This document shows positions 1 through 64,000 of a DNA stretch of 64,000 nucleotides, piece by piece. Position 1 is the stretch's first letter. Each line of letters starts with the position of its first letter. Source of the DNA: Alkalihalobacterium alkalinitrilicum (GTDB taxonomy: Bacteria > Bacillota > Bacilli > Bacillales > Bacillaceae_F); assembly GCF_002019605.1 (NCBI RefSeq), contig NZ_KV917368.1, positions 1,571,958-1,635,957 of the forward strand. The letters run 5' to 3'. The notes below the pieces were generated by a model, which worked only from the letters and a program-made list of their open reading frames with translations, had not been told where the DNA came from and made no database searches. Both the position numbers and the translations under genes were made by a program.

Positions 1-680
1 CTATCACCACGAAGAAAAGGTGTTGTCTCTGGGAACTTTTCGTTGTAATGATCAATGAGTGGTTGAATAAAATCGACGACACCATTTGAAGTATACACGT
101 TTCCAGGTCGTAGCTTTGCTTTAAGGAAATCACCTGTTACTCCGTCAAAGGCAACTAATGGATGAAAACCAACGGTACCATAATGAGTATTGAAAGCCGC
201 AGCTTCTTGGTCTCCGTAGGTATCGGAATGCGTAGAATCTAAATCAATAATAAGTACCTTTGACTCTCTAAATTGATGCACTTTGTCAATAAGCTCTTGG
301 TTGGCTCGATTCAATTCTTCAATAGATTGGCTATCAAACCGTCTAAAGAAACGAGATAAGCTCGGCTGAGAAGCTAACGCATCTGTACCAATAATTTGAG
401 TAAATACAGGGTCTTTCGTCAATTGATCAGCTGCATCATCGTCGGTATAACCAGCAATGATTTGATAAATCTTTTGACGAATTAAGTTTTCATTCGAATG
501 AATATAGTAACGTCTATTGTCTTTCAGGTTTAAATGTTCAGCCAATGTTTTAGAGAAACCAATCTTTTCATCAAATTCCCTACAGAGGAACTCACCAGTA
601 TCAGACGAGAGTTCTCCTCCGTCATTAGATAATTTAATTTTACGATTGAAATCAAGTGTTAATTGCGGTAAAGTAGCCAT
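1..680 (-). CDS. IS1380-family transposase, 3'-truncated by the window edge
   Basis: Reading the minus strand from an ATG at 680 gives about 226 uninterrupted codons that run off the left edge. The N-terminus (MATLPQLTLDFN) and the segments LIIDLDSTHSD, GDQEAAAFNTHYG and GFHPLVAFDG are typical of IS1380-family DDE transposases, and the aspartate in DLDSTHSD is probably the first catalytic acid. The remaining catalytic residues lie outside the window. A ribosome site (AGAAAGGA, complement of 685-692) precedes the ATG. The right inverted repeat of the element should lie between 690 and about 900 but I could not define it. No frame damage is seen in the visible part. Confidence 0.85.
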   Translation of the reverse strand, partial: MATLPQLTLDFNRKIKLSNDGGELSSDTGEFLCREFDEKIGFSKTLAEHLNLKDNRRYYIHSNENLIRQKIYQIIAGYTDDDAADQLTKDPVFTQIIGTDALASQPSLSRFFRRFDSQSIEELNRANQELIDKVHQFRESKVLIIDLDSTHSDTYGDQEAAAFNTHYGTVGFHPLVAFDGVTGDFLKAKLRPGNVYTSNGVVDFIQPLIDHYNEKFPETTPFLRGD

Positions 681-924
681 TATAAGAATCCTTTCTGATG
701 GTTATTGGTTCGCACTTTTAACTTATCAGAAATGGGTTCTTTTTTCATTTATTTGATGCGTTAACGAGTAACAAAAAAGCTTATTAAATGGACATTAGTA
801 GGCAAATATTATTTTTGTATGAATAAATCAGGTTATATACAACCGGTTGTTCTAAAATTTTTATTTTAACCTCCTTGAAGTTCTTATTCCAACCTTTACG
901 TCAATTTAGGTTTTATGTAATAAA

Positions 925-1005
925 GATTGAGACATGTATTTCGCAATTGAAAATTGAGCCATTTCGCAACAATTATTGAGCCATGTAAATTACGAATATT
1001 TTCGC
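925..1005. repeat. IS21-like terminal repeat remnant
   Basis: Two to three copies of a roughly 22-bp unit of the form TTTCGCAA-N-TTGAGCCA occur here. The unit resembles the ...GCGGA-N-TTGAGCCA repeats that form the ends of the IS21-type element at 3807-6635 but is not identical. No transposase gene lies next to it, so it is probably the leftover end of a different IS21-family element. Confidence 0.45.
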
Positions 1006-1056
1006 AAACTTTGGTTTATGAACATTTATAGTGCGAGACTTGACATGGATCCTCTA

Positions 1057-1126
1057 CGGGCATGACTTCCCTGCGAAAGCGTGTGATAGGAAGGGATTTC
1101 GCACCCTAACAAAGGTATCATGCCCG
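1057..1126. other. Long imperfect hairpin of unknown role
   Basis: CGGGCATGA (1057-1065) pairs with TCATGCCCG (1118-1126). Nested inside, TGCGAAA (1072-1078) pairs with TTTCGCA (1097-1103), giving a structured stretch of about 70 nt with no T-tract. It may be the end of a mobile element or a structured RNA. The stretch from 1127 to 1751 is AT-rich and shows no convincing gene. Confidence 0.4.
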
Positions 1127-1751
1127 CCTCTCCATATAAAACCAATCAAGTTTTGTTTAAAATGATAATTCACAATCTTTTGATTGGATCCGTTTTATGT
1201 TGTCATGTGGCTCACTTTTCATGTGCTATTAACAGAGACAAACATTTACTTTTGGGACACTTTTTACTTCATCTTCACTATCCCATTCAAATACAGAAAT
1301 TTTGTTTTTAAATTTTTCTATTTGCATTACCTTCAATAAGAAAGCGATATTCTAAGTCACTTTTTATTGAGGAAGCATCAGACGATCCTTATAACTTTCC
1401 TCCCACAAAAAGACAATGATCCCAATTATAGTATCAATAAGTTGAAGGGTTATTGCCTCTTTAAAATCTAGAGGTAACGCTTTCTCAGCCTTATACACTT
1501 TGTATTGTACTTCACAAAATGTAATAGCTATTAGAACGGGACAAATTAAAGATACTCAATACTTTGTACAATTTTATTTATGTCTTCCCCGTAATGCCGT
1601 ATATTTAGTCTGACGAAATATGGAATTGGAATTTACCTTATTACATTTAATAGAATAATAACTACCTAAAGGTACTTATTTAGAGGAAAAACCCACCTTA
1701 TGTCGAATTATATCTAATGGTTTATATTTTTCAGTAAGGAGGTCTTTTAAT

Positions 1752-1859
1752 ATGATAGAACCTAGAATTTTTCAAAGTTTAAATGTTTCATGCAATGAAA
1801 CCAAATCCATCGATGGAGTGAAAGTATCACCACCGTCATCACCTACTACGAAAAAATGA
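1752..1859 (+). CDS. Micropeptide A of a tandem trio, 35 aa
   Basis: A 35-codon frame starts at ATG 1752 behind AAGGAGG (1736-1742), a strong and well-spaced ribosome site. The peptide begins MIEPRIFQSLN and ends SIDGVKVSPPSSPTTKK. Its C-terminal core SIDGVKVSPP is shared with the next two frames (SVDGVKVSPP in both), which argues that all three are real genes and paralogues. The N-terminal half is unlike the other two, and this is the only one with a cysteine. There is no membrane segment or signal peptide. The family is not known to me, so I assign no function. Confidence 0.7.
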   Translation: MIEPRIFQSLNVSCNETKSIDGVKVSPPSSPTTKK

Positions 1860-1901
1860 TTTTGAATGCCTGAATCCAATAATTGTAAAGGGGTTATTAA
1901 T

Positions 1902-2000
1902 ATGTCTAAGCAACCATCTAACAATTCTGGGGGTAAACTTAATGAATCTGTCGACGGAGTCAAGGTATCGCCTCCCAAAACTACAAAACCTCGAAAATAA
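1902..2000 (+). CDS. Micropeptide B of a tandem trio, 32 aa
   Basis: This 32-codon frame starts at ATG 1902 behind AAAGGGG. It is hydrophilic and basic (MSKQPSNNSGGKLNE, then SVDGVKVSPP, then KTTKPRK). The MSK start, Ser/Asn/Gly-rich linker and SVDGVKVSPP core match micropeptide C downstream. The gap to peptide A is 42 nt and to peptide C 37 nt, so the three probably sit on one transcript with separate ribosome sites. Function unknown; a secreted-peptide precursor, an antitoxin-like partner or a small spore/stress peptide are all possible. Confidence 0.7.
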   Translation: MSKQPSNNSGGKLNESVDGVKVSPPKTTKPRK

Positions 2001-2037
2001 TACCCTTCAAGTTAATAAATTAGAAAGGAGTACCTAA

Positions 2038-2166
2038 ATGTCAAAAGGACAATCGAGCAAGCCAATGGCTAATCCTTCAGGAAGACCTTCTTCCAAAACA
2101 CCTGGTGGAAATGTTAATGGTTCTGTAGATGGAGTAAAAGTATCTCCCCCACCTAAAAAAAGTTAA
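2038..2166 (+). CDS. Micropeptide C of a tandem trio, 42 aa
   Basis: This 42-codon frame starts at ATG 2038 with AAAGGAG at 2024-2030. It begins MSKGQSSKPMANPSGRPSS, runs through a Gly/Asn linker and ends GSVDGVKVSPPPKKS. It is the longest of the trio and shares the conserved core near its C-terminus. Its stop is five bases from the stop of the convergent membrane-protein pseudogene, so the two transcription units meet here. The frame has no Cys or Trp and few hydrophobic residues, so it is probably soluble and disordered. Confidence 0.7.
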   Translation: MSKGQSSKPMANPSGRPSSKTPGGNVNGSVDGVKVSPPPKKS

Positions 2167-2171
2167 AATCT

Positions 2172-2892
2172 TTAATCACTTTCTTCAGGAGTGGTGTCTT
2201 CTTCAAAAAATTTTAAATCTATTTCTTTAACTACCATTCCTGATTTAGTGTCGATATAAACTTTATTTATTTTATATGGGTTTTCTTTCAAATAACCTTT
2301 CCATTCTTCAGTCCCTTCTAATACTAATCCTTTATCTACCTCGAGTGGTCTTGAAGCTTTAGCCATAGAACCTACTAAAAACTCATTAGGTTTATCTATT
2401 TTGTGTACAATATATACTGCCTTTTTACCCTCTTTTTTTTGTTTACTCTCATTCTCATCATTAATCTTAATGAAAAACTCCTCCCACACAGACGTACTTG
2501 AAGATAAATGAGCAATCTTTCTTTGATCACGTACATAATTTATTCTATTCCTTAATAAATCATGTCCCCATATACTCCAAAACCAACAAATAATAAAGCT
2601 CACTATAAAACTCACTATCAAAAATAATACTAAATATCTAATATCAGAAGTAGCACTACTTAAAGCATCCACTGTCCATACTGTTGTACAGAAAGATATT
2701 TCCATTTATTTAAATAATCCCAGATATTTAAAACCAACAACGTCGTAAAACTGACTGGTAACCATAACAATGCAGCTATACCCGATAATTCTGGTGCTGT
2801 ATGCTTCAGGGGGTTAAACCAAAGACTTGTAACCAAAAATATGCCATTATGCCTGGCAAAATAAAAATAAATGTACTTAAAAAGTCTGCCAT
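2172..2892 (-). pseudogene. Frameshifted membrane protein, DUF6338-like
   Basis: An ATG at 2892 with GAGGTGA opens MADFLSTFIFILPGIMAYF and stops after 28 codons. Restoring one C in the run CCCCC near 2814 continues the frame as LKHTAPELSGIAALLWLPVS. A second shift near 2700 leads into a 177-codon frame with a long hydrophobic stretch (about residues 25-47 of that frame) followed by a soluble domain (SVWEEFFIK ... VYIVHKIDKPNEFLVG). The combined architecture (N-terminal Pro-Gly membrane helix, further helices, cytoplasmic domain) recalls DUF6338 proteins from memory. An alternative is two overlapping genes, because an ATG starts the 177-codon frame at 2705. Confidence 0.6.
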
Positions 2893-3058
2893 TATCTCAC
2901 CTCTATGTAAATATTCGACAAATATCCTCCTTCCCCTTTATACCTGATATCAGAAAAATATGAAATAACAACCACAAGGTTACTTAGGCAATTCATATGA
3001 GAAATTTATAGTTTACAAAGGTATACTTTTAGGGACTGCTAAAAAAGATGATAAATTT

Positions 3059-3102
3059 ACGTTTATAAAGGTAAGCGAAAAATTTTATAAACGTTTATAA
3101 AA
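3059..3102. promoter_or_regulatory. Candidate resolvase site / operator
   Basis: ACGTTTATAAA (3059-3069) and TTTATAAACGT (3084-3094) form a perfect 11-bp inverted repeat with a 14-bp spacer, and a further direct copy begins at 3091. It lies about 70 bp before the resolvase start. Paired inverted recognition arms of this size are what Tn3-type resolvases bind, so this may be a res subsite or operator. A TATAAT (3131-3136) follows at promoter distance. Confidence 0.45.
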
Positions 3103-3164
3103 TAGAAATCATCTTTAAGTCTATTTATTGTATAATAAAGGGAAATAGATTAGGAGGAAAAGTA

Positions 3165-3809
3165 ATGTCCACAACAAAGGTATTTGGATACATACGTGTT
3201 TCTAGTAAAGACCAGAATGAAACTAGGCAACAGCAAAAAATGTTGAATAAAGGTATCGATGAGCGTGATATTTTTATGGATAAGGCTAGTGGCATAAATT
3301 TTGATCGTATTCAATACCAAGCATTACGAGAACGCATTCGGCAAGGAGACTTAATCTATATTGATGCTTTAGATCGGCTGGGGCGTAATTATGATGATGT
3401 AATAAAAGAATGGAAGTACATTACCCGTACATTAAAAGCTGACATTATTATTCTCGAAAATGAAACGTTGTTTGATAGTCGTAAGTTTAGAGATATGGGC
3501 GACATGGGGAAGTTGATGGAGGACCAATTTTTATCTCTATTAGCTTACGTAGCCGATCAAGAACGAAAGAAAATACGTCAACGTCAAGCTGAAGGAATTG
3601 CTGCTGCAAAAGCTCAAGGAAAACAATTAGGTCGCCCTGCTGTTACTTTAACCAGTTTAAATAATGACCAAGCTAAGATACTGCAAAATAACTTTATACT
3701 ATGGAAAGAGAAGAAAATTACTGGAGTTCAGTTTATGAATTTATTGGGGCTAAAGAAGAATACATTTTATAAAATTATGAAGGAATATGACAAAGCAACC
3801 AAGACTTGA
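3165..3809 (+). CDS. Serine resolvase/invertase (recombinase family)
   Basis: This small serine recombinase is 214 aa. The catalytic N-terminal domain (about 1-140) begins VFGYIRVSSKDQN with the nucleophilic serine near residue 13 and carries DALDRLGRNYDDV and ADQERKKIRQRQAEGIAAA. A C-terminal helix-turn-helix follows (about 165-210). The ribosome site is AGGAGG at 3152-3157. The stop TGA at 3807-3809 is supplied by the first bases of the inserted IS21 element. Joining the flanks across that element gives a protein ending ...KATKTT, one residue longer. It is therefore very likely still functional. No transposase of the Tn3 type is nearby. Confidence 0.9.
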   Translation: MSTTKVFGYIRVSSKDQNETRQQQKMLNKGIDERDIFMDKASGINFDRIQYQALRERIRQGDLIYIDALDRLGRNYDDVIKEWKYITRTLKADIIILENETLFDSRKFRDMGDMGKLMEDQFLSLLAYVADQERKKIRQRQAEGIAAAKAQGKQLGRPAVTLTSLNNDQAKILQNNFILWKEKKITGVQFMNLLGLKKNTFYKIMKEYDKATKT

Positions 3810-4163
3810 GTATTGCGGACAGATTGAGCCATTAGTGCGGAGATTTGAGCCACTATTTGCGGTCAACTGAGCCATTAAGTGTGGGGGCGAGAGCCACTTT
3901 TATCAAAGTAGTTAATAATATAAACAACCACTGGAACTTCACTTGCTCCAATGGCTGTTTATATTATTATTTAAATCTCTTATCTCTTATCTCTTAATTC
4001 CTTATCAATAATCTCAATAGCCCGGCTAACTAGTTCATCCTATCCTCTTCGTCGTTCCAAATGCAGGAGGGTAATAGTGTTGCCTCTAGAGCCTTCTGTA
4101 TCTCATCAGGTAAATACCTATGAAGAAAATATCCAGCTGTACGATTTTCAACTTCTAGTGGAA

Positions 4164-4916
4164 TCATTTTGATACCCTCAATCCATGACGTTCCCTCATC
4201 GAAACTTCACCATCAACTAGAATCTTATATGAATCATGAACGATTCTGTCAAGAATCGCATCTGCTATTTGTGCCTGTCCTAGTTTTGAATGCCATCCCT
4301 CAGGTGAGAATTGGGAACAGAAAATAGTAGAGGCTCTTTTGAGCCTTGCTTCAATAATCTCCAACACATGCAGTATATTTTCCTCTGAAAGCTCTGTTAG
4401 TAGCCACTCATCCAGGATTAATAAATCAATCTTTTTGTATTTCTGAATTAACTTACGGAAGCTGCCATCTGCTTCATACTTTGCTACAGCTAATTCATCT
4501 AGTAATTCTGGTAACCTTATATATTTCACTTTATAAAATTGGCGACATGCATGTACCCCAAAGGCATTGGATATCCATGTCTTTCCGTTCCCAGAGGCGC
4601 CCATTAAAATGATGTTATGGTGATTTTGAAGGTAATTCCCAGTTGCTAACTCTAATATTTGATTCTTATCCAAATTACGATCCGGATGATATTCGATATC
4701 TTCAATAGCTGCTGTTGGTTCGCTGAGTGTAGCCTGTTTAATTAGTCGTTCAAGTCGATTCGATTTACGTCTATCATATTCATAATCTACCAGGAGATTG
4801 AACCTATCATCAAAATCCATGTCCCTATAATCGTTATTCTGCTTTTGCTGCTGATATAATTCCGCCATCGCACCCATTTTCATTTCTACTAGTTTACGTA
4901 AAGTTTCTTGGTTCAT
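4164..4916 (-). CDS. istB: IS21 helper ATPase IstB
   Basis: This 250-aa AAA+ ATPase works with IstA in IS21 transposition by binding target DNA and stimulating strand transfer. A Walker A motif is present (GASGNGKTW, about residues 106-114), as is a Walker B-like LLILDEW near 165. Its ATG overlaps the istA stop by one base (TAATG), implying translational coupling. Length is typical of the family and the frame is intact. Confidence 0.92.
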   Translation of the reverse strand: MNQETLRKLVEMKMGAMAELYQQQKQNNDYRDMDFDDRFNLLVDYEYDRRKSNRLERLIKQATLSEPTAAIEDIEYHPDRNLDKNQILELATGNYLQNHHNIILMGASGNGKTWISNAFGVHACRQFYKVKYIRLPELLDELAVAKYEADGSFRKLIQKYKKIDLLILDEWLLTELSEENILHVLEIIEARLKRASTIFCSQFSPEGWHSKLGQAQIADAILDRIVHDSYKILVDGEVSMRERHGLRVSK

Positions 4917-6463
4917 TATTTTGTATCCCTCCCAAAGTATTTAGCTCCACGGACAAATCCATAGTCGTCAGATGTAGTGCGAGGTCTGTTAATATCCGTT
5001 TTTTTAGTTTGTTTTTTCTTCTTATTTCTTTCTACTACACTTTTAAAGACAGAAACCGTTGGGTTTGTTGAAATTTCAAGTAAGGTTTCTGTTGCTTTCT
5101 CTATTTCTTCATTTGGGTATTTCTTAGCTATATTCCTCAGTGTGCTAAGGCTATTTAATGCTTTTTTCTCTACATTCATTTCTAAGATATGAGAGACAAA
5201 TTGAGTCATAGATGGTCCAATTGTTTCTGCCCACTTCCGGTTATTTTCTGGATTATGATCTAAATATAATCGGTGATTGTCAGGCATGTGATCTGGATTG
5301 GTCTCTAACTGGCCAATTTCACCATGTTGTCGTTTATGGGATGCAATCCGTACTTCTTTGAAGTAAACTTCAATTAAATCCGTAGTCAGTCGAACATCGA
5401 CATTCTCTCGGACATAATCATATGGAACGGAATAATACATTCGATCAACTTGGATGTGGTAGTTCAGTTGAACTTTTGCTGTTTTCCATTCCGCAAGTTT
5501 ATACCTTGTTTGAGGAAGCTGTTGAAGGTAGGATTTCTCTTCTTCCTCAAACACCTTTTTACGCGAACCTGGTCGCTTTTGAAATTCAGTGGTATTGATT
5601 TCTTCTAATTTTTCAAAGATTTTCTGGTTTAAATCTTGAAGATGAAAACACTGATAGTTTCTTAGTGGAGCGATAATCTGTCTGGAAATATATCCAACAG
5701 TGCCTTCGACACTCGCTTTATCTTTTGGCCTTCGAACACGGCTTGGAACAATGACAGTACGGTAGTAATCTGCCATTTCACGATAGGCTTCATTTAGAAG
5801 AGGCTCTTCCCGATGTGCTTTCGTAACCCCTGTTTTCAAATTATCAGGAACCATTGTTTCAGGAACTCCATCAAAATACTCCAATGCATGAATATGAGCG
5901 ATAAGCCAATTAGCTGATTTCATATCTAAAAAAGCTTCAACATAACTGAACTGGCTATAAGGTAAGGTCGCAATAAAAACATACGCTGGAATCGTTTCGC
6001 CTGTAGAACGATCATTTATCTTTAGTGTCGTCCCAGCCCAATCTACTTCCATGACTTCACCTGGCTTTCTACGAATAGGCATAGTTAACTTATACTTTTT
6101 CGCATATTTCCCATAGTTTTCACAAAATGTACGATAGGCATAGGGAATCTTGCCGCCTTCCCGTGCCTCTGTGGAATACTCGTGATGTAACAGGGACAGG
6201 GTTACATTCTTCTTTTGTAGTTCCTTATGCACTCTTTCCCAATCAATTGGGAAGTACCCTTTCTCAACAGCCTGTTTCTCTGGGAAGAGAAACGCTTCTA
6301 GCCATGGATTGGTCATGGTGTCATTCAAGCTTTCTACACCAAGTTTTTTGGCACGTTGAACAACATCTGAAACTGTATCCCTTGAGTGCCCAGTGCTAGA
6401 ACTAATCGTTCTTTGACTAACTTCTTCAAGATAAAGTTCCAGAATCTTACGGTAATTAACCAT
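4916..6463 (-). CDS. istA: IS21 transposase IstA
   Basis: This is a DDE transposase of 515 aa from the ATG at 6463, which has AGGAGG 6 bases upstream. Longer readings to 6502 would translate through the ribosome site. The N-terminal helix-turn-helix (MVNYRKILELYLEEVSQRT...) is followed by the rve-type catalytic core (GEVMEVDWAGTTLKI carries the first Asp; FDGVPETMVPDNLKTGV the second; KDKASVEGTVG the Glu) and a C-terminal beta-barrel-like segment. It is intact and coupled to istB. Expression is probably limited by the hairpin at 6465-6528. Confidence 0.92.
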   Translation of the reverse strand: MVNYRKILELYLEEVSQRTISSSTGHSRDTVSDVVQRAKKLGVESLNDTMTNPWLEAFLFPEKQAVEKGYFPIDWERVHKELQKKNVTLSLLHHEYSTEAREGGKIPYAYRTFCENYGKYAKKYKLTMPIRRKPGEVMEVDWAGTTLKINDRSTGETIPAYVFIATLPYSQFSYVEAFLDMKSANWLIAHIHALEYFDGVPETMVPDNLKTGVTKAHREEPLLNEAYREMADYYRTVIVPSRVRRPKDKASVEGTVGYISRQIIAPLRNYQCFHLQDLNQKIFEKLEEINTTEFQKRPGSRKKVFEEEEKSYLQQLPQTRYKLAEWKTAKVQLNYHIQVDRMYYSVPYDYVRENVDVRLTTDLIEVYFKEVRIASHKRQHGEIGQLETNPDHMPDNHRLYLDHNPENNRKWAETIGPSMTQFVSHILEMNVEKKALNSLSTLRNIAKKYPNEEIEKATETLLEISTNPTVSVFKSVVERNKKKKQTKKTDINRPRTTSDDYGFVRGAKYFGRDTK

Positions 6464-6464
6464 A

Positions 6465-6528
6465 AAAAGCCTCCTGTATAATAATGTCATGCTTGCTAGC
6501 ATGCAAGGTTATTATACAGGAGGCTTTT
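6465..6528 (-). promoter_or_regulatory. Fold-back hairpin over the istA ribosome site
   Basis: A perfect 20-bp inverted repeat (6465-6484 with 6509-6528) has a 24-nt loop. One arm contains the istA ribosome site (complement of 6470-6475). A TATAAT (complement of 6511-6516) lies in the outer arm, and a TTGCAT/TATTAT pair with 17-bp spacing spans the loop (complement of 6501-6506 and 6478-6483). A transcript entering from outside would fold and hide the ribosome site, whereas one started in the loop would lack one arm. The structure is seen directly; the regulatory role is inferred. Confidence 0.7.
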
Positions 6529-6819
6529 CTTTATTCTATTTATAGTGGCGCAGCATTCCGCAAAGGGTGGCTCTTTACGCCGCAATGACTGGCTCAAAAC
6601 TCCGCATAAGTGGCTCATTTTCTCTGCAATAATCAAGACTACTTAATGTATGACATTACAGCTTTTACTTATTATTCGTATGCGAAGTTTGAGTGTATAT
6701 CTTTGTATGATTACAGCCACAATAATGTACCATCACTGTCATTTTTTACCAGAATTCCCCACGAAACCACTTGTTGTCAACATGTAAACTAATAGAAGAA
6801 CGTCAACGATTTTAAATGA

Positions 6820-6868
6820 AAAAGCCTAATTCCTTCTCCATATCTTAAACTAGAGGGAATTAGGCTTT
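6820..6868. terminator. Bidirectional terminator
   Basis: AAAGCCTAATTCC (6821-6833) pairs with GGAATTAGGCTTT (6856-6868), with A/T-rich flanks. It lies between the IS21 insertion and the sensor kinase gene. The rest of 6640-7130 holds no gene that I can support. Confidence 0.7.
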
Positions 6869-7132
6869 ACTCTTCCGCAACCGTACCAATTGTGGAATAT
6901 CTATTTTTATTGAATAGTATGGTTGTACTGTGCAGCACTTTGTTTTGTTAAGTTATTCTTCTTTAACATAGCACCCGTTTAAGTACAATCCTTCACAATG
7001 TAATTTATTAATTTCATAAAAAATGAATAATCCATTGGGGGTTTTTCCGTTTGCTTTTAATGGCGTTATATTACCTTCCTGCATATTCTTTTCCTAACTA
7101 GCTATATATGGTTTAATTCATTAGGTTTCATC

Positions 7133-10100
7133 CTATTGACAAGTTTTTATTGGTAACCTAATTTCAACCGTAGTACCTTCATTTTCTTTACTTTTTACTT
7201 TTATTGACCCATTATGTTCCCGAACAATTCTAAAACATATCATTAAACCTAAACCAGTACCTTTTTCTTTATTACTATAGAACGGCTCACCTAATTTCTG
7301 AACTCGCTCCTCACTTAGCCCAATACCATTATCGATTATTTCTATTAGGACATTTTTTCCTTCTATACTGCCTTGGATTTCTACAAACCCATTTTCAGGA
7401 ATTGCTTCAATGCTATTTTTAATTATATTAATGAAAACTTGTTTTATTTGGTTTGTATCACACATAATCTGAGGAAGATTTTGTTTATACTCTTGGAAAA
7501 TTTCTACGTTTTTCAAATTTGCTTCTGGTTTTAATAATGTCTCAACTTCTTTAAGTATAGTTTTAATATTAACCTTTTTTAAATGAATTTCTTTTGGTTT
7601 GGCAAGATTAATAAATTCTTCGAGAATTTCCTCAACTTGTTTAAATTCTTTGGAAATTACTTCGAAAAATTTTTTCTTCATGATTCCTTCCTCTAAAAGT
7701 TGAATGAATCCCTTTATTGAAGTTAAAGGGTTTCTAATTTCATGTGCAACACCTGCAGCAAGTTGACCCACAACTGATAATTTCTCTGATTTTGCGAGCT
7801 GTTCTTCCATGTCCCTTTTTTCAGTAATGTCTCTCGCCACTACTATAAAATGTTCTGGATCACCATTTTCTCCAAGGACTGGAGTACCTAGTCCTTCAAA
7901 TAATAACGATTTCCCATCAACGATCACAAAACGAGCTTCCATCCTTAATGGATTCATTGTATTTAGTACTTTTTCAAATCCCATCATAACTCTTTTCTTG
8001 TCATCAGGATGTATTAAATCAAACGAACTTTCCCCTATATATGATTTTAATGGGTTACCCATTACTTTACCAAGGGAAGGTGCTGCATACTGTATCGTTC
8101 CATTTATATCCAATAACATTATTATGTCCGTCATGTTTTCAGAAATCAGTCGATATTTAGCTTCGCTTTCTTGTAAAGCTTTCTCCGCTTTTTTGCGTTT
8201 CGTTATATCTATACATGAACCTATGACTTGTACTACTTCTCCCGCTTTTTTTATAGGACGTAAAGTTGCAAGATAATTAATTCCATTTAGCTCTTCCTCA
8301 TAAGTAACAAATTCCTCTCCTTCCCATGCCATCTTATAGTAGGTAGTTTTATCGAGGGCAGTTCTATAAGGTAGAAAATCATCTAATTCTTTTCCTATCA
8401 CTTGAGAAGGAATCATTCCAAGACGGTATAATAATTCCCCGTCACATTGTGTATGGATAAATCGTTCATTAATTTTCTTATACTTAAAGATCATCCCTTG
8501 CTGCAAACGAATCGTATCGTGTAACTCTCTTTGAGCTGATTCCAATAATTCTTTCAATAACAATTGTTGGTTTATATCTTTAGGGATTCCATGTTCTTCA
8601 ACTATTTTTTCGATATCAAACCGTTTTTCTTGTAATTGGGATGCTGTTAAGGGCTTACTTAAAAAAAATCCTTGTCCTTCATCACATAAATGTTGTTGTA
8701 GAAAAACCAGTTGTTCCTTTGTTTCTATTCCTTCTGCCACTACAATCAAATTTAAATTATGAGCCATTGAGATAATGGTTTTAACTATGGTTTCATCATT
8801 TGGATTGTTTCGAAGTTCTTTAACAAAAGACTGGCCGATTTTTAAGGTATCAATAGGAAAATTTTTTAAGTAGCTTAATGAACTGAAACCTGTACCAAAA
8901 TCATCGATACTAACACGGACTCCAATCTTTTTAAGCTGTTGTAACATTAAAATTGTACGGTCAATATCAACTGTCATACTTTCAGTAATCTCAATTTCTA
9001 AAAAGTGTGGTTCTAATCCTGTTTTTTGAAGAATGGATTCAAGAGTATCAATTATATTAGTCTGATTAAATTGAATAGCTGAAAAATTAACGGAAACAAC
9101 TGTTGAAAAACCTTGTTGCTGCCAAGTTTTATTTTGTTTACAGGCAGCATTCAAAGCCCATTCTCCAATGGGTAAAATTAATCCTGTCTCTTCAGCAATA
9201 GGTATAAATGTTCCTGGCGATACCATTCCCCATTCTGGATGGTCCCAACGAAGTAATGCCTCAACACCCACAATTTTCCCCGTATTTAAATTGATTTTAG
9301 GTTGATAGTGAAGTAATAACTGATTATTTTCTATCGCCTTGTGGAGCTCTCTCTCTAATTTTAAAGCGTCTACTCTTCCTTCATTCTCATCAAAGGCGTA
9401 GAACTTATATTTATTTCTACCCTCTTTTTTTGCCTGATACATTGCATTTTCTGAATGTTTTATTAATAATTCTTCACTTTGTCCATCCTTAGGAAACTGG
9501 CTAACTCCAACACAGATTGAAATTTTTATGTCAAACCCATTTATACGAAATGGACTTGAAAATGATTCAATTATTCGTTCAATCACAGATGAAATTTCAT
9601 TATCATCAAGGTTTTCCAGCGTTAGAAGAAATTCATCTCCAGAGTATCGAGCTATGAAACCAAACGGATTTATTTTTTTCTCGATTTGTCTTGAAACTTG
9701 TTTTAATACCAAATCACCTACTCCATGACCATATGTATCATTAACATTTCTAAAATTATTAATATCTATAAATAAAACAGCAAATGAACCACCAATAGAT
9801 TGTGATTGTAACTTGCGTTGTAAGTATTTATTAAAGTAAAAACGATTCGGTATTTCTGTTATAACATCGTAATTAGCTAGAAAATTAATGGTTTGAATCT
9901 CTTTCCTTTGTTCTGTAATATCTCTAAAAAGTACAGACAAGCCTTCCTTAGAAGGAAATGCCCTTATTTCATACCATCTATTATTAAAAAACTCTTCAAA
10001 TTCTACAGGTACTTGTTCCGACAATGCCCTTTTATATCGTGATACAAATTTATTCAAGTCACTGTGTGGTAATACATCAAAAATATATTGGCCAATAGCA

Positions 10101-10231
10101 TTTTCTCGTTTAATTTGTAAAAGTTTTTCTGTAACATTATTTATATATTCAAATTTTAATTCATTATTTAACGAATAAAATGCATCGGATACTCGCTCCA
10201 AAATATCCTTAGTATTAGTTATAGTACTCAA
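7133..10231 (-). CDS. PAS-GGDEF-EAL-PAS-PAS histidine kinase fusion
   Basis: One long signalling protein (1,032 aa from a TTG at 10231, which has AAAGGAG 7-8 bases upstream; an ATG at 10279 sits on a TATAAT and has no ribosome site). Domains in order are PAS (about 10-105), GGDEF (about 115-285, signature SGDEF at 197-201, no RxxD I-site before it), EAL (about 290-545, EAL at 324-326, DDFGTG at 443-448), two PAS (about 580-680 and 690-805), HisKA with phospho-acceptor His830 in AGVAHEIRNPL, and HATPase (DNGIG, GTGLGL). The kinase core closely resembles Bacillus sporulation kinases of the KinE/KinA type. It probably makes or breaks c-di-GMP and also phosphorylates a response regulator. No transmembrane segment is evident, so it is likely cytosolic. 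Confidence 0.85.
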   Translation of the reverse strand: MSTITNTKDILERVSDAFYSLNNELKFEYINNVTEKLLQIKRENAIGQYIFDVLPHSDLNKFVSRYKRALSEQVPVEFEEFFNNRWYEIRAFPSKEGLSVLFRDITEQRKEIQTINFLANYDVITEIPNRFYFNKYLQRKLQSQSIGGSFAVLFIDINNFRNVNDTYGHGVGDLVLKQVSRQIEKKINPFGFIARYSGDEFLLTLENLDDNEISSVIERIIESFSSPFRINGFDIKISICVGVSQFPKDGQSEELLIKHSENAMYQAKKEGRNKYKFYAFDENEGRVDALKLERELHKAIENNQLLLHYQPKINLNTGKIVGVEALLRWDHPEWGMVSPGTFIPIAEETGLILPIGEWALNAACKQNKTWQQQGFSTVVSVNFSAIQFNQTNIIDTLESILQKTGLEPHFLEIEITESMTVDIDRTILMLQQLKKIGVRVSIDDFGTGFSSLSYLKNFPIDTLKIGQSFVKELRNNPNDETIVKTIISMAHNLNLIVVAEGIETKEQLVFLQQHLCDEGQGFFLSKPLTASQLQEKRFDIEKIVEEHGIPKDINQQLLLKELLESAQRELHDTIRLQQGMIFKYKKINERFIHTQCDGELLYRLGMIPSQVIGKELDDFLPYRTALDKTTYYKMAWEGEEFVTYEEELNGINYLATLRPIKKAGEVVQVIGSCIDITKRKKAEKALQESEAKYRLISENMTDIIMLLDINGTIQYAAPSLGKVMGNPLKSYIGESSFDLIHPDDKKRVMMGFEKVLNTMNPLRMEARFVIVDGKSLLFEGLGTPVLGENGDPEHFIVVARDITEKRDMEEQLAKSEKLSVVGQLAAGVAHEIRNPLTSIKGFIQLLEEGIMKKKFFEVISKEFKQVEEILEEFINLAKPKEIHLKKVNIKTILKEVETLLKPEANLKNVEIFQEYKQNLPQIMCDTNQIKQVFINIIKNSIEAIPENGFVEIQGSIEGKNVLIEIIDNGIGLSEERVQKLGEPFYSNKEKGTGLGLMICFRIVREHNGSIKVKSKENEGTTVEIRLPIKTCQ

Positions 10232-10444
10232 TGGTGATCTCCTTTCGTTAGGACCTAAAAAAGGAACTAAATTATTCATTAATATATTATACAGTTAGTT
10301 TCCATTGCAACGACAAATTTAATATAATCCATCGATATTCTTAAAACACCTTGAGCTTTCATCCGTTATTAATCCCTTTTTGAATAGAGTACCTAGCATC
10401 ATGGTATTTTTCGCTATACAACTAAACTGCTTCTTCGTATTATA

Positions 10445-10482
10445 AGGTTAGCCAGATAAGAAAATATTTCTGGTTGACCTTA
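10445..10482 (+). terminator. Hairpin before the IS110 leader
   Basis: AAGGT..CCAGA pairs with TCTGG..ACCTT, followed by a T-rich stretch. It may terminate transcription entering the IS110 element or form its outer end. The rest of 10280-10444 holds only the promoter region of the kinase gene. Confidence 0.45.
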
Positions 10483-10499
10483 TTTTATATGGTCTTATT

Positions 10500-10680
10500 A
10501 TAACAGTAGCCAGGGTAGAACGTAACTGCTCGTGGGGCTTTAGATCCCGTCAACTAAACCGTACGCCCCCTACTTGTAGAAACATGATTGAGGCTGGTTG
10601 GGACTTAGATCTCGCATAACAAGCGAAGCTGTGATACTGCATGGAGGATTAGGGGTTACTGGTGAATATTAATATGAGGA
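10500..10680 (+). ncRNA. Candidate IS110 bridge RNA region
   Basis: About 180 bp of comparatively GC-rich non-coding sequence lies directly before the IS110 transposase start. IS110-group elements encode a bridge (seek) RNA in this position, which guides target and donor recognition. Short inverted segments such as GTGGGGC...GCCCCC (about 10533-10569) support a folded RNA. No loop assignment was attempted. Confidence 0.5.
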
Positions 10681-10689
10681 GGAGAATTA

Positions 10690-11921
10690 ATGAATCCAGT
10701 CATTGGTCTGGATATTTCAAAAGGGGAAAGTCAGGTTCAAGCATTTCTTGATAAGGGAAATCCATATAGTAAGAGCTTTAAGGTTAGTCATACCTTGGAG
10801 GGGCTCGCTTCTCTCATTGATTTTCTTGAAGAAGTGAAAGTGAAATCGGGTATGAAACCTCCAGTTGTTTTAGAGGCAACAGGTCATTATCAAACGCCAG
10901 TCGTTCAATATCTAGAGGATCGCGGTTACTTATTAATTATCATAAACCCACTCATTTCTATAAGGCTAAAAGTTCAAGTTTATGAAAGGTTAAAACCGAT
11001 GCAGTCGATGCCTATCATCTTTGCGAATTGTATTACAAAGAAGAGTTGGAATCCTATAAAAAGCGCGGAGTTCAACTCTTAAACCTTCGTAATCTCACAA
11101 GACAACATGAAAATATTACAGGAACACTTATTCAAACCAAATTACAATTTCAAGCCACTCTTGACCAAGTGTTCCCTGAATATAGAGGTGTTTTTGGTGA
11201 TTTATATTCGGTTGTATCACTGTTAACTTTATTAGAGTTTCCATCTTCTGAGGACATTCTAAACGCAAGTGAAGAGACACTCACTGATAAGATAAATGAG
11301 CTCTGTAAGAGTCGTTCCATAAGGTGGGCTAATGAAAAAACGAATGAACTTAAAGCTGCGGCAAAACGTAATCCATTTGAAAAAACCGTTTATCAGAGCA
11401 TATTTTAAGCCTAAGTATATTTATTAAAATTCTTCTTCAATACAAAGAGCACCTATCGAAGTTGGAGTCCGAGATAGACCCCTTGCCAAAGAAGTTGAAA
11501 AATATAATATTATCAAATCTATTCCTGGTATCGGAGAAAAAATCGCTGCAACGATTATCTCTGAAATTGGTGAGATAGATCGATTTGATAATCCTAAGAA
11601 ACTTGTAGCTTTCGCTGGTGTTGATCCTAGTGTATTCGAGTCTGGTAAGTTTACAGCTACCAAAAATCGAATTACGAAACGAGGTTCAAGCAGGCGTCGA
11701 CATGCGTTATATATGGCGGTCCGCTGTGCTATTCGTGATTGCCGCAAGAAGAAAACAAGCGATGAAATCATTCCCGGTAACAAAAAATTACGCGAGTTTT
11801 ATGATAAAAAACGCGCGTAAGGAAAACCCTTTAAAGTCGCGGTCATTGCATGTGTCAACAAGCTCTTACACTGGATCTATGCCTTTTAAAAAGCAAGAGT
11901 GCTTTCCAAGATATAGCTTAA
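10690..11921 (+). pseudogene. IS110-family transposase, multiply frameshifted
   Basis: The N-terminal RuvC-like DEDD part starts at ATG 10690 (GGAGGAG upstream) as MNPVIGLDISKGESQVQAF and includes VVLEATGHYQTPVVQYLEDRGY. The frame slips near 10960-11040 and continues as a second frame (to 11408). It slips again to a third segment with the helix-hairpin-helix SIPGIGEKIAATIISEIGEI and AFAGVDPSVFESGKF. A GAA-to-TAA change is apparent at 11817-11819, and remnants run to 11921. The original would be about 400 aa. The element is no longer autonomous. A hairpin CCTTCC...GGAAGG at about 11950-11975 lies after it. Confidence 0.8.
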
Positions 11922-12179
11922 ACGCAAGATCTAGCTAAATAACACAAAACCTTCCAAGAGTATCTAATTGGAAGGGTATTTGTTTTGCGCATATTTAGTA
12001 TAACATGTCCGATTTAGAATTTTTATTGAAAATGTTGTCAAACTATTAGCTGGTTTATATGTAGTATGATTTTCCACCGTATTCAACGTAAGTAAAGATA
12101 CGAAAAATGTTAAATTTGTATCTTTGTAGAAGCATTATATATAGTTAAGTAATTATAGTTTTTAACGTTAACAAACATA

Positions 12180-12790
12180 GGACTTTACTTGGAGAGGTGG
12201 GTATGATAGGCTTGTTTGCCTGATGAAACCTTAGCTTCAGCCTTTCAAGACAAATCGTACCCACAATAGCAATAGGTAAGACTTTGATATAATCTCCATC
12301 TTTTCCCCATCCCGATAGTAGTCGTTTAATAGTGGATGTTTCTTACTTACAAAGTTCCGATTAACCTAGCTTTACATATATCCGTAGGTGCTTACTTTAA
12401 GCCTATCAACTCTATATCCTCATTTGTTAGATATACCGAAGTTCCTATACACTACTCGTACTTTTCGGTGTTTGACACTGCGTTCGCAGTATACGTCTTT
12501 CGAACGTATTAATTTCTAGACCCGTACATTCACAAGTTCGTCAGCCCATTTGGACATTCTCACCATAGATATTTTGTAGCATCCCGACCTATCACAAACC
12601 ATATTCTAAAGAAGCAACTTAGGTTCATTTCAGCCGACTTTACCTAGCTTCATACACATTTTGACTACTACCATAATGTGCATGTAGGAGGATCAGATAA
12701 CTCGTTTCAGCTCAACATGACGGCTTTCATTCCGAGTTTTAATTAATCAGTTGTAATTGCTTATTAGCAATTCTCCTATTTCGTGTTTTG
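12180..12790 (-). ncRNA. Possible 5' fragment of a group II intron RNA
   Basis: No reading frame is found between 11940 and 12940. Read on the minus strand, 12790 to 12180 shows GC-richer structured segments, including a strong local hairpin (complement of 12460-12510: ACGTTCGAAAGACGT and CTGCGAACGCAG). The sequence style recalls group II intron domain I-III RNA (for example GTGTGATAGGTCGGGATGC-like and GGTAAGCACC-like stretches are hinted at). There is no reverse transcriptase gene attached, so if correct it is a truncated relic. This is a guess from pattern memory. Confidence 0.3.
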
Positions 12791-12941
12791 GCACTTATAA
12801 GGAAACGTTTCGCGCAGTTGTACAATATTTCACAAAGTCAATTATATTTAATGAGTATCCCTTTTACTCAGAATAATGTTTATCAGGAACGGATGTTTGT
12901 CAATAATGATGACTAACATTGTTCTTGAAAGGGTGCTTTAA

Positions 12942-13853
12942 ATGAACAGATACCAGCAAATGAGTTTAATTTCTTTCCAAAAACGGTTTTCGACCGAAGA
13001 AGCTTGTCATGACCATCTCTTTTTATTGAAGTGGTCGAACGGCTATTCTTGCGAGAGATGTGGTCACGATGCTTATTTTGAAACAAAAACCCGTAAGCAC
13101 AAACTTTATGAATGCAAAAAATGCCGTTACCAATCTACTGTAACTGTTGGAACTGTGATGGAAAAAACAAGAACTGACTAAACTAAGTGGTTCTTAGCCA
13201 TCTATTTAATCGCTCATGATAAACGCGGTGTATCTGCAACAAGACTTTCTGAAGAACTTGAAGTAACCTATAAAACCGCATGGCTCATGCTTCATAAAAT
13301 TCGACAAGCCATGAGAAAACGCGATGCAGAATACACGTTAGCTGGTATTGTAGAGCTAGACGATGCCTTCTTTGGTGCGCCATCCGAAGGCGGAAAACGC
13401 GGTCGTGGAACTGACAAAACCAAGGTATTAGTAGGATTATCCTTAAACCAAAAGGGACATCAGCTTTATATGAAAATGGAAGTTGTCCCTAATATTAAAG
13501 GGGAAACCTTGATTCAATTTGCCAAGAAAAGCATCCAAGCAGGTTCAACGATTAGTAGTGATGCCTATCATTCTTACCGAGCACTTGATGGGGCTGGTTT
13601 TAAGCACGAATATCAAGTCTATAATGCCAAGGAAAGTCCAGACCATTTAAATTGGTTACACACTGTTCTTTCGAATGCAAAAGCGTTTGTTGGTGGAACG
13701 TTCCACGGGCTTGACTCTAAGCATCTCCAATCCTATTTAGATGAATTTTGCTATAGATTTAACCGAAGAAAATTCAAAGGAGAATGGTTTAGCCGTTTAG
13801 TAACATTGTGTGCATCAACAAAGACGATTACTTATTCTGAGCTAGTGGAATAA
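12942..13853 (+). pseudogene. IS1595-family transposase with one in-frame stop
   Basis: A single frame of about 303 codons is interrupted only by TAA at 13179-13181. The N-terminal zinc ribbon (CERCGHDAYF ... YECKKCRYQS) precedes the stop. After it comes KWFLAIYLIAHDKRGVSA, the ISXO2-like catalytic domain with IVELDDAFFGAPSEGGKRG, ISSDAYHSY and LDEFCYRFNRRKF. A restart at 13287 would lack the zinc ribbon. The rest of the gene looks undamaged, so the mutation is probably recent. Terminal repeats were not resolved. Confidence 0.85.
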
Positions 13854-14011
13854 TCATTTTATATTTTAACATAAATATCCAATTTAAAACTAAATGTTAT
13901 TCCATAGTCTGACTTTATTTGCTGCACAGTATCCGTCTACTGCGTCAGTAGCCTTGCATGACTTTAAAAAAATTACAGAAAAGTAATATTATAGTATTTA
14001 CAGGCAAAGAA

Positions 14012-14084
14012 AAAACTCCTATTGTAGAAGTTATAGACCTTGTTTTGTTCCCTTAAACAAACAAGTCTTCTACAAAGGAGTTTT
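14012..14084 (+). promoter_or_regulatory. Fold-back hairpin over the IS4 transposase ribosome site
   Basis: AAAACTCCT(A)TTGTAGAAG (14012-14030) pairs with CTTCTACAAAGGAGTTTT (14067-14084), with one bulged A. The loop itself can pair (CTTGTTTTGTT with AACAAACAAG). The inner arm contains AAAGGAG, the ribosome site for ATG 14089. Read-through transcripts from flanking DNA would therefore be translated poorly. Confidence 0.65.
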
Positions 14085-14088
14085 AACA

Positions 14089-15327
14089 ATGAGTAATAAA
14101 AGTATAGGCCGAGAAATGCTCATTTGTCAATGCTTATCCCTTCTTCCGTTAGAGGATTTTGAATGTCCTTTACTAGATTACGGGAAGTATAAGCTTTCTA
14201 CAAAATCGCTATTAAAAATTTTTGTAGCTGCACAGTTAGATCAATGGAGTTCATATGCTCACATGGAAGAAAAACTAGCTGCATATCCGAAGCTACAAAA
14301 AGAGATTGGTGTTTCTGAAATCAGTGGCTCTCAGCTTAGCCGACGGATCAATGACCTTCCAACAGAATTAGTTCAGAAACTTTTTATTAAAGTGGTTCAG
14401 AAGCTCAACCAGCTAACCCAATCGAATCAAGGATTACCAGACGGAATTGGACTTTTAAGTATCGTTGATTCTACGGAAATTAGATTGCCAGAACAATTAT
14501 GTGACTGGGCATTTATTTCAAAAGGTCATAATGCCGTCAAAATGCATACAAGATTAAAAGTTGTTTCACCAGACATCGCATTTCCAGATAAAATCGTTCC
14601 CTCAACAGGAACCGTAAGTGATTTTGAAAGCTCAGATATCTTAATAGAGGAATTAGATACCACTCACGTAATGGACCGGGGCTATCCTTCAAAGCACAAT
14701 TTAATGGATTGGCAAGAGAAAGGAATATCATTCGTAGTTCGGATCACTAAGGCTCTTCGTTTATATACATTAGAAGATTATAAACCATCTCACCCATCGG
14801 TCATTCAGGATGCCAAAGTATTATACGGTATATCTAAAATACCAGTAAGGTATATTGAGTTTGTGGATGAAAAAGAAAGAACCTATCGAATCCTAACCAC
14901 CAGATTTGATCTTACCGCCCAACAAGTAATGGACATTTATCGATATCGTTGGGTCATTGAATTATTTTTCAAATGGATTAAGCAGCATCTTAAATTAACA
15001 AAGATTTGGAGTACGAAGCCGCAGGGTATCTGGAATCAGATGTTTTTAGCTCTTATAGCATATGGACTTTCACTCATTGTGAAGCTAGAGGCTGATTCTA
15101 AAAAGACGCCATGGGAATTCTTTCGGATACTACAAACCTACCTTTATAAAACGGTCAGTTCGTTTAAAAAGGCATTACGATTAAAAAAGAAGCGAAAATC
15201 GAGAGGGAGACAGAAAGTCCCTATTCCAATTGAGAAGAAAACACCGTCGTTTGGAAACGTTGCTTTGGTGAAAGATAAACCCAAGAAAAGTAAAAGAAAA
15301 AATGAGAGAAAACTAGGTAATTATTAA
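14089..15327 (+). CDS. IS4-family transposase
   Basis: This is an intact DDE transposase of 412 aa. First Asp in LLSIVDSTEIRLPE, second in THVMDRGYPSKHN, and the YREK-type signature region is YRYRWVIELFFKWIKQHLKL with the catalytic Glu. The basic C-terminus (KKKRKSRGRQK ... KSKRKNERK) probably binds DNA. AAAGGAG precedes the start but is sequestered in a hairpin. It lies inside a bounded element with target duplication, so it is likely to be functional. Confidence 0.92.
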   Translation: MSNKSIGREMLICQCLSLLPLEDFECPLLDYGKYKLSTKSLLKIFVAAQLDQWSSYAHMEEKLAAYPKLQKEIGVSEISGSQLSRRINDLPTELVQKLFIKVVQKLNQLTQSNQGLPDGIGLLSIVDSTEIRLPEQLCDWAFISKGHNAVKMHTRLKVVSPDIAFPDKIVPSTGTVSDFESSDILIEELDTTHVMDRGYPSKHNLMDWQEKGISFVVRITKALRLYTLEDYKPSHPSVIQDAKVLYGISKIPVRYIEFVDEKERTYRILTTRFDLTAQQVMDIYRYRWVIELFFKWIKQHLKLTKIWSTKPQGIWNQMFLALIAYGLSLIVKLEADSKKTPWEFFRILQTYLYKTVSSFKKALRLKKKRKSRGRQKVPIPIEKKTPSFGNVALVKDKPKKSKRKNERKLGNY

Positions 15328-15580
15328 AAAGGAAAAAAAAGGGAACAAGGTCAATGTAATACCCTGTTCTCTGTTTTTCATTTTATCCATAAAACAAAAT
15401 GTAAAAATAATACATATATTCAAAATAACTACATCGATGCAAGGCTACTGCTACTGCGTACCAAGAAATGATGACTTATTTATTCAACTAAACTGCGTCG
15501 TTAGCTTAAGTACCTTCCTTCACAATCTCTATTCAAACTTTAACATAATTAACCAAATCAATTTGAAACTTAAACCCAAA

Positions 15581-15612
15581 ATCAGTAAAACCTCTTTTTA
15601 CTGATTTTTTTA
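15581..15612 (+). terminator. Hairpin terminator
   Basis: AAATCAGTAAAA pairs with TTTTACTGATTT, followed by a run of T. It lies in the gap between the IS4 and IS1182-like elements. Confidence 0.65.
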
Positions 15613-15667
15613 TATATAAATTTGTATTTTAAATTGTATTTAAAAAACGATAAATCCATCTATATCA

Positions 15668-15714
15668 ACAGAAAATGCCCATCAAATTACTATACAATTT
15701 GATGAGCATTTTAG
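15668..15714. terminator. Second hairpin in the same gap
   Basis: AAAATGC.CATCAAATT pairs with AATTTGATG.GCATTTT with A/T flanks, so it could act in both directions. The rest of 15460-15820 has no gene that I can support. Confidence 0.6.
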
Positions 15715-15825
15715 CTTACATTTTTTTGTCTGCGATAGGAAACGGAACCCGTTACATATAACACCCTTACTTTTTATATTTAAAAAAATTGTATTTGAGT
15801 AAATTTCATAATTTCAATCCCAAGT

Positions 15826-16911
15826 CACACAAGGTTTTCAAGGACATGAAAAAAGGAGTACCTCCCCAAAAGTCGAATGAGTAAGTGACCAAACAAACTC
15901 TCAGACTGGAGGAAGACTCCCTTTATGACTATTATACGACAAGGAAGCCTATTTGACCTGCAAGATTTATACGATTTAGAACCTACCCACCGTTTTGAAG
16001 CGGTATTTTCAACCATTGACATCTACCCGATTCTAGCTGTTGTTTCAAAAAAAGCCCTTTATGGTGCACCTGTTCAGTTAAATTACGCTGCGATGATTTA
16101 TTCTCTTGTCGCAAGAAAACTTGAGCGGATTCCGACGATTAAAGATCTAATTAAACGATTGAAACATGACTACATGTTTCGTTTAGACTGTGGTTTTCTT
16201 CTTTCTGATGCGATTCCATCGGAAGCATCTTATTCGAGAATGCTTCCGAAAATAGCTGGGAAACTTAAATGACGGAAAAGCCGCAATCCCTTTATTAAAG
16301 GGAGTTCAAGAGCGACTATCTGTGCTTCCACTTTCCTTTAGCACACTAGATGCAGGATATGACTATCCAGCGATTTACGAACAAATCTATCGAATGGGTG
16401 CCCAGTCCATCATTGCTTACAACAAGAAAAATGAATCCGAGTTAAAAGGGTTTGATCAGTATTTTGCGCCTACTTGTGTTCGAGAACATTCGTATCGCTA
16501 TGATAGTTACGACTCTACTTACGAGACGTTAAAGTACACACGTCCAAAAGAGTGTAAAGACTGTCCGTTAGCGCAAGATACCTTATGTCAAAAGGTTTAT
16601 AAAATGAAAATTACGACATATTTACGTCGCTACACAGCACCCGCCCGTGGTTCAAACGCGTGGAAAACGATTTACAAGCAACGAAGTGCAGTCGAACGGG
16701 TCATTGCATATCTCAAAGAATTCTTCCAATTAAATAATGTTCGTTATCGAACAGGAAAACGAGCAAAAGTACATTTTGATTTGACGCAATTGGTTTATAA
16801 CGGAGCGAAGCTAGCGTGTGGTCGTATAGCCAAATCACTCTCCAAAAAGGAGTTAGATCAGGCTGTGTAACCAGATTTTAAAAACATCAAAAAAAAATTG
16901 GATCCTTGTGT
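15826..16911 (+). mobile_element. Internally deleted IS1182-like element
   Basis: Short terminal inverted repeats are visible: ACACAAGG at about 15827-15834 and CCTTGTGT at 16904-16911, with weaker extension outward. Between them is a transposase gene that has lost its middle. At about 1.1 kb it is shorter than full IS1182-family elements. Confidence 0.6.
15925..16870 (+). pseudogene. IS1182-like transposase remnant with internal deletion
   Basis: The first 115 codons give the N-terminal domain (MTIIRQGSLFDLQDLYDLEP ... LERIPTIKDLIKRLKHDY) and stop at 16272. A second frame beginning around 16268 (DGKAAIPLLKGVQERLSVLP, then FSTLDAGYDYPAIYEQI) runs to 16870 and holds the C-terminal catalytic region (QRSAVERVIAYLKEFF). 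The join removes roughly 130 residues and shifts frame. The ribosome site TGGAGGAAG lies before 15925. Non-functional. Confidence 0.8.
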
Positions 16912-17002
16912 AATTTTTGAGATAGGCTTTATGAAATTGATTCAATTGTGTAAGAACTAAAGAAATAATCGCCACACTAACATCAATACACTCACTATTT
17001 TC

Positions 17003-18232
17003 TTATAAAAAGGGGTTTGGTAGTATAATTTGCACTAGTGTTCCACATTCATTGTTTCTTCTTTTTAATACTTTAATTCCCCATTCCTCACCAAAATAAT
17101 GTTTGATCCGTTTATCGACATTGTTTAACCCTATTCCTGTTGTATGTCCTTTACCCTTTGGTATAGGTAAACCAGAACTAGCAAATTGACATTCCTCTAT
17201 TCCTACACCATCATCAGTAATATCAATAAAGATGTTTTGACCTTCAGAATAAGTATGAAGAGAGATTTGTATCGGTTGTCCAAGAGGTTCAAATCCATGA
17301 ACAATGCAATTTTCTATAATTGGCTGCAATGTAAAGATTGGTAGATTTATAGTCTCTAATTGTTTATCAACATTTATATCTATTTGGATCATATCCCGAT
17401 AACGAGTATGCTGTATACTCAAGTAATTTTGAACATGTTCAATTTCTTCTTTTAACAAAACGAGTTGGTCAATATTACGTAAACTATATCTAAGTATCTT
17501 TCCAAGTAAATATGTAACATCTTGTGTTCGGTCTGCATTTTCTAGATAAGCGATCCGTGAAATTGTATTTAGCGTATTAAACAAAAAATGGGGATTTATT
17601 TGAGACTGTAGCGCTTTAAGCTGTGTTTCCTTTAACATTTTTTCTAAATTTGCTCGTAACTGTAACTCTTTAATCAGCTTTTCGCTTTTAATTGACAACT
17701 CTTTTTTTGTAAGATATGCATCCCCTATTTTCACAATATAATTCGCCGTAACAAAAAGAAGTTGGGCGATCGCTTGTACGCGACTCTTACTTTTATATTC
17801 TAACTTTTTGAAGTGATTTATCATCGTCTCTTGATCTAATTCCAACTCCTCTAGTTCCATTTTCATATCAGAATACCCGACTATTTCTTCTTCCTCCATT
17901 AATACTTGTCCACAAAGTACAGATCCTAAATACTGATTACGTAAAATTATAGGAGCAGCAAAATCAATTAAACCCGAGTGACAACGGTGGATAACGGGAC
18001 GGTTACTATCAGCAGCCATCTTCCCCACTCGTTCATCTGAAAGGATACATCGGTGCAATCCCTCCTTGCTCGTGCGAATATACGTACAAAAATTAGTAAA
18101 GTTACTAGCTTTTGTTATAGGGACACCATTAGCATCAGTAATGATAACAGCTACACCAGTTGCTTCAGCAAACTGGTCTTGTATTTCCTGTAACTTTTGG
18201 ATATTTACAAAATCTCCTAAGGTCTTATTCAT
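17003..18232 (-). CDS. PocR-domain sensor histidine kinase (DhaS-like)
   Basis: The protein is 409 aa. Residues 5-165 form a PocR ligand-binding domain with four cysteines (C49, C62, C84, C107). These domains are associated with sensing small hydrocarbon derivatives such as propanediol or glycerol. A coiled stretch (175-205) leads to a LytS/YesM-type kinase with phospho-acceptor His215 in QINPHFLFNTLN and an ATPase domain (PIIENCIVHGF, DDGVGI, GIGLNN). No membrane segment, so cytosolic sensing is likely. The start follows AAAGGAGG. It is the third gene of a set with the response regulator and a YtaF-like protein, and the domain layout matches DhaS of the clostridial dha regulon. Confidence 0.85.
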   Translation of the reverse strand: MNKTLGDFVNIQKLQEIQDQFAEATGVAVIITDANGVPITKASNFTNFCTYIRTSKEGLHRCILSDERVGKMAADSNRPVIHRCHSGLIDFAAPIILRNQYLGSVLCGQVLMEEEEIVGYSDMKMELEELELDQETMINHFKKLEYKSKSRVQAIAQLLFVTANYIVKIGDAYLTKKELSIKSEKLIKELQLRANLEKMLKETQLKALQSQINPHFLFNTLNTISRIAYLENADRTQDVTYLLGKILRYSLRNIDQLVLLKEEIEHVQNYLSIQHTRYRDMIQIDINVDKQLETINLPIFTLQPIIENCIVHGFEPLGQPIQISLHTYSEGQNIFIDITDDGVGIEECQFASSGLPIPKGKGHTTGIGLNNVDKRIKHYFGEEWGIKVLKRRNNECGTLVQIILPNPFL

Positions 18233-18249
18233 CGTGGCAACCTCCTTTT

Positions 18250-18807
18250 TTAAAATGTATAAAATAATCCTAACAAAATAATTAAAACTGGAGGTATATA
18301 ATCTAATCCTCTTATTGAAATAGCCTTTGAAATTACAAGCCCTATTCGTTGCCCTACAATAATAAGTAAACCGCCCATAGAAGAAATAAATATAACTATC
18401 AAAAGTATCGGATAACCGAAGATCACGGCTCCTATTCCTGCAACGAAGGCATCGAGTGATATAAATACCGAGATCAGGATTCCTTCCTTCAAAGAAATCG
18501 TTTCTATTTTATATTTTAGTGTATGTTCCTTATTCCGTTCTTTAAAAATAGAAAACAGTCTAATAATTCCTAATGATACTATCAAAAGACCACCTGCTAT
18601 AGATGACTGTCGTTCTGAAAGAAACATTTCTTTTAATAGATGCCCAGCAAAACCTGATATAAGTAATGTTATACCTGTTATAGCTATTAAAGTGCCGATG
18701 ATATATGGTGGAAATTTAATTTGTCTTAACCCATATATAAGTCCAATTGAAAAACTGTCAAATGAAAGTACGATACTAAGCATAAATAATGTAAAAAGTT
18801 CTAGCAT
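18250..18807 (-). CDS. YtaF/MntP-like membrane protein
   Basis: The protein is 185 aa and almost entirely membrane-embedded (about six segments). Two internal repeats carry an acidic residue in a helix: LSFDSFSIGLIYGLR near the start and VFISLDAFVAGIGAV in the second half. The pattern and the YGLRQIKFP segment fit YtaF (a sporulation-linked membrane protein) and the related manganese exporter MntP. It lies between the response regulator and kinase genes with short gaps (23 and 17 bp), so it is probably co-transcribed. Whether it moves a metal or has a role in polyol signalling is not visible. Confidence 0.75.
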   Translation of the reverse strand: MLELFTLFMLSIVLSFDSFSIGLIYGLRQIKFPPYIIGTLIAITGITLLISGFAGHLLKEMFLSERQSSIAGGLLIVSLGIIRLFSIFKERNKEHTLKYKIETISLKEGILISVFISLDAFVAGIGAVIFGYPILLIVIFISSMGGLLIIVGQRIGLVISKAISIRGLDYIPPVLIILLGLFYTF

Positions 18808-18830
18808 CTATTCTTCCCTTTTTTTTAACA

Positions 18831-19601
18831 TTACATAATTCTGTTAAAATATAGTTTATTAAGCTTTTCCTTTTTCAATAGTTTTTCATTTTGTCTAAAT
18901 TGCTTTGGCGGCTGTCCCTCAAACTTTCTGAATACCCTTGTAAAGTAATTAGGGTCTGTAAAGCCGCATAGTTCACTTATTTCTGTAATACTCTTATTAC
19001 TCCGAATCAATAATTCTTTAGATTTCTCTAATCTTTTCATTGTTATAAACTCGGTAAAAGTCATACCAGTCACTTGTTTAAATAAACGACTAATATATTG
19101 TGGATGAAGATGAACAATTCCTGACATTTGATCTAAAGTTAACTTATCCGTTAAATGAATATCAATATAATTATTCATTGTCTCTATGACACTATTAGAT
19201 TGGTCGGCCAAAAAAGTGTCATCCTTTGTATCATTGATATTATCGATCACTTTTTTTATAGCTTCTACTACCTCAATTGGGCGAACTGGTTTTAATAAAA
19301 AATCTTCTGCCCCAATTTTTATGGTTTGCAATGCATAATCAAATTCATTGTAAGCTGTTAAAAATACTACTTTTATGTTTGGATCATGTTGTTTTATGAT
19401 TTTTGCAGCAGTAATACCATCCATAATTGGCATCTTGATATCCATTAAAACAATATCAATTTTATTATTTTTAACTGTATCTACTGCAGAAACTCCATTC
19501 ATTGCTTCAATGCACTTCAGGACACCAATATTATCTTTATCGAACACATCTCTTAATACTTCCCTTTCAAGTGGTTCGTCATCAACAATTAATAAGTTCA
19601 C
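18831..19601 (-). CDS. Response regulator, REC plus AraC-type DNA-binding (DhaA/YesN-like)
   Basis: 256 aa from a GTG at 19601 behind GGAGGG. The receiver domain (1-120) has the phospho-acceptor Asp54 in DIVLMDIKMPIMDG and the Lys in FLLKPVRP. An AraC-type pair of helix-turn-helix units fills about 150-250 (LHPQYISRLFKQVTGMTF; SITEISELCGFTDPNYFTRVFRKFEG). It is probably phosphorylated by the PocR kinase two genes downstream and probably activates the dehydratase operon that follows upstream on the same strand. Confidence 0.88.
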   Translation of the reverse strand: MNLLIVDDEPLEREVLRDVFDKDNIGVLKCIEAMNGVSAVDTVKNNKIDIVLMDIKMPIMDGITAAKIIKQHDPNIKVVFLTAYNEFDYALQTIKIGAEDFLLKPVRPIEVVEAIKKVIDNINDTKDDTFLADQSNSVIETMNNYIDIHLTDKLTLDQMSGIVHLHPQYISRLFKQVTGMTFTEFITMKRLEKSKELLIRSNKSITEISELCGFTDPNYFTRVFRKFEGQPPKQFRQNEKLLKKEKLNKLYFNRIM

Positions 19602-19658
19602 GGCCGTCCCTCCATTTCCGCTTTCTAGAAAACGTTTTCAAAAAAAGGCTGATATAAA

Positions 19659-19844
19659 CTAAAGTACATTGCTTTTCTCTAAATTTATTCTATTATAAAT
19701 AGTATTTTTAGGCTTCCAACAATCAAACTTATACTTTGTATGAGTTTCAAACCCTAGTCTACTACATTGATAAGTAGTTTTATATCCATTTTTCTTTATA
19801 ACTTTAAACCATTTGCATGTTGCACAACAATGATATTTATCCAA
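19659..19844 (-). CDS. Small cysteine-rich protein, 61 aa
   Basis: A short basic protein with five cysteines (CCATCKWFK ... YQCSRLGFETHTKYKFDCW), spaced as in a small metal-binding fold. GAGAGGGA precedes the ATG. I think similar proteins occur widely in Bacillus but know of no function. It is separated from the regulator gene by 57 bp and could share its transcript. Confidence 0.6.
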   Translation of the reverse strand: MDKYHCCATCKWFKVIKKNGYKTTYQCSRLGFETHTKYKFDCWKPKNTIYNRINLEKSNVL

Positions 19845-19960
19845 GATTATCCCTCTCTATAATGGTGATTATTCTATACAGCAATCAAAATTTGATTATT
19901 ATAAAAATTTAAAATATTAACGCTGTTTATATAATAATATTACAACTTAGAAGTTTAGAA

Positions 19961-20012
19961 AAGCCCTTCCTTCTATTACTTTTTCGTTCGGTGGAATATT
20001 AGGAAGGGTTTC
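19961..20012. terminator. Terminator after the aldehyde dehydrogenase gene
   Basis: AAGCCCTTCCT (19961-19971) pairs with AGGAAGGGTTT (20001-20011). It closes the dehydratase operon and separates it from the two-component genes. Confidence 0.7.
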
Positions 20013-20084
20013 TGTTTATTATTTTCTTAATTTTTTTGACGCTTACGATATATAGCCAATGTTACATCAACCTATAGGCTATTT

Positions 20085-21608
20085 TTAAAAGAATCCTAGT
20101 TTATTCGGGCTGTAACTTACTAATAAGTTTTTAGTTTGTTGGTAGTGTTCTAGCATCATCTTATGATTTTCTCTGCCAATACCAGATGCTTTATATCCTC
20201 CAAATGCTGCATGAGCTGGATAAGCATGGTAACAATTTGTCCAAACTCTTCCAGCTTGAATTTCTCTACCAAAACGATAAGCTGTATTAATATCGCGAGA
20301 CCAGACTCCTGCTCCAAGGCCGTAAAGAGTGTCATTGGCAATGGAAAGTGCTTCATTATTGTCAGAGAAAGTTGTTACAGATACGACTGGACCAAAAATC
20401 TCTTCCTGGAAAACCCTCATCTTGTTATTTCCTTTAAATACAGTAGGTTTAACATAGTAACCACCTTGAAGATCGCCGCTTAACTCTTGTCTTGCCCCAC
20501 CTATTAAACAATTCGCTCCTTCTTGTTTGCCGATTTCTAAGTAAGAAAGGATTTTCTCAAGCTGTTCTGAAGATGCCTGTGCTCCCATCATCGTTTCAGT
20601 ATCAAGAGGGTTACCTTGCTTTATTTGCTTTACTCTTTCTAATGCTCTTTCCATAAAGCGGTCGTAAATATTTTCATGAATTAATGCACGAGATGGACAT
20701 GTACAAACTTCTCCCTGATTTAATGCAAACATTACGAATCCTTCAATCGCTTTGTCTAAAAATTCATCATCTTTTGCAAATACATCTTCAAAGAATATAT
20801 TTGGTGATTTCCCTCCTAACTCAAGCGTAACAGGGATAATATTTTCAGAAGCATATTGCATGATTAATCGACCTGTAGTCGTTTCACCTGTAAAAGCAAC
20901 TTTGTTTATTCTTGGACTAGAAGCTAAAGGCTTACCCGCTTCAACACCAAAACCATTAACAATATTGACAACACCTGGAGGTAATAAATCTTGAACTAAT
21001 TCTGCCCAAATTAAAATAGAAGCTGGTGTTTGTTCAGCTGGTTTTAATACCACACAGTTTCCAGCAGCAAGAGCTGGTGCTAACTTCCAAGTTGCCATTA
21101 ACAATGGGAAATTCCATGGGATAATTTGTCCGACAACTCCTAGTGGCTCGTGAAAATGGTAAGCGACTGTATCGTTATCAATTTGACTCGTAGAACCTTC
21201 TTGAGCTCTAATCACTCCTGCAAAATAACGGAAATGATCTATAGCTAATGGTATATCAGCATTTAATGTTTCACGTACAGCCTTTCCGTTATCCCACGTT
21301 TCTGCGACTGCTAACGTTTCAAGATTTTCTTCCATACGATCGGCAATCTTATTTAAAATTGCAGCTCTTTCTGTAACCGAAGTTTTCCCCCAGCTATCTT
21401 TTGCTTTATGGGCTGCATCTAATGCCATGTCAATATCTGCAGAAGTAGAACGGGGGACTCGACAGAACACATTTCCAGTAACAGGCGTAATATTATCGAA
21501 ATATTCTCCGTTCACTGGTTCGATCCACTCACCCCCGATAAAATTTTTATATTGTTCCTTAAAACTTACTTTCGCTCCAGTTTGATTAGGTTGTAAATAA
21601 ATCATCAT
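20085..21608 (-). CDS. NAD-dependent aldehyde dehydrogenase
   Basis: About 507 aa from an ATG at 21608 (or the next codon, 21605) behind GGAGG; the longer TTG reading would include the ribosome site. Family signatures are complete: [29 protein letters not shown] with the general base Glu, and [10 protein letters not shown] with the catalytic Cys. It is close to the acetaldehyde dehydrogenase group (AcoD/ExaC), not the CoA-acylating PduP type. As the last gene of the operon it probably oxidises 3-hydroxypropionaldehyde or propanal to the acid, giving NADH and removing a toxic aldehyde. Confidence 0.9.
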
Positions 21609-21743
21609 TAATTCCTCCAATTTTTTTTATGGTTCTACCATTTTTATTCATTTTTCATACGAGAAGATGATATATTGAAACTAGTTTTTAATTGTCTTGT
21701 ATCTTTTAAGTTTAAATAATTGATATAAGCAAAAATATATAAA

Positions 21744-22163
21744 CTATTGTGGCTGTAATGTTCCGAACACCGACACTGCGGCCTCAGCAACTTCTATATC
21801 ATCTGCTACTGATCCTCCACTTACTCCCACTGCACCTATAACTCTACCAGCTATTACAATCGGGATCCCTCCTCCAAACAAGACTACTCTACCGTTATTT
21901 GTCGTATTTATACCGTAGAGTTCACCCCCTGGCCCCCCTAACTTCGATAATTCGTCTGTTGGTATTTTTAATGCGACTGATGTCCACGCTTTATTAAGAG
22001 AAATATCTAAACTCACTAATAAAGCCTCATCCATCCGATGACTTGCCACTAAGTTTCCACCATCATCAACAACTGTAATCACCATTGGAACCCCGATTTC
22101 TTTAGCTTTTTCTTCAGCACCAGCTATCATTTGTTTTACATTCGCTAAGTTTAACTTTGACAT
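21744..22163 (-). CDS. GlcG/HbpS-like protein (PduO C-terminal type)
   Basis: 139 aa from the ATG at 22163 (AGAGGA just upstream; the longer reading runs through the ribosome site). The whole protein is one GlcG/HbpS domain: MVITVVDDGGNLVASHRMD, then SLDISLNKAWTS, then GGGIPIVIAGRVIGAVGVSG. This domain forms the C-terminus of PduO and is a recurrent neighbour of B12-dependent dehydratases. It may bind haem or a corrinoid. No cobalamin adenosyltransferase domain is attached here. Confidence 0.85.
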   Translation of the reverse strand: MSKLNLANVKQMIAGAEEKAKEIGVPMVITVVDDGGNLVASHRMDEALLVSLDISLNKAWTSVALKIPTDELSKLGGPGGELYGINTTNNGRVVLFGGGIPIVIAGRVIGAVGVSGGSVADDIEVAEAAVSVFGTLQPQ

Positions 22164-22221
22164 TATTCCTCTGCCTCCCTGATATTCCATATCTTTTAAT
22201 TACCTAGAAAAGAACAATAGA

Positions 22222-22515
22222 TTAAATAAGAGGTAAACCTTTTACTAATCTAGCAGCATTTTTTCCTAGTTTTCTTTCGTTTCCTTTCGTTTCGGTGATA
22301 TACGGTTTTTCTAGTTTTTCATGATAAACTTTCATTTTTTCACCTTCTATGATGATTTTTACTTGAAGAGGGATTAAACCGTTTTTGCAATCATTACTTT
22401 GTTTAACATGATAGGGAACTCCTTCCTCTTCAAGACCTGCACATAATTCTTTTATGTCTAGAAAACTAGTCATTTCTCGATAAAATATAGGGATAAATAT
22501 GTTCCTGCTAACCAT
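22222..22515 (-). CDS. ddrB: Diol/glycerol dehydratase reactivase small subunit
   Basis: 97 aa from the ATG at 22515, overlapping the large reactivase gene by 8 bases. SFLDIKELCAGLEEEGVPY and the C-terminal KLGKNAARLVKGLPLI match the PduH/DdrB/DhaG family. With the large subunit it forms the chaperone-like complex that expels damaged cobalamin from the dehydratase. Confidence 0.85.
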   Translation of the reverse strand: MVSRNIFIPIFYREMTSFLDIKELCAGLEEEGVPYHVKQSNDCKNGLIPLQVKIIIEGEKMKVYHEKLEKPYITETKGNERKLGKNAARLVKGLPLI

Positions 22516-24358
22516 GGACTGCACCACTTTGAACTTTTGAGGACAGTACCAAACCAGTAGCTACAGCATTTCTCGGCCCCTCAGTCCCTCGTATATTGGC
22601 AAAACCAGCAACGATGCCGTATTTAGATAATTCATCACTAATCATTTGTGGAATTTCAAAGTCAAGAGCTGAACCACCTAACATGACAACAAAAGATATA
22701 TGCCTAATGTTCTTTGTTGGAACAACCTGTTCTAGTGAACGTAAAGCATTTGTGACAAACACTTTTCTCTTGGATTCACGGCGGATCGTTCGTATTTTCT
22801 CTATCGATTCTCGAATTGGTAAAGGTGTTAAATCATTTTCTTCACGGATAACGACTTTTCCAAATGTATATGGCGGATACGGTTCTTCTGAAAAAAGTAT
22901 CGTTCCATCTTCTAGTTGCATATGAAATAAACTCAACACTTTGCCTAACGGGTATTTTTTAATTTTTTCAGCAAGTTCTTGATCTTGGAGTGCTAGCTCG
23001 GAGTTTATAAGCATGGTGACCATATCTCCTGCACCAGCTAAATGAGTTGTACAAATCTTTCCCATCTCATCTATAGTAGCTGCATCTGTAGAGCCCCCAC
23101 CCATATCAAGGATAACGATTGGTTTTTCCGTTCCTGGTGTAGTGAGGGCGCCTTTTATTGCCATTTCAGCTTCAACACCGCCCACTTCTACTGGAATACT
23201 TAGTTCCTCCTCTAGTAGTTCGGCCACTTTACTAATAGAAGTAGTTTCCGTCTTAACCATTGACGCAAGAGCAACACCACTTTCCATCGATAGCTCACCA
23301 GCCATCGCCCCACTAATGGAAGTCGGAATTCCAGCATCAACAGCTAATAGATCCGTGATATAAATTTCGTTTGCAGGTTGACCTGTTAAATCTGCTAAAT
23401 CTTGTCTAAGACCATTTAACATGCCGCCCACATTCGTACCTGTTTCACCTCTTACGTCGATTAATGTATCGATTTTCTGATAAGCTTCCATGATCTTTTG
23501 AGCACCATCATTGATTGAAACTTGGGCGTGTTTAGAAGTTCCGCAAAGAGTTATGCTGCCAGCTTCAATTTTTCTTTCAACGATTTCGCCCTGTGGCGTC
23601 CGGATAACTACTGCAGAACGGTTTCCTACTAATGATTTTGCTACAGGCGCAATTTGTTTTGTCTCATCTGGATTTAAACTAAAAACGGTCGATAAACCAT
23701 ATGGGTTACTTATCATTCTTATTACATGTCCTGGTAAAGCGACCTCAACGGCTGCAAGCTTTCCGATAGGGACTTTCTCAATAATAGATACTTCATCTAC
23801 AATAGGTATTTTATGATCTAATCGGTTATGAATAAGTACACCGTCATCCTTTTGTACAATTGCTCCAGCGATGGGTACTCTTCTTGAAACTACTTTGTTG
23901 ATAGTAAAAGCGACCCATTCATAATCAAAATCTTTCGGAACCACGACAATATATTCTTTTGTATTTTCTTCATCTATAGATAATTGACTTAATCGATCAA
24001 TTAAGATTGTTTCTCCAACACCCAGACCTGCCCCTCCTGGTGTATCTGGGTTATGACCAATCATCGAAGATTCAGTAATGATCGTTTCGCTGATTAAGTC
24101 CATCGCTAGATCACCAATTACTGGAACTGCGTCATTGATTCGGATTTGATTAATACTTGAAAGGTCAATCCCTGCTTTTGTTACTGCTTTTTTCAAACAG
24201 ATGGATACCCCTTTTACATTGTCGATTGTTCCCTTTACCCCTGTTGTTGGAACGAGGTGCTGCGCCAAAAATTTTGTTTCTGACTCGCTGATTTCAGCAA
24301 TCGCTACCTCTGTTGATGAATTACCAATATCAATCCCGGCAATGATTTGCTTGTTCAT
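22508..24358 (-). CDS. ddrA: Diol/glycerol dehydratase reactivase large subunit
   Basis: 616 aa from the ATG at 24358 (AGAGG upstream), overlapping the last base of the gamma-subunit gene stop. The actin-like ATPase fold shows in IAGIDIGNSSTEVAIAEI and VILDMGGGSTDAATIDEM. Length fits DdrA/PduG/DhaF (about 605-610). It hydrolyses ATP to release inactive cobalamin from the dehydratase so that fresh adenosylcobalamin can bind. Confidence 0.93.
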   Translation of the reverse strand: MNKQIIAGIDIGNSSTEVAIAEISESETKFLAQHLVPTTGVKGTIDNVKGVSICLKKAVTKAGIDLSSINQIRINDAVPVIGDLAMDLISETIITESSMIGHNPDTPGGAGLGVGETILIDRLSQLSIDEENTKEYIVVVPKDFDYEWVAFTINKVVSRRVPIAGAIVQKDDGVLIHNRLDHKIPIVDEVSIIEKVPIGKLAAVEVALPGHVIRMISNPYGLSTVFSLNPDETKQIAPVAKSLVGNRSAVVIRTPQGEIVERKIEAGSITLCGTSKHAQVSINDGAQKIMEAYQKIDTLIDVRGETGTNVGGMLNGLRQDLADLTGQPANEIYITDLLAVDAGIPTSISGAMAGELSMESGVALASMVKTETTSISKVAELLEEELSIPVEVGGVEAEMAIKGALTTPGTEKPIVILDMGGGSTDAATIDEMGKICTTHLAGAGDMVTMLINSELALQDQELAEKIKKYPLGKVLSLFHMQLEDGTILFSEEPYPPYTFGKVVIREENDLTPLPIRESIEKIRTIRRESKRKVFVTNALRSLEQVVPTKNIRHISFVVMLGGSALDFEIPQMISDELSKYGIVAGFANIRGTEGPRNAVATGLVLSSKVQSGAVHG

Positions 24359-24359
24359 A

Positions 24360-24782
24360 TTAAACCTCTTCTTGACGCAGGATTCCCCGTCTTTCGTAAA
24401 CATCAGCGGCTTCTTTAATTAATTTTGCATTTTCTATTGCACCGTACTCCTGCTCTAATTCATCTGCAATTGCCTGCAGTTCTTCTTTTGTAGAACGGTT
24501 TGGTCGAAGAGCATTATACATTTCTAGTATTCTTTTATCTGAAATTTTAATCAGTTCAGCAGCACGACGAAAATTTTTTCCTAATTGAACACGGTTCAGG
24601 CTTTCAGCAATTTCTGCGTGATACAACACTGTTTCTGGACTTATCCGAATATCCTCACTGGAAATTTCTCCATTTAAGGCAGCGTCTAACGTTAATTCAT
24701 CATAGGATTTACCTGTCGGAGTAAATATTAAATCCGTTCTATGTTGACCAAGTGGGTAATCTTTTTTAGTTAGCTTACTCAT
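24360..24782 (-). CDS. Glycerol/diol dehydratase gamma (small) subunit
   Basis: 140 aa, with the family core DYPLGQHRTDLIFTPTGKSY and ALRPNRSTKEELQAIADELE. The length equals that of free glycerol dehydratase small subunits (about 141). It lacks the N-terminal extension that targets PduE (about 173) to microcompartments. Spacing to the medium subunit gene is 2 bases. Confidence 0.92.
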   Translation of the reverse strand: MSKLTKKDYPLGQHRTDLIFTPTGKSYDELTLDAALNGEISSEDIRISPETVLYHAEIAESLNRVQLGKNFRRAAELIKISDKRILEMYNALRPNRSTKEELQAIADELEQEYGAIENAKLIKEAADVYERRGILRQEEV

Positions 24783-24784
24783 TA

Positions 24785-25369
24785 TTAAACCTCCTCTTTT
24801 ATTAAAAACTTGTAATCTACTTCTATTGATCTTTTATTTTTTACTACACACTGTGCTTCTTTTAAATATAAGATAGCGGCAATGGCTTGATACTTTGGTC
24901 TGGCCATTTGATCATTAACAACAGGCACAGGATCAACGCTTTCTCCTAATGCATATAAAGCGGCATTTCGACCAATCGCTCGATACGTATCAAGAGTAAT
25001 TAGCGGAGATTGTGGAAATAATTCTAAATTACTTAACGGATCTAAATCTTGTTGGTGAATGACTGTCGTTCCTCTCGATTGCAACCCAATTCCTATACCT
25101 GACCCACTTAGTTTAGCGGCTTCATGCCCCATAAATGCTAGGTCTGACGTATGGTAACTGCGAATAACTCGCGGTATGCCTCCTTGTTCCTCGATACCTG
25201 ATATAAGTTCCCTTAGCACCATGGCATGATCTACTTTTACAATTGTCAAATTCATTTCTTTACCAAAAGCAGGGGAAATACAGATAACCACTTCTTTTGG
25301 GTTCACACTTTTTTTGGCTAAATCTAATTCAGTTAGAGACATATCAATTGAAAACGAACCAATAGTCAT
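24785..25369 (-). CDS. Glycerol/diol dehydratase beta (medium) subunit
   Basis: 194 aa, the same length as the Klebsiella-type glycerol dehydratase medium subunit and about 30 shorter than PduD. GIGIGLQSRGTTVIHQQDL and ELFPQSPLITLDTYRAIG are characteristic; this subunit helps hold the cobalamin nucleotide. The absence of an amphipathic N-terminal targeting helix suggests a cytosolic, non-encapsulated enzyme. Confidence 0.92.
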   Translation of the reverse strand: MTIGSFSIDMSLTELDLAKKSVNPKEVVICISPAFGKEMNLTIVKVDHAMVLRELISGIEEQGGIPRVIRSYHTSDLAFMGHEAAKLSGSGIGIGLQSRGTTVIHQQDLDPLSNLELFPQSPLITLDTYRAIGRNAALYALGESVDPVPVVNDQMARPKYQAIAAILYLKEAQCVVKNKRSIEVDYKFLIKEEV

Positions 25370-25390
25370 GTTCTTTCCTCCCTTCTTATT

Positions 25391-27076
25391 TTAATAATCA
25401 CTCGGATTAATGGCTTGTCGTATATTTTTGATTTCATTCCAACGCTCTTCGCTGAGTCGATAACCTGTTCCTGGTCCTGTGTAGTCATTTTCGTTATTAA
25501 CAGCGCTAATGACGATATTGTCGCTATTAATAATGGCTGATGTGTGTAAGTAATCTCCTGCAACACGATGTTTCAGCATATTAAAGATCCGTTCTGCAGT
25601 TTCTGTAAATCCGCGTCTTGCAAGGATCAGAGCGATATCAAACCCTGTAATTCCTTCCTTTAAAATTTTCTCTGCTGCCTTTAAGTCTTCAACGACATTC
25701 CGTTTTGGCATGTCACTGCTGCCATTTGCGTATGTTGCTGCTTCAATCTCTTCTTCCGTAATCTCTGGAAAACCAAGTTCTTCGAAAATCGCTTGCATCG
25801 CTTTTGCAGCTTTATACCGAACTTCAATGACTTCATTTTCTTTAACTGGTTTTATTCCACCATCCACCATCATATCTCGTTGGATAATTAAGTAATCATC
25901 AACATCCGAGGAATCCATGTTTGATCCTGCAAACATATCGTCACTGTTTGGTACAGCACTAAAGCCAGAAAAAATAAAATCTGTACCAGGAAGCATTTGA
26001 CAAAGCATTTTTGCACTGCGGCGAATTTCAGAGTGAGAAAACGTTTGGTCATTCCCCGAAGCAACTTCAAGGTCAAACATTGTTGTTGCTAGATTTTCTG
26101 CAAGGACAGCACGGATACCGCTTGGAACAGACGCAGGTATACCGATACAACTGATTGAACCATTTTGTAGCCCTTGCACCCCAGCGCCTTTGGCCATCAT
26201 AACGCAGCGGACTTCTAAATAGAGCATCGATTTACCTTCTGCTCCAGCCATCTGAACTTCTGAACCCGTTCCAGACGTAAAACGCATTTTAGAACCGCGT
26301 GAAGCATAAGCAGATGCTAAGAATGACTTCGACCATGGTGTGTCGTCACCATCCATGAAGACTGATTCTGTTCCATAAATTGAAATCGTTTCAGCATATG
26401 TCGTAAGTCCGAGCATCGCTAGGCGTAATTCCGTTGCTTCTTCTAAGGCATCTTGGGTTAATATTCCGTTTCTAGCTGTTTGTGAGCCAACCAAAAGGGC
26501 GAGCGCATTAAATGGGGCATAACGAACAATACCGACAGTCGTTTCTTGTTCGTCAAATCCAAGAATACCTGCTTCTGCTGCATCAGCCACCATAAGTACA
26601 GGGTTATCTCGAACGTTTGTAACATGACATTGGTTAGAAGGCATCTTTCTCGCTCTCATTTTTTGAAGAGCCATCATCATTTCAACGACGTTTAGATGAT
26701 TTAGCACTTCGACGACTTTTGCAGGAGTCATGCCTTTAGTAATGTTTAAAATTTCTGTACGGGAGACATTAATATCTACTAATTTTCTAGCAATATCCAA
26801 ACTGTCCAATTTCATTACGTCACTTGCCGTAGCTGCATCAATCGTATAATCAGCAATAAATTGGTCCATCATGTCAAATTCTTCTCTAGCTTTCCCGTCT
26901 AATTCAAGGACTCTTCCATTTTCAACTTTAATAGAAGGTTTTGGATCATTAGGACTAGCCATCGCAACAAATCCTTGTTCTGGCCATTCATGGACAAACC
27001 CATCCTTATTTACTGGTCTTTCTTCTAGAACTTGAAATCGTTTTGAACGTTTGACAGATGTAACTGTACTCTTCAT
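25391..27076 (-). CDS. B12-dependent glycerol/diol dehydratase alpha (large) subunit
   Basis: 561 aa, close to the family's 554-555. Conserved stretches include SNQCHVTNVRDNPVLMVADA, GLTTYAETISIYGTE, RFTSGTGSEVQMAGAEGKSM and GSNMDSSDVDDYL. The enzyme uses adenosylcobalamin to convert glycerol to 3-hydroxypropionaldehyde or 1,2-propanediol to propanal. Substrate preference cannot be read with confidence, though subunit sizes and the GlpF neighbour favour glycerol. It is the second gene of the operon, 27 bp after glpF. Confidence 0.94.
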   Translation of the reverse strand: MKSTVTSVKRSKRFQVLEERPVNKDGFVHEWPEQGFVAMASPNDPKPSIKVENGRVLELDGKAREEFDMMDQFIADYTIDAATASDVMKLDSLDIARKLVDINVSRTEILNITKGMTPAKVVEVLNHLNVVEMMMALQKMRARKMPSNQCHVTNVRDNPVLMVADAAEAGILGFDEQETTVGIVRYAPFNALALLVGSQTARNGILTQDALEEATELRLAMLGLTTYAETISIYGTESVFMDGDDTPWSKSFLASAYASRGSKMRFTSGTGSEVQMAGAEGKSMLYLEVRCVMMAKGAGVQGLQNGSISCIGIPASVPSGIRAVLAENLATTMFDLEVASGNDQTFSHSEIRRSAKMLCQMLPGTDFIFSGFSAVPNSDDMFAGSNMDSSDVDDYLIIQRDMMVDGGIKPVKENEVIEVRYKAAKAMQAIFEELGFPEITEEEIEAATYANGSSDMPKRNVVEDLKAAEKILKEGITGFDIALILARRGFTETAERIFNMLKHRVAGDYLHTSAIINSDNIVISAVNNENDYTGPGTGYRLSEERWNEIKNIRQAINPSDY

Positions 27077-27103
27077 AAAAACACCCCTTTACTTCTATTT
27101 AAC

Positions 27104-27934
27104 TTAAACCGATTGCCTTTTTTGTTCATTTAGTTCAATATCTTCAACCACTTCTTGATGTTCACTAGGTAAATGTTTTCTTATTAGCCTATCGTAAATA
27201 GCTCCTCCTACAACGGCCCCAAGGAGCGGAAAGATGATAGGAACTAAGAAATACCAATTCGCTGCTGGTAATGCCACCTCTCCCCAACCAACTAAAGAAG
27301 TGAAAAGTTTTGGCCCGAAGTCACGGGCGGGATTCATAGCAAACCCTGTTAAACTACCAAATGCACCACCTAGAATGGCTACTAAAATACCAACTGCTAG
27401 AGGGAACAAATACTTCGGAGGTGCAAATGCATTTCGCTCGTCTATAAATGCGAAAATCCCTGCTATTAACACCGCTGTGATGACCAACTCTATTATGCCA
27501 GCACTAAACCAACTTAAATAAGGAGCTGGAAAGGTAGAAAAAATGCTAGCCATTCCTTGACTTTCTACACTACCTATCAATATTCCAGTCGTTTCTTGGT
27601 AGGCTTGAAACGCTTGATAGTATAAAAAGTATACGGTTGCTGCACCTGTAAAAGCTCCTACTACCTGTGCAATAACATATGGAATTACTTTTTTCCATGG
27701 AAAACCACGATACAAAGCTAAAGATAATGTAACAGCAGGATTAATATGGGCTCCAGAAATTGTCGCAGTCATATAGAGAGCCAATGAAATCCCCATACCC
27801 CAAATGATTGAAATCTCCCACATACCAAACTCACTGCCATTAAGTACTAGACTTGCAACACAACCAGCACCGATAAAAATAAGAATAAAGCACCCAATAA
27901 ACTCAGCTATAACTTCACCTTTAGTTACTTTCAT
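27104..27934 (-). CDS. glpF: Glycerol uptake facilitator (aquaglyceroporin)
   Basis: 276 aa MIP-family channel with six membrane segments. The two half-helix motifs are NPA at 65-67 and NPARD at 201-205; the Asp after the second NPAR is typical of glycerol channels as opposed to water channels. It heads the dehydratase operon, where pduF or glpF genes often sit. GGAGGGA precedes the ATG. It probably admits glycerol or propanediol by facilitated diffusion. Confidence 0.93.
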   Translation of the reverse strand: MKVTKGEVIAEFIGCFILIFIGAGCVASLVLNGSEFGMWEISIIWGMGISLALYMTATISGAHINPAVTLSLALYRGFPWKKVIPYVIAQVVGAFTGAATVYFLYYQAFQAYQETTGILIGSVESQGMASIFSTFPAPYLSWFSAGIIELVITAVLIAGIFAFIDERNAFAPPKYLFPLAVGILVAILGGAFGSLTGFAMNPARDFGPKLFTSLVGWGEVALPAANWYFLVPIIFPLLGAVVGGAIYDRLIRKHLPSEHQEVVEDIELNEQKRQSV

Positions 27935-28007
27935 TTGTTCCCTCCTTTTAAGCGTATTTTTAGATCTGAATTTTTTAAATATTCAGTTGTTATACCTAAT
28001 TCTAAAT

Positions 28008-28021
28008 TGAAAGCGCTTTCT
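28008..28021. promoter_or_regulatory. cre box upstream of glpF-dehydratase operon
   Basis: TGAAAGCGCTTTCT differs from the palindromic CcpA target TGAAAGCGCTTTCA only in the last base. It lies 74 bp before the glpF start. A TATAAC (complement of 27989-27994) sits downstream on the minus strand such that the -35 region would overlap the box, consistent with repression by CcpA when glucose is present. Confidence 0.75.
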
Positions 28022-28206
28022 TAACTCTGTAAAATCAAAATACTTTTTAGGATAGAATATACTTTTTTAAGTAATGAAATAGCACTGTAAAACATTGAAT
28101 ACTGAAAATGTAATTTTTGTTTTATTATTGGATAGTTAGCTTTGATTAGAAAAACAACTAAGTTGGGATGATCGTTCTTATCAACTATTTTTCCTTAAAA
28201 GCAAAA

Positions 28207-28250
28207 CACCTTTACCACTATCAAGCGGTAAAGGTGCCTGGCACCCGTAT
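28207..28250. other. Hairpin with GGTGCCTGGCACC motif
   Basis: CACCTTTACC (28208-28217) pairs with GGTAAAGGTG, followed at once by the palindrome GGTGCCTGGCACC. It may terminate transcription between the pseudogene and the operon promoter. The remainder of 28030-28300 has no gene that I can support. Confidence 0.5.
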
Positions 28251-28306
28251 TCGTTACGGATTTTAATTGACGTATTTATTTATAGAAAAATCACCCCAAA
28301 ACAAGC

Positions 28307-29430
28307 TTATTGCCCTAAAATTTTGGGTTTGTCCATGACTTTCTTCCTCGATTGTGACAAATAATATATTAATTCACTGAATACGGCTGCTAATATCCCC
28401 ATTAATAACCCATTGGAAACGAGCGGTTAAACGATTACAGGTATTTGCAGAAATGCCTCTGTTGGAATGTTCATGATTGCCATTCCTAACAAAGCTGGAA
28501 ACGCAATGCGATAAATAGATTTTGAGGTAAATTGGAAGCCTTCAATATTTCTAAGTGCAGACGGAAATAACTGCAAATACGTCACAAACAAAATCGTATT
28601 CCCTACGCTGTGATGTATAGTAGAAAAGAATGTACTTAATGTTGGGATAGCGCCTATAATGAAAAATAGGACCGAACCAATGAGAAACCTATCTTTAATT
28701 CCTGTCGATTGTAAAAAAACGAGTGAAGATGCGTAAGGGGCATAATGGACAAGTCCCAACATACCAGATATTGATGTATACCCTCTGGATAGCATGAGAG
28801 GTGAACGATATTGCTTCGGTTGAGTCTCCCTTTCATAGATATCTTCCGCGCCTTTTAAAGTCGCGATCGTTTTGGTTGTATTTTATAACCCAGTAATGAC
28901 AACGATCAGCACAATTCCCCATGCAAGACTTAGCTCACCCCACGAAAAGCATGTAAGGAAAGGAGTTGTTTTTACAGTACTGACAGTTTCATGCTGAAAA
29001 AGGGAAACCGTCCCAATCCAACCATCTACCATTCCTATAAGTAAGGAGAGGTTACTTATAACCCCCTTCCCTTTTACATTTAGATAAATCGTGAAAGCAG
29101 CGATCATAAAAGAAAAACAAGCCATATAAACATCAATATACTCACTATTATTTAAACCTAGCATTCCTTTAAGAAAAATATAGATTAACTGATTGGCAAG
29201 CAGTAATAAAAAGACGAACATCACAACTGGCGTGAACCATTTCTTTAATAGATTCGCAAGTCCAAACATTCCTAAAATAGAAACTAGCAGACCAGAGATA
29301 ATAGCTCCCACAGCGATGCTTCCACCTATGGTTGTTAACTCCATATTTAAAGTACTGGCGGTTGCTGCTAAACTTAAAATAACCCCTATCTTATCCTCCC
29401 AAAATTCACAATGGATAGTTCGTATCATTT
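28307..29430 (-). pseudogene. Purine/uracil-type (NCS2) permease, decayed
   Basis: Hydrophobic protein fragments lie in shifted frames: 28883-29428 (about five membrane segments, ending LAWGIVLIVVITGL), a linking frame TTKTIATLKGAEDIYERET, then 28427-28795 (SRGYTSISGMLGLVHYAPY, GAIPTLSTFFSTIHHSVG). After an in-frame TAA the C-terminus continues NGLLMGILAAVFSELIYYL to 28309. The order and motifs fit xanthine/uracil permeases. The N-terminal quarter is missing or unrecognisable upstream of 29430. Confidence 0.65.
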
Positions 29431-29817
29431 CGCAACAGACTTTGAATGCACTCCATTTGCAAGTACTTCCCTCATTACATAAAAAAGGGATATACCTTAA
29501 TACACCAAATACATTACCAGTTAAATTGTCTTCTAATCGTTACGTTAAATTTGAACCAAGACCACTAATTTCCCCTCTAATTTCAGCTATCATTTGTATT
29601 CCCCTACCTAATTGGAATTTAATGGACTGTCCCTCTTCTTTAAGGCAACATATTAACTCATCGTGATGGTGAACTGCCCATGTCAAGTAGACAGTCTCCC
29701 CTCTCACATTTCCCCCATGTTTCATTTTAGGACAGTGTATTAAAACGGCACATTTTGTAATTTTTTTATTAATATTCACTTTTGGAAAACTATTCTTATT
29801 GGTATGTCAACACTAAA

Positions 29818-30678
29818 TCAAACAATTTTTTTAGGGGCTAAGTTTCGATAACTTGCTGGACTTTGATACCCCAGGGCACTGTGCGAACGGATGTTATTGT
29901 ACCAATTGATATAATCAAACAGTTCAAGTTCTAGGTGGTTAAGGGAATGGAACTGCTCCCCATGAATTAGTTCTGTTTTTAAAATCTTAAGTGTCGCTTC
30001 TGCCACTGCATTATCATAAGGGTTTCCTTTATCGCTCAATGAACGTTCAATCTCATTTTCACTTAATAATTCATCAATAGCTACGTTTTTAAACTCAGAT
30101 CCGCGATCTGTATGAAAGAGTTTTACATTCTCTAATGGCCGATTAACCGTTGCGAAGGCGCGTTGAACCAAAGCTGCGTCTTTGCGTTTTCCAACGCTAT
30201 AACCAACTAGTTCTCTATTATATAAATCAATTAAAAAACAGACGTAGCTCCAATAATGTCCTACTTTGACGTACGTTAAATCACTAACCAGTACGGACAT
30301 TTCTTCATTCACTTGGAATTCCTGATCTAATATGTTTCGAACGGATTCTTCATTTGGCTGAGAGCTCATTGGTTTGTAGGAAGGTTGTGCATACTTCGAT
30401 TGGATTCCGAGCTCTTTCATCAACCTTCCTATGCGACGTCTGGAAACCTTGTGACCCGCTTTTAAAAGCTCTCGTTTTATTTTACGAGTTCCATATACTT
30501 TACGGTTTTCATTAAAGATTTTTAGTATTTTTTCTTTTAATTCTTGTTCTTCTGTAGCCTTTTCCTTTTCTTTTTGAGCAGCTACTTCTGTTTCATAATA
30601 AAAGGTGCTTCGAGCTATTTGTAGGACTTTGCACATTGCTGATACCGAATAGAAGTGCCGATTTTTCTCAATGACTTC
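29818..30678 (-). CDS. IS3-family transposase orfB
   Basis: The rve catalytic half of the transposase. DDE residues are in VLVSDLTYVKVG, LFHTDRGSEFKN and DKGNPYDNAVAEATLKILKTE. An ATG at 30636 exists, but the frame extends upstream into the orfA overlap (GRKIEVIEKNRHFYSVS), so it is normally made as an OrfAB fusion by -1 slippage, probably at the A-AAA of CGAAAATAG just before the orfA stop. The frame is intact. Confidence 0.88.
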   Translation of the reverse strand, partial: EVIEKNRHFYSVSAMCKVLQIARSTFYYETEVAAQKEKEKATEEQELKEKILKIFNENRKVYGTRKIKRELLKAGHKVSRRRIGRLMKELGIQSKYAQPSYKPMSSQPNEESVRNILDQEFQVNEEMSVLVSDLTYVKVGHYWSYVCFLIDLYNRELVGYSVGKRKDAALVQRAFATVNRPLENVKLFHTDRGSEFKNVAIDELLSENEIERSLSDKGNPYDNAVAEATLKILKTELIHGEQFHSLNHLELELFDYINWYNNIRSHSALGYQSPASYRNLAPKKIV

Positions 30679-30959
30679 TATTTTCGCCCCATGATCAGCG
30701 CGGCTTGCTTTAAAATATCGACTTCCATTTCTAGCTGTTTATTTCTTTTTCTTAACTCAATCAATTCTTGTTCCTCTGGACTTCGATTGTCTTTCTCTTT
30801 GAAGGAACCAGACTGTTGAAACTGAGTAATCCACCTGTCTAAAGCAGACGGAGTTAATTCATATTCACGGACAATATCTTGACGACTTTTTCCACATTCA
30901 TATAAAGCAACCACTTGCTTCTTGAATTCTGTGGTAAACGTTCTTCTTTTTTGGGACAT
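30678..30959 (-). CDS. IS3-family transposase orfA
   Basis: 93 aa from the ATG at 30959, with GAGGAG upstream. A helix-turn-helix (EFKKQVVALYECGKSRQDIV) and a leucine-zipper-like C-terminus (ELIELRKRNKQLEMEVDILK) bind the element ends and dimerise. Stops at TAG within the presumed slippage region. Confidence 0.88.
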   Translation of the reverse strand: MSQKRRTFTTEFKKQVVALYECGKSRQDIVREYELTPSALDRWITQFQQSGSFKEKDNRSPEEQELIELRKRNKQLEMEVDILKQAALIMGRK

Positions 30960-31113
30960 AGTAGATTCGCTCCTCACTCGTTATATGTTATTCTACTAGC
31001 CCTTATTTTTATTGTCCAACTAAGTGTAGCCTATCCATATTTATAGTGTCTCATAATAGAACATTCAAAATCTAATTCTTTTTATAAATCTAGTAAGAGT
31101 AAGTATTAATAAA

Positions 31114-31130
31114 TTGGCACAACTATTGCA
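31114..31130 (+). promoter_or_regulatory. -24/-12 (sigma-54/SigL) promoter
   Basis: TTGGCAC-N5-TTGCA matches the SigL consensus TGGCAC-N5-TTGC exactly in sequence and spacing. It lies about 78 bp upstream of the small gene that precedes the amidase. The IS3 end is only about 85 bp upstream, where an activator-binding site would usually lie. Confidence 0.75.
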
Positions 31131-31207
31131 ATTCAATATTCAAACGAGTAAAGGAGGACAGGTTTCACCATTGTAATTTCCATTCATAATATTAGGAGGT
31201 GCTAGTT

Positions 31208-31390
31208 TTGGAGACAAATGCAGAAATATTGTTAAAATCAAGGCAAATTAAAGTGACTTCTGAAGAAGGTATTACTCTTGAAAATCAGTGGACAGCTATT
31301 CAACACTTAAAGGGAGATTTAGACAATTTAGGTATTGGCCCCGAAGATATAGCTCTTTGTCATGATTCAGGAAGGAGTGGTAGAGAATGA
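31208..31390 (+). CDS. Small amidase-partner protein, 60 aa (AtzG-like)
   Basis: 60 aa from a TTG at 31208 with AGGAGG 8 bases upstream; reading from 31199 would include that site's edge. It is acidic, with no membrane segment. Its stop overlaps the amidase ATG (ATGA), so the two are coupled. Small DUF4089/AtzG-type proteins in this position support the related amidase AtzE/AtzF group; similarity here is by size and context more than by motif. Confidence 0.55.
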   Translation: METNAEILLKSRQIKVTSEEGITLENQWTAIQHLKGDLDNLGIGPEDIALCHDSGRSGRE

Positions 31391-32808
31391 GTAAAGATCT
31401 TGCGCAAATGACGATATCTGAATTGGCACCAATGTTACGTCAGGGTGATATTTCTCCAGTTGACATTACTAAATCCTTATTTAAAAGAATTGATGATTTC
31501 GAAGGTCAAATTAATGCCTTTATCGAGCATGATTAGGACAAAATAATAAATTTATCGAAACAAGCAGAGCAAGACATACAAGCAGGAAACTATAAAGGAA
31601 ATCTTCATGGCATCCCATTAACATTAAAAGATATTCTTTATTTTAAAGGTGAGAAGGTCACGATGGGTTCGAAAATACATGAAAATTTTATCCCAGATTA
31701 CGATGCTACTGTCATAACTAAGCTAAAAGAAGCAGGAGTTGCTTTTAGTGGAAAGTTAAATATGCATGAATATGCTTGGGGTGCCAATACAACAAACCCT
31801 CACTTTGGTCCATGTCGAAACCCTTGGAATACTGAAAAAATTCCTGGTGGCTCAAGTGGTGGATCAGGGGCCGCTGTGGCTGCTGATATGACAATAGCCT
31901 CACTCGGCACTGATACGGGTGGATCCATTCGTATTCCAGCATCAGCATGTGGAATTGTTGGATTAAAGCCCACACATGGAAGAGTGAGTAAATATGGATG
32001 CTTCCCACTTGCATGGTCACTTGATCATATCGGACCAATGACTAAGAGTGTTGAAGATGCCGCTATTATGCTAGATTATATTGCTGGGTATGATGTCAAG
32101 GATCCGACAACAGTAGACATCCCAAAAGGAAACTACCATGATTTATTAAGTACTGATATAAAAGGGAAAATTATTGGAATAAATGAAGAGTACTTTTTCA
32201 AAAATGTCGATAGCTCTGTAGAAAAGCATGTCAGAAAAGCGATTTTAGAATTAGAGTCTTTGGGAGCAAAAATAGAAGAAGTAAAGATCCCAGCTCTTCA
32301 ATATTCTGAATATGCAGAAATGATAACCATCATAAGCGAAGCCAGTACAATCCATTACGAAAATTTAATTGCTAGAGAACACGATTTTGGTGATGATGTT
32401 CGCTTCTTACTGAAACTAGGGCAACTCCCGTCAGCAGTAGATTATTTGCAGGCACTACAAATAAGAAAACAAATGACTAAAGATTTTGCTCAAATTTTTA
32501 AAAAGGTCGATGCCCTTATCTCTCCTACATTGCCATTTTTACCTCCGAATATTGGTGAAGATAAGGTTATTATTAACCACAACGAAGGAATGTTTCTAGA
32601 TCACGTAATACGTTTTACTGGTCCAGGAAATATTAGTGGCCTTCCAGCTATTTCTATTCCATGTGGTCTCCATCAAGGATTACCAGTAGGAATGCAAATA
32701 ATAGGCCCTGCCTTTAAAGAAGAGAACATTTTAAACATTGCTTATGCTTTTGAGCAAACGAACCCATTATTAGGCCAAAAACCAAACTTAGAAAAAGCAA
32801 AAATTTAA
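31387..32808 (+). pseudogene. Amidase-signature hydrolase with in-frame TAG
   Basis: A 473-codon frame in one phase, broken only by TAG at 31534-31536 (codon 50). Amidase signature residues are present downstream: the catalytic Lys in HGIPLTLKDILYF, the cis-Ser and nucleophile in PGGSSGGSGAAVAA and GTDTGGSIRIPASACG. A restart at ATG 31663 (MGSKIHENF) would lose the catalytic Lys, so it would not rescue activity. It may be a recent nonsense mutation. Probable substrates are amides in a nitrogen-scavenging pathway under SigL control. Confidence 0.8.
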
Positions 32809-32845
32809 CTACGCTGCTGAAAAATGGATTGAAAGAAAAATCCCT

Positions 32846-32873
32846 AAGGCTGGAATGAATTCCAGCCTTTTAA
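32846..32873 (+). terminator. Terminator after the amidase gene
   Basis: AAGGCTGGAAT pairs with ATTCCAGCCTT, followed by TT. The gap from 32874 to 33102 holds nothing else that I can support. Confidence 0.75.
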
Positions 32874-33102
32874 GTTTATATTTACTCCTTCAATACACAA
32901 ATCGTAAAAGCGCTCATTTAATTGCTTCTTTCTCATTGACCCCATCAATTGATAAAGTCTGGAACTTGCTGAGATGACCTAAACTTTTTAACAGGGAGCA
33001 GTTCACTGTCCCCCATTGAGCTAATGCTTTACCAGGTTGGGGGACAGATAAAACCATTAATTCTTGGAAAATTAATCCGTGTAACAGATGGGAGGTGTAC
33101 AT

Positions 33103-33270
33103 ATGACCAAGCGCAATAATAAAGGCGGAAGTAAAAATCAAAGTGCCCCAGCAAGACACGGAAAGTTAGATACGGAATTTGGTCGAGAGATTGGCGATAA
33201 CAATAAAGGAACAGAATACAACTCGCGACGTGGTAGCAAATCGCAATTAAAACACCCGAATAACCATTAA
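33103..33270 (+). CDS. Small hydrophilic protein, possibly spore-associated
   Basis: 55 aa from the ATG at 33103 behind GGGAGGTG. Rich in Asn, Lys, Ser and Gly (MTKRNNKGGSKNQSAPARHG), with LDTEFGREIGDNNKG in the middle. The TEFGREIG segment resembles the protease-cut segment of small acid-soluble spore proteins (EF/EI-A-S-E), which is why I suggest a spore role, but it is not a clear alpha/beta or gamma SASP. The IS1182 element inserted 8 bases after its stop. Confidence 0.6.
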   Translation: MTKRNNKGGSKNQSAPARHGKLDTEFGREIGDNNKGTEYNSRRGSKSQLKHPNNH

Positions 33271-34557
33271 AAAAGAACGAGGCTGGGACATAACTAGCCA
33301 AAAATAATAAAAAAGGGTTCCAATCATAAAAATAAAATGATTGGAACCCTTTTTCTGTTTATTTATTCTATTATCCGATACTTGATCGGCGTTCGCGGCG
33401 GTGTACTTCCGTAAGTTCACCGCCATGAACGCAAACCCCAATTCGTTTATAACATTCTCGTCGCCCCTTACGGACATTCGAGTGAAACGCAAATTAGCCT
33501 TCAGATTTCCAAAAACTGGTTCTACGTCAACCTTACGTCGGCCATAGATCTCACCCGTTTTCTCTTCTGAAAACAGCAGCTGTTGAATTAGCTTCTTTTG
33601 TTGTTCCCATTTTTCATTGATTAAGATTTTTCGATTGTTCCCTTCCTTTGCTTTGGTACATTGAGAGCGGAAGGGGCAATCTGAACAATCTTCACATTCA
33701 TAAACACTGAATGCTCGTGTAAAACCATTACGATCTGTGCGGTTCGACTCGTAACGAAACGTCAGCTTTTTCCCATTTGGGCACGTAAATGAATCATCTT
33801 CCTTATGATAATCCCAATTGGCTGTCTGAAATTCGTCTTGTTTAAAATGCTTTTTCTTCTCTTTACGATATGTATTGTACGTGATAAGGGGCGTGCGCTT
33901 TCGATTATTAAGCACATCCTCATAATTTTCCTCACTTCCATAACCAGCGTCTGCGACAATATATTCTGGGAGTTCAAAGAAATGGTGCTCAATTTTATCA
34001 AGGAATGGGCGTAACGTACGTGTATCAGTTGGATTGGGAAAAATCTCGTAAGCGAGCGTATATTGACCTTCTGTCGCAATTTGTACATTATAACCAGCTT
34101 TCAGTTGTCCATTTTTCATATAATCATCTTTCATACGCATAAACGTGGCATCGTGGTCTGTCTTTGAATAACTATTCCGTCCTTTGAAGATTTCCATGTC
34201 TTTTTGGTACTTCTGTTTGCGCATGAAAAGATCTTGAAATTGTTTATGAGCTTTCTTTGGTTCTTTACGCTTTGAACGAAGGTCCTTCCTTTCGCTTGCC
34301 CCTTCACTTGCTTCAATTTGTTTAGTGTATTCTTCGACGGTCTCTTCTAACTTCTCTGTGATAAGAGAGAGCTCCTCGACTGAAAGTTCCTCAGTGCTTT
34401 CTCGCTCAATCTCAGGAATGATTTCTTTCTCCACCAACTCATCATACAATTGGTTTGATTTTTCGATCAGGCTGGCACTGTATTTTTCAATCGATTTTCG
34501 CCAAACGAATGAAAACTTATTGGCATTGGCTTCAATCTTAGTCCCGTCCTCCGATGG
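33247..34557 (-). pseudogene. IS1182-family transposase, N-terminally deleted
   Basis: The frame begins mid-protein (EDGTKIEANANKFSFVWRK, near 34550) and contains the catalytic region (YIVADAGYGSEENYE) and the C-terminal core (RRKVDVEPVFGNLKANLRFTR). The N-terminal half is missing. The frame lacks its own stop in the element: it reads through the terminal hairpin and inverted repeat and ends outside at 33247. It is not expected to be active. Confidence 0.8.
33314..33354. terminator. Terminator inside the IS1182 left end
   Basis: GGGTTCCAATCAT pairs with ATGATTGGAACCC, followed by TTTTT. Confidence 0.8.
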
Positions 34558-34631
34558 TTATTGTATAGGAACTTTAATTTTATCAGAGGTTGTCCTTTTT
34601 TTGTTTTGTAAAATGCAAAAACTTAAATACA

Positions 34632-34676
34632 TACGAAAGAGGCCCCGAGAACAAAAAACTGTTCTCGGGGCCTCTT
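34632..34676. terminator. Terminator inside the IS1182 right end
   Basis: AAAGAGGCCCCGAGAACA pairs with TGTTCTCGGGGCCTCTTT. A very stable stem; both flanks are A/T-rich so it could work in either direction. The following gap 34710-35110 is AT-rich and shows no gene. Confidence 0.8.
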
Positions 34677-35110
34677 TTAATTCCATTTACTGAGTTTTGT
34701 CCCAGCCTCTTTTATGCATTACCGAACATATATTCTTAATTTTAGTTTTATAATGTCCAATTAAAAACCTACTAATTTAGATGTATATATAGAAACATTT
34801 ATTTACACTTTTTTCTGATTATAGGTGACCTCGATACCATGATTATTGATATCTAGCTCTACCTGTTGAACAATGGGAAGATTACGACATGAGTTATGTC
34901 ATCTACTTCATCATAGTTAATGTCTAAGCAATTAAATTGTTATAACTTAAATTCCGGTTTAAAACAAATAGTCCCCTAATCATTTTTACATCATATACAG
35001 AACGTAAGATCCTATTCAAATGTACCAATCCCCTACTTATATTGTGACTTTATATTAATTTAAATTAGAACTATCCCATATAAATGAAGTAAACAATTCG
35101 AGGTGAATTT

Positions 35111-35746
35111 ATGCGTTGTGCAATTTACATTCGGGTCTCTACCGAAGAACAAGCCCGTGAGGGTTTTTCAATACGAGCCCAAAAAGAACGTCTTGAGATG
35201 TTTGCAATGTCGCAGGATTGGAACATTATTGATTACTACATTGACGAAGGACGATCCGCAAAAGATACGAACCGTGGACAGCTGCAACGGATGCTTGAAG
35301 ATATTGTAGAAAAGAAAATTGATGTAGTTTTGGTTTATCGATTAGACCGACTCACTAGATCCGTAATGGACCTCTACAAGCTCCTTGAACGGTTTGAAGA
35401 ACATGGGTGCATGTTTAAGTCATCAACGGAAGTATTTGATACGACTACACCAACTGGTAGATTATTTATTACACTGGTGGCCGCTGTGGCTCAATGGGAA
35501 CGTGAAAATTCAGCTGAACGAGTCAAATTCGGTATGCACCAAATGATTGAGGAAGGAAAGTGGCATGGTGGAACGGTGCCTTATGGTTATCAATACAACA
35601 AAAAGGAACGAACACTAGAAATTAATGATGATGAAGCAACTATACTTAAATATATCTTTAGCCTCTACCAGCAAGGTAAAGGAGATAATGCAATTGCAAA
35701 TATTATAAGCAATGAAATGAAATCGAGTAGAGGGAAAATAAGTTAA
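35111..35746 (+). pseudogene. Large serine recombinase, truncated
   Basis: The frame starts at ATG 35111 behind GAGGTGA. The catalytic domain is complete (IYIRVSTEEQAREGF with the serine; VVLVYRLDRLTRSV; AQWERENSAERV). It continues into the recombinase domain (GGTVPYGYQYNKKERTLEI) and then breaks at about residue 203. The last residues (KSSRGKIS) come from the 3' end of the adjoining group II intron. Full-length SpoIVCA/phage-integrase types are about 450-550 aa. It was therefore probably an element integrase, now dead. Confidence 0.8.
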
Positions 35747-35800
35747 CCTATTTTCGCCCCTCTCACAACACCGTACATACGGGTCTCGTATACGGCGTTT
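35728..35800 (-). ncRNA. Group II intron domains V and VI
   Basis: Read on the minus strand, CGCCGTAT (about 35797-35790) pairs with GTACGGTG (about 35774-35767), closing a domain V-like hairpin of about 31 nt. It is followed by a domain VI stem in which AGAGGGG and GAAAATA pair with TATTTTC and CCCTCT (35729-35763). Confidence 0.65.
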
Positions 35801-36744
35801 CAATTTATATTACAGTGTGTACTTTTAAGTAACGTTCTAAAGCAGAGGGTACTCCCCTTTGTTTTAGTCTTTTGTTTGAGATTGCTTTTTGAACAACTTT
35901 CGATAATCCGATATACCGATAACCTTTCCGGCAGAACGTTAATCCTTTCGCTTCTTCTTCAGGTATCCCTAATTGAGTTAGCGACTTGATTTGTTTTTTC
36001 GCTACCTTCCATTGTTTCCAGATGATTACCCTTAATCTTGAGCGTAATTTCTTATCTATTCGACTCATTGCTGTTTTCATATTTGCGATTCTAAAGTAAT
36101 TCACCCATCCGAATATGACTTGTTTCAGTTTCAGTATTCGGTAGTCTAACGGAACACTCCAATTTCGCTTTGTCAATTGTCGAAGCTTCCTTTGAAATTT
36201 CTGTACTGAAATTGGATGAGGCCGCACTTGATATCTCTTGTTATTAGGATCATAATAATACCCAAATCCCAAGAATTTTAACTCTTTTGGGCGAGAAACT
36301 TTACTCTTTTCGGCATTTACTATCCATCCTAATTTCTCTTCTATAAATCTCACGATTGATTTCATCACTCTGTCAGCGGCTTTTTCGCTTTTCACAAAGA
36401 TGAGTGCGTCATCAGCGTATCTTATGAATCGTAATCCTCTACTTTCTAATTCCTTATCGAGTTCATTCAACATAATATTACTCAATAATGGACTGAGGTT
36501 TCCTCCTTGCGGAGTACCAACCTGCGTTTCTTCATAGTTCCCATTTACCATTACTCCACTAACCAAGTATTTCCTAATTAGTGAGATGACGTCACCATCT
36601 TCTATTGTGTTGGCTATAATACGCATGAGTTTATCGTGATGAACTGTATCGAAAAATCTCTCTTTAGCGATATAAGATAGAACCATAAATAATTATCATC
36701 AAGACCTTAGGATCTTGTAAAATATATTAAAAGGAGAAATTATT

Positions 36745-38667
36745 ATGGAATCTATCATTTAAGAATATCGTGAATACCAGTCTGTCATTAAGGGATATAC
36801 TCCAAAAGTTGTTTTGAGCACCGGAAGGGAATTAAAGAAGCTAACTAAGCACCTGGAAGAGCGCTCCCTAAACTTCCAATCTGTTAAACTTGTTGATCTT
36901 GAAAACTACTGTATTGAACGAACAGAAGGAAAATCTCTTGGTTACCGAAACCTTATTGTAAGCCAAATTCGTTCCTTTTTTACCTATTTAAAACAACAGG
37001 AGTACTGCTTTGAAAATCCAAGTATCCATTTATCTTACACTAATTTAGATACCCACCAAGCTCTACCTGAAGTCGCATCTTTAGAAGAAATCCAAGATTG
37101 CCTTAAAGAGTTAAGAAGACAGGTTAACTCCTTCTTAGGGAGGCGCCAGTTTGACCCCATTCGAAAGCGGAATTTAGCCTTATTCGCTCTTATGTATGCC
37201 ACTGGTATACGAGCGGGAGAAGCGGCTAATCTTCTGCTCAGTGATGTTCTTTGGGAGGAACAGGTTCTCTGTATTCGGGCTGGTAAAGGACGTAAAGACC
37301 GGCGTGTGCCCCTTGTTGGTGAGGTCCTAGAGTTACTTCAAACTTATCTAGCCACTCGTAAGGATCTTGATATGGCTTCTCCACTGTTTCTTACTTGGAG
37401 AAAAGAAGCGATGACTAACAATTTAATTGGCGTAACTTTTAAATCTTACTCTGAAATGTGGATCAAACCATTGCGACCTCATCAATTACGACATACTTGC
37501 GCCACCCACCTATTCCAACAAGGAGGAAACATTGTACATATTAAAGATTGGCTCGGTCATAAAAAAGTTACAACTACATTACATTATGCAAGGATACAAA
37601 ACCCTGAGATCGCCGCTGCACTAGAATCTCATCCAATTAATGAAGCAACAATTCCAAAACGGTCGAAACTCAAATTAGTAAAAAATTTTCGTAAAAAACC
37701 AATGACTTCCTTACGACGAAAATATACGATGACGTCACAGGCTGCCCCCCTGGTTGGGAAGTTAGCGAACCAAATTGAGGAGTTTATAAGAACGGCAATT
37801 GGCATGAAAAAATACAGTAAAGGAACAATTAAAGAATTCCGATTTAGTCTAACTCGATTCTCCGTAGGTTGTCCTAACTGCCTTGAAAATGGCATAGAAA
37901 CTTTACGTGGTCAAGACATTATTCGCTGGTTGAGCTCTCGTAGACAAGCTGGGATTTCTCAATGTACCATAGATAAAAACTTGTCTCACCTTCGGTCTTT
38001 TATTTCCTACGCCATGGAACGGGGCTGGCGGTCAGACAATCCAATGGAGGCACTAAAAATGGTACCTAAACAACCAAAAGAACAAGCTTACCTAACTGAA
38101 GATGAAATGATGAGATTACTATCTGCACCAGACCGATCTGAGCTAGAAGGATTTACTGATTATATGGCGCTTCTTGTTCTATATTCTACTGGTCTTCGTG
38201 TGGGAGAACTAAGTAATTTGAACATCGAAGACGTAGACATAAAAGAGGGCTGGGTCCATATTCGTGAAGGCAAAGGCCGTGACAGACAAATCGCCATTCC
38301 AAAAGCTGCTTTAAATGATTTCAAGCAATATCTTGGGTTGTACCGGAAGGAGAAATCTGGTCCATTCTTACTTAATTTAAAGGGAACTCGTATAAAGCCT
38401 TGGACCGTTACTAGACGTATTCGCCATTATGCAGAAGTCGCCAATATTCAAAAACCTGTAAGCCCACATACCATTCGTCATACCTTCACCGCCCACCTTA
38501 TTAAACGTGGAGGCCGGATTGAAGTCATCGCAAAAGCTTTAGGGCATAAGACATTAGCTGAAACGAGTGCCTATGCTCATGCAGATTTTGAAGATCTCAG
38601 AAAAGCAGTCAGTTTATTACGTAAAAATATACCACCTTTGTCAGGAGAGAAAAAAGATGATGAATGA
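36745..38667 (+). pseudogene. Two tyrosine recombinases fused in one frame, early stop
   Basis: ATG 36745 has AAAAGGAG upstream, but codon 6 is TAA (36760-36762). The frame then stays open to 38667 (617 codons from a TTG at 36814). Unit 1 (about 1-290) has all catalytic residues: R133 in GIRAGEAANL, K158, H223/R226 in HQLRHTCATH, H249 and Y258. Unit 2 (about 305-617) has R462 in LRVGELSNL, K488, H552/R555 in HTIRHTFTAH, H578 and Y587. An ATGACG at the junction (MTSQAAPLVG) looks like the former start of a separate second gene, so the fusion may have come from a frame change. Confidence 0.75.
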
Positions 38668-39619
38668 ATCTACGATTCAAGAGTTTCTAGAATATGCACA
38701 AATGGTTCGAGGATGTCGTCCCAAAACCGCTGAAGCTTACGCCATTGATCTAAAAGTAATGAATACTTTCTGCACTATTTACTATCCACACGTGGATAAT
38801 CCCTCTAAAGCTAAATTGGTTGTGGATTATATTCGTTATCTTCGCGTTGAGCGAAAAAATGCCTCAGCTGCGGTTGGTCGAAAGTTGGCAACTCTTTCAG
38901 CTTATATTGACTTTCTCATCCTGATGGAACTACTAGATTCAAAACAAGATCAACGTGAAAAATGGCCGAAACTACTAGATACACCAGAGCGTCTTCCAGT
39001 CGTACTTGAAAATAAAGAAATGCAGGATATTCTTTCTCAACCAGATACCACCACAATTCTTGGCCGTCGCGACCGAGCAATTCTTACATTAATTTATTCT
39101 GCCGGTTTACGCGTGAGTGAAATTTGTTCTTTGAAAGTGGTAGACGTCAATTTCACTGAAAAACAAATCCTTATTTCTGGTAAAGGGGGACGTCAACGTT
39201 ATGTGCCACTGGATTCCATCGTAGAAGAGGCTCTTGATGAGTACTTAGGATCTAGAACTAGCGAGATTCCTGAACTCTTTGGAAGCAAAAAAGGTGGTCC
39301 CCTCACTCCTCGTGCGATCCAATACATGGTTAAAAAATATGCAGAAGGAGCTAATATTGATAAGAATGTGACTCCACAGAAATTGCGGCACACTTGTGCT
39401 ACGCACCTTCTTCAAGATGGGGCTCAGTTGGTGTCCATTCAAAAATTACTTGGAAATAAAAGTTTATCTACAACTCAAATCTATTTACATATCACAATTA
39501 CTGATTTAAAAGAACTTTCAAAGCAACACCCTATGAGAAAAATGCGCACCATTATGGGGCTAAAGGGAGACCCCATCAGTTCTTTTCAGACACCTTACGG
39601 TATTCGAACAGGTACTTAA
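38657..39619 (+). CDS. Tyrosine recombinase, third of the trio
   Basis: 320 aa from the ATG at 38657 (AGGAG at 38643-38647), overlapping the fused gene by 11 bases. An N-terminal core-binding domain (about 1-95) precedes a XerD-like catalytic domain. R152 (GLRVSEICSL), K176, R244 and Y276 (STTQIYLH) are kept, but the His of HxxR is Gln241 (TPQKLRHTCATH) and the H/W position is Asn267 (LLGNKSLSTTQ). Either this member has a structural role or it is degenerate. Confidence 0.85.
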   Translation: MMNESTIQEFLEYAQMVRGCRPKTAEAYAIDLKVMNTFCTIYYPHVDNPSKAKLVVDYIRYLRVERKNASAAVGRKLATLSAYIDFLILMELLDSKQDQREKWPKLLDTPERLPVVLENKEMQDILSQPDTTTILGRRDRAILTLIYSAGLRVSEICSLKVVDVNFTEKQILISGKGGRQRYVPLDSIVEEALDEYLGSRTSEIPELFGSKKGGPLTPRAIQYMVKKYAEGANIDKNVTPQKLRHTCATHLLQDGAQLVSIQKLLGNKSLSTTQIYLHITITDLKELSKQHPMRKMRTIMGLKGDPISSFQTPYGIRTGT

Positions 39620-40136
39620 CAAAATAAATAGTAATCATGCGATAGAGTTAGTATTTAACAGTATTTTAGTAGTTTTTTCACCTTAAAGGTTGTATTTGGC
39701 CCTAAATTAATGTCGCTAAATCTTTCTAAGTCCATGTCTATCACCCATCTGTACCCTTCCTCTATATATGCCCTCGCTTCCTTTACAGCGTCATGGGCTC
39801 TTCTTCTTGGTCTGAAACCATAACTATGTTTAGAAAAGGTTGGATCATAAATCGGGGTTAAGACTTGGGCAATCGCTTGTTGGATGAGACGATCGGTCAC
39901 GGTAGGAATGCCTAGTAACCTTATGCCACCATTCGGTTTCGGGATTGCGACCCGCCTGACTGGCATAGGCTCGTAGGTTCCGTCTTTAATTGATTTCGGA
40001 TGTGGTCCCAGTTAAGTAGAAGATGTGCTCGTAGGGATTTTACAGGCATTTCATCTACACCGTGCTTACCCTTATTCTTTTCGACCCGCTTTAGAGCCGA
40101 AATCAGATTGTCCCGTGACAACAGTTGTTTCATCAT

Positions 40137-40688
40137 TTCGATACATCCTCTCGCGTGAATGGCCGTTCTATTTGTGCCATTGTTTATTCCACCCTCTTAA
40201 AGTCCCCCACGGGATTCACCGTTTCCTCCTTTAAGTAAGTCCAATTTGGATTGTCTGTATCATCATAAACAATGAACGCCTAGCGTACATTCTTCCTAAA
40301 TGTTCGGCCCTTCCTCGACTATCTTAAGCTAGTCGAGTACTATGACCTCTGCTGACTTCTGACTGTTCAGCTATTTATCGCTAAATAGGTTACCGAGTGT
40401 GCTCGGCTTATCAGTCAGACCTCCCCAGGTAAGAGTACAATCTTTCCTTCCATCTATCTGCTTCATTTACTCTGTATCACCTTTGGCAGAAAGGACTTTG
40501 TCTTGTTTAGCAGACTCACCCAATGATACCTAGCCTTATATGAAGTTCGTGTTCCTCAGACCGGAAGTTTGCCGCTCGCTTCCTTCAGATCCTGCGTCAC
40601 CACAGGCACCCTTGCGTTAAGCTACTGCTACTTCTGCCTTCACAGTTCGGGACTTTCACCCTATAAATTGCACCCATGCTGGGCGCAC
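40137..40688 (-). ncRNA. Group II intron 5' RNA (domains I-IV)
   Basis: About 550 non-coding bases start at GTGCGCCC and lead to the reverse transcriptase ATG at 40136. Stable hairpins are frequent, for example CCTCGACTATC...GATAGTCGAGG-type pairing near 40313-40336. This is the ribozyme part before the ORF in domain IV. A ribosome site (GAGAGGATG) is just before the ATG. Confidence 0.75.
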
Positions 40689-40720
40689 TAAAAAAAGCAC
40701 TCAAATAATGAGTGCTTTTG
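40689..40720 (-). terminator. Terminator of the GGDEF gene / intron homing site
   Basis: On the minus strand GCACTCA-N5-TGAGTGC is followed by TTTTTTTA and then the intron. It ends transcription of the diguanylate cyclase gene 4-30 bases after its stop and served as the intron insertion point. Confidence 0.85.
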
Positions 40721-40723
40721 ACG

Positions 40724-41911
40724 CTATCCTTTAGTGTATGTCTCTTTTATTTTTGAAACAGATCCAATAATTTTCTCAAAAATACCTATTTTTTTAGATT
40801 GATAGTTATTTAACTCCGTAGTATAAAATTGATAATTTCCTTTACCTTTTTCTTTTGCATAATACATAGCCTTGTCAGCATTTTGGACAAGCGTTTCAAT
40901 ATCCTCGCCATCTTCTGGATATATACTTATACCAATACTTGGTGAAACTTTCGCTTCCTTCTCATGAATCGCATAAGGCTCGGAAACTACTGATAATATT
41001 CTTTCAGAAATAACGATAATTTCTTCCTCACTCGTTTCTTCGAAAACAATAATAAATTCATCTCCACCCAGTCGCCCTGTTAAATCTTCTTCTCTAACAC
41101 AGCTATTGAGTCTAATAGCTACTTCTTTTAACAAGAAGTCCCCACCTTCATGGCCTAATGTGTCATTTACCTTTTTAAAGCCATCTAAATCTATAAACAT
41201 GATGCTTAGATTATGATGATGACGCTTCGATCTCGCTAAAGCTTTTCTTAAATGTTTATAGATTAACTTCCGATTGGGAAGGTCTGTTAATTCATCATAG
41301 TACGCTATTTGCCTTAAATATTCTTCTAACTGCTTTCGATCCGTTATGTCAGTAATCATACCATCTACTTTCATAATATGGTTCGACATGTCTAAATGAG
41401 GCATCGTTGAAACTTCAATCCAACGTTGACGGTTGTGTTTATCCATAATATGATATTGATTTTTCATTCTTTTTTTTGTAAATAAATGTTCGCTAAATTT
41501 CGGACCTTCTTCCTCGATAGATGTTACAACCTCTTCTAACAATCCTGCATTTTTACTGTAATCTTCTTGAGGATAAGGAAAAATAACTTCTATTCCTTTA
41601 GTAATAAACAACTCACTTTTTGAACCATTATAAGAGAAAAACGTTTGATTAAAATCTTTCAATAGTTCATTAAGATGTTCGTTCTCTTGTCGGAGTTGAT
41701 GAAACTCCTTTTCAGTTTTGTGTCTTTCTTCTTCTAATTTCTCATTTTGTTTTACAAAGAGACGATATTGTCTGTTTAAAAAAAGGAAGGGGATTAGTAG
41801 AGCGATCAAAAGGAAAATTTGATAAGGTACGGATATTACATAATATATGATCAAAAACATCCCTATGCAAAAAAGGATATATGCGGTAATCTTCTTACTT
41901 CCTATAATCAA
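40724..41911 (-). CDS. Membrane diguanylate cyclase, PAS-GGDEF
   Basis: 395 aa. Two N-terminal membrane segments (about 8-28 and 30-45) are followed by a coiled coil (52-90), a PAS-like domain (about 95-195) and a GGDEF domain (about 205-370). The active site is intact (GRLGGDEFIIVFEE; FIDLDGFKKVND). An inhibitory I-site is also present, since RxxD (REED) lies five residues before GGDEF. It should make c-di-GMP and be product-inhibited. It is monocistronic with its own terminator. Confidence 0.92.
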   Translation of the reverse strand: MIIGSKKITAYILFCIGMFLIIYYVISVPYQIFLLIALLIPFLFLNRQYRLFVKQNEKLEEERHKTEKEFHQLRQENEHLNELLKDFNQTFFSYNGSKSELFITKGIEVIFPYPQEDYSKNAGLLEEVVTSIEEEGPKFSEHLFTKKRMKNQYHIMDKHNRQRWIEVSTMPHLDMSNHIMKVDGMITDITDRKQLEEYLRQIAYYDELTDLPNRKLIYKHLRKALARSKRHHHNLSIMFIDLDGFKKVNDTLGHEGGDFLLKEVAIRLNSCVREEDLTGRLGGDEFIIVFEETSEEEIIVISERILSVVSEPYAIHEKEAKVSPSIGISIYPEDGEDIETLVQNADKAMYYAKEKGKGNYQFYTTELNNYQSKKIGIFEKIIGSVSKIKETYTKG

Positions 41912-42207
41912 AGTATCACTCCAATTTATAATAAGGCTCGTATTGTAGAAGGGGAAACAACGCTGAAAGTTTTAATAGCTAAAAGAGCCATTTTGTAGAC
42001 GATTACTATGACTTCCATTATAACAAATTTTGATGAAAATTGAATGATTTTGTCGAATTTTCACCATTACTATTTTCAGATATACTGGAAACGAAAGTTA
42101 TGTAGGAAATTCTACTAATGCGTTTCCTAAAAAGAAAATATAGTAAAAGTAACATCTACAATGAGCCGTTATCCTCTATATCCAATAATAACCTGACCTA
42201 GCTAAAA

Positions 42208-42239
42208 AACCCCAATTCACTTTAAAGTGAATTGGGGTT
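42208..42239. terminator. Terminator of the FrnE-like gene
   Basis: AACCCCAATTCACTTT pairs with AAAGTGAATTGGGGTT, a perfect stem with A/T flanks. The interval 41912-42207 shows no gene. Confidence 0.85.
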
Positions 42240-42245
42240 AAATTA

Positions 42246-42959
42246 TTATGATTCACAATGATCATCTGTGCACATAGCTCCTTGATGATTAGCTGTTGAA
42301 ATTGGTTTTAACACTACTTCCTCGTTTTCTTCTTCCCAAACTTTTTGCAATGCGTTTAAGAATGTTTCAGTTGGCTGTGCACCTGATATTGCATATTTTT
42401 CATTGATAACAAAAAACGGTACTCCTTGAACACCAATATCTTTCGCTCTAAATTGGTCAGCCCGTACTTCTTCTTCATAAGCATTCCCTTTTAACACTTC
42501 CTCGACTTCTTGTCGGTTTAGGCCAGTAATTACTGCAAGATCAGCTAATGTCTCATGGTCACCGATATGTTTCGCTTCAATAAAATGCGCTCTTAACAAA
42601 GTCTCTGTAACCGCTTTGTCTTTTCCTTGTTTTTCAGCAAACTTTGCGATTCGATGGGCATCTAAGGTATTCGTCCGTATCATCGAATCAAAATCGAAGT
42701 CTAATCCTACCGATTTAGCTTGTGCTGCTACACCTTCAGTCATCTTTTTGGTTTCTTCTATTGACATACCATACTTCTTTGATAAATTTTCATATACTGA
42801 CCCTGTTGTATCACGCTGAGCATGAGGATCTAATTCAAAGCTTTTAAATTCAATTTTCACCTGATCTTTTTGCGGAAATTTTTCTAATGCACTTTCTAGC
42901 CGTCTCTTTCCAATATAACAAAATGGACAAACGTAATCTGACCATACTTCTATTTTCAT
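42246..42959 (-). CDS. DsbA-family thiol oxidoreductase, FrnE-like
   Basis: 237 aa, with thioredoxin fold and helical insert. The redox site is CPFC (WSDYVCPFCYIGKRRLE), and the cis-Pro loop is GVQGVPFFVINEKYAISGAQ. No signal peptide, so cytosolic like other FrnE proteins. The extra C-terminal pair CTDDHC is notable. It is likely to act in disulfide handling or resistance to oxidants. Confidence 0.9.
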   Translation of the reverse strand: MKIEVWSDYVCPFCYIGKRRLESALEKFPQKDQVKIEFKSFELDPHAQRDTTGSVYENLSKKYGMSIEETKKMTEGVAAQAKSVGLDFDFDSMIRTNTLDAHRIAKFAEKQGKDKAVTETLLRAHFIEAKHIGDHETLADLAVITGLNRQEVEEVLKGNAYEEEVRADQFRAKDIGVQGVPFFVINEKYAISGAQPTETFLNALQKVWEEENEEVVLKPISTANHQGAMCTDDHCES

Positions 42960-43039
42960 TATAACACCTCATTTATATCACTTTCTAAAAAGGATATCAT
43001 ACATTGATTGAAAAACTGTTAAATGTGCTCAATGTTTTC

Positions 43040-44515
43040 TTAAAAATTTACTAAAGTTGTGACAATTTGATCTTCAAGTTTTTTTCCGTTCTTATTTTCC
43101 ATCATATTATTAATCACTATCGAAAAGATAAGAGTTTCCCCACTTTTCGTTTCAACATAACCAGAAATTGAACTAACTGTTGCTAGCGTTCCTGTTTTCG
43201 CTTTTACTCTTCCATCTGTATCTTTCATACGATTTTTAAGCGTTCCTCCGACCATTTTATTACTAACACCAGCAACAGGAAGAGAATGTAAAAATGTCGT
43301 AAACCACTTTTCCTTTTGGATGGAATATAAAAGTAGCGAAATCTCATTAGTAGGAATTAAATTAACGTGGGATATTCCAGAACCATCTCTTAGTATAATC
43401 GTTTCAGTATTAACTCCATACTGAGCGAGAGCTTCTTTGGTAACTTCCAATCCATTTTCCCAATTTCCATCGCCTTTCACTACTTTGCCGATTTCTTTCA
43501 TTAATGTATCACCATGTCCATTATTGCTTAGTTTCATAAAAGGAATAAGTAACTTAAATAAAGGAACAGATTTATGGGATGTAAGAATACTGGTATCTTC
43601 AGGAGTGATACCACGTGATTTATCTCCAAGTAATTTTATTCCATTATCTTTTAACGATTGCTGAAATAAATGTAACGCATATTCGGTCGGTTCCCATACT
43701 GCAACCTTTACGATGAATTTCGTTGCGCTAATCGGAATCTGTCCATCTACGATGACCCGATTTGTACAATGTTCACGTGTCACAACAATATCTTCAATTT
43801 CCTCACTAGAAACCGTTTTTATGTTATTAATAATTTCAAAATAGTTGTTGTTTGGGTGTACTGTAATAGAGGCTTTCTGATCCATTTGCCTCGCTGGTAC
43901 AATTTCTACCTTAACTGTGCCAGCATCGTAGTCTTTATCCGAAGATACAGTTAAAGCAGATATTGGTGAACCGTACCTCATTGTTTCATCACTCCATGGC
44001 AAATCGATTGAATAACGTACATTGTCATACCATGTATCATCACCAATTAAATCTCCTCGGATGATTTTCACACCTATCTTTTGCAATTGCTTTGCCATTT
44101 CGTCCATATCCGTTGGTAAAAGAGTTACATCGCCTTTCCCTCTAATATACAAATTTCCGTTTAAAATTCCCCATCTCACCTTACCATCGGTGAGTAGCTC
44201 AGTTTTAAAACGATAATCCTCACCTAAAATATTTAGTGCTGCTACAGCTGTAAGGATCTTCAGATTAGAAGCTGGTTTCAATCTAATGTTACCATTATAG
44301 TCATAAATAACTTCCCCAGTTGATCCTGAGCGGATGCTCACACTTGCCAAAGCACCATCTAAACTAGGATTTTCCAATAAAATTTGATCGATTTCTTTGA
44401 TTAACCATTGCTTTCGATCACTTCCCTTGACGATATGATCTGTATGTAAATAAAAAGAAAAGAGAAATAAAAAAATAGTTATCGAAAAACAAATCCAAGC
44501 TTTCGTTTGTTTCAC
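43040..44515 (-). CDS. D-alanyl-D-alanine carboxypeptidase (S13, PBP4/DacC type)
   Basis: 491 aa from a GTG behind GGGGGGTGA. An N-terminal membrane helix/signal (about 6-24) exports the enzyme. The penicillin-binding motifs are Ser83-x-x-Lys86 in PASNLKIL, the SGISHVN segment (SxN motif), and KTG in VKAKTGTLATVS. It trims or cleaves peptidoglycan side chains in the cell wall. Length fits DacC (about 490). Single gene. Confidence 0.92.
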   Translation of the reverse strand: MKQTKAWICFSITIFLFLFSFYLHTDHIVKGSDRKQWLIKEIDQILLENPSLDGALASVSIRSGSTGEVIYDYNGNIRLKPASNLKILTAVAALNILGEDYRFKTELLTDGKVRWGILNGNLYIRGKGDVTLLPTDMDEMAKQLQKIGVKIIRGDLIGDDTWYDNVRYSIDLPWSDETMRYGSPISALTVSSDKDYDAGTVKVEIVPARQMDQKASITVHPNNNYFEIINNIKTVSSEEIEDIVVTREHCTNRVIVDGQIPISATKFIVKVAVWEPTEYALHLFQQSLKDNGIKLLGDKSRGITPEDTSILTSHKSVPLFKLLIPFMKLSNNGHGDTLMKEIGKVVKGDGNWENGLEVTKEALAQYGVNTETIILRDGSGISHVNLIPTNEISLLLYSIQKEKWFTTFLHSLPVAGVSNKMVGGTLKNRMKDTDGRVKAKTGTLATVSSISGYVETKSGETLIFSIVINNMMENKNGKKLEDQIVTTLVNF

Positions 44516-44663
44516 CGATTCACCCCCCTTTGGTTTCTCATTTTTCGTATTTTTTCTTATTTTAATAAATTCATGTAAAAAATTGAAACGAACTTGTCAT
44601 TCAAATAAATACAAAGAATAAAGGGTAAATTACGCTTAAATAATTTTTTGTGAGGTGTTTAGC

Positions 44664-44936
44664 GTGGAACCTAACGAATTAAGGGATCATATTACCGTAG
44701 AAGACGAACATGGAAATGAAATGGATTATTCTGTTGAGGCTTTGTTTGATATGTCTGATCATACATATGCTCTTTTATCTTCAGAACAAGATACCGTTCT
44801 AATGCGAGTAGAGGATCATGAAGGGGAACAACATCTAGTAGGAATAACAGATACAGAAGAACGTGAAGCCATTTTAAGTGCATATGAAATTGCAGTTGAA
44901 GCCAACCCAGCAGAGGATGTTAATGATTTTTACTAA
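44664..44936 (+). CDS. DUF1292 protein
   Basis: 90 aa from a GTG at 44664 with GAGGTG upstream. It is very acidic (EDEHGNEMDYSVEALFDM, VEDHEGEQHLVGI), the pattern of DUF1292 (YrzB-like) proteins of Bacillota. No function is established. A terminator follows. Confidence 0.85.
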   Translation: MEPNELRDHITVEDEHGNEMDYSVEALFDMSDHTYALLSSEQDTVLMRVEDHEGEQHLVGITDTEEREAILSAYEIAVEANPAEDVNDFY

Positions 44937-44955
44937 GAGTAAATCAATGAACAGT

Positions 44956-44999
44956 TACTCCAACGGTTTGTTTTTTAGAACAGTCGATGGAGTTTTTTA
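44956..44999 (+). terminator. Terminator after the DUF1292 gene
   Basis: ACTCCAACG pairs with CGATGGAGT (one mismatch), followed by TTTTT. Confidence 0.75.
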
Positions 45000-45087
45000 A
45001 TATTAACCTAATTTACACCTCCCAGTTTTTTGTTCACATGAAAAAATATCATCTAACTCATACTAGATGAAGGAGGTAATCTAGCTG

Positions 45088-45978
45088 ATGAGATATACTT
45101 TTTTTACATTACTTTTAATATTTATGCAAATTATTAACGTCCATAATAATTTAACAATAACACTAGACGACCAAGTGATTGCCACTGTAAATCGTTCAGA
45201 TTTTACAACAGCTGTTTTTGAAGGGTTAGTTCTAAACGAAGAGAAATTTGATGCGTTCTTAAATAGAATTGATCAGCAAGTTTCCAGGGATCCCATAAAT
45301 GCAACAATCGACCCACACGGGAAATTAGTACCTGAACAACATGGGTATGAACTAGATCGAAAAAGCTTCATCGAATCTTTTTACGCGTATTTTTATAACA
45401 ATTCTTCAGCAGAAATTGAAGTACCAAGAATAATTACATATCCTAAGGTCGACAGTGAATTACTACTAAACCTGCGTACGAAACAAGTCGGTCAATACAT
45501 TACTTATTTTAATAAATTTAACAAAGAACGTGCGCATAATATATCTCTCGCAGTAGACGCCATCAATAACCATGTCGTTTTTCCTGGCGAAACGTTTTCA
45601 TTTAACAAAGTTGTTGGAAATCGAACCGTTGAAAAGGGATATCTACCTGCTCCAATCATTGTAAGAGGGGAATTAACAGATGGGATCGGTGGTGGGATTT
45701 GCCAAGTATCCTCTACCCTTTTTAATGCCGTCGACCAAGTAGGAGTAGAAATTGTTCAGCGCTACTCCCACAGTCGCCGTGTCCGGTATGTGCCGCCTGG
45801 ACGTGATGCTACAGTCAGTTGGTATGGTCCTGACTTTAAGTTTAAAAACAACTATAATCAACCAATTCTTATCCAAGCAAGACTCTATGGAGGATCAGTT
45901 ATTATTCGAGTTTTCTCTTCAGAGACCTTTATTAAGACAAAAAGTGAATCGTTAGAAAAGGCTACTAGCTTGTTCTAA
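45088..45978 (+). CDS. VanW-family exported protein
   Basis: 296 aa with an N-terminal signal or anchor (MRYTFFTLLLIFMQIINVH) after GGAGG. Residues 150-285 form the VanW domain (FPGETFSFNKVVGNRT; GIGGGICQVSSTLFNA; YVPPGRDATVSWYGPDFKF). The preceding part resembles the small extracellular domain in YoaR-type proteins. It probably sits at the cell wall. Despite the family name, there is no evidence of vancomycin resistance. Confidence 0.88.
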   Translation: MRYTFFTLLLIFMQIINVHNNLTITLDDQVIATVNRSDFTTAVFEGLVLNEEKFDAFLNRIDQQVSRDPINATIDPHGKLVPEQHGYELDRKSFIESFYAYFYNNSSAEIEVPRIITYPKVDSELLLNLRTKQVGQYITYFNKFNKERAHNISLAVDAINNHVVFPGETFSFNKVVGNRTVEKGYLPAPIIVRGELTDGIGGGICQVSSTLFNAVDQVGVEIVQRYSHSRRVRYVPPGRDATVSWYGPDFKFKNNYNQPILIQARLYGGSVIIRVFSSETFIKTKSESLEKATSLF

Positions 45979-45988
45979 TAACCCTTTA

Positions 45989-46834
45989 CTACTTACGATC
46001 ATCCCATCTCAATGCATCTAAATCGAAAGAAGGTACAAGGCCTTCCTTTGCCGCTCGACTAAGAAGGGTGAAAACTGCTTCATAGCCTTCTTCACCTAAG
46101 TTTCTAGTGAATTCATTAACGTATAAATTAATATGTGCTTGTGCAACATCAATGGACATCTCTTGTGCATGACATAGAATATAATCCGCAGATACATCAG
46201 GGTTCGCCCATGCGTATTCTACCGAAGAACGAATGATTTCTGAAATTTTTATAAGATCAAGGGAACGACGAGCGATAATAGCACCTAACGGAATTGGTAA
46301 GTTAGTATCCTTTTCCCACCAATTACCTAAATCTTGCAACATATTCAAATCATAATTTCCGTATGTAAACCGCGCTTCATGAATAACAAGACCTGCATCA
46401 ATTTTACCATCACGGACAGCAGGCATAATTTCGTGAAACGGCATCACAACGATTTCCCCTACTCCTCCTGGTACATTTTTAGTAGCCCATAAGCGGAAAA
46501 GTAAATATGCCGTTGAGCGCTCACTTGGTACTGCGACTCGGCGACCTGACAACACGGACGGATCATCTGATTTTTGTTTCGTTAATATTAACGGTCCACA
46601 ACCTCTTCCTAACGCACCTCCACATGGTAGTAGTGCATATTCGGTTAGAGCCCACGGTAATGCTGCATACGAAATTTTAAGTATGTCTAAGCTGTTTGGT
46701 TGTGTCGCAAGGTTATTCGTAATATCAATATCTGCATACGTAACATCAAGCTTTGGAGCATTAGGTATTAAACCATGTGCCCAGGCATGGAAAACAAAAG
46801 TATCATTCGGGCAAGGAGAATAAGCGATTTTCAT
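45989..46834 (-). CDS. mqnD: 1,4-dihydroxy-6-naphthoate synthase
   Basis: 281 aa. The N-terminus MKIAYSPCPNDTFVFHAW and GRRVAVPSERSTAYLLFRLW are characteristic of MqnD. It acts in the futalosine route to menaquinone, converting cyclic dehypoxanthinyl futalosine to 1,4-dihydroxy-6-naphthoate. Its ATG overlaps the mqnB stop (ATGA), so the genes are coupled, with GGAGG inside mqnB. Confidence 0.92.
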   Translation of the reverse strand: MKIAYSPCPNDTFVFHAWAHGLIPNAPKLDVTYADIDITNNLATQPNSLDILKISYAALPWALTEYALLPCGGALGRGCGPLILTKQKSDDPSVLSGRRVAVPSERSTAYLLFRLWATKNVPGGVGEIVVMPFHEIMPAVRDGKIDAGLVIHEARFTYGNYDLNMLQDLGNWWEKDTNLPIPLGAIIARRSLDLIKISEIIRSSVEYAWANPDVSADYILCHAQEMSIDVAQAHINLYVNEFTRNLGEEGYEAVFTLLSRAAKEGLVPSFDLDALRWDDRK

Positions 46835-47529
46835 GTGAGAACCTCCTGTATAATTGAACTAACTTCTTGTAATTTTTGTAACGCTTCTTTTATACGCCAC
46901 GAATTACGATCTCGCGGTCCAACTGGGTTTGAAATTGTACGAATTTCTAACATTGGAATATCAAATTGCTTCGCTGCAGTGGCTACCCCAAACCCTTCCA
47001 TCGCTTCAGCCTTAACTCCAGGTACTCTCTTTTCTAGAGCCTGCGTCGTTTGTGCTGTACCTGTCGTTGTTGAAACCGTAATGAGCGGACCCGTTGTTAC
47101 TGGTTCTCCAGCATCCAAAAAGGCTTTTACTACATCCGACACTAGGTCCTTATCAACATCGTAGCGACAGGAACCAAAACCGAGCTCGCCTATACTAGAA
47201 AAACCGTCTAACGTTTCTGCTCCTAAATCAGCTACAACAACTTCATTGGCAACGACGATCGTCCCAACCTGTGCTTGTCCAACAAAACCACCTGCAATTC
47301 CAGCATTTATTATGAGATCATATTTTTGAGTAGCTAAAACTCTAGCTGTTGTTGCCGCTGCCGCTGCTATGCCTACCCCTGAAACAACAACATCAATATT
47401 ATTGTTATTATGGAGGCCACGGATTACCGCTTCTTTTTCTGCTTCTACTGAAGTGATAATAAGGATTTTTCTGTTGTCTTTATGCTTAGAGGCCTTATTA
47501 TTATTTTCAATTGAGTAGTTTGGATTCAA
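46831..47529 (-). CDS. mqnB: Futalosine hydrolase
   Basis: 232 aa from a TTG at 47529 with AAAGGGAG upstream. A nucleoside-phosphorylase fold: INAGIAGGFVGQAQVGTIVV and VKAEAMEGFGVATAAKQF with the purine-contacting region. It removes hypoxanthine from futalosine. The pair mqnB-mqnD implies the futalosine menaquinone pathway, at least in part; mqnA and mqnC are not in this window. Confidence 0.9.
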   Translation of the reverse strand: MNPNYSIENNNKASKHKDNRKILIITSVEAEKEAVIRGLHNNNNIDVVVSGVGIAAAAATTARVLATQKYDLIINAGIAGGFVGQAQVGTIVVANEVVVADLGAETLDGFSSIGELGFGSCRYDVDKDLVSDVVKAFLDAGEPVTTGPLITVSTTTGTAQTTQALEKRVPGVKAEAMEGFGVATAAKQFDIPMLEIRTISNPVGPRDRNSWRIKEALQKLQEVSSIIQEVLT

Positions 47530-47598
47530 TTTATATACTCCCTTTACTTAAAACAATATATCATTATTTTACTTATTAAATACGACACTATTTTACCA

Positions 47599-47700
47599 TA
47601 AAGTGAACCTTCATTCGGTAGGAGTTTTCGATCATTCCTCACTGAATGTTAGATGAGGCCACACGATGTGGGTCACACAATGTTGCCACAGGACGTGGCG
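47599..47700 (+). repeat. Dispersed structured repeat, copy 1
   Basis: Starts GTGAACCTTCATTCGGT; stem CATTCGGT (47612-47619) pairs with ACTGAATG (47641-47648), followed by GTTAGATGAGGCCACACG. It resembles copy 2 at 56618 and more weakly copy 3 at 59888. Intergenic and non-coding. Confidence 0.6.
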
Positions 47701-47863
47701 TACTTAGTCTGTGTTCATTTGCGCTTATTACTGGCTCTTATCTCCCACTCTTCCTCTTTTATAATAGCCGACTTTATATCATTATTATTGAATAATAACA
47801 GATCTTGTTGAGAAAGTTATATACATAATACTACTATCTTATGTTTCAATAAGGAGGATTTAT

Positions 47864-48031
47864 ATGACAACCGAACAACGTCAACCGACAGAATTTGATC
47901 GATACACAGCTGCACACCTTAACCCAGAATTATTAAACCGAGTAATTGAATTAGAAAAAGATCTTCAAGCTCAAACGAATAAGGACGTTATTCTTATTGC
48001 TTATGAAGAAAGTGAACATAATCCAACTTAA
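47864..48031 (+). CDS. Small conserved-looking protein, 55 aa
   Basis: ATG 47864 is preceded by a consensus AAGGAGG (47851-47857). The peptide begins MTTEQRQPTEFDRYTAAHLN and continues as an amphipathic, probably helical segment (LLNRVIELEKDLQAQ) ending EESEHNPT. It is acidic, with no membrane segment. I do not recognise the family. A terminator follows at 48090, supporting a monocistronic gene. Confidence 0.75.
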   Translation: MTTEQRQPTEFDRYTAAHLNPELLNRVIELEKDLQAQTNKDVILIAYEESEHNPT

Positions 48032-48089
48032 CATTAAATTTACCTTTTCCCTATCCATTTCTCTAATAAGAAACTTTCCCCCCAAAAAT

Positions 48090-48121
48090 GAGACCATCTT
48101 AATTTCTTATGTGATGGTCTC
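48090..48121 (+). terminator. Terminator after the 55-aa gene
   Basis: GAGACCATC (48090-48098) pairs with GATGGTCTC (48113-48121). The T-tract is weak. Confidence 0.65.
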
Positions 48122-48248
48122 TATACTATATAATTATTAATATCCAATGCATTTGGGTTAACAGGTGTGCCGTAATGGACGTTCTCGCCTTGTAAACTGT
48201 ACATGATTTTTCTGTAGTAGTGGTTCCAGTTAACTTCACTACATTAAC

Positions 48249-49487
48249 TTACCTCGTATAAAAAAATTTCATCTTTATTAATTGCAAAATAATTCCGGCA
48301 GTACAACCCGTTAAAATTCCCCATTCTGGTCCATAAAGTAACGTTACTGACAGCGTAGCCATTAATAATATCCCATCATTTTTATTCATTTTAAAGGTTA
48401 ACCATAATTCTTTTATGTTTATCAATTTTGCTATTGCAACCATTATTATTGCAGCTAACGTCGGTTTCGGTAAATAGTAAAATAGTGGTGTGAAAAATAG
48501 TAGTGTTAGGAAAATGCATAATGTAGTGATCAAACTAGCCATTTTTGTTTTCGCGCCTGAATCATAATTAACGGCAGATCGTGATATTCCACCAGCAATT
48601 GGAATACTCGAGAAAAAAGAACCTACTGTATTTGCTAGTCCTAAACTTGTAAGCTCCTTGTTCACACCAATATTGTACCTTTCCTTTTTTGCAATGACTT
48701 TAGCAACTGCAATTGATTCGATATAACCAATAAATGCAATAATGATAACTGTTGGTAAAATTGCCTTTAAGATCTCCCCAGTAAACACTGGCACTGTAAA
48801 TGTCGGAAAGCCTTGTGGTAATTGACCAATGATTGGGACCCCGAAATGGTCTAATTGAAAAAACGAGACACTAGCGGTGCAAATAACGACTACAAACAAC
48901 GGTGTAGGTAGCTTTTTATCAACAGAATTTAAGGTCAAAATAAGCAAAATGCTGATCAATCCTATTAAAAAAGTTGCTATATGTATGTTATTTATGTTCG
49001 TAAAAAGTGCATATACGGTATGAACGATAGAAGTAGAATGACCTAATGAAAAACCAATTAAATTCTCTAATTGACTAAAAGCGATAAGGATTGCACATGC
49101 TGATGTAAACCCTTTTATCACACTATATGGAATCCATTCAATTAATTTTCCAAAATGAAAAATAGAGGAAAATACTTGTAAAAGTCCAACAAAAAGTGTA
49201 ACCGTGATAACAAGACTAAAATACTCATCGGTGCCTGGCACCGCGATTGATGATACACCCGAGAAAATTAAGAGGGATACGATTGCAACAGGGCCTACCG
49301 AGAGATGCGGTGAAGTCCCAAACAAAAGATAGATCAAGACTGGAATCGTTGCTGAGTATAACCCTACAACTGGGGGAACACCTGCTAAAATAGCATATGC
49401 AATTGCTTGGGGGATAATTAAGATTGCAACGACAAGCCCAGCTACGACATCATGTTGAAACTTATTTTTCCAGTAAGACAAAAACAA
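48249..49487 (-). CDS. SulP-family anion transporter lacking STAS domain
   Basis: 412 aa with 10-12 membrane segments. The SulP signature is clear (VVAGLVVAILIIPQAIAYA; GVPPVVGLYSATIPVLIYL; SVGPVAIVSLLI). Typical members have a cytoplasmic STAS domain and about 530-560 residues. Here the frame stops right after the last membrane segment (LIKMKFFYTR). A TTG start follows GGAGGAG. It transports sulfate, bicarbonate or another anion; the specificity is not visible. Confidence 0.85.
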   Translation of the reverse strand: MFLSYWKNKFQHDVVAGLVVAILIIPQAIAYAILAGVPPVVGLYSATIPVLIYLLFGTSPHLSVGPVAIVSLLIFSGVSSIAVPGTDEYFSLVITVTLFVGLLQVFSSIFHFGKLIEWIPYSVIKGFTSACAILIAFSQLENLIGFSLGHSTSIVHTVYALFTNINNIHIATFLIGLISILLILTLNSVDKKLPTPLFVVVICTASVSFFQLDHFGVPIIGQLPQGFPTFTVPVFTGEILKAILPTVIIIAFIGYIESIAVAKVIAKKERYNIGVNKELTSLGLANTVGSFFSSIPIAGGISRSAVNYDSGAKTKMASLITTLCIFLTLLFFTPLFYYLPKPTLAAIIMVAIAKLINIKELWLTFKMNKNDGILLMATLSVTLLYGPEWGILTGCTAGIILQLIKMKFFYTR

Positions 49488-49953
49488 AAAGGACGTCTCC
49501 TCCTCCCTATTAATCTTTTCTTTAGTTAATTGAAAAGATGTCCTGTGCCCAATATTTCAGGGTTAGTAAATGTTAATATTAGCTCGTAAATCCTTTAATC
49601 CCTTCCATTTCTACGCTGACCTTTCTTATTTAATCGAACAGGCCTAACTAATGCTTATGAAAGGAAAGTGACAATCATTATATTAAAATGGAAATTTATT
49701 AATTCAATCAAAAAAACAATGAAAAGATGGGTGATATTTCCTCTCATGTCCTCTATTTACTTTTTAACATGGATTTATTAGCTGAGGGTGTCCTTTTTAT
49801 ACATGAAGGCATTCAGTTAAACTTCTGGGTACGACGTAACAAAGGTATAAAGATCAGATGCATCTTGCAAGAATGTCCCCGTCCTTATACAGAACATGGA
49901 AAACCATTACAAAATCCTTAATGTTGAAGTAAGTTGAAAATCGGTTTTTACTA
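49488..49953. other. Intergenic, no supported gene
   Basis: A GTG with AAAGGAA at about 49668 opens a 37-codon hydrophobic frame (MKRWVIFPLMSSIYFLTWIY at its end), and a 64-codon frame at 49727 overlaps it. Neither has convincing support; they may be remnants. Confidence 0.4.
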
Positions 49954-51294
49954 CTAAATAATCGTAGGAACTTTTTTCATTAATCTTCGTATCGACTGGT
50001 TGGCCTCATGTAAGACGATATTTTTATCAATTGTCTTCATCCGACGATTTTCCATAACAATTTTTCCATTAATAATTGTTGTCTCAACATCCGCTCGTGA
50101 AGCCGAATAAACAATTCTTGAGATTGGATCTACATCAAAAGATGGATACGTATGAAAATTGTTTAAGTTTAAGATGACGAGGTCTGCTTTTTTACCCACT
50201 TCAATACTTCCAATTTCTTCTTCCATCCCGATCGCTTTTGCTCCTCCGATTGTTGCCATTTTAAAAACTGTTTTAGCATCCATAACTGTCGGTCCATGCA
50301 TTGGCTTTTGAATAAGTGCAGCGAGTCTCATTTCATTAAACATATCTAAATTATTATTACACGGAGCACCGTCGGCTCCTAAACTTACAGAAATGTTTTC
50401 CTTTAATAAATGTGGTACTTCAGCAATACCTGAAGCAAGCTTTAAATTAGAACCTGGACAGTGACTTACTTTTACACCTTTTTCTTTGATAACCTTCTTC
50501 TCATCATCATTTAACCATATACAATGTGCTAAAATTAGACGTTCATTAGCAAGACCCAGATAGTCTAAATACATAATGTTACGCATTCCAGTTTCTCTTT
50601 CTACTATTTCAATTTCACCACGATTTTCTGAAGCATGTGTATGAACATAAACTTGATAGAAGTTTGAAAGTTGACTTACTTCTTTTAACAAATCTTCAGT
50701 ACAAGAAACAACGAAACGAGGTGAAAATGCATATTTAATCCTTCCACCATCAAAATCGTTCCACTGTTCTAATAAGTCGACACTTTTTCGGATTGACTCC
50801 TTTGTATTTTCTTGTAATCGTTTCGGCACTTCATCTCCTTTATCCATCATAACTTTGCCAGATAATGCTCGAATACCGCTAGTAGCAATCGCTTGAAAAG
50901 CAAACTCCGTATGGTACACCGTTTCCATATCAACAATCGTCGTTGTACCACTTTGAATTAATTCTCCAATTCCAAGCATTGCTGAATAATAAATTGATTC
51001 TTTATCATGGGCTGCTTCTAAAGGCCATATTTTTTGTTTAAGCCAATTCATTAGTTCTAGATCATCAGCTTTCCCACGAAAAAGAGTTTGGCATAAGTGG
51101 ATATGAGTTTGTACAAAACCTGGAATGACAGTTCGTCCTCTTGCATCAATAACTTTGTTAACATGACCTAACGAAAGATCTTTACCGATCGCCATAATTT
51201 GTTCGTTTTCTATATAGATATCTCCATATATGATTTCTTCATTTTGATTCATGCTTACTATTTCTGCATTTTTAATTAAAAGACTCGTCATCAT
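49954..51294 (-). CDS. Amidohydrolase, deaminase type (TrzA/DadD-like)
   Basis: 446 aa from ATG 51294 or 51291; the longer reading adds a non-conserved stretch. Metal ligands are visible: HIH in GFVQTHIHLCQTLFRG, VHTHASENRGE, LAHCIWLN and SLGADGAPCNNN. This is the group of 5'-deoxyadenosine/S-adenosylhomocysteine deaminases and s-triazine hydrolases. Because mqnB/mqnD are nearby, an aminofutalosine deaminase role is possible but not shown. Confidence 0.85.
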   Translation of the reverse strand: MMTSLLIKNAEIVSMNQNEEIIYGDIYIENEQIMAIGKDLSLGHVNKVIDARGRTVIPGFVQTHIHLCQTLFRGKADDLELMNWLKQKIWPLEAAHDKESIYYSAMLGIGELIQSGTTTIVDMETVYHTEFAFQAIATSGIRALSGKVMMDKGDEVPKRLQENTKESIRKSVDLLEQWNDFDGGRIKYAFSPRFVVSCTEDLLKEVSQLSNFYQVYVHTHASENRGEIEIVERETGMRNIMYLDYLGLANERLILAHCIWLNDDEKKVIKEKGVKVSHCPGSNLKLASGIAEVPHLLKENISVSLGADGAPCNNNLDMFNEMRLAALIQKPMHGPTVMDAKTVFKMATIGGAKAIGMEEEIGSIEVGKKADLVILNLNNFHTYPSFDVDPISRIVYSASRADVETTIINGKIVMENRRMKTIDKNIVLHEANQSIRRLMKKVPTII

Positions 51295-51546
51295 GGATCC
51301 CCACTTTGCTAGAAAAATAAGACCCAACCATGCAAATCACCGTTTAATTAACTTCGGTATTTTTCTAGCTAAGTCTTTTATTGTACCAAGTTTAAATCTT
51401 CAAACTAAATGATTTTACGTGATATGAATTTATCCTATTCACTATCAGGTACTTTAATATATAAAATTTTTCAAAAATGGGCTATAAGATTGTTAGATTA
51501 TTTATTTTGCTTGGGTACTCCGTGGCTGATGTTTACCTAATTTTTG

Positions 51547-52998
51547 TTATTGTTGATGCAGGTCCCACTTTTGTATCGAACATAAGACTTTACCATGGTA
51601 AGATCCAAAGGTAATATTTGGATTTTTTACACTAGGAAACATTCGAGAAGTAAATACTTCTTGTCCATCGTTAAGAAATATTTCAATTGATGATGTATCC
51701 ACAAAAATTTGTATAATACTTAAATTACTAAGTTTACATTGGCGAATTTCAGGTTCACCAGTCTTCATGCTTTTTCTTTCAAGTGTGAAAACACATTCTT
51801 TCTTGTTATATATAATCCACACACTATCTTTTAATATAATTTCAAATGCTTCAGCTTTTATTTCATGGATATTTATTAGAAGTTCATAAGCTGTCCCTTC
51901 AAAACTAGCAAAAGTCTTTTTTTCTTCATGAACGATGGCATTATTTTTAGAAACCTTATTTCTTCTAAGTTTTTTTAGTTCTTCAACAGGGTTCTGATAG
52001 ATCTGACCATTAACAAGCTTTAGTTCACGAGGTATCGTCATTGCATGGATCCAATGGTGAGAAATCGTTGGGTGCAAATCCTCATCTTGTTCAGGAACAC
52101 CCATCCAACCAAATAATAGCCTTCTTCCTTTTTCGTCTACCGTTGTTTGTGGTGCGTAAAATTCAAAGCCGCGATCAAGCTCTTGAAAATTACCGTGTTC
52201 TAGCTTTCCCGTTTCATAATCTAGTGTTCCGATAAAGTAACCTGTATTATAGACGTTTTGATATAACATCCCTGTACGCTGCAGCCCTTGAGGGGAAACC
52301 AGTAATATATCATTATCACCTAGCCGAAACAAATCAGGACATTCCCACATATATCCAAAATTTTGTAACCCATTTAAGTTGGTACCAGCTACATCTCCAA
52401 TCAAGGTCCAATCTTCAAGATTATTAGAAGCGAATAAAACAGCTCGTCCTTCAAGTTGTTTTGTTTGAGCTCCGATTACCATAAACCATTTTTCATTCCT
52501 TTTCCAAACTTTTGGATCACGAAAATGCGCACTATACCCTTCTGGCAAGCGGAGTACAACTCCTTTTTTGATAAAATCGACTCCGTTTTCTGATTCCGCT
52601 AAACATTGATACGTTTCTCGATTTCCGTATTCATCTTTAACGTTACCTGTATATAGAAGTTTAAGAATCCCATTATCCTCTACCGCACTACCCGAATAAC
52701 AGCCATTCTTTTCATACCATTCACTCGGTGCAAGGGCAATTTTTTCTTTTCGCCAATCAACTAAATTACTTGAACTGTAATGCCCCCAAAATTTAGCTCC
52801 ATGTGCGGTTTGAAAAGGATTCCACTGGTAAAATAAATGGTATCTTCCCTGCCATTGAATAAAACCATTCGGATCATTAAGTAGGCCAACAGGTGGCATC
52901 AAATGAAAATGCAGGCGATATTCATCTTCATTAACAACATCCTTATATTTTTTGAACATTTCCTCGGCTTGACGTATGAGATCATAATTTCGATCCAT
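51547..52998 (-). CDS. scrB: Sucrose-6-phosphate hydrolase (GH32)
   Basis: 483 aa from the ATG at 52998 behind AAAGGAGG; reading to 53043 would cross that site. The nucleophile Asp42 is in LLNDPNGF, the transition-state motif is FRDPKVW, and the acid/base Glu is in WECPDLF. It cleaves sucrose-6-phosphate brought in by the PTS transporter into glucose-6-phosphate and fructose. Last gene of the scr operon, with a 19-bp gap to the fructokinase gene. Confidence 0.94.
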   Translation of the reverse strand: MDRNYDLIRQAEEMFKKYKDVVNEDEYRLHFHLMPPVGLLNDPNGFIQWQGRYHLFYQWNPFQTAHGAKFWGHYSSSNLVDWRKEKIALAPSEWYEKNGCYSGSAVEDNGILKLLYTGNVKDEYGNRETYQCLAESENGVDFIKKGVVLRLPEGYSAHFRDPKVWKRNEKWFMVIGAQTKQLEGRAVLFASNNLEDWTLIGDVAGTNLNGLQNFGYMWECPDLFRLGDNDILLVSPQGLQRTGMLYQNVYNTGYFIGTLDYETGKLEHGNFQELDRGFEFYAPQTTVDEKGRRLLFGWMGVPEQDEDLHPTISHHWIHAMTIPRELKLVNGQIYQNPVEELKKLRRNKVSKNNAIVHEEKKTFASFEGTAYELLINIHEIKAEAFEIILKDSVWIIYNKKECVFTLERKSMKTGEPEIRQCKLSNLSIIQIFVDTSSIEIFLNDGQEVFTSRMFPSVKNPNITFGSYHGKVLCSIQKWDLHQQ

Positions 52999-53017
52999 GC
53001 ACGAACACTCCTCCTTT

Positions 53018-53968
53018 TTACAAACTTTGAAGAATTTCCTCAACTTGTTTCAACGTAGGTAAAGCTGTCATTGCCCCTTTAGTAGAAGCTGCTAATCCAC
53101 CTGATATACTCGCAAACTTCACCATTTCTACGACCTCATTCATTGTGAGTACCCCTAAATCATTCTCAGTTTGATTAAGTAGATATAATATCCCTGATAC
53201 GAAGGCATCTCCTGCACCAGTTGTATCAATAGCATCTACTTTCATAGCAGGAACCGATTGCCGTTCACCATTTATATAAACAATACTGCCATTTTCTCCT
53301 AAGGTTATGAATATCAGTGGAATTTGATAAATCGCTAATGCTTCTAACCCTTTTGATAAATCTTTTTTACCAGTAATGAATTCTAATTCTTCTTCAGAAA
53401 CTTTTAGTACATCTACTTGATCGAGCATTGATAAAATACCCATTCGGGCTGCCTCTTCATTTGGCCATAAGTTAAGGCGTAAATTTGGATCATATGAAAT
53501 AAGCATTCCTTTTTCTTTTGCAAGCGTTACTGCTTTTTTCGTTGCTGATCGTACAGGCTCATTAATTAAACTAATGGAACCGAAATGAAGAATTTTATTT
53601 TGATCAAATAAATCTGGTGGTATTTCATCGATCTTTAGCATTTGATCGGCACTCGGATTGATGTAAAAGTCAAAACTCCGTTCTCCATTTGCTGATAATG
53701 TGACGAATACTACACCAGTTCTTGTCTTTTCGTCTAAGTACATATGCTCAGTATTAACACCATATTCACTTAAAGTACTTTTTAAGAAATGTCCTAACAC
53801 ATCTTTACCGACTTTACCGAGGAACGTCGATTTAGTCCCTAGTCGCGCTAAACCAACTGCAACGTTCGCTGGCGCACCTCCAGCGCTTTTTTGGTACGAG
53901 AAATTTTCGTTATCTAAAGGGATAAAATCGATTAAAGCCTCACCTAAAGAGACAACTCCTTTTTTCAT
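53018..53968 (-). CDS. scrK: Fructokinase (PfkB family)
   Basis: 316 aa from the ATG at 53968 (GGAGG upstream). Ribokinase-type signatures are KSAGGAPANVAVGLARLG near the start and DTTGAGDAFVSGILYLL with the catalytic Asp. It phosphorylates the fructose released by ScrB. It lies between the transporter and hydrolase genes in one operon. Confidence 0.93.
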   Translation of the reverse strand: MKKGVVSLGEALIDFIPLDNENFSYQKSAGGAPANVAVGLARLGTKSTFLGKVGKDVLGHFLKSTLSEYGVNTEHMYLDEKTRTGVVFVTLSANGERSFDFYINPSADQMLKIDEIPPDLFDQNKILHFGSISLINEPVRSATKKAVTLAKEKGMLISYDPNLRLNLWPNEEAARMGILSMLDQVDVLKVSEEELEFITGKKDLSKGLEALAIYQIPLIFITLGENGSIVYINGERQSVPAMKVDAIDTTGAGDAFVSGILYLLNQTENDLGVLTMNEVVEMVKFASISGGLAASTKGAMTALPTLKQVEEILQSL

Positions 53969-54035
53969 AAAAGAACCTCCGATCCAAGTTGAGAAAAGAA
54001 CAGGCCAACACAGCCAGTTCTTCATTATTCAACTG

Positions 54036-55412
54036 TTATTTCTCTTCCTCTTTAAATCCTAAGATCCATGTAGCTACAAAGGCACCGACTAAAGCAATTG
54101 CAAATCCAATTAAATAGTTCATTAAATTAATGGTTCCAAGTGGTAATACAATTGCAATCATCGGTATACCAGTTAGTCCGTAAGCTGTTGCGGCTACATT
54201 CATAAATACAACATACGCTCCACCCAAAGCTCCACCAATCATCGCCCCAATAAATGGTCTACGATATCTTAAGTTCACTCCAAAGATGACAGGCTCTGTA
54301 ATTCCTAAGAAAGCCGAAAATGCAGAAGGTAGTGCGATTTCTTTTGTTTTTGCTCGTTTAGTTTTAAAGAAAACAGCCAGTCCTGCTCCACCTTGCGCAA
54401 CGTTTGCCATTGACCAAATTGGTAGCAGGTAGTTAATTCCGATACTTGCAATTAAGCCTGCTTCAATTGCATGGAAACTGTGATGTACCCCAGTTAAAAC
54501 AATAAGTGAGTATGCTCCACCAAACAATAATCCAGCGACAAATCCAACATGATCGTAAACGAAGTTAAGAACTGTTGTAATTCCATCCCCTACAAATGTA
54601 CCCAGTGGCCCGATAATCATTAGAGAAACGAAACCAGTCGCAATAATGGTTATAAAAGGAATGACGAGTAAATCGACTGCATTGGGAACCACTTTTCTAA
54701 GTGCTTTTTCAATTTTACTCATAAAGTACACTGCAAGCAAAACGGGGATAACCGTTCCTTGGTAACCAATCAAAGTAATTTCAGAACCTAAGAACGGCAA
54801 CATTTCGGGTTCAGCATTTCCTAAACCCCAAGGATTTAATAGCGCAGGATGGGTCATAATACCACCAATAACCGCCCCTAAATACGGGTTTCCACCAAAC
54901 TCCTTAGCTGCACTGACACCGATTAATATAGGAAGAATGATAAAGGCTGCACTTGAAAACATATCGAGTAGTACGATGAGAGCACTGTCAGGCGCAACCC
55001 ATTCAAACGTGCGAAGCATTCCAAGTAGTCCCATTAAAAGGCCCGCTGCAACGATCGCAGGAATAATTGGTACGAAGATGTTCGATAAAGTACGAGCAAA
55101 TCTAGCAAATGGATTCATCTTCTGTTTCACTGCTTCTGAATGAACTACGGCTTCTTTTTCTTTTAATCCGACTTCTTCAGAAAATGGTGCATACACTTTG
55201 TTAACTATTCCTGTTCCAAATATGATTTGAAATTGTCCAGAGCTTAAGAAAGCTCCTTTAACACCTTCTAATTCTTCAATTTTATCCTTTTGTGCTTTTG
55301 AGTCATCTTGTAAAACAATCCGTAAACGTGTTGCACAATGTGTTGCACTAATAATGTTGTCCACACCTCCCAATAGAGGAATGAGTTGTAGAGCTACATC
55401 TTTATGGTTCAT
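54036..55412 (-). CDS. scrA: Sucrose PTS transporter EIIBC
   Basis: 458 aa from ATG 55412 with AAGGAG upstream. The EIIB domain (1-80) has the phospho-Cys in ISATHCATRLRIVL. The EIIC domain (about 105-450) has about ten membrane segments, with GGAYSLIVLTGVHHSFHAIE and GITEPVIFGVNLRYR. There is no EIIA domain, so it relies on a separate glucose-type EIIA. Specificity for sucrose follows from scrK and scrB in the same operon. Confidence 0.92.
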   Translation of the reverse strand: MNHKDVALQLIPLLGGVDNIISATHCATRLRIVLQDDSKAQKDKIEELEGVKGAFLSSGQFQIIFGTGIVNKVYAPFSEEVGLKEKEAVVHSEAVKQKMNPFARFARTLSNIFVPIIPAIVAAGLLMGLLGMLRTFEWVAPDSALIVLLDMFSSAAFIILPILIGVSAAKEFGGNPYLGAVIGGIMTHPALLNPWGLGNAEPEMLPFLGSEITLIGYQGTVIPVLLAVYFMSKIEKALRKVVPNAVDLLVIPFITIIATGFVSLMIIGPLGTFVGDGITTVLNFVYDHVGFVAGLLFGGAYSLIVLTGVHHSFHAIEAGLIASIGINYLLPIWSMANVAQGGAGLAVFFKTKRAKTKEIALPSAFSAFLGITEPVIFGVNLRYRRPFIGAMIGGALGGAYVVFMNVAATAYGLTGIPMIAIVLPLGTINLMNYLIGFAIALVGAFVATWILGFKEEEK

Positions 55413-55460
55413 TGTATTCACTCCTTAGTCTTTAATATTGATCATTTAATGGTTTTAAGA

Positions 55461-55560
55461 CAAAAAGAAAAGACCTAAAATGCATAGAATACCCCTCTAT
55501 AGAAAAAGGAATTCCTTTTTACGCATTTTAGGTCTTGCCTGCTTAACCAGTAACAATCCT
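55461..55560 (-). promoter_or_regulatory. RAT antiterminator element overlapping a terminator
   Basis: On the minus strand GGATTGTTACTGG (55559-55547) continues through AAGCAGGCAAGACC to 55531, matching the ribonucleic antiterminator bound by LicT/SacT proteins. Its 3' half is also the first strand of a terminator: AAGACCTAAAATGC (55536-55523) with GCATTTTAGGTCTT (complement of 55483-55470), then a T-rich run. Binding of the antiterminator would free transcription of scrA. Confidence 0.88.
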
Positions 55561-55562
55561 AC

Positions 55563-55592
55563 CATATATAATTATTAACGCTTTCATTGTAA
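55563..55592 (-). promoter_or_regulatory. scr promoter with cre box
   Basis: On the minus strand TTACAA, a 16-bp spacer and TATATA form a sigma-A promoter. TGAAAGCGTTAATA (complement of 55573-55586) in the spacer matches the cre consensus with one mismatch, so CcpA would block the promoter in glucose. Confidence 0.7.
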
Positions 55593-55683
55593 TCTGAAAA
55601 TTAATATTCGTCAACAAGAAAAAAACTATCTCTAGACTCATTTCATCATAAAGTGAAACCAAACCTAAATATTATTTTTGCTA

Positions 55684-56505
55684 TTACGATATTAATCGTT
55701 GGATATGTAAGGATATATACCCCATTTCAGAAGCGGGTAACTGAATATTATATTCTTTTTCAATAAAAACCGCTGCTTTCCCCGCAATATCAAAAGCTTC
55801 TTGATATTTTGTTTGAATAATTTCTAACATATCAGGATCCATCATTTGAAATGGTTCATCATTTTCAATTCTTGTCAGTGCAAACCTTAAGTGGGTTAAT
55901 AACCGTTGATACGAGATCGTATTTTCATCAAGGTCGATACCAAGTTCTTGGTGGATAATTTCCATCATTTCACTTATGATCGTCGTTTGCTGTAGGGTAC
56001 TTGCTATATTACCGCTGCCAAGTTTGGCTGTATGAATATGAAGAGCAATATGTCCAGCTTCATCGATCGGCAACTCAAGATCCAATTTTTCAGCGATGTA
56101 ACCAATGGCCCACTTCCCAATTTCAAACTCTTTTTTATATAAATTTTTTATTTCGTTTAGTAATTTATTTTGAATTTGAAATCCTTGTCGATAGCGTTCA
56201 ATAGCAAATGAAAGATGATCCGTTAGAGAAATATGAATGTGATCACTCAATGGGACTTGTAATTCCCCCTCCGCATAGCTAATTATATCCTCAGCGATTT
56301 GAATGTGAACTTCAGGTAACGTTCTTAATAATTCTTGGAACTTTTTATTTCCTTCATTCATAACGAATATTTTATCAATCTTATTCCTGTTAATTATATC
56401 GTTCTTCCTTTTCTGAAAAGCAATTCCCGAACCCATAACAATTTTCTCTTGATCATTTTCTTTTATAACTACAGCATTGTTATTTAATATTTTATATATT
56501 TTCAC
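55684..56505 (-). CDS. BglG-family transcriptional antiterminator (SacT/LicT type)
   Basis: 273 aa. An RNA-binding CAT domain (1-55, [18 protein letters not shown]) is followed by two PTS-regulated domains: PRD1 with His residues in [14 protein letters not shown] and [16 protein letters not shown]2 with [15 protein letters not shown] and [13 protein letters not shown]. It binds the RAT 124 bp downstream and is expected to be inactivated by ScrA phosphorylation without sucrose. Confidence 0.92.
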
Positions 56506-56617
56506 AAATTACACCTTTTCGACAAAATTCTTAATGGTTGATAGTGTATCATAACTATTAAAAAAAACTCAATACATAATAAATATGTCAAATCAGTCAT
56601 TGAACTTCATAATCTAT

Positions 56618-56717
56618 AAAGTGAAACTTCCATCAGGATAGGTTTTCCTTGTCTCCCACTGATGGTTTGTTGAGGACCACACGTTTGTGTTCATTTAGTT
56701 GTTGCGGGATAAAAATA
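56618..56717 (+). repeat. Dispersed structured repeat, copy 2
   Basis: Begins GTGAAACTTCCATCAG and ends AGTTGTTGCGGGATAAAAAT. CCATCAG (56630-56636) pairs with CTGATGG (56659-56665), then TTTGTTGAGGACCACACG. The same layout occurs at 47599 and 59888. Confidence 0.65.
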
Positions 56718-56730
56718 ACGCACAAGAAAC

Positions 56731-56767
56731 ACCCCGTTCTACTGCAAAAGTGGTACGGGGTGTTTGT
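56731..56767. terminator. Terminator
   Basis: AACACCCCGT pairs with ACGGGGTGTT, followed by TG/TT. It lies between copy 2 of the repeat and the 58-aa gene. Confidence 0.75.
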
Positions 56768-56890
56768 ACTTTCAGCGGACATTTTCCTTATCGGTTTACA
56801 AAATCCTCATAAGCACAGTAAATCTGATTTTATGTATGTTCATCACCAAGAATATCATACATAGTTCTTATCGTCATTTGCCAACCAAGG

Positions 56891-57067
56891 TTAACTGCTC
56901 TCACCAACTTGATACACTACACTTTTTTGTACAACCGTCAAGGGTTGGTGGGAACTATCCGGCGCTCCCTCAGCAGCATTAGCAGAACCTGTTCCAATAA
57001 TAAAGAGGCCGAACAATATACAACCTAAAAAAACTGCGATAAAAAAATTACGTGCATATTCAACCAT
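56891..57067 (-). CDS. Small exported or membrane peptide, 58 aa
   Basis: ATG 57067 follows GAGGTG. The peptide begins MVEYARNFFIAVFLGCILFG; the hydrophobic core and TGSANAAEG form a plausible signal peptide with cleavage after ANA. The mature part would be about 28 residues. No family recognised. Confidence 0.6.
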   Translation of the reverse strand: MVEYARNFFIAVFLGCILFGLFIIGTGSANAAEGAPDSSHQPLTVVQKSVVYQVGESS

Positions 57068-57317
57068 TTCTTTCACCTCAATTCATTTGACGGCAATTCT
57101 TGTTTTACGTTTCCTAATAACAAGCCTAATTTTGAGAAATTAGCAACGAATACTAACTGACATTATTTTTCCAAAAAACGCAATAGTTACAGTCGTTTCG
57201 AGGAATTTAATTGCATTCAGTTAAATAATAATAATCCCCCTCCAATTATTATTATTATTAACTCTTCTAGACATTTATACATACAATGTACTACCTGACA
57301 AGAAAGGTGGTGTTACA

Positions 57318-57521
57318 ATGTTTGGATACGGATGCGATGCTTACCCTGTAAGTCCTGTTCTACCAGGTTGCGCTCATACTTCACCAGGATTTGGTTATGG
57401 CCCTACACATGTGTCTCCTGCAGGATTTCGACCAAGAGGTGGTGGCTTTGCACTGATCGTGGTTCTGTTCATCTTATTGATCATTATCGGTGCTTCATGG
57501 GGTCATAAAAAAGTATGTTAA
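57318..57521 (+). CDS. YjcZ-like small membrane protein
   Basis: 67 aa behind AAAGGTGGTG. A Gly/Pro/Tyr-rich N-terminal part (MFGYGCDAYPVSPVLPGC) leads to a C-terminal membrane helix FALIVVLFILLIIIGASWG, the hallmark of the YjcZ family associated with spores. Three cysteines. Confidence 0.8.
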   Translation: MFGYGCDAYPVSPVLPGCAHTSPGFGYGPTHVSPAGFRPRGGGFALIVVLFILLIIIGASWGHKKVC

Positions 57522-57539
57522 TCAAATTTTAACTGCATA

Positions 57540-57622
57540 AATAAGGCTGACTCATATATGTTCATACTTCTAATAGAAGATCTCTCTTCTAAAAGTTGCA
57601 AAACATTGGAGTCAGCCTGACT
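57540..57622. terminator. Convergent terminator
   Basis: AAGGCTGACTC (57542-57552) pairs with GAGTCAGCCT (57611-57620) around a long loop that has its own hairpin (AGAAGATCTCTCTTCT-like). It separates the YjcZ-like gene from the MaoC genes. Confidence 0.65.
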
Positions 57623-57631
57623 TACCCTGCA

Positions 57632-58036
57632 CTATACATCTAATTTAAAAATGACTTTTCCTTTAAGTACTTCCTGATCTGTTTGCTTCAGAGCTTTTAC
57701 ATCGAAGGTTAGTTCTCCTAAATTCACTTCTATTAAGCTTGCTTTTAAGGTAATGACATCATTTAAAAATACCATTCCTTTAAAGCGGATATTGTAGTCT
57801 TGAATATATCCTTCTTCATAATGTGCAGTAAACAACTTTGCTAAATTACCCATCGTCCACATTCCGTGAGCAATGATACCTGGCAATCCCGATTTTGTTG
57901 CCTCTTCATCAATAGTATGAATGGGGTTAAAGTCACCAGAAGCCCCAGAATACTTAATTAAATCCATTCTAGAAACGGGTGGGAGTTGAACTTCTTCTAA
58001 CGCTTCGCCGATTTGTAAATCTCTTAATCTATTCAC
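57632..58036 (-). CDS. MaoC-type (R)-enoyl-CoA hydratase, subunit with catalytic motif
   Basis: 134 aa hot-dog fold. The hydratase-2 motif is complete: YSGASGDFNPIHTIDEEAT with the Asp/His pair, then GIIAHGMWTMGNLA. It overlaps the next gene by 4 bases (ATGA). Together they resemble the HadA/HadB or split MaoC dehydratases that hydrate enoyl-CoA. Confidence 0.85.
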   Translation of the reverse strand: MNRLRDLQIGEALEEVQLPPVSRMDLIKYSGASGDFNPIHTIDEEATKSGLPGIIAHGMWTMGNLAKLFTAHYEEGYIQDYNIRFKGMVFLNDVITLKASLIEVNLGELTFDVKALKQTDQEVLKGKVIFKLDV

Positions 58037-58482
58037 TTCCCTATCCCCTTTCTAACAGCTTCTGTAATAATTCCAACCATTTTTTCTGTAAAAATTAGAT
58101 TACCTTCTTGATCTTCACCGTATCTATTAAATGTTATAAACCCCATCCAACCACTCTGACCAGATTTTTCTACATAGTCAGTAATCTCTGAATAACAAAA
58201 TACTTCTTCACCAACTAATAGAGGCCGTTCATAATGATAACGCTGTTCACCATGGATGAGTCCTACACTTGGAAGGTTCGCTCCCTCTATTTCACCAAAA
58301 TCAAAAACACGAGGAAATGTAGGAGGGGCAATATTATTTTGATATTTTGATTGTTTACCCGTCTCTTCGTCGAAATAAATGGGATGTAAGTCTCCAATTG
58401 CATCAGCAAACTTTTTTACAGCTCCTCTTTCAACTACGTTTTTTACTTTTTTTGATCGTTTTCCTATCATTTCGTTTAACAT
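58033..58482 (-). CDS. MaoC-like partner subunit (FAS1-type dehydratase)
   Basis: 149 aa from the ATG at 58482 with GAGGTG upstream. Hot-dog fold with VERGAVKKFADAIGDLHPIYF and PTFPRVFDFGE, typical of the N-terminal half of MaoC fusions; the catalytic His is in the partner. It probably forms a heterodimer with the following gene. Confidence 0.82.
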   Translation of the reverse strand: MLNEMIGKRSKKVKNVVERGAVKKFADAIGDLHPIYFDEETGKQSKYQNNIAPPTFPRVFDFGEIEGANLPSVGLIHGEQRYHYERPLLVGEEVFCYSEITDYVEKSGQSGWMGFITFNRYGEDQEGNLIFTEKMVGIITEAVRKGIGK

Positions 58483-58521
58483 CGTTTTCACCTCAATACA
58501 GCATTCAGCTAAAATTAACCG

Positions 58522-59697
58522 TTAGATAAATTGACCTAATTTTACATTGCCTTTTAATAAATTTCTAGAAATGATTAATCGTTGGATTTCATCCGTACCA
58601 TCGTAAATTCTCCATACTCTAGCTTCACGATACCACCGTTCAATTGGAAGCTCTCTCGTATATCCCATACCCCCATGAATTTGGAGAACACGATCAATTA
58701 CCTTGTTCCCAATATTCGAACCATATAATTTTGCAATTGAAGCTAAATGACGATTATCTTCACCTTCATCAAGTGTAAATGCCGCATTAAGTACTAGCCA
58801 TCTAGCCGCTTCAATTTCAACTGCTGAATCAGCAATTTGCCACTGAATAGCTTGTCTTTCAGAGATTGGTTTTCCAAATGTTTCGCGCTCTTTAGAGTAA
58901 TCAATCGCCATTTGCAATAATCGTTCCGAAGCACCGACTGCAACGGCTCCAACAAACCAACGTGCAAAACCAATCCACTCTAACCCAAGTTGATATCCTT
59001 TATGAAGTTCACCTAATATATTTTCTTCAGGAACACGAACATTCTCAAAAACTAAGCCAGCTGGTCCCCATTCTCCCATTGTATCTATATACTCAGATCT
59101 CCACCCCATATCGCGGTCCACGATAAAACAAGTAATTCCTTCTGTACCTGTTTGTTTATGTTTCTCTTTATCTGTGATTGCAATGGCCATTACGAAATCT
59201 GCGTCATTTCCACCTGTAATAAACGTTTTTTCCCCATTCAAAACCCATTCATTTCCGTCTTTTACAGCTGTCATTTTAATATTACGCGTATCTGAACCAG
59301 CACTAGGTTCTGTCATCGCAAAACATGACTTTTTGTCACCATTTATCGTCGGAATTAAGTATTTTTGTTTTTGTTCTTCATTAGCATAGTATAGGATATT
59401 ATCTGCCGTTCCACCGAATTTAAAAGGAACAAAAGTCTTTGAAACTTCCATCGTAACAATCGCTAGCATCATATTTCCGAGATCAGCACCACCGTATTCA
59501 GCTGGTGTATTAATCCCCCAAAAACCAAACTCTTTCGCTTTTAGTTGAAGCGCTTTCATTTGTTCTTCAGAGAGACTAGGTCTACCTGCTCGCTCATTTC
59601 GGAGCACTTCATTTTCCAATGGCATTAGTTCATTTTCTACAAACTTGCGAATCGTCTTTTGAACCATTCTTTGTTCTTCAGTTAATCGTAAATGCAT
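58522..59697 (-). CDS. Acyl-CoA dehydrogenase
   Basis: 391 aa with all three family domains: N-terminal helical, middle beta (CFAMTEPSAGSDTRNIKMTA) and C-terminal helical (GFARWFVGAVAVGASERLLQ; QIHGGMGYTRELPIERWYRE). An FAD enzyme that introduces a double bond in an acyl-CoA, whose product would feed the MaoC hydratase encoded next. GGGGGAA precedes the start. Confidence 0.92.
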   Translation of the reverse strand: MHLRLTEEQRMVQKTIRKFVENELMPLENEVLRNERAGRPSLSEEQMKALQLKAKEFGFWGINTPAEYGGADLGNMMLAIVTMEVSKTFVPFKFGGTADNILYYANEEQKQKYLIPTINGDKKSCFAMTEPSAGSDTRNIKMTAVKDGNEWVLNGEKTFITGGNDADFVMAIAITDKEKHKQTGTEGITCFIVDRDMGWRSEYIDTMGEWGPAGLVFENVRVPEENILGELHKGYQLGLEWIGFARWFVGAVAVGASERLLQMAIDYSKERETFGKPISERQAIQWQIADSAVEIEAARWLVLNAAFTLDEGEDNRHLASIAKLYGSNIGNKVIDRVLQIHGGMGYTRELPIERWYREARVWRIYDGTDEIQRLIISRNLLKGNVKLGQFI

Positions 59698-59750
59698 ATA
59701 TAAATTCCCCCAGACATAATAAAAATAAAGTATCCCTTTCTATATCTATT

Positions 59751-59768
59751 ATACCTACCGGTTGGTAT
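59751..59768 (-). promoter_or_regulatory. Palindromic operator in the acyl-CoA dehydrogenase promoter
   Basis: ATACCTACCGGTTGGTAT is a near-perfect palindrome. On the minus strand it sits between an AAGACA (-35-like) and a TATAAT (complement of 59748-59753). ACC-N-ACCGGT-N-GGT half-sites are a common TetR-family target, so a fatty-acid or acyl-CoA responsive repressor is likely. Confidence 0.65.
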
Positions 59769-59887
59769 GTTGTCTTTAATTAATTTTCAGAAAATTAACT
59801 TTTTGTTTAGAATTATGTTAACTATATACAAAAAAAAGAGCTTTCCGTACCTTATCAAAGAATTATAATCGTAAAAAATGAAATCAG

Positions 59888-59995
59888 GTGAAACTTCCAG
59901 CAGTGAGGGGTTTCTCCCTTTCCACACATATCCTTCTTTAACTCCTCGAAGCCTTGTCGTGGAGGCATTACTGCCAGTTGTGGCGGAATAAAAAC
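59888..59995 (+). repeat. Dispersed structured repeat, copy 3
   Basis: Begins GTGAAACTTCCAGCAG and ends AGTTGTGGCGGAATAAAAAC, matching copy 2 at both ends; the middle differs and can pair as CGAAGCC/GGAGGC-type stems. Non-coding. Confidence 0.55.
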
Positions 59996-60041
59996 GAAAG
60001 TACCTCACCAAACGGTAAGATACTTTGTAGAACATTAACTA

Positions 60042-63000
60042 TTATTTTATTACAAATGCTGTTTGACTGTGTCCTTCCTTTGTCTTTCTGACGTCTAAAA
60101 TAGCGGGGATCGCTTGTTTAAGTTCTTGCACATGTGATATAACACCAATTAGTCTCCCTGATTGTTGAAGCTCAATAAGTGTATCGATCGCTTTACTTAA
60201 TGATTCTTCATCTAACGAACCGAAACCTTCATCAATGAACATCGTTTCAATGGAAATCCCGCCCTGATGGGATTGAATAATATCAACCATTCCGAGCGCT
60301 AAACTAAGTGAAGCATTAAATTTCTCTCCACCTGATAATGTTTTTACATCCCGTTTTTGACCAGTATAATTATCATACACATCTAAACTAAGTCCACTTT
60401 GCTTTCCCCTTTTTTCAAGCCGATCACTACGAACGAGCTGGAACTGACCATTCGAAAGACGAGTCAATCGTTGATTTGCGACTTGCACAATTTGTTCGAG
60501 GAACTCGATAAGTAAATACCTTTCAAACGATATTTTTTTTGCGTTATCCCCACGAACAACGTCATAAAGGTCTTTATGAATGTAATAAGTTTGCTCCGAA
60601 TCTTTCACCTTTTTATTCGCAGACTCAATATCTCTCATTCCTTTATCAATAAGCTTCACCAAGTTATCGTTCTCGATATAAGCTAATCTTAAAGTTTCAA
60701 GGATTTGCTCTAATTGGTGAATTTCTTTTTGTAGGGCACCAAGATCGTATCGTTCTTTACCTATTAGTTCAGTTTTGAGCTCTGTAATTTGTTTTTGCAC
60801 AGTTGTTACTTCAGTCTTATATGTTTGAATTTCTTCTTTCATTGCCTCGCGTTTTATTTTTGAGAGTTTTGCTTGACGAAACTCTTCTTCCGTTAAAAAT
60901 CCAGCAGCGAGGAGTTCATTATTAAACTTTTTATAAGCTTTTTCTTTCTTATCTTTCGTTAGTTCTAGTTGTTTTGTAAAATTTTCAACAGTCGATTTTG
61001 CTTTAAAATACCGTTCATTTGCTTCAGTAAGCTGTTCCTGCACAACTTTCCACTGATGTTCTAATTTTTGTTTTTCTTCTTCTTTTTCTTTTATTTCAAT
61101 ACGAAGCATTTCTAGAGATTGTAACGACTCAGGTATATCATTTACAAGTTGTTCAAACGATGTTGTTGCCTTTTCATATGCTACAACAGTTTCATTATAC
61201 TGTTTTTCAACTTGTAATCTTTCAGTTTCTGTCGTTTCGATCATTTTCTCTAACCGCTCATTTTCCTTTTTCTTTTGTTCAATTTCTTTTTGCTCCATTT
61301 TAAGTTGAATCAACTCTTTTTCAAGCTGTTTTTCATCCTCAATTAATTTATGCAACGTAACGCCTAATTCATCAATTGGAAGTTTGAGATCTGTGACTTC
61401 TAGTTGCTTTGTCTCTATCTGGGAGTTAATCGAACTTAAATCAGATTGTAGCCTTCTATAAGTTGCCTCAGCCATTTCTTTTACTTTTCTTTTTTGTTCT
61501 AATATTTCTTTTGTTGGAACATCCTCTTGACGAACTGCACGTTCTGGATGTTCAGCGCTCCCACATACTGGACAGGGCTCTCCAGCATGAAGATGCTCAG
61601 CTAATAAACTAGCTTGTCCTTCGATCCAATGAGCTTCCAATGTATCGTAGTCTTTTTTAATTGATACATATTTCGTTTCTTCATTAATCATTTCAGTTGA
61701 TATTTTTGTTTGCATTTCAACCAATTGCAAAAAATCATTTACACTTTTCGTTTGTGTTTTGATTTCTTGAAGATGATCAACTTTATTCGTATACCCTTGG
61801 TTATTGTTTTCTAAGCGTTTGATCACTTTGACAATTTTTAGTTTTTCGGCTTTTTGATCTGAAATCTTGATAGTCAGATTTTGGTTTTGTTGCATTAATC
61901 GTTCAACCGCCACTTTCATACTATTTAACGCCAATCCTTTTTCATCCAGTTGAACTACTTTTGGAACCCATTCTTTTAGTTTATTAACCAGTATAGTTGC
62001 TTGTTCACGTTGTTTGTGTTTCTCTTCTTCTTTTTTAAATACCTCTTTCGCAGTCTTTATTTTTTCCACTGAACGGATGTGTTCAAGATTGGCATTCTCA
62101 AGTTGAATATCCATCTCTTTTACTTCTTGATCTAGCTCATTATAATGTTCCTCATGCACTTCTAATTTGCTAGCTAACTCAGCTAATTTCAGTTGTTGTT
62201 CTTTTTTATCAATTGCTGGACGCTTATTCTTTAGTGCTTCTTTTTGCTCTCGTTTCATATCAAGATGATCAAAACGTTCATTTATTGTTTTTGCATTATG
62301 AAATTGGGTTGTTTTTTCTTGGAGTTGCTTATTCTGTTCTGTAAAATGCTTTTTCTGTTGTTCCGTTTCTTGTTGATAATAGTGCATTTCATGACCTAAA
62401 GCTTCAAGAACTTGATGGGTATTGTAGTTTTCTTGTTCAATTACTTCACTAAAATGGGATTCTATCCGGTTTGGCAAGTTTTGTTTGATGCTTTTGATGT
62501 GAAGATCGCGTTCTTGTTTTTGTTCTTCATACACTTTTTGTGATGAAACCCTATTTTCATTTAACTTTTCCGTCATTTGTTTAAAGAGGCCTGTTTTAAA
62601 AATCTTTCGAAGGATTTCTTCTTTATCTTCAGTTTCAGAAGTTAATAATTTACGAAATTCTCCTTGAGGAAGCATAACAATTTGGCTAAATTGATCCTTC
62701 GTTAGACCGATAATTTGCTGGAGTTTTTCATTCACCTGACTTACTGTTAAACGATCGACTAACAATGTTTCCTGATCTCCAGTAAGTTCATATAATTCAT
62801 ATTTATCACCTGTGGCGGTTTTATTTGTACCTTTTATATGAGCAAGCTGTCTAAACACACGATAGGTTCGACCACGAAGTTCGAATTCAAAATCAACGGA
62901 AGTATGATCATCGTCTGCTGCAAAATGACTTCTTAGCATCCTCGCATCATTACGGTCTTCTCCACTTGCCTCACCATATAATGCAAAGCAAATCGCATCA

Positions 63001-63134
63001 AAAATACTTGTTTTTCCAGCGCCTGTATTACCTGATATTACAAACAAACGGTGTTCATTTAGATCTCTAAAATCAATAACTTCCTTTTGCTTATAAGGCC
63101 CAAACGCAGTTAAAATAATTTTGATTGGTCTCAT
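60042..63134 (-). CDS. sbcC: SbcC, SMC-like subunit of the SbcCD nuclease
   Basis: 1,030 aa. Walker A at 35-42 (GNTGAGKT), a long coiled coil, a central zinc hook CPVC (AGEPCPVCGSAEHPE), a second coiled coil, then the signature LSGGEKFNASLSLALGMVD and Walker B MFIDEGFGSLDEES. It is an ATPase that with SbcD cleaves DNA hairpins and blocked ends. Its ATG overlaps the sbcD stop. Such activity would bear on the many long palindromes in this genome. Confidence 0.95.
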   Translation of the reverse strand: MRPIKIILTAFGPYKQKEVIDFRDLNEHRLFVISGNTGAGKTSIFDAICFALYGEASGEDRNDARMLRSHFAADDDHTSVDFEFELRGRTYRVFRQLAHIKGTNKTATGDKYELYELTGDQETLLVDRLTVSQVNEKLQQIIGLTKDQFSQIVMLPQGEFRKLLTSETEDKEEILRKIFKTGLFKQMTEKLNENRVSSQKVYEEQKQERDLHIKSIKQNLPNRIESHFSEVIEQENYNTHQVLEALGHEMHYYQQETEQQKKHFTEQNKQLQEKTTQFHNAKTINERFDHLDMKREQKEALKNKRPAIDKKEQQLKLAELASKLEVHEEHYNELDQEVKEMDIQLENANLEHIRSVEKIKTAKEVFKKEEEKHKQREQATILVNKLKEWVPKVVQLDEKGLALNSMKVAVERLMQQNQNLTIKISDQKAEKLKIVKVIKRLENNNQGYTNKVDHLQEIKTQTKSVNDFLQLVEMQTKISTEMINEETKYVSIKKDYDTLEAHWIEGQASLLAEHLHAGEPCPVCGSAEHPERAVRQEDVPTKEILEQKRKVKEMAEATYRRLQSDLSSINSQIETKQLEVTDLKLPIDELGVTLHKLIEDEKQLEKELIQLKMEQKEIEQKKKENERLEKMIETTETERLQVEKQYNETVVAYEKATTSFEQLVNDIPESLQSLEMLRIEIKEKEEEKQKLEHQWKVVQEQLTEANERYFKAKSTVENFTKQLELTKDKKEKAYKKFNNELLAAGFLTEEEFRQAKLSKIKREAMKEEIQTYKTEVTTVQKQITELKTELIGKERYDLGALQKEIHQLEQILETLRLAYIENDNLVKLIDKGMRDIESANKKVKDSEQTYYIHKDLYDVVRGDNAKKISFERYLLIEFLEQIVQVANQRLTRLSNGQFQLVRSDRLEKRGKQSGLSLDVYDNYTGQKRDVKTLSGGEKFNASLSLALGMVDIIQSHQGGISIETMFIDEGFGSLDEESLSKAIDTLIELQQSGRLIGVISHVQELKQAIPAILDVRKTKEGHSQTAFVIK

Positions 63135-64000
63135 TTTCTACCACCCTCTAATCTAATCGTTTCTTGTAATACTTCGCCAAAGAGTTGTTCTGTTTCTTTG
63201 GTAATGTCAGACCCTTTGACTTCTTTATAAAACGCTCTAAAGAGGGATAGTTCATCCATTTTTGATCGAGCCATTATTTCTGCATTTCCTTCATTTGTAG
63301 TTAAAAAGGAAATTACTCTTTCTACATGCATCGCATTCGGATAAACCGATCGAATACGCTCCATCGGTGATAATACAGGACTTTCATCTAATAATCGAAC
63401 AAACACATAATCCTCATTTCGTTCGTGCTTTTCAATTTCGTCCATTTTCCCTTCTACCGTTCGAACGTTTCTTTTGGGTTCGAGTAACCGTTTTTCAACC
63501 GAAATCTCACCTTGATCATCTATATCTACTACATAAAAGCCTTTTTTATGATGTTCTTCAGATATAGAATACTTTAATAGTGAACCCGCATAACGGATTT
63601 TCTCATTTCCAACATGATGAGCTTGATGCAAATGTCCTAACGCAGTGTAATGAAAACGATCAAATAGACTTGCATTTACATGTTCAGCACCACCAATTGC
63701 TAGTGGGCGTTCAGAGTCACTCGTATTCGGTTTTTCTTCGCCGAAAGGAGTTACGAAAGCATGTCCCACAAAAATATGTCTAGCCTTTTGATCCATATTC
63801 TCGACAATTTTATCGACGACAGCCTTCATCGCTTGATCGTGTGAACGAATATCTTCTAATTGTAATTCGTATTTAACTTTACTTGGTTCCGCATATGGAA
63901 CTAAATGAAAATGAACTTCTCCATGTTCATCTTGTAAAACAACAGGTTCAAACGTATTCGTAAATTGACCTATAATATGAAAACCGTTTGCTTTCATAAT
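63131..64000 (-). CDS. sbcD: SbcD nuclease subunit, N-terminus outside the window
   Basis: The visible 289 or so codons run off the right edge; the ATG near 63997 is internal, since full SbcD is about 390-400 aa and the phosphoesterase Asp motifs are missing. Visible nuclease signatures are RHIFVGHAFVTPF and HYTALGHLHQAHHVG (metal-binding GHxH). The C-terminal capping domain follows. It is coupled to sbcC. Confidence 0.92.
   Translation of the reverse strand: MMKANGFHIIGQFTNTFEPVVLQDEHGEVHFHLVPYAEPSKVKYELQLEDIRSHDQAMKAVVDKIVENMDQKARHIFVGHAFVTPFGEEKPNTSDSERPLAIGGAEHVNASLFDRFHYTALGHLHQAHHVGNEKIRYAGSLLKYSISEEHHKKGFYVVDIDDQGEISVEKRLLEPKRNVRTVEGKMDEIEKHERNEDYVFVRLLDESPVLSPMERIRSVYPNAMHVERVISFLTTNEGNAEIMARSKMDELSLFRAFYKEVKGSDITKETEQLFGEVLQETIRLEGGRK

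Follow-up and report, generated by a model that had tools for sequence, protein, structure and literature searches.

Conserved micro-proteins encoded beside DUF6338 membrane proteins in bacterial genomes, plasmids and viral contigs

MscS combines three transmembrane (TM) helices with a ring-forming Sm-like β domain behind them, and it has a C-terminal cage. Toxin-antitoxin systems in Bacillus include convergent type I pairs such as TxpA/RatA. The description closest to the locus studied here comes from P. stutzeri, in which three Pro-rich small proteins, whose genes are predicted to form an operon with one for DUF6338, were identified by digest-free mass spectrometry (MS) with 44–114 PSMs; peptides of the DUF6338 protein itself were not detected, and the small proteins are judged there not to be conserved beyond P. 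stutzeri and to be possible new genes (PMC10433244). Among open-licence PMC papers, we found no other literature on a family pairing micro-proteins with DUF6338.

Like the P. stutzeri operon (PMC10433244), the loci presented below carry Pro-rich small proteins beside DUF6338; the micro-ORFs reported here form classes that extend across bacterial groups. These classes occur beside DUF6338 in Bacillota and Pseudomonadota, and possibly in Actinomycetota. The starting point was a window, by which we mean the whole stretch of 64,000 nucleotides of Alkalihalobacterium alkalinitrilicum DNA that was analysed.

Three micro-genes and a broken DUF6338-like gene

Three short frames follow one another on the forward strand of the window. 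Micro-ORF 1 (1752..1859, +), identified from the sequence and its core pattern, encodes 35 residues with the core SIDGVKVSPP behind a putative ribosome-binding site, aaggagg, at 1736..1742 (+). Micro-ORF 2 (1902..2000, +), in a frame open from 1866, encodes 32 residues from the ATG at 1902 with the core SVDGVKVSPP, and its putative ribosome-binding site, aaagggg, lies at 1887..1893 (+). Micro-ORF 3 (2038..2166, +) encodes 42 residues with the core SVDGVKVSPPPKKS, and a purine-rich stretch, gaaagga, can be read from the sequence ahead of its ATG. The tandem arrangement, the individual ribosome-site-like stretches and the common core S[IV]DGVKVSPP noted in the sequence-only reading are thus all present in the window. 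A degenerate search pattern for the core, allowing up to two mismatches, gave three matches in the window, all of them exact, and none in 100 dinucleotide shuffles. None of the three micro-proteins matched Pfam or NCBIfam at E ≤ 10, and PHROGs returned nothing for the one micro-protein that was searched. Promoter and terminator scans of the window gave scores no higher than those of shuffled sequence.

Pairwise comparison of the ten core codons revealed 6–7 synonymous differences over 8.5–8.7 synonymous sites against 0–1 non-synonymous differences over about 21.5 sites, from which it follows that the cores are old and conserved at the protein level and do not stem from a recent triplication. 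The purifying selection that the sequence-only reading had asked for is therefore visible within the window itself. Relatives exist elsewhere as well, in other genomes of the order and in viral contigs, so that of the two findings named beforehand as fatal, an absence of homologues or a recent triplication free of selection, neither was made. A profile of the three micro-proteins searched against 397 genomes of the order found relatives in G250 and G255 (E about 1e-5) and in G339 (E 0.004); in all three genomes, the proximal micro-ORF lies 4–5 bases from, and convergent to, an intact DUF6338 relative of 236–243 residues. Among the matches listed, one in G028 (L012, E 1.5e-4, better than that of G339) has no adjoining DUF6338. 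We take it as chance, since a longer frame on the same strand overlaps it and a later profile of 25 sequences failed to recover it.

In the window, the gene convergent to the micro-ORFs is broken. Its 3′ part, a frame of 177 residues at 2172..2705 (−) that covers the last TM region and the cytosolic domain, matches a DUF6338 profile built in this analysis with E 6.3e-69; a middle fragment in another frame at 2660..2836 (−) matches with E 1.8e-14 and a 5′ fragment at 2806..2892 (−), MADFLSTFIFILPGIMAYFWLQVFGLTP, with E 6.7e-13. The gene therefore extends as far as about 2892, and two frameshifts break it up, which make it probably a pseudogene; the adjacent micro-ORFs are intact. A convergent membrane-protein gene had been noted 5 bases from micro-ORF 3: the position and spacing are as described, but the supposed intact gene is only the 3′ part of a frameshifted one. 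Searched against Pfam and NCBIfam at E ≤ 10, the 177-residue frame gave only sub-threshold matches (LapA_dom, AFWIR) and none to Pfam DUF6338 (PF19865), and the DUF6338 profile found no second place in the genome at E ≤ 1e-4. The window micro-genes are best explained as one half of a conserved module in which micro-proteins are paired with DUF6338.

The surrounding DNA is rich in mobile elements. A serine-recombinase-like gene stands just behind the broken gene (3165–3809, +), and transposase-like genes, which we take to be an IS21-like pair and a left-end transposase, lie at 4164–6502 (−) and 3–680 (−). Rfam further places group II intron matches at three positions (12573–12755, 35722–35800 and 40307–40606, −) and a Bacillaceae-1 RNA (RF01690, 60.8 bits) at 47658–47723 (−).

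Three classes of micro-ORF beside DUF6338

Loci of the kind found in the window, hereafter class A, were collected with a DUF6338 profile from named genomes (20 loci) and viral contigs (48 loci) and added to those found earlier. Of the 82 loci given, 81 had a match, and merging of identical DUF6338 proteins and transfer of one Bacillota locus (L035) to class B left 62 distinct loci, of which 58 carry a micro-ORF convergent to DUF6338. With two further classes described below, the recurrent linkage to a DUF6338-like membrane protein that had been proposed for the window is well borne out. A motif pattern places a convergent micro-ORF next to 53 of the 62 DUF6338 genes, and an HMM of 72 class A micro-proteins recovers 55 of the 62 loci with a single other match at E ≤ 1 among 6201 frames, the model having been trained on the same set. 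Three divergent micro-ORFs identified by eye (L047, L048, L075) bring the total to 58. In 12 runs with DUF6338 clusters held out, the HMM recovered 199 of 324 locus tests, between 2/9 in the worst run and 9/9 in the best, and gave no off-site match. The four loci that were missed comprise two at contig edges (L121, L124), one with a truncated DUF6338 (L123) and L089. The last, on a viral contig, encodes a DUF6338 protein of normal length with no recognisable micro-ORF and is a possible natural counter-example.

By the HMM, 36 class A loci have one micro-ORF, 16 have two, two have three and one has four. The class A core (SVDKPSARI) takes the general form S[VA]D[KQG]xSxx[IV]xP, with a Pro/Lys end, and it is repeated within some chains. 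The window belongs, with L010, L011, L013, L068 and L072, to a branch with DGxKVSPP, and its micro-ORF 3 resembles the proximal micro-ORFs of L010, L011 and L068. The 72 micro-proteins have a mean GRAVY of −1.36 and a highest 15-residue window of 0.33, and 71 of them are net positive; the three of the window, which lie outside this set, likewise read as hydrophilic. A class A relative on a Geobacillus plasmid has an annotated DUF6338 with a convergent 43-residue gene beside it. The exact core pattern had three matches in viral contigs, each inside a long unrelated frame, and class A DUF6338 proteins had no match in phage records. Behind DUF6338 and past the micro-ORF, two loci (L040, L081) share a further small gene (HVTPHPxGGWQVKxxG..SRHDTQK..A..DIAR), presumably encoding a DUF2188-type protein.

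Orphan micro-ORFs were sought with the 25-sequence class A profile in the 397 genomes of the order, and none was found: all eight genomes with an open-frame match at E < 1e-4 have DUF6338 adjoining, and all eight are among the twelve with a DUF6338 profile match. The remaining four (G047, G074, G120, G289) were missed by the micro-protein profile at E ≤ 0.05. Five weaker matches were inspected and proved antisense to longer frames, the inspection leaving out three others with internal stops (L199, L201, L202).

In class B, the micro-ORFs are co-directional: all 11 loci have a Pro-rich micro-ORF whose start is no more than about 60 bases from the stop codon of DUF6338. These micro-ORFs were picked by eye, without an off-site control, and some lie in G+C-rich DNA, a background in which Pro-rich frames abound. 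The loci are from Bacillota (L035), proteobacterial plasmids (L052–L057), viral contigs (L126–L128) and an E. coli chromosome (L129). The motif EGYxxKGG occurs in six of them (L035, L052, L053, L056, L126, L128); the others vary.

Class C micro-ORFs also follow DUF6338 in the same direction and are marked by repeated GYQP and a PPPKKP end. Plasmid and phage records with a match numbered 22, and in all of the eight that were opened, chosen by eye for taxonomic spread, micro-ORFs were present, six with a clear GYQP-type motif; those of two high-G+C records (L149, L150) are less certain. On viral contigs, 37 class C loci (33 distinct) were found, and all 31 with downstream sequence have micro-ORFs, 24 by the motif pattern and seven more recognised afterwards; the held-out test described above was confined to class A. 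By a loose pattern, 34 of 45 class C micro-ORFs hold two to four GYQP-like motifs. The layout of the window recurs in L145 (Acinetobacter soli), with three tandem micro-ORFs of one common core and differing flanks. In L149, a Rhodococcus plasmid, a second, very Pro-rich putative frame (PPPPPPPHTPPPGGGG) lies downstream of DUF6338, after position 2920.

A phylum-wide sample yielded 13 DUF6338 matches in 12 of 398 genomes. Eight of these loci were looked at and five others (L138–L142; weak, with frames of 194–1048 residues) were left out; a micro-ORF is present in five of the eight, with none evident in L133, L134 and L135. Together with L089 and the truncated L123, these three loci suggest that DUF6338 may at times do without a micro-protein. 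The DUF6338 protein of L131 (1489–2253) is extended at its C terminus by a tail bearing the class C motif (GYQP...PPSGGSGVNKK), which is absent from five aligned relatives, and a separate micro-ORF of like motif also lies downstream of the fused gene. This is a natural fusion that brings the motif in cis, in a single case.

These features bear on what the sequence-only reading had in mind for the micro-genes. A conserved core repeated in tandem behind N-termini that diverge would be expected of secreted signalling peptides or of precursors of modified peptides. The class A chains, however, lack a hydrophobic segment, as judged from their hydropathy maximum, motifs are repeated inside single chains and in L131 fused to DUF6338, and no maturase or exporter was noticed when the neighbour lists were looked over, so that we consider such a role very improbable and do not retain the peptide-signal or leader/core interpretation. 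Selection on the encoded proteins speaks to a second alternative. Finite pairwise dN/dS values are 0.06–0.53 in class A, and the class C median is 0.10 (32 finite values among 87 pairs), the pairs having been filtered at ≥60% identity, which favours low values, and many being saturated at synonymous sites. Convergent 3′ ends overlap in many class A loci, as they might if the transcripts acted as antisense RNAs in the manner of type I toxin-antitoxin pairs and the frames were incidental. Against this stand the co-directional order seen in classes B and C, the selection acting on the proteins of classes A and C, and the small proteins seen by MS beside a DUF6338 gene (PMC10433244); an RNA-level explanation is in our view scarcely credible.

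Across 48 loci, distances between micro-proteins correlate with those between their DUF6338 proteins (Mantel r 0.65, p 0.0005), about equally for the TM and the cytosolic parts, which gives no sign as to which half tracks the micro-protein. The repeated motifs, the low dN/dS values and the lack of orphans in the search described above support a real pair. Cumulatively, we are confident that micro-protein and DUF6338 constitute a real, selected two-part module.

Predicted structure of DUF6338 and the possible role of its partners

Pfam DUF6338 matches three intact class A relatives with E 7e-6 to 7e-4, below its cut-off, and three class C proteins with 2e-35 to 8e-39, above it. Class A has invariant P13, G14 and W138 and class C P18, G19 and W115, and both have an N-terminal TM helix containing PG and a W ahead of the cytosolic domain. 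Direct alignment of the two by hhalign spans 150 columns (E 2.5e-4, probability 43%), and it is by this alignment and the sub-threshold Pfam matches alone that classes A and C are joined.

For class A, a model of the L071 protein with 53 sequences (pLDDT 85.6, pTM 0.72) consists of long helices and a C-terminal α-β domain. Foldseek gave no match for it at E ≤ 0.001 and VIA-align a best Z of 3.6, with no match to an Sm fold and with MscS at Z 2.8 and YnaI at Z 2.3 only; we therefore claim no fold for the class to which the window belongs. For class C, a model of the L183 protein with 30 sequences is of moderate quality (pLDDT 78.6, pTM 0.53) and shows three long helices, predicted to be TM, followed by a β barrel. 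All 50 Foldseek matches listed for it are Sm/LSm proteins or snRNP and spliceosome chains of 67–98 residues, which we take to be Sm proteins; the best has E 4.6e-3 with probability 1.00, none reaching E ≤ 0.001. The 50 VIA-align matches listed are of the Sm/LSm kind plus Hfq, the best at Z 8.1 (rmsd 2.4 Å over 73/73 residues, one of two listed chains at Z ≥ 8) and Hfq at Z 7.3 (rmsd 1.8 Å). Keeping in mind that a best Z of 7–8 is common for models with no clear relatives, we favour the Sm fold because a single family fills the match list over the whole domain. Class C DUF6338 is thus predicted, from this model, to combine three TM helices with a cytosolic domain of Sm/LSm fold. Among PDB sequences, the class C profile matched none at E ≤ 10.

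This predicted plan is that of MscS, and an MS-channel domain is absent from the Pfam matches of class A and class C DUF6338 proteins at E ≤ 1, so that the family resembles MscS in architecture and is not a member of it. It differs from MscS further in that the roughly 200 residues of the class C protein leave no room for a cage, and in its micro-protein partners. From Sm, LSm and Hfq proteins, whose fold its modelled C-terminal domain would share, class C DUF6338 is set apart by its membrane anchor. The likeness to these proteins, and the net positive charge of nearly all class A micro-proteins, would also fit a device in which the Sm-like domain binds RNA at the membrane, the micro-proteins being RNA-binding or RNA-competing cofactors, and which senses RNA. 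A common fold shows no function, however, and motifs specific to each class (GYQP, EGYxxKGG, SVDKPSARI) suggest docking between proteins; we regard an RNA device as improbable.

Our preferred reading, which we hold tentatively and rate slightly short of probable, is that the disordered micro-proteins bind and gate a membrane-anchored Sm-like ring of DUF6338 in the way of a gate or an antitoxin. The Sm-like domain would assemble into a ring and so form a membrane pore of a design like that of MscS. The disordered, mostly cationic and Pro-rich micro-proteins would dock on the cytosolic side of the ring through their short motifs, the presence of several motifs per chain suiting several identical ring sites, and would keep the ring closed in the manner of an inactivation ball or an antitoxin. 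The ring might then open once the micro-protein is lost or displaced, or on a signal from a linked immune operon, and so harm the cell or block phage entry, and the pair may in this way provide a prophage or plasmid with a means of exclusion or abortive infection. Such a scheme allows what is seen in the window, a broken membrane half with surviving micro-proteins.

The pair resembles toxin-antitoxin systems in being a small mobile two-gene cassette of a membrane protein and a small partner, convergent in class A, and it has the adjacent small partner with nearly constant co-occurrence by which such systems are recognised. It departs from them in its small partner, which comes from an apparently disordered protein family under selection and is present in one to four copies. 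Against gating, classes B and C have the membrane gene first, unlike most antitoxin-toxin operons.

The micro-proteins could instead be positive partners of DUF6338, whether as activators, assembly factors or soluble subunits; the pair would then make a non-toxic complex for exclusion or for membrane remodelling, with DUF6338 inert on its own. Near-constant pairing is in keeping with this, the cis fusion of L131 is compatible with an activator too, and the good detection of small proteins in P. stutzeri beside an undetected membrane partner (PMC10433244) fits either sign. The intact micro-genes beside the broken DUF6338 of the window, a single case, agree somewhat better with a surviving antitoxin. 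Although we judge it somewhat unlikely, the activator remains a strong rival.

Genomic settings and immune neighbours

In viral contigs and prophage-like regions, the pair occupies a variety of sites. It lies between a tail protein and an endolysin in L112, with an endolysin likewise downstream in L119, ahead of a terminase in L082, between a repressor and a metalloprotease in L077, where the micro-ORFs are on the strand of both, antisense between two baseplate genes in L164, beside a phage helicase in L170 and beside an endonuclease in L178; ten neighbouring proteins picked by eye for identification all matched. In 14 of 33 class C loci, both nearest frames of at least 90 residues are on the opposite strand. 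A Vibrio cassette with DUF3265 genes on its flanks, a 4.2-kb plasmid and a Klebsiella phage record also carry the pair, which elsewhere adjoins a Tn7-like tnsE gene. Its places in prophages and plasmids are in keeping with an accessory cassette, and several different prophage sites are what we infer would be expected of an autonomous moron cassette.

Immune genes were noticed, and picked by eye, among the neighbours; in the class A scan six of eight such picks matched. TIR and caspase-like genes stand beside the pair on a Citrobacter plasmid (L057), on a Proteus plasmid near Tn7-like genes (L144) and in a Bacillota genome (L035; TIR by PADLOC, caspase by eye), in an order that differs among the three. 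They recall type IV Thoeris, which unites TIR and caspase (PMC12847820); no such neighbours were noticed in the other opened loci, and the pair would be at most an add-on. Ahead of the pair lie a CBASS-type cyclase and a 2TM SLATT effector in L148 and an E1-JAB protein in L145. In class A, a cyclase follows L072, PD-Lambda-2_C lies upstream in L041, PDC-S59 lies near L031 and JetA/JetB are about 1.7 kb from L068. A mechanical nearest-gene PADLOC test on 20 named class A loci (downstream neighbour for 19, upstream for L063) gave 4/20 against 2/10 controls and hence no defence enrichment, the controls being ten of 14 proteins given, some of them perhaps antisense frames; the immune link is therefore a lead and not a result. 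PADLOC gave no convincing model match for the DUF6338 proteins submitted.

A defence role of the pair is unproven. The fullest form of the gating reading would make DUF6338 a new and minimal MscS-like ring channel, carried by mobile elements, with trans-acting ‘inactivation balls’, one to four multivalent, disordered micro-proteins with SVDKPSARI, EGYxxKGG or GYQP, that acts as a stand-alone means of phage exclusion or abortive infection and has been taken up by TIR-caspase, CBASS and E1-JAB operons; as a whole, we think this doubtful.

The micro-protein family with its DUF6338 partner is previously unrecognised. Small frames that appeared to be orphans become one family with a defined partner in several bacterial groups, and DUF6338, a domain of unknown function, receives a first structural idea. 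The unexplained MS finding in P. stutzeri (PMC10433244) gains a frame, and annotators gain motifs by which real frames of 30–80 codons next to DUF6338 can be recognised. If gating is true, it would represent a new principle, in which a membrane effector is controlled by repeated short-motif micro-proteins encoded by prophages.
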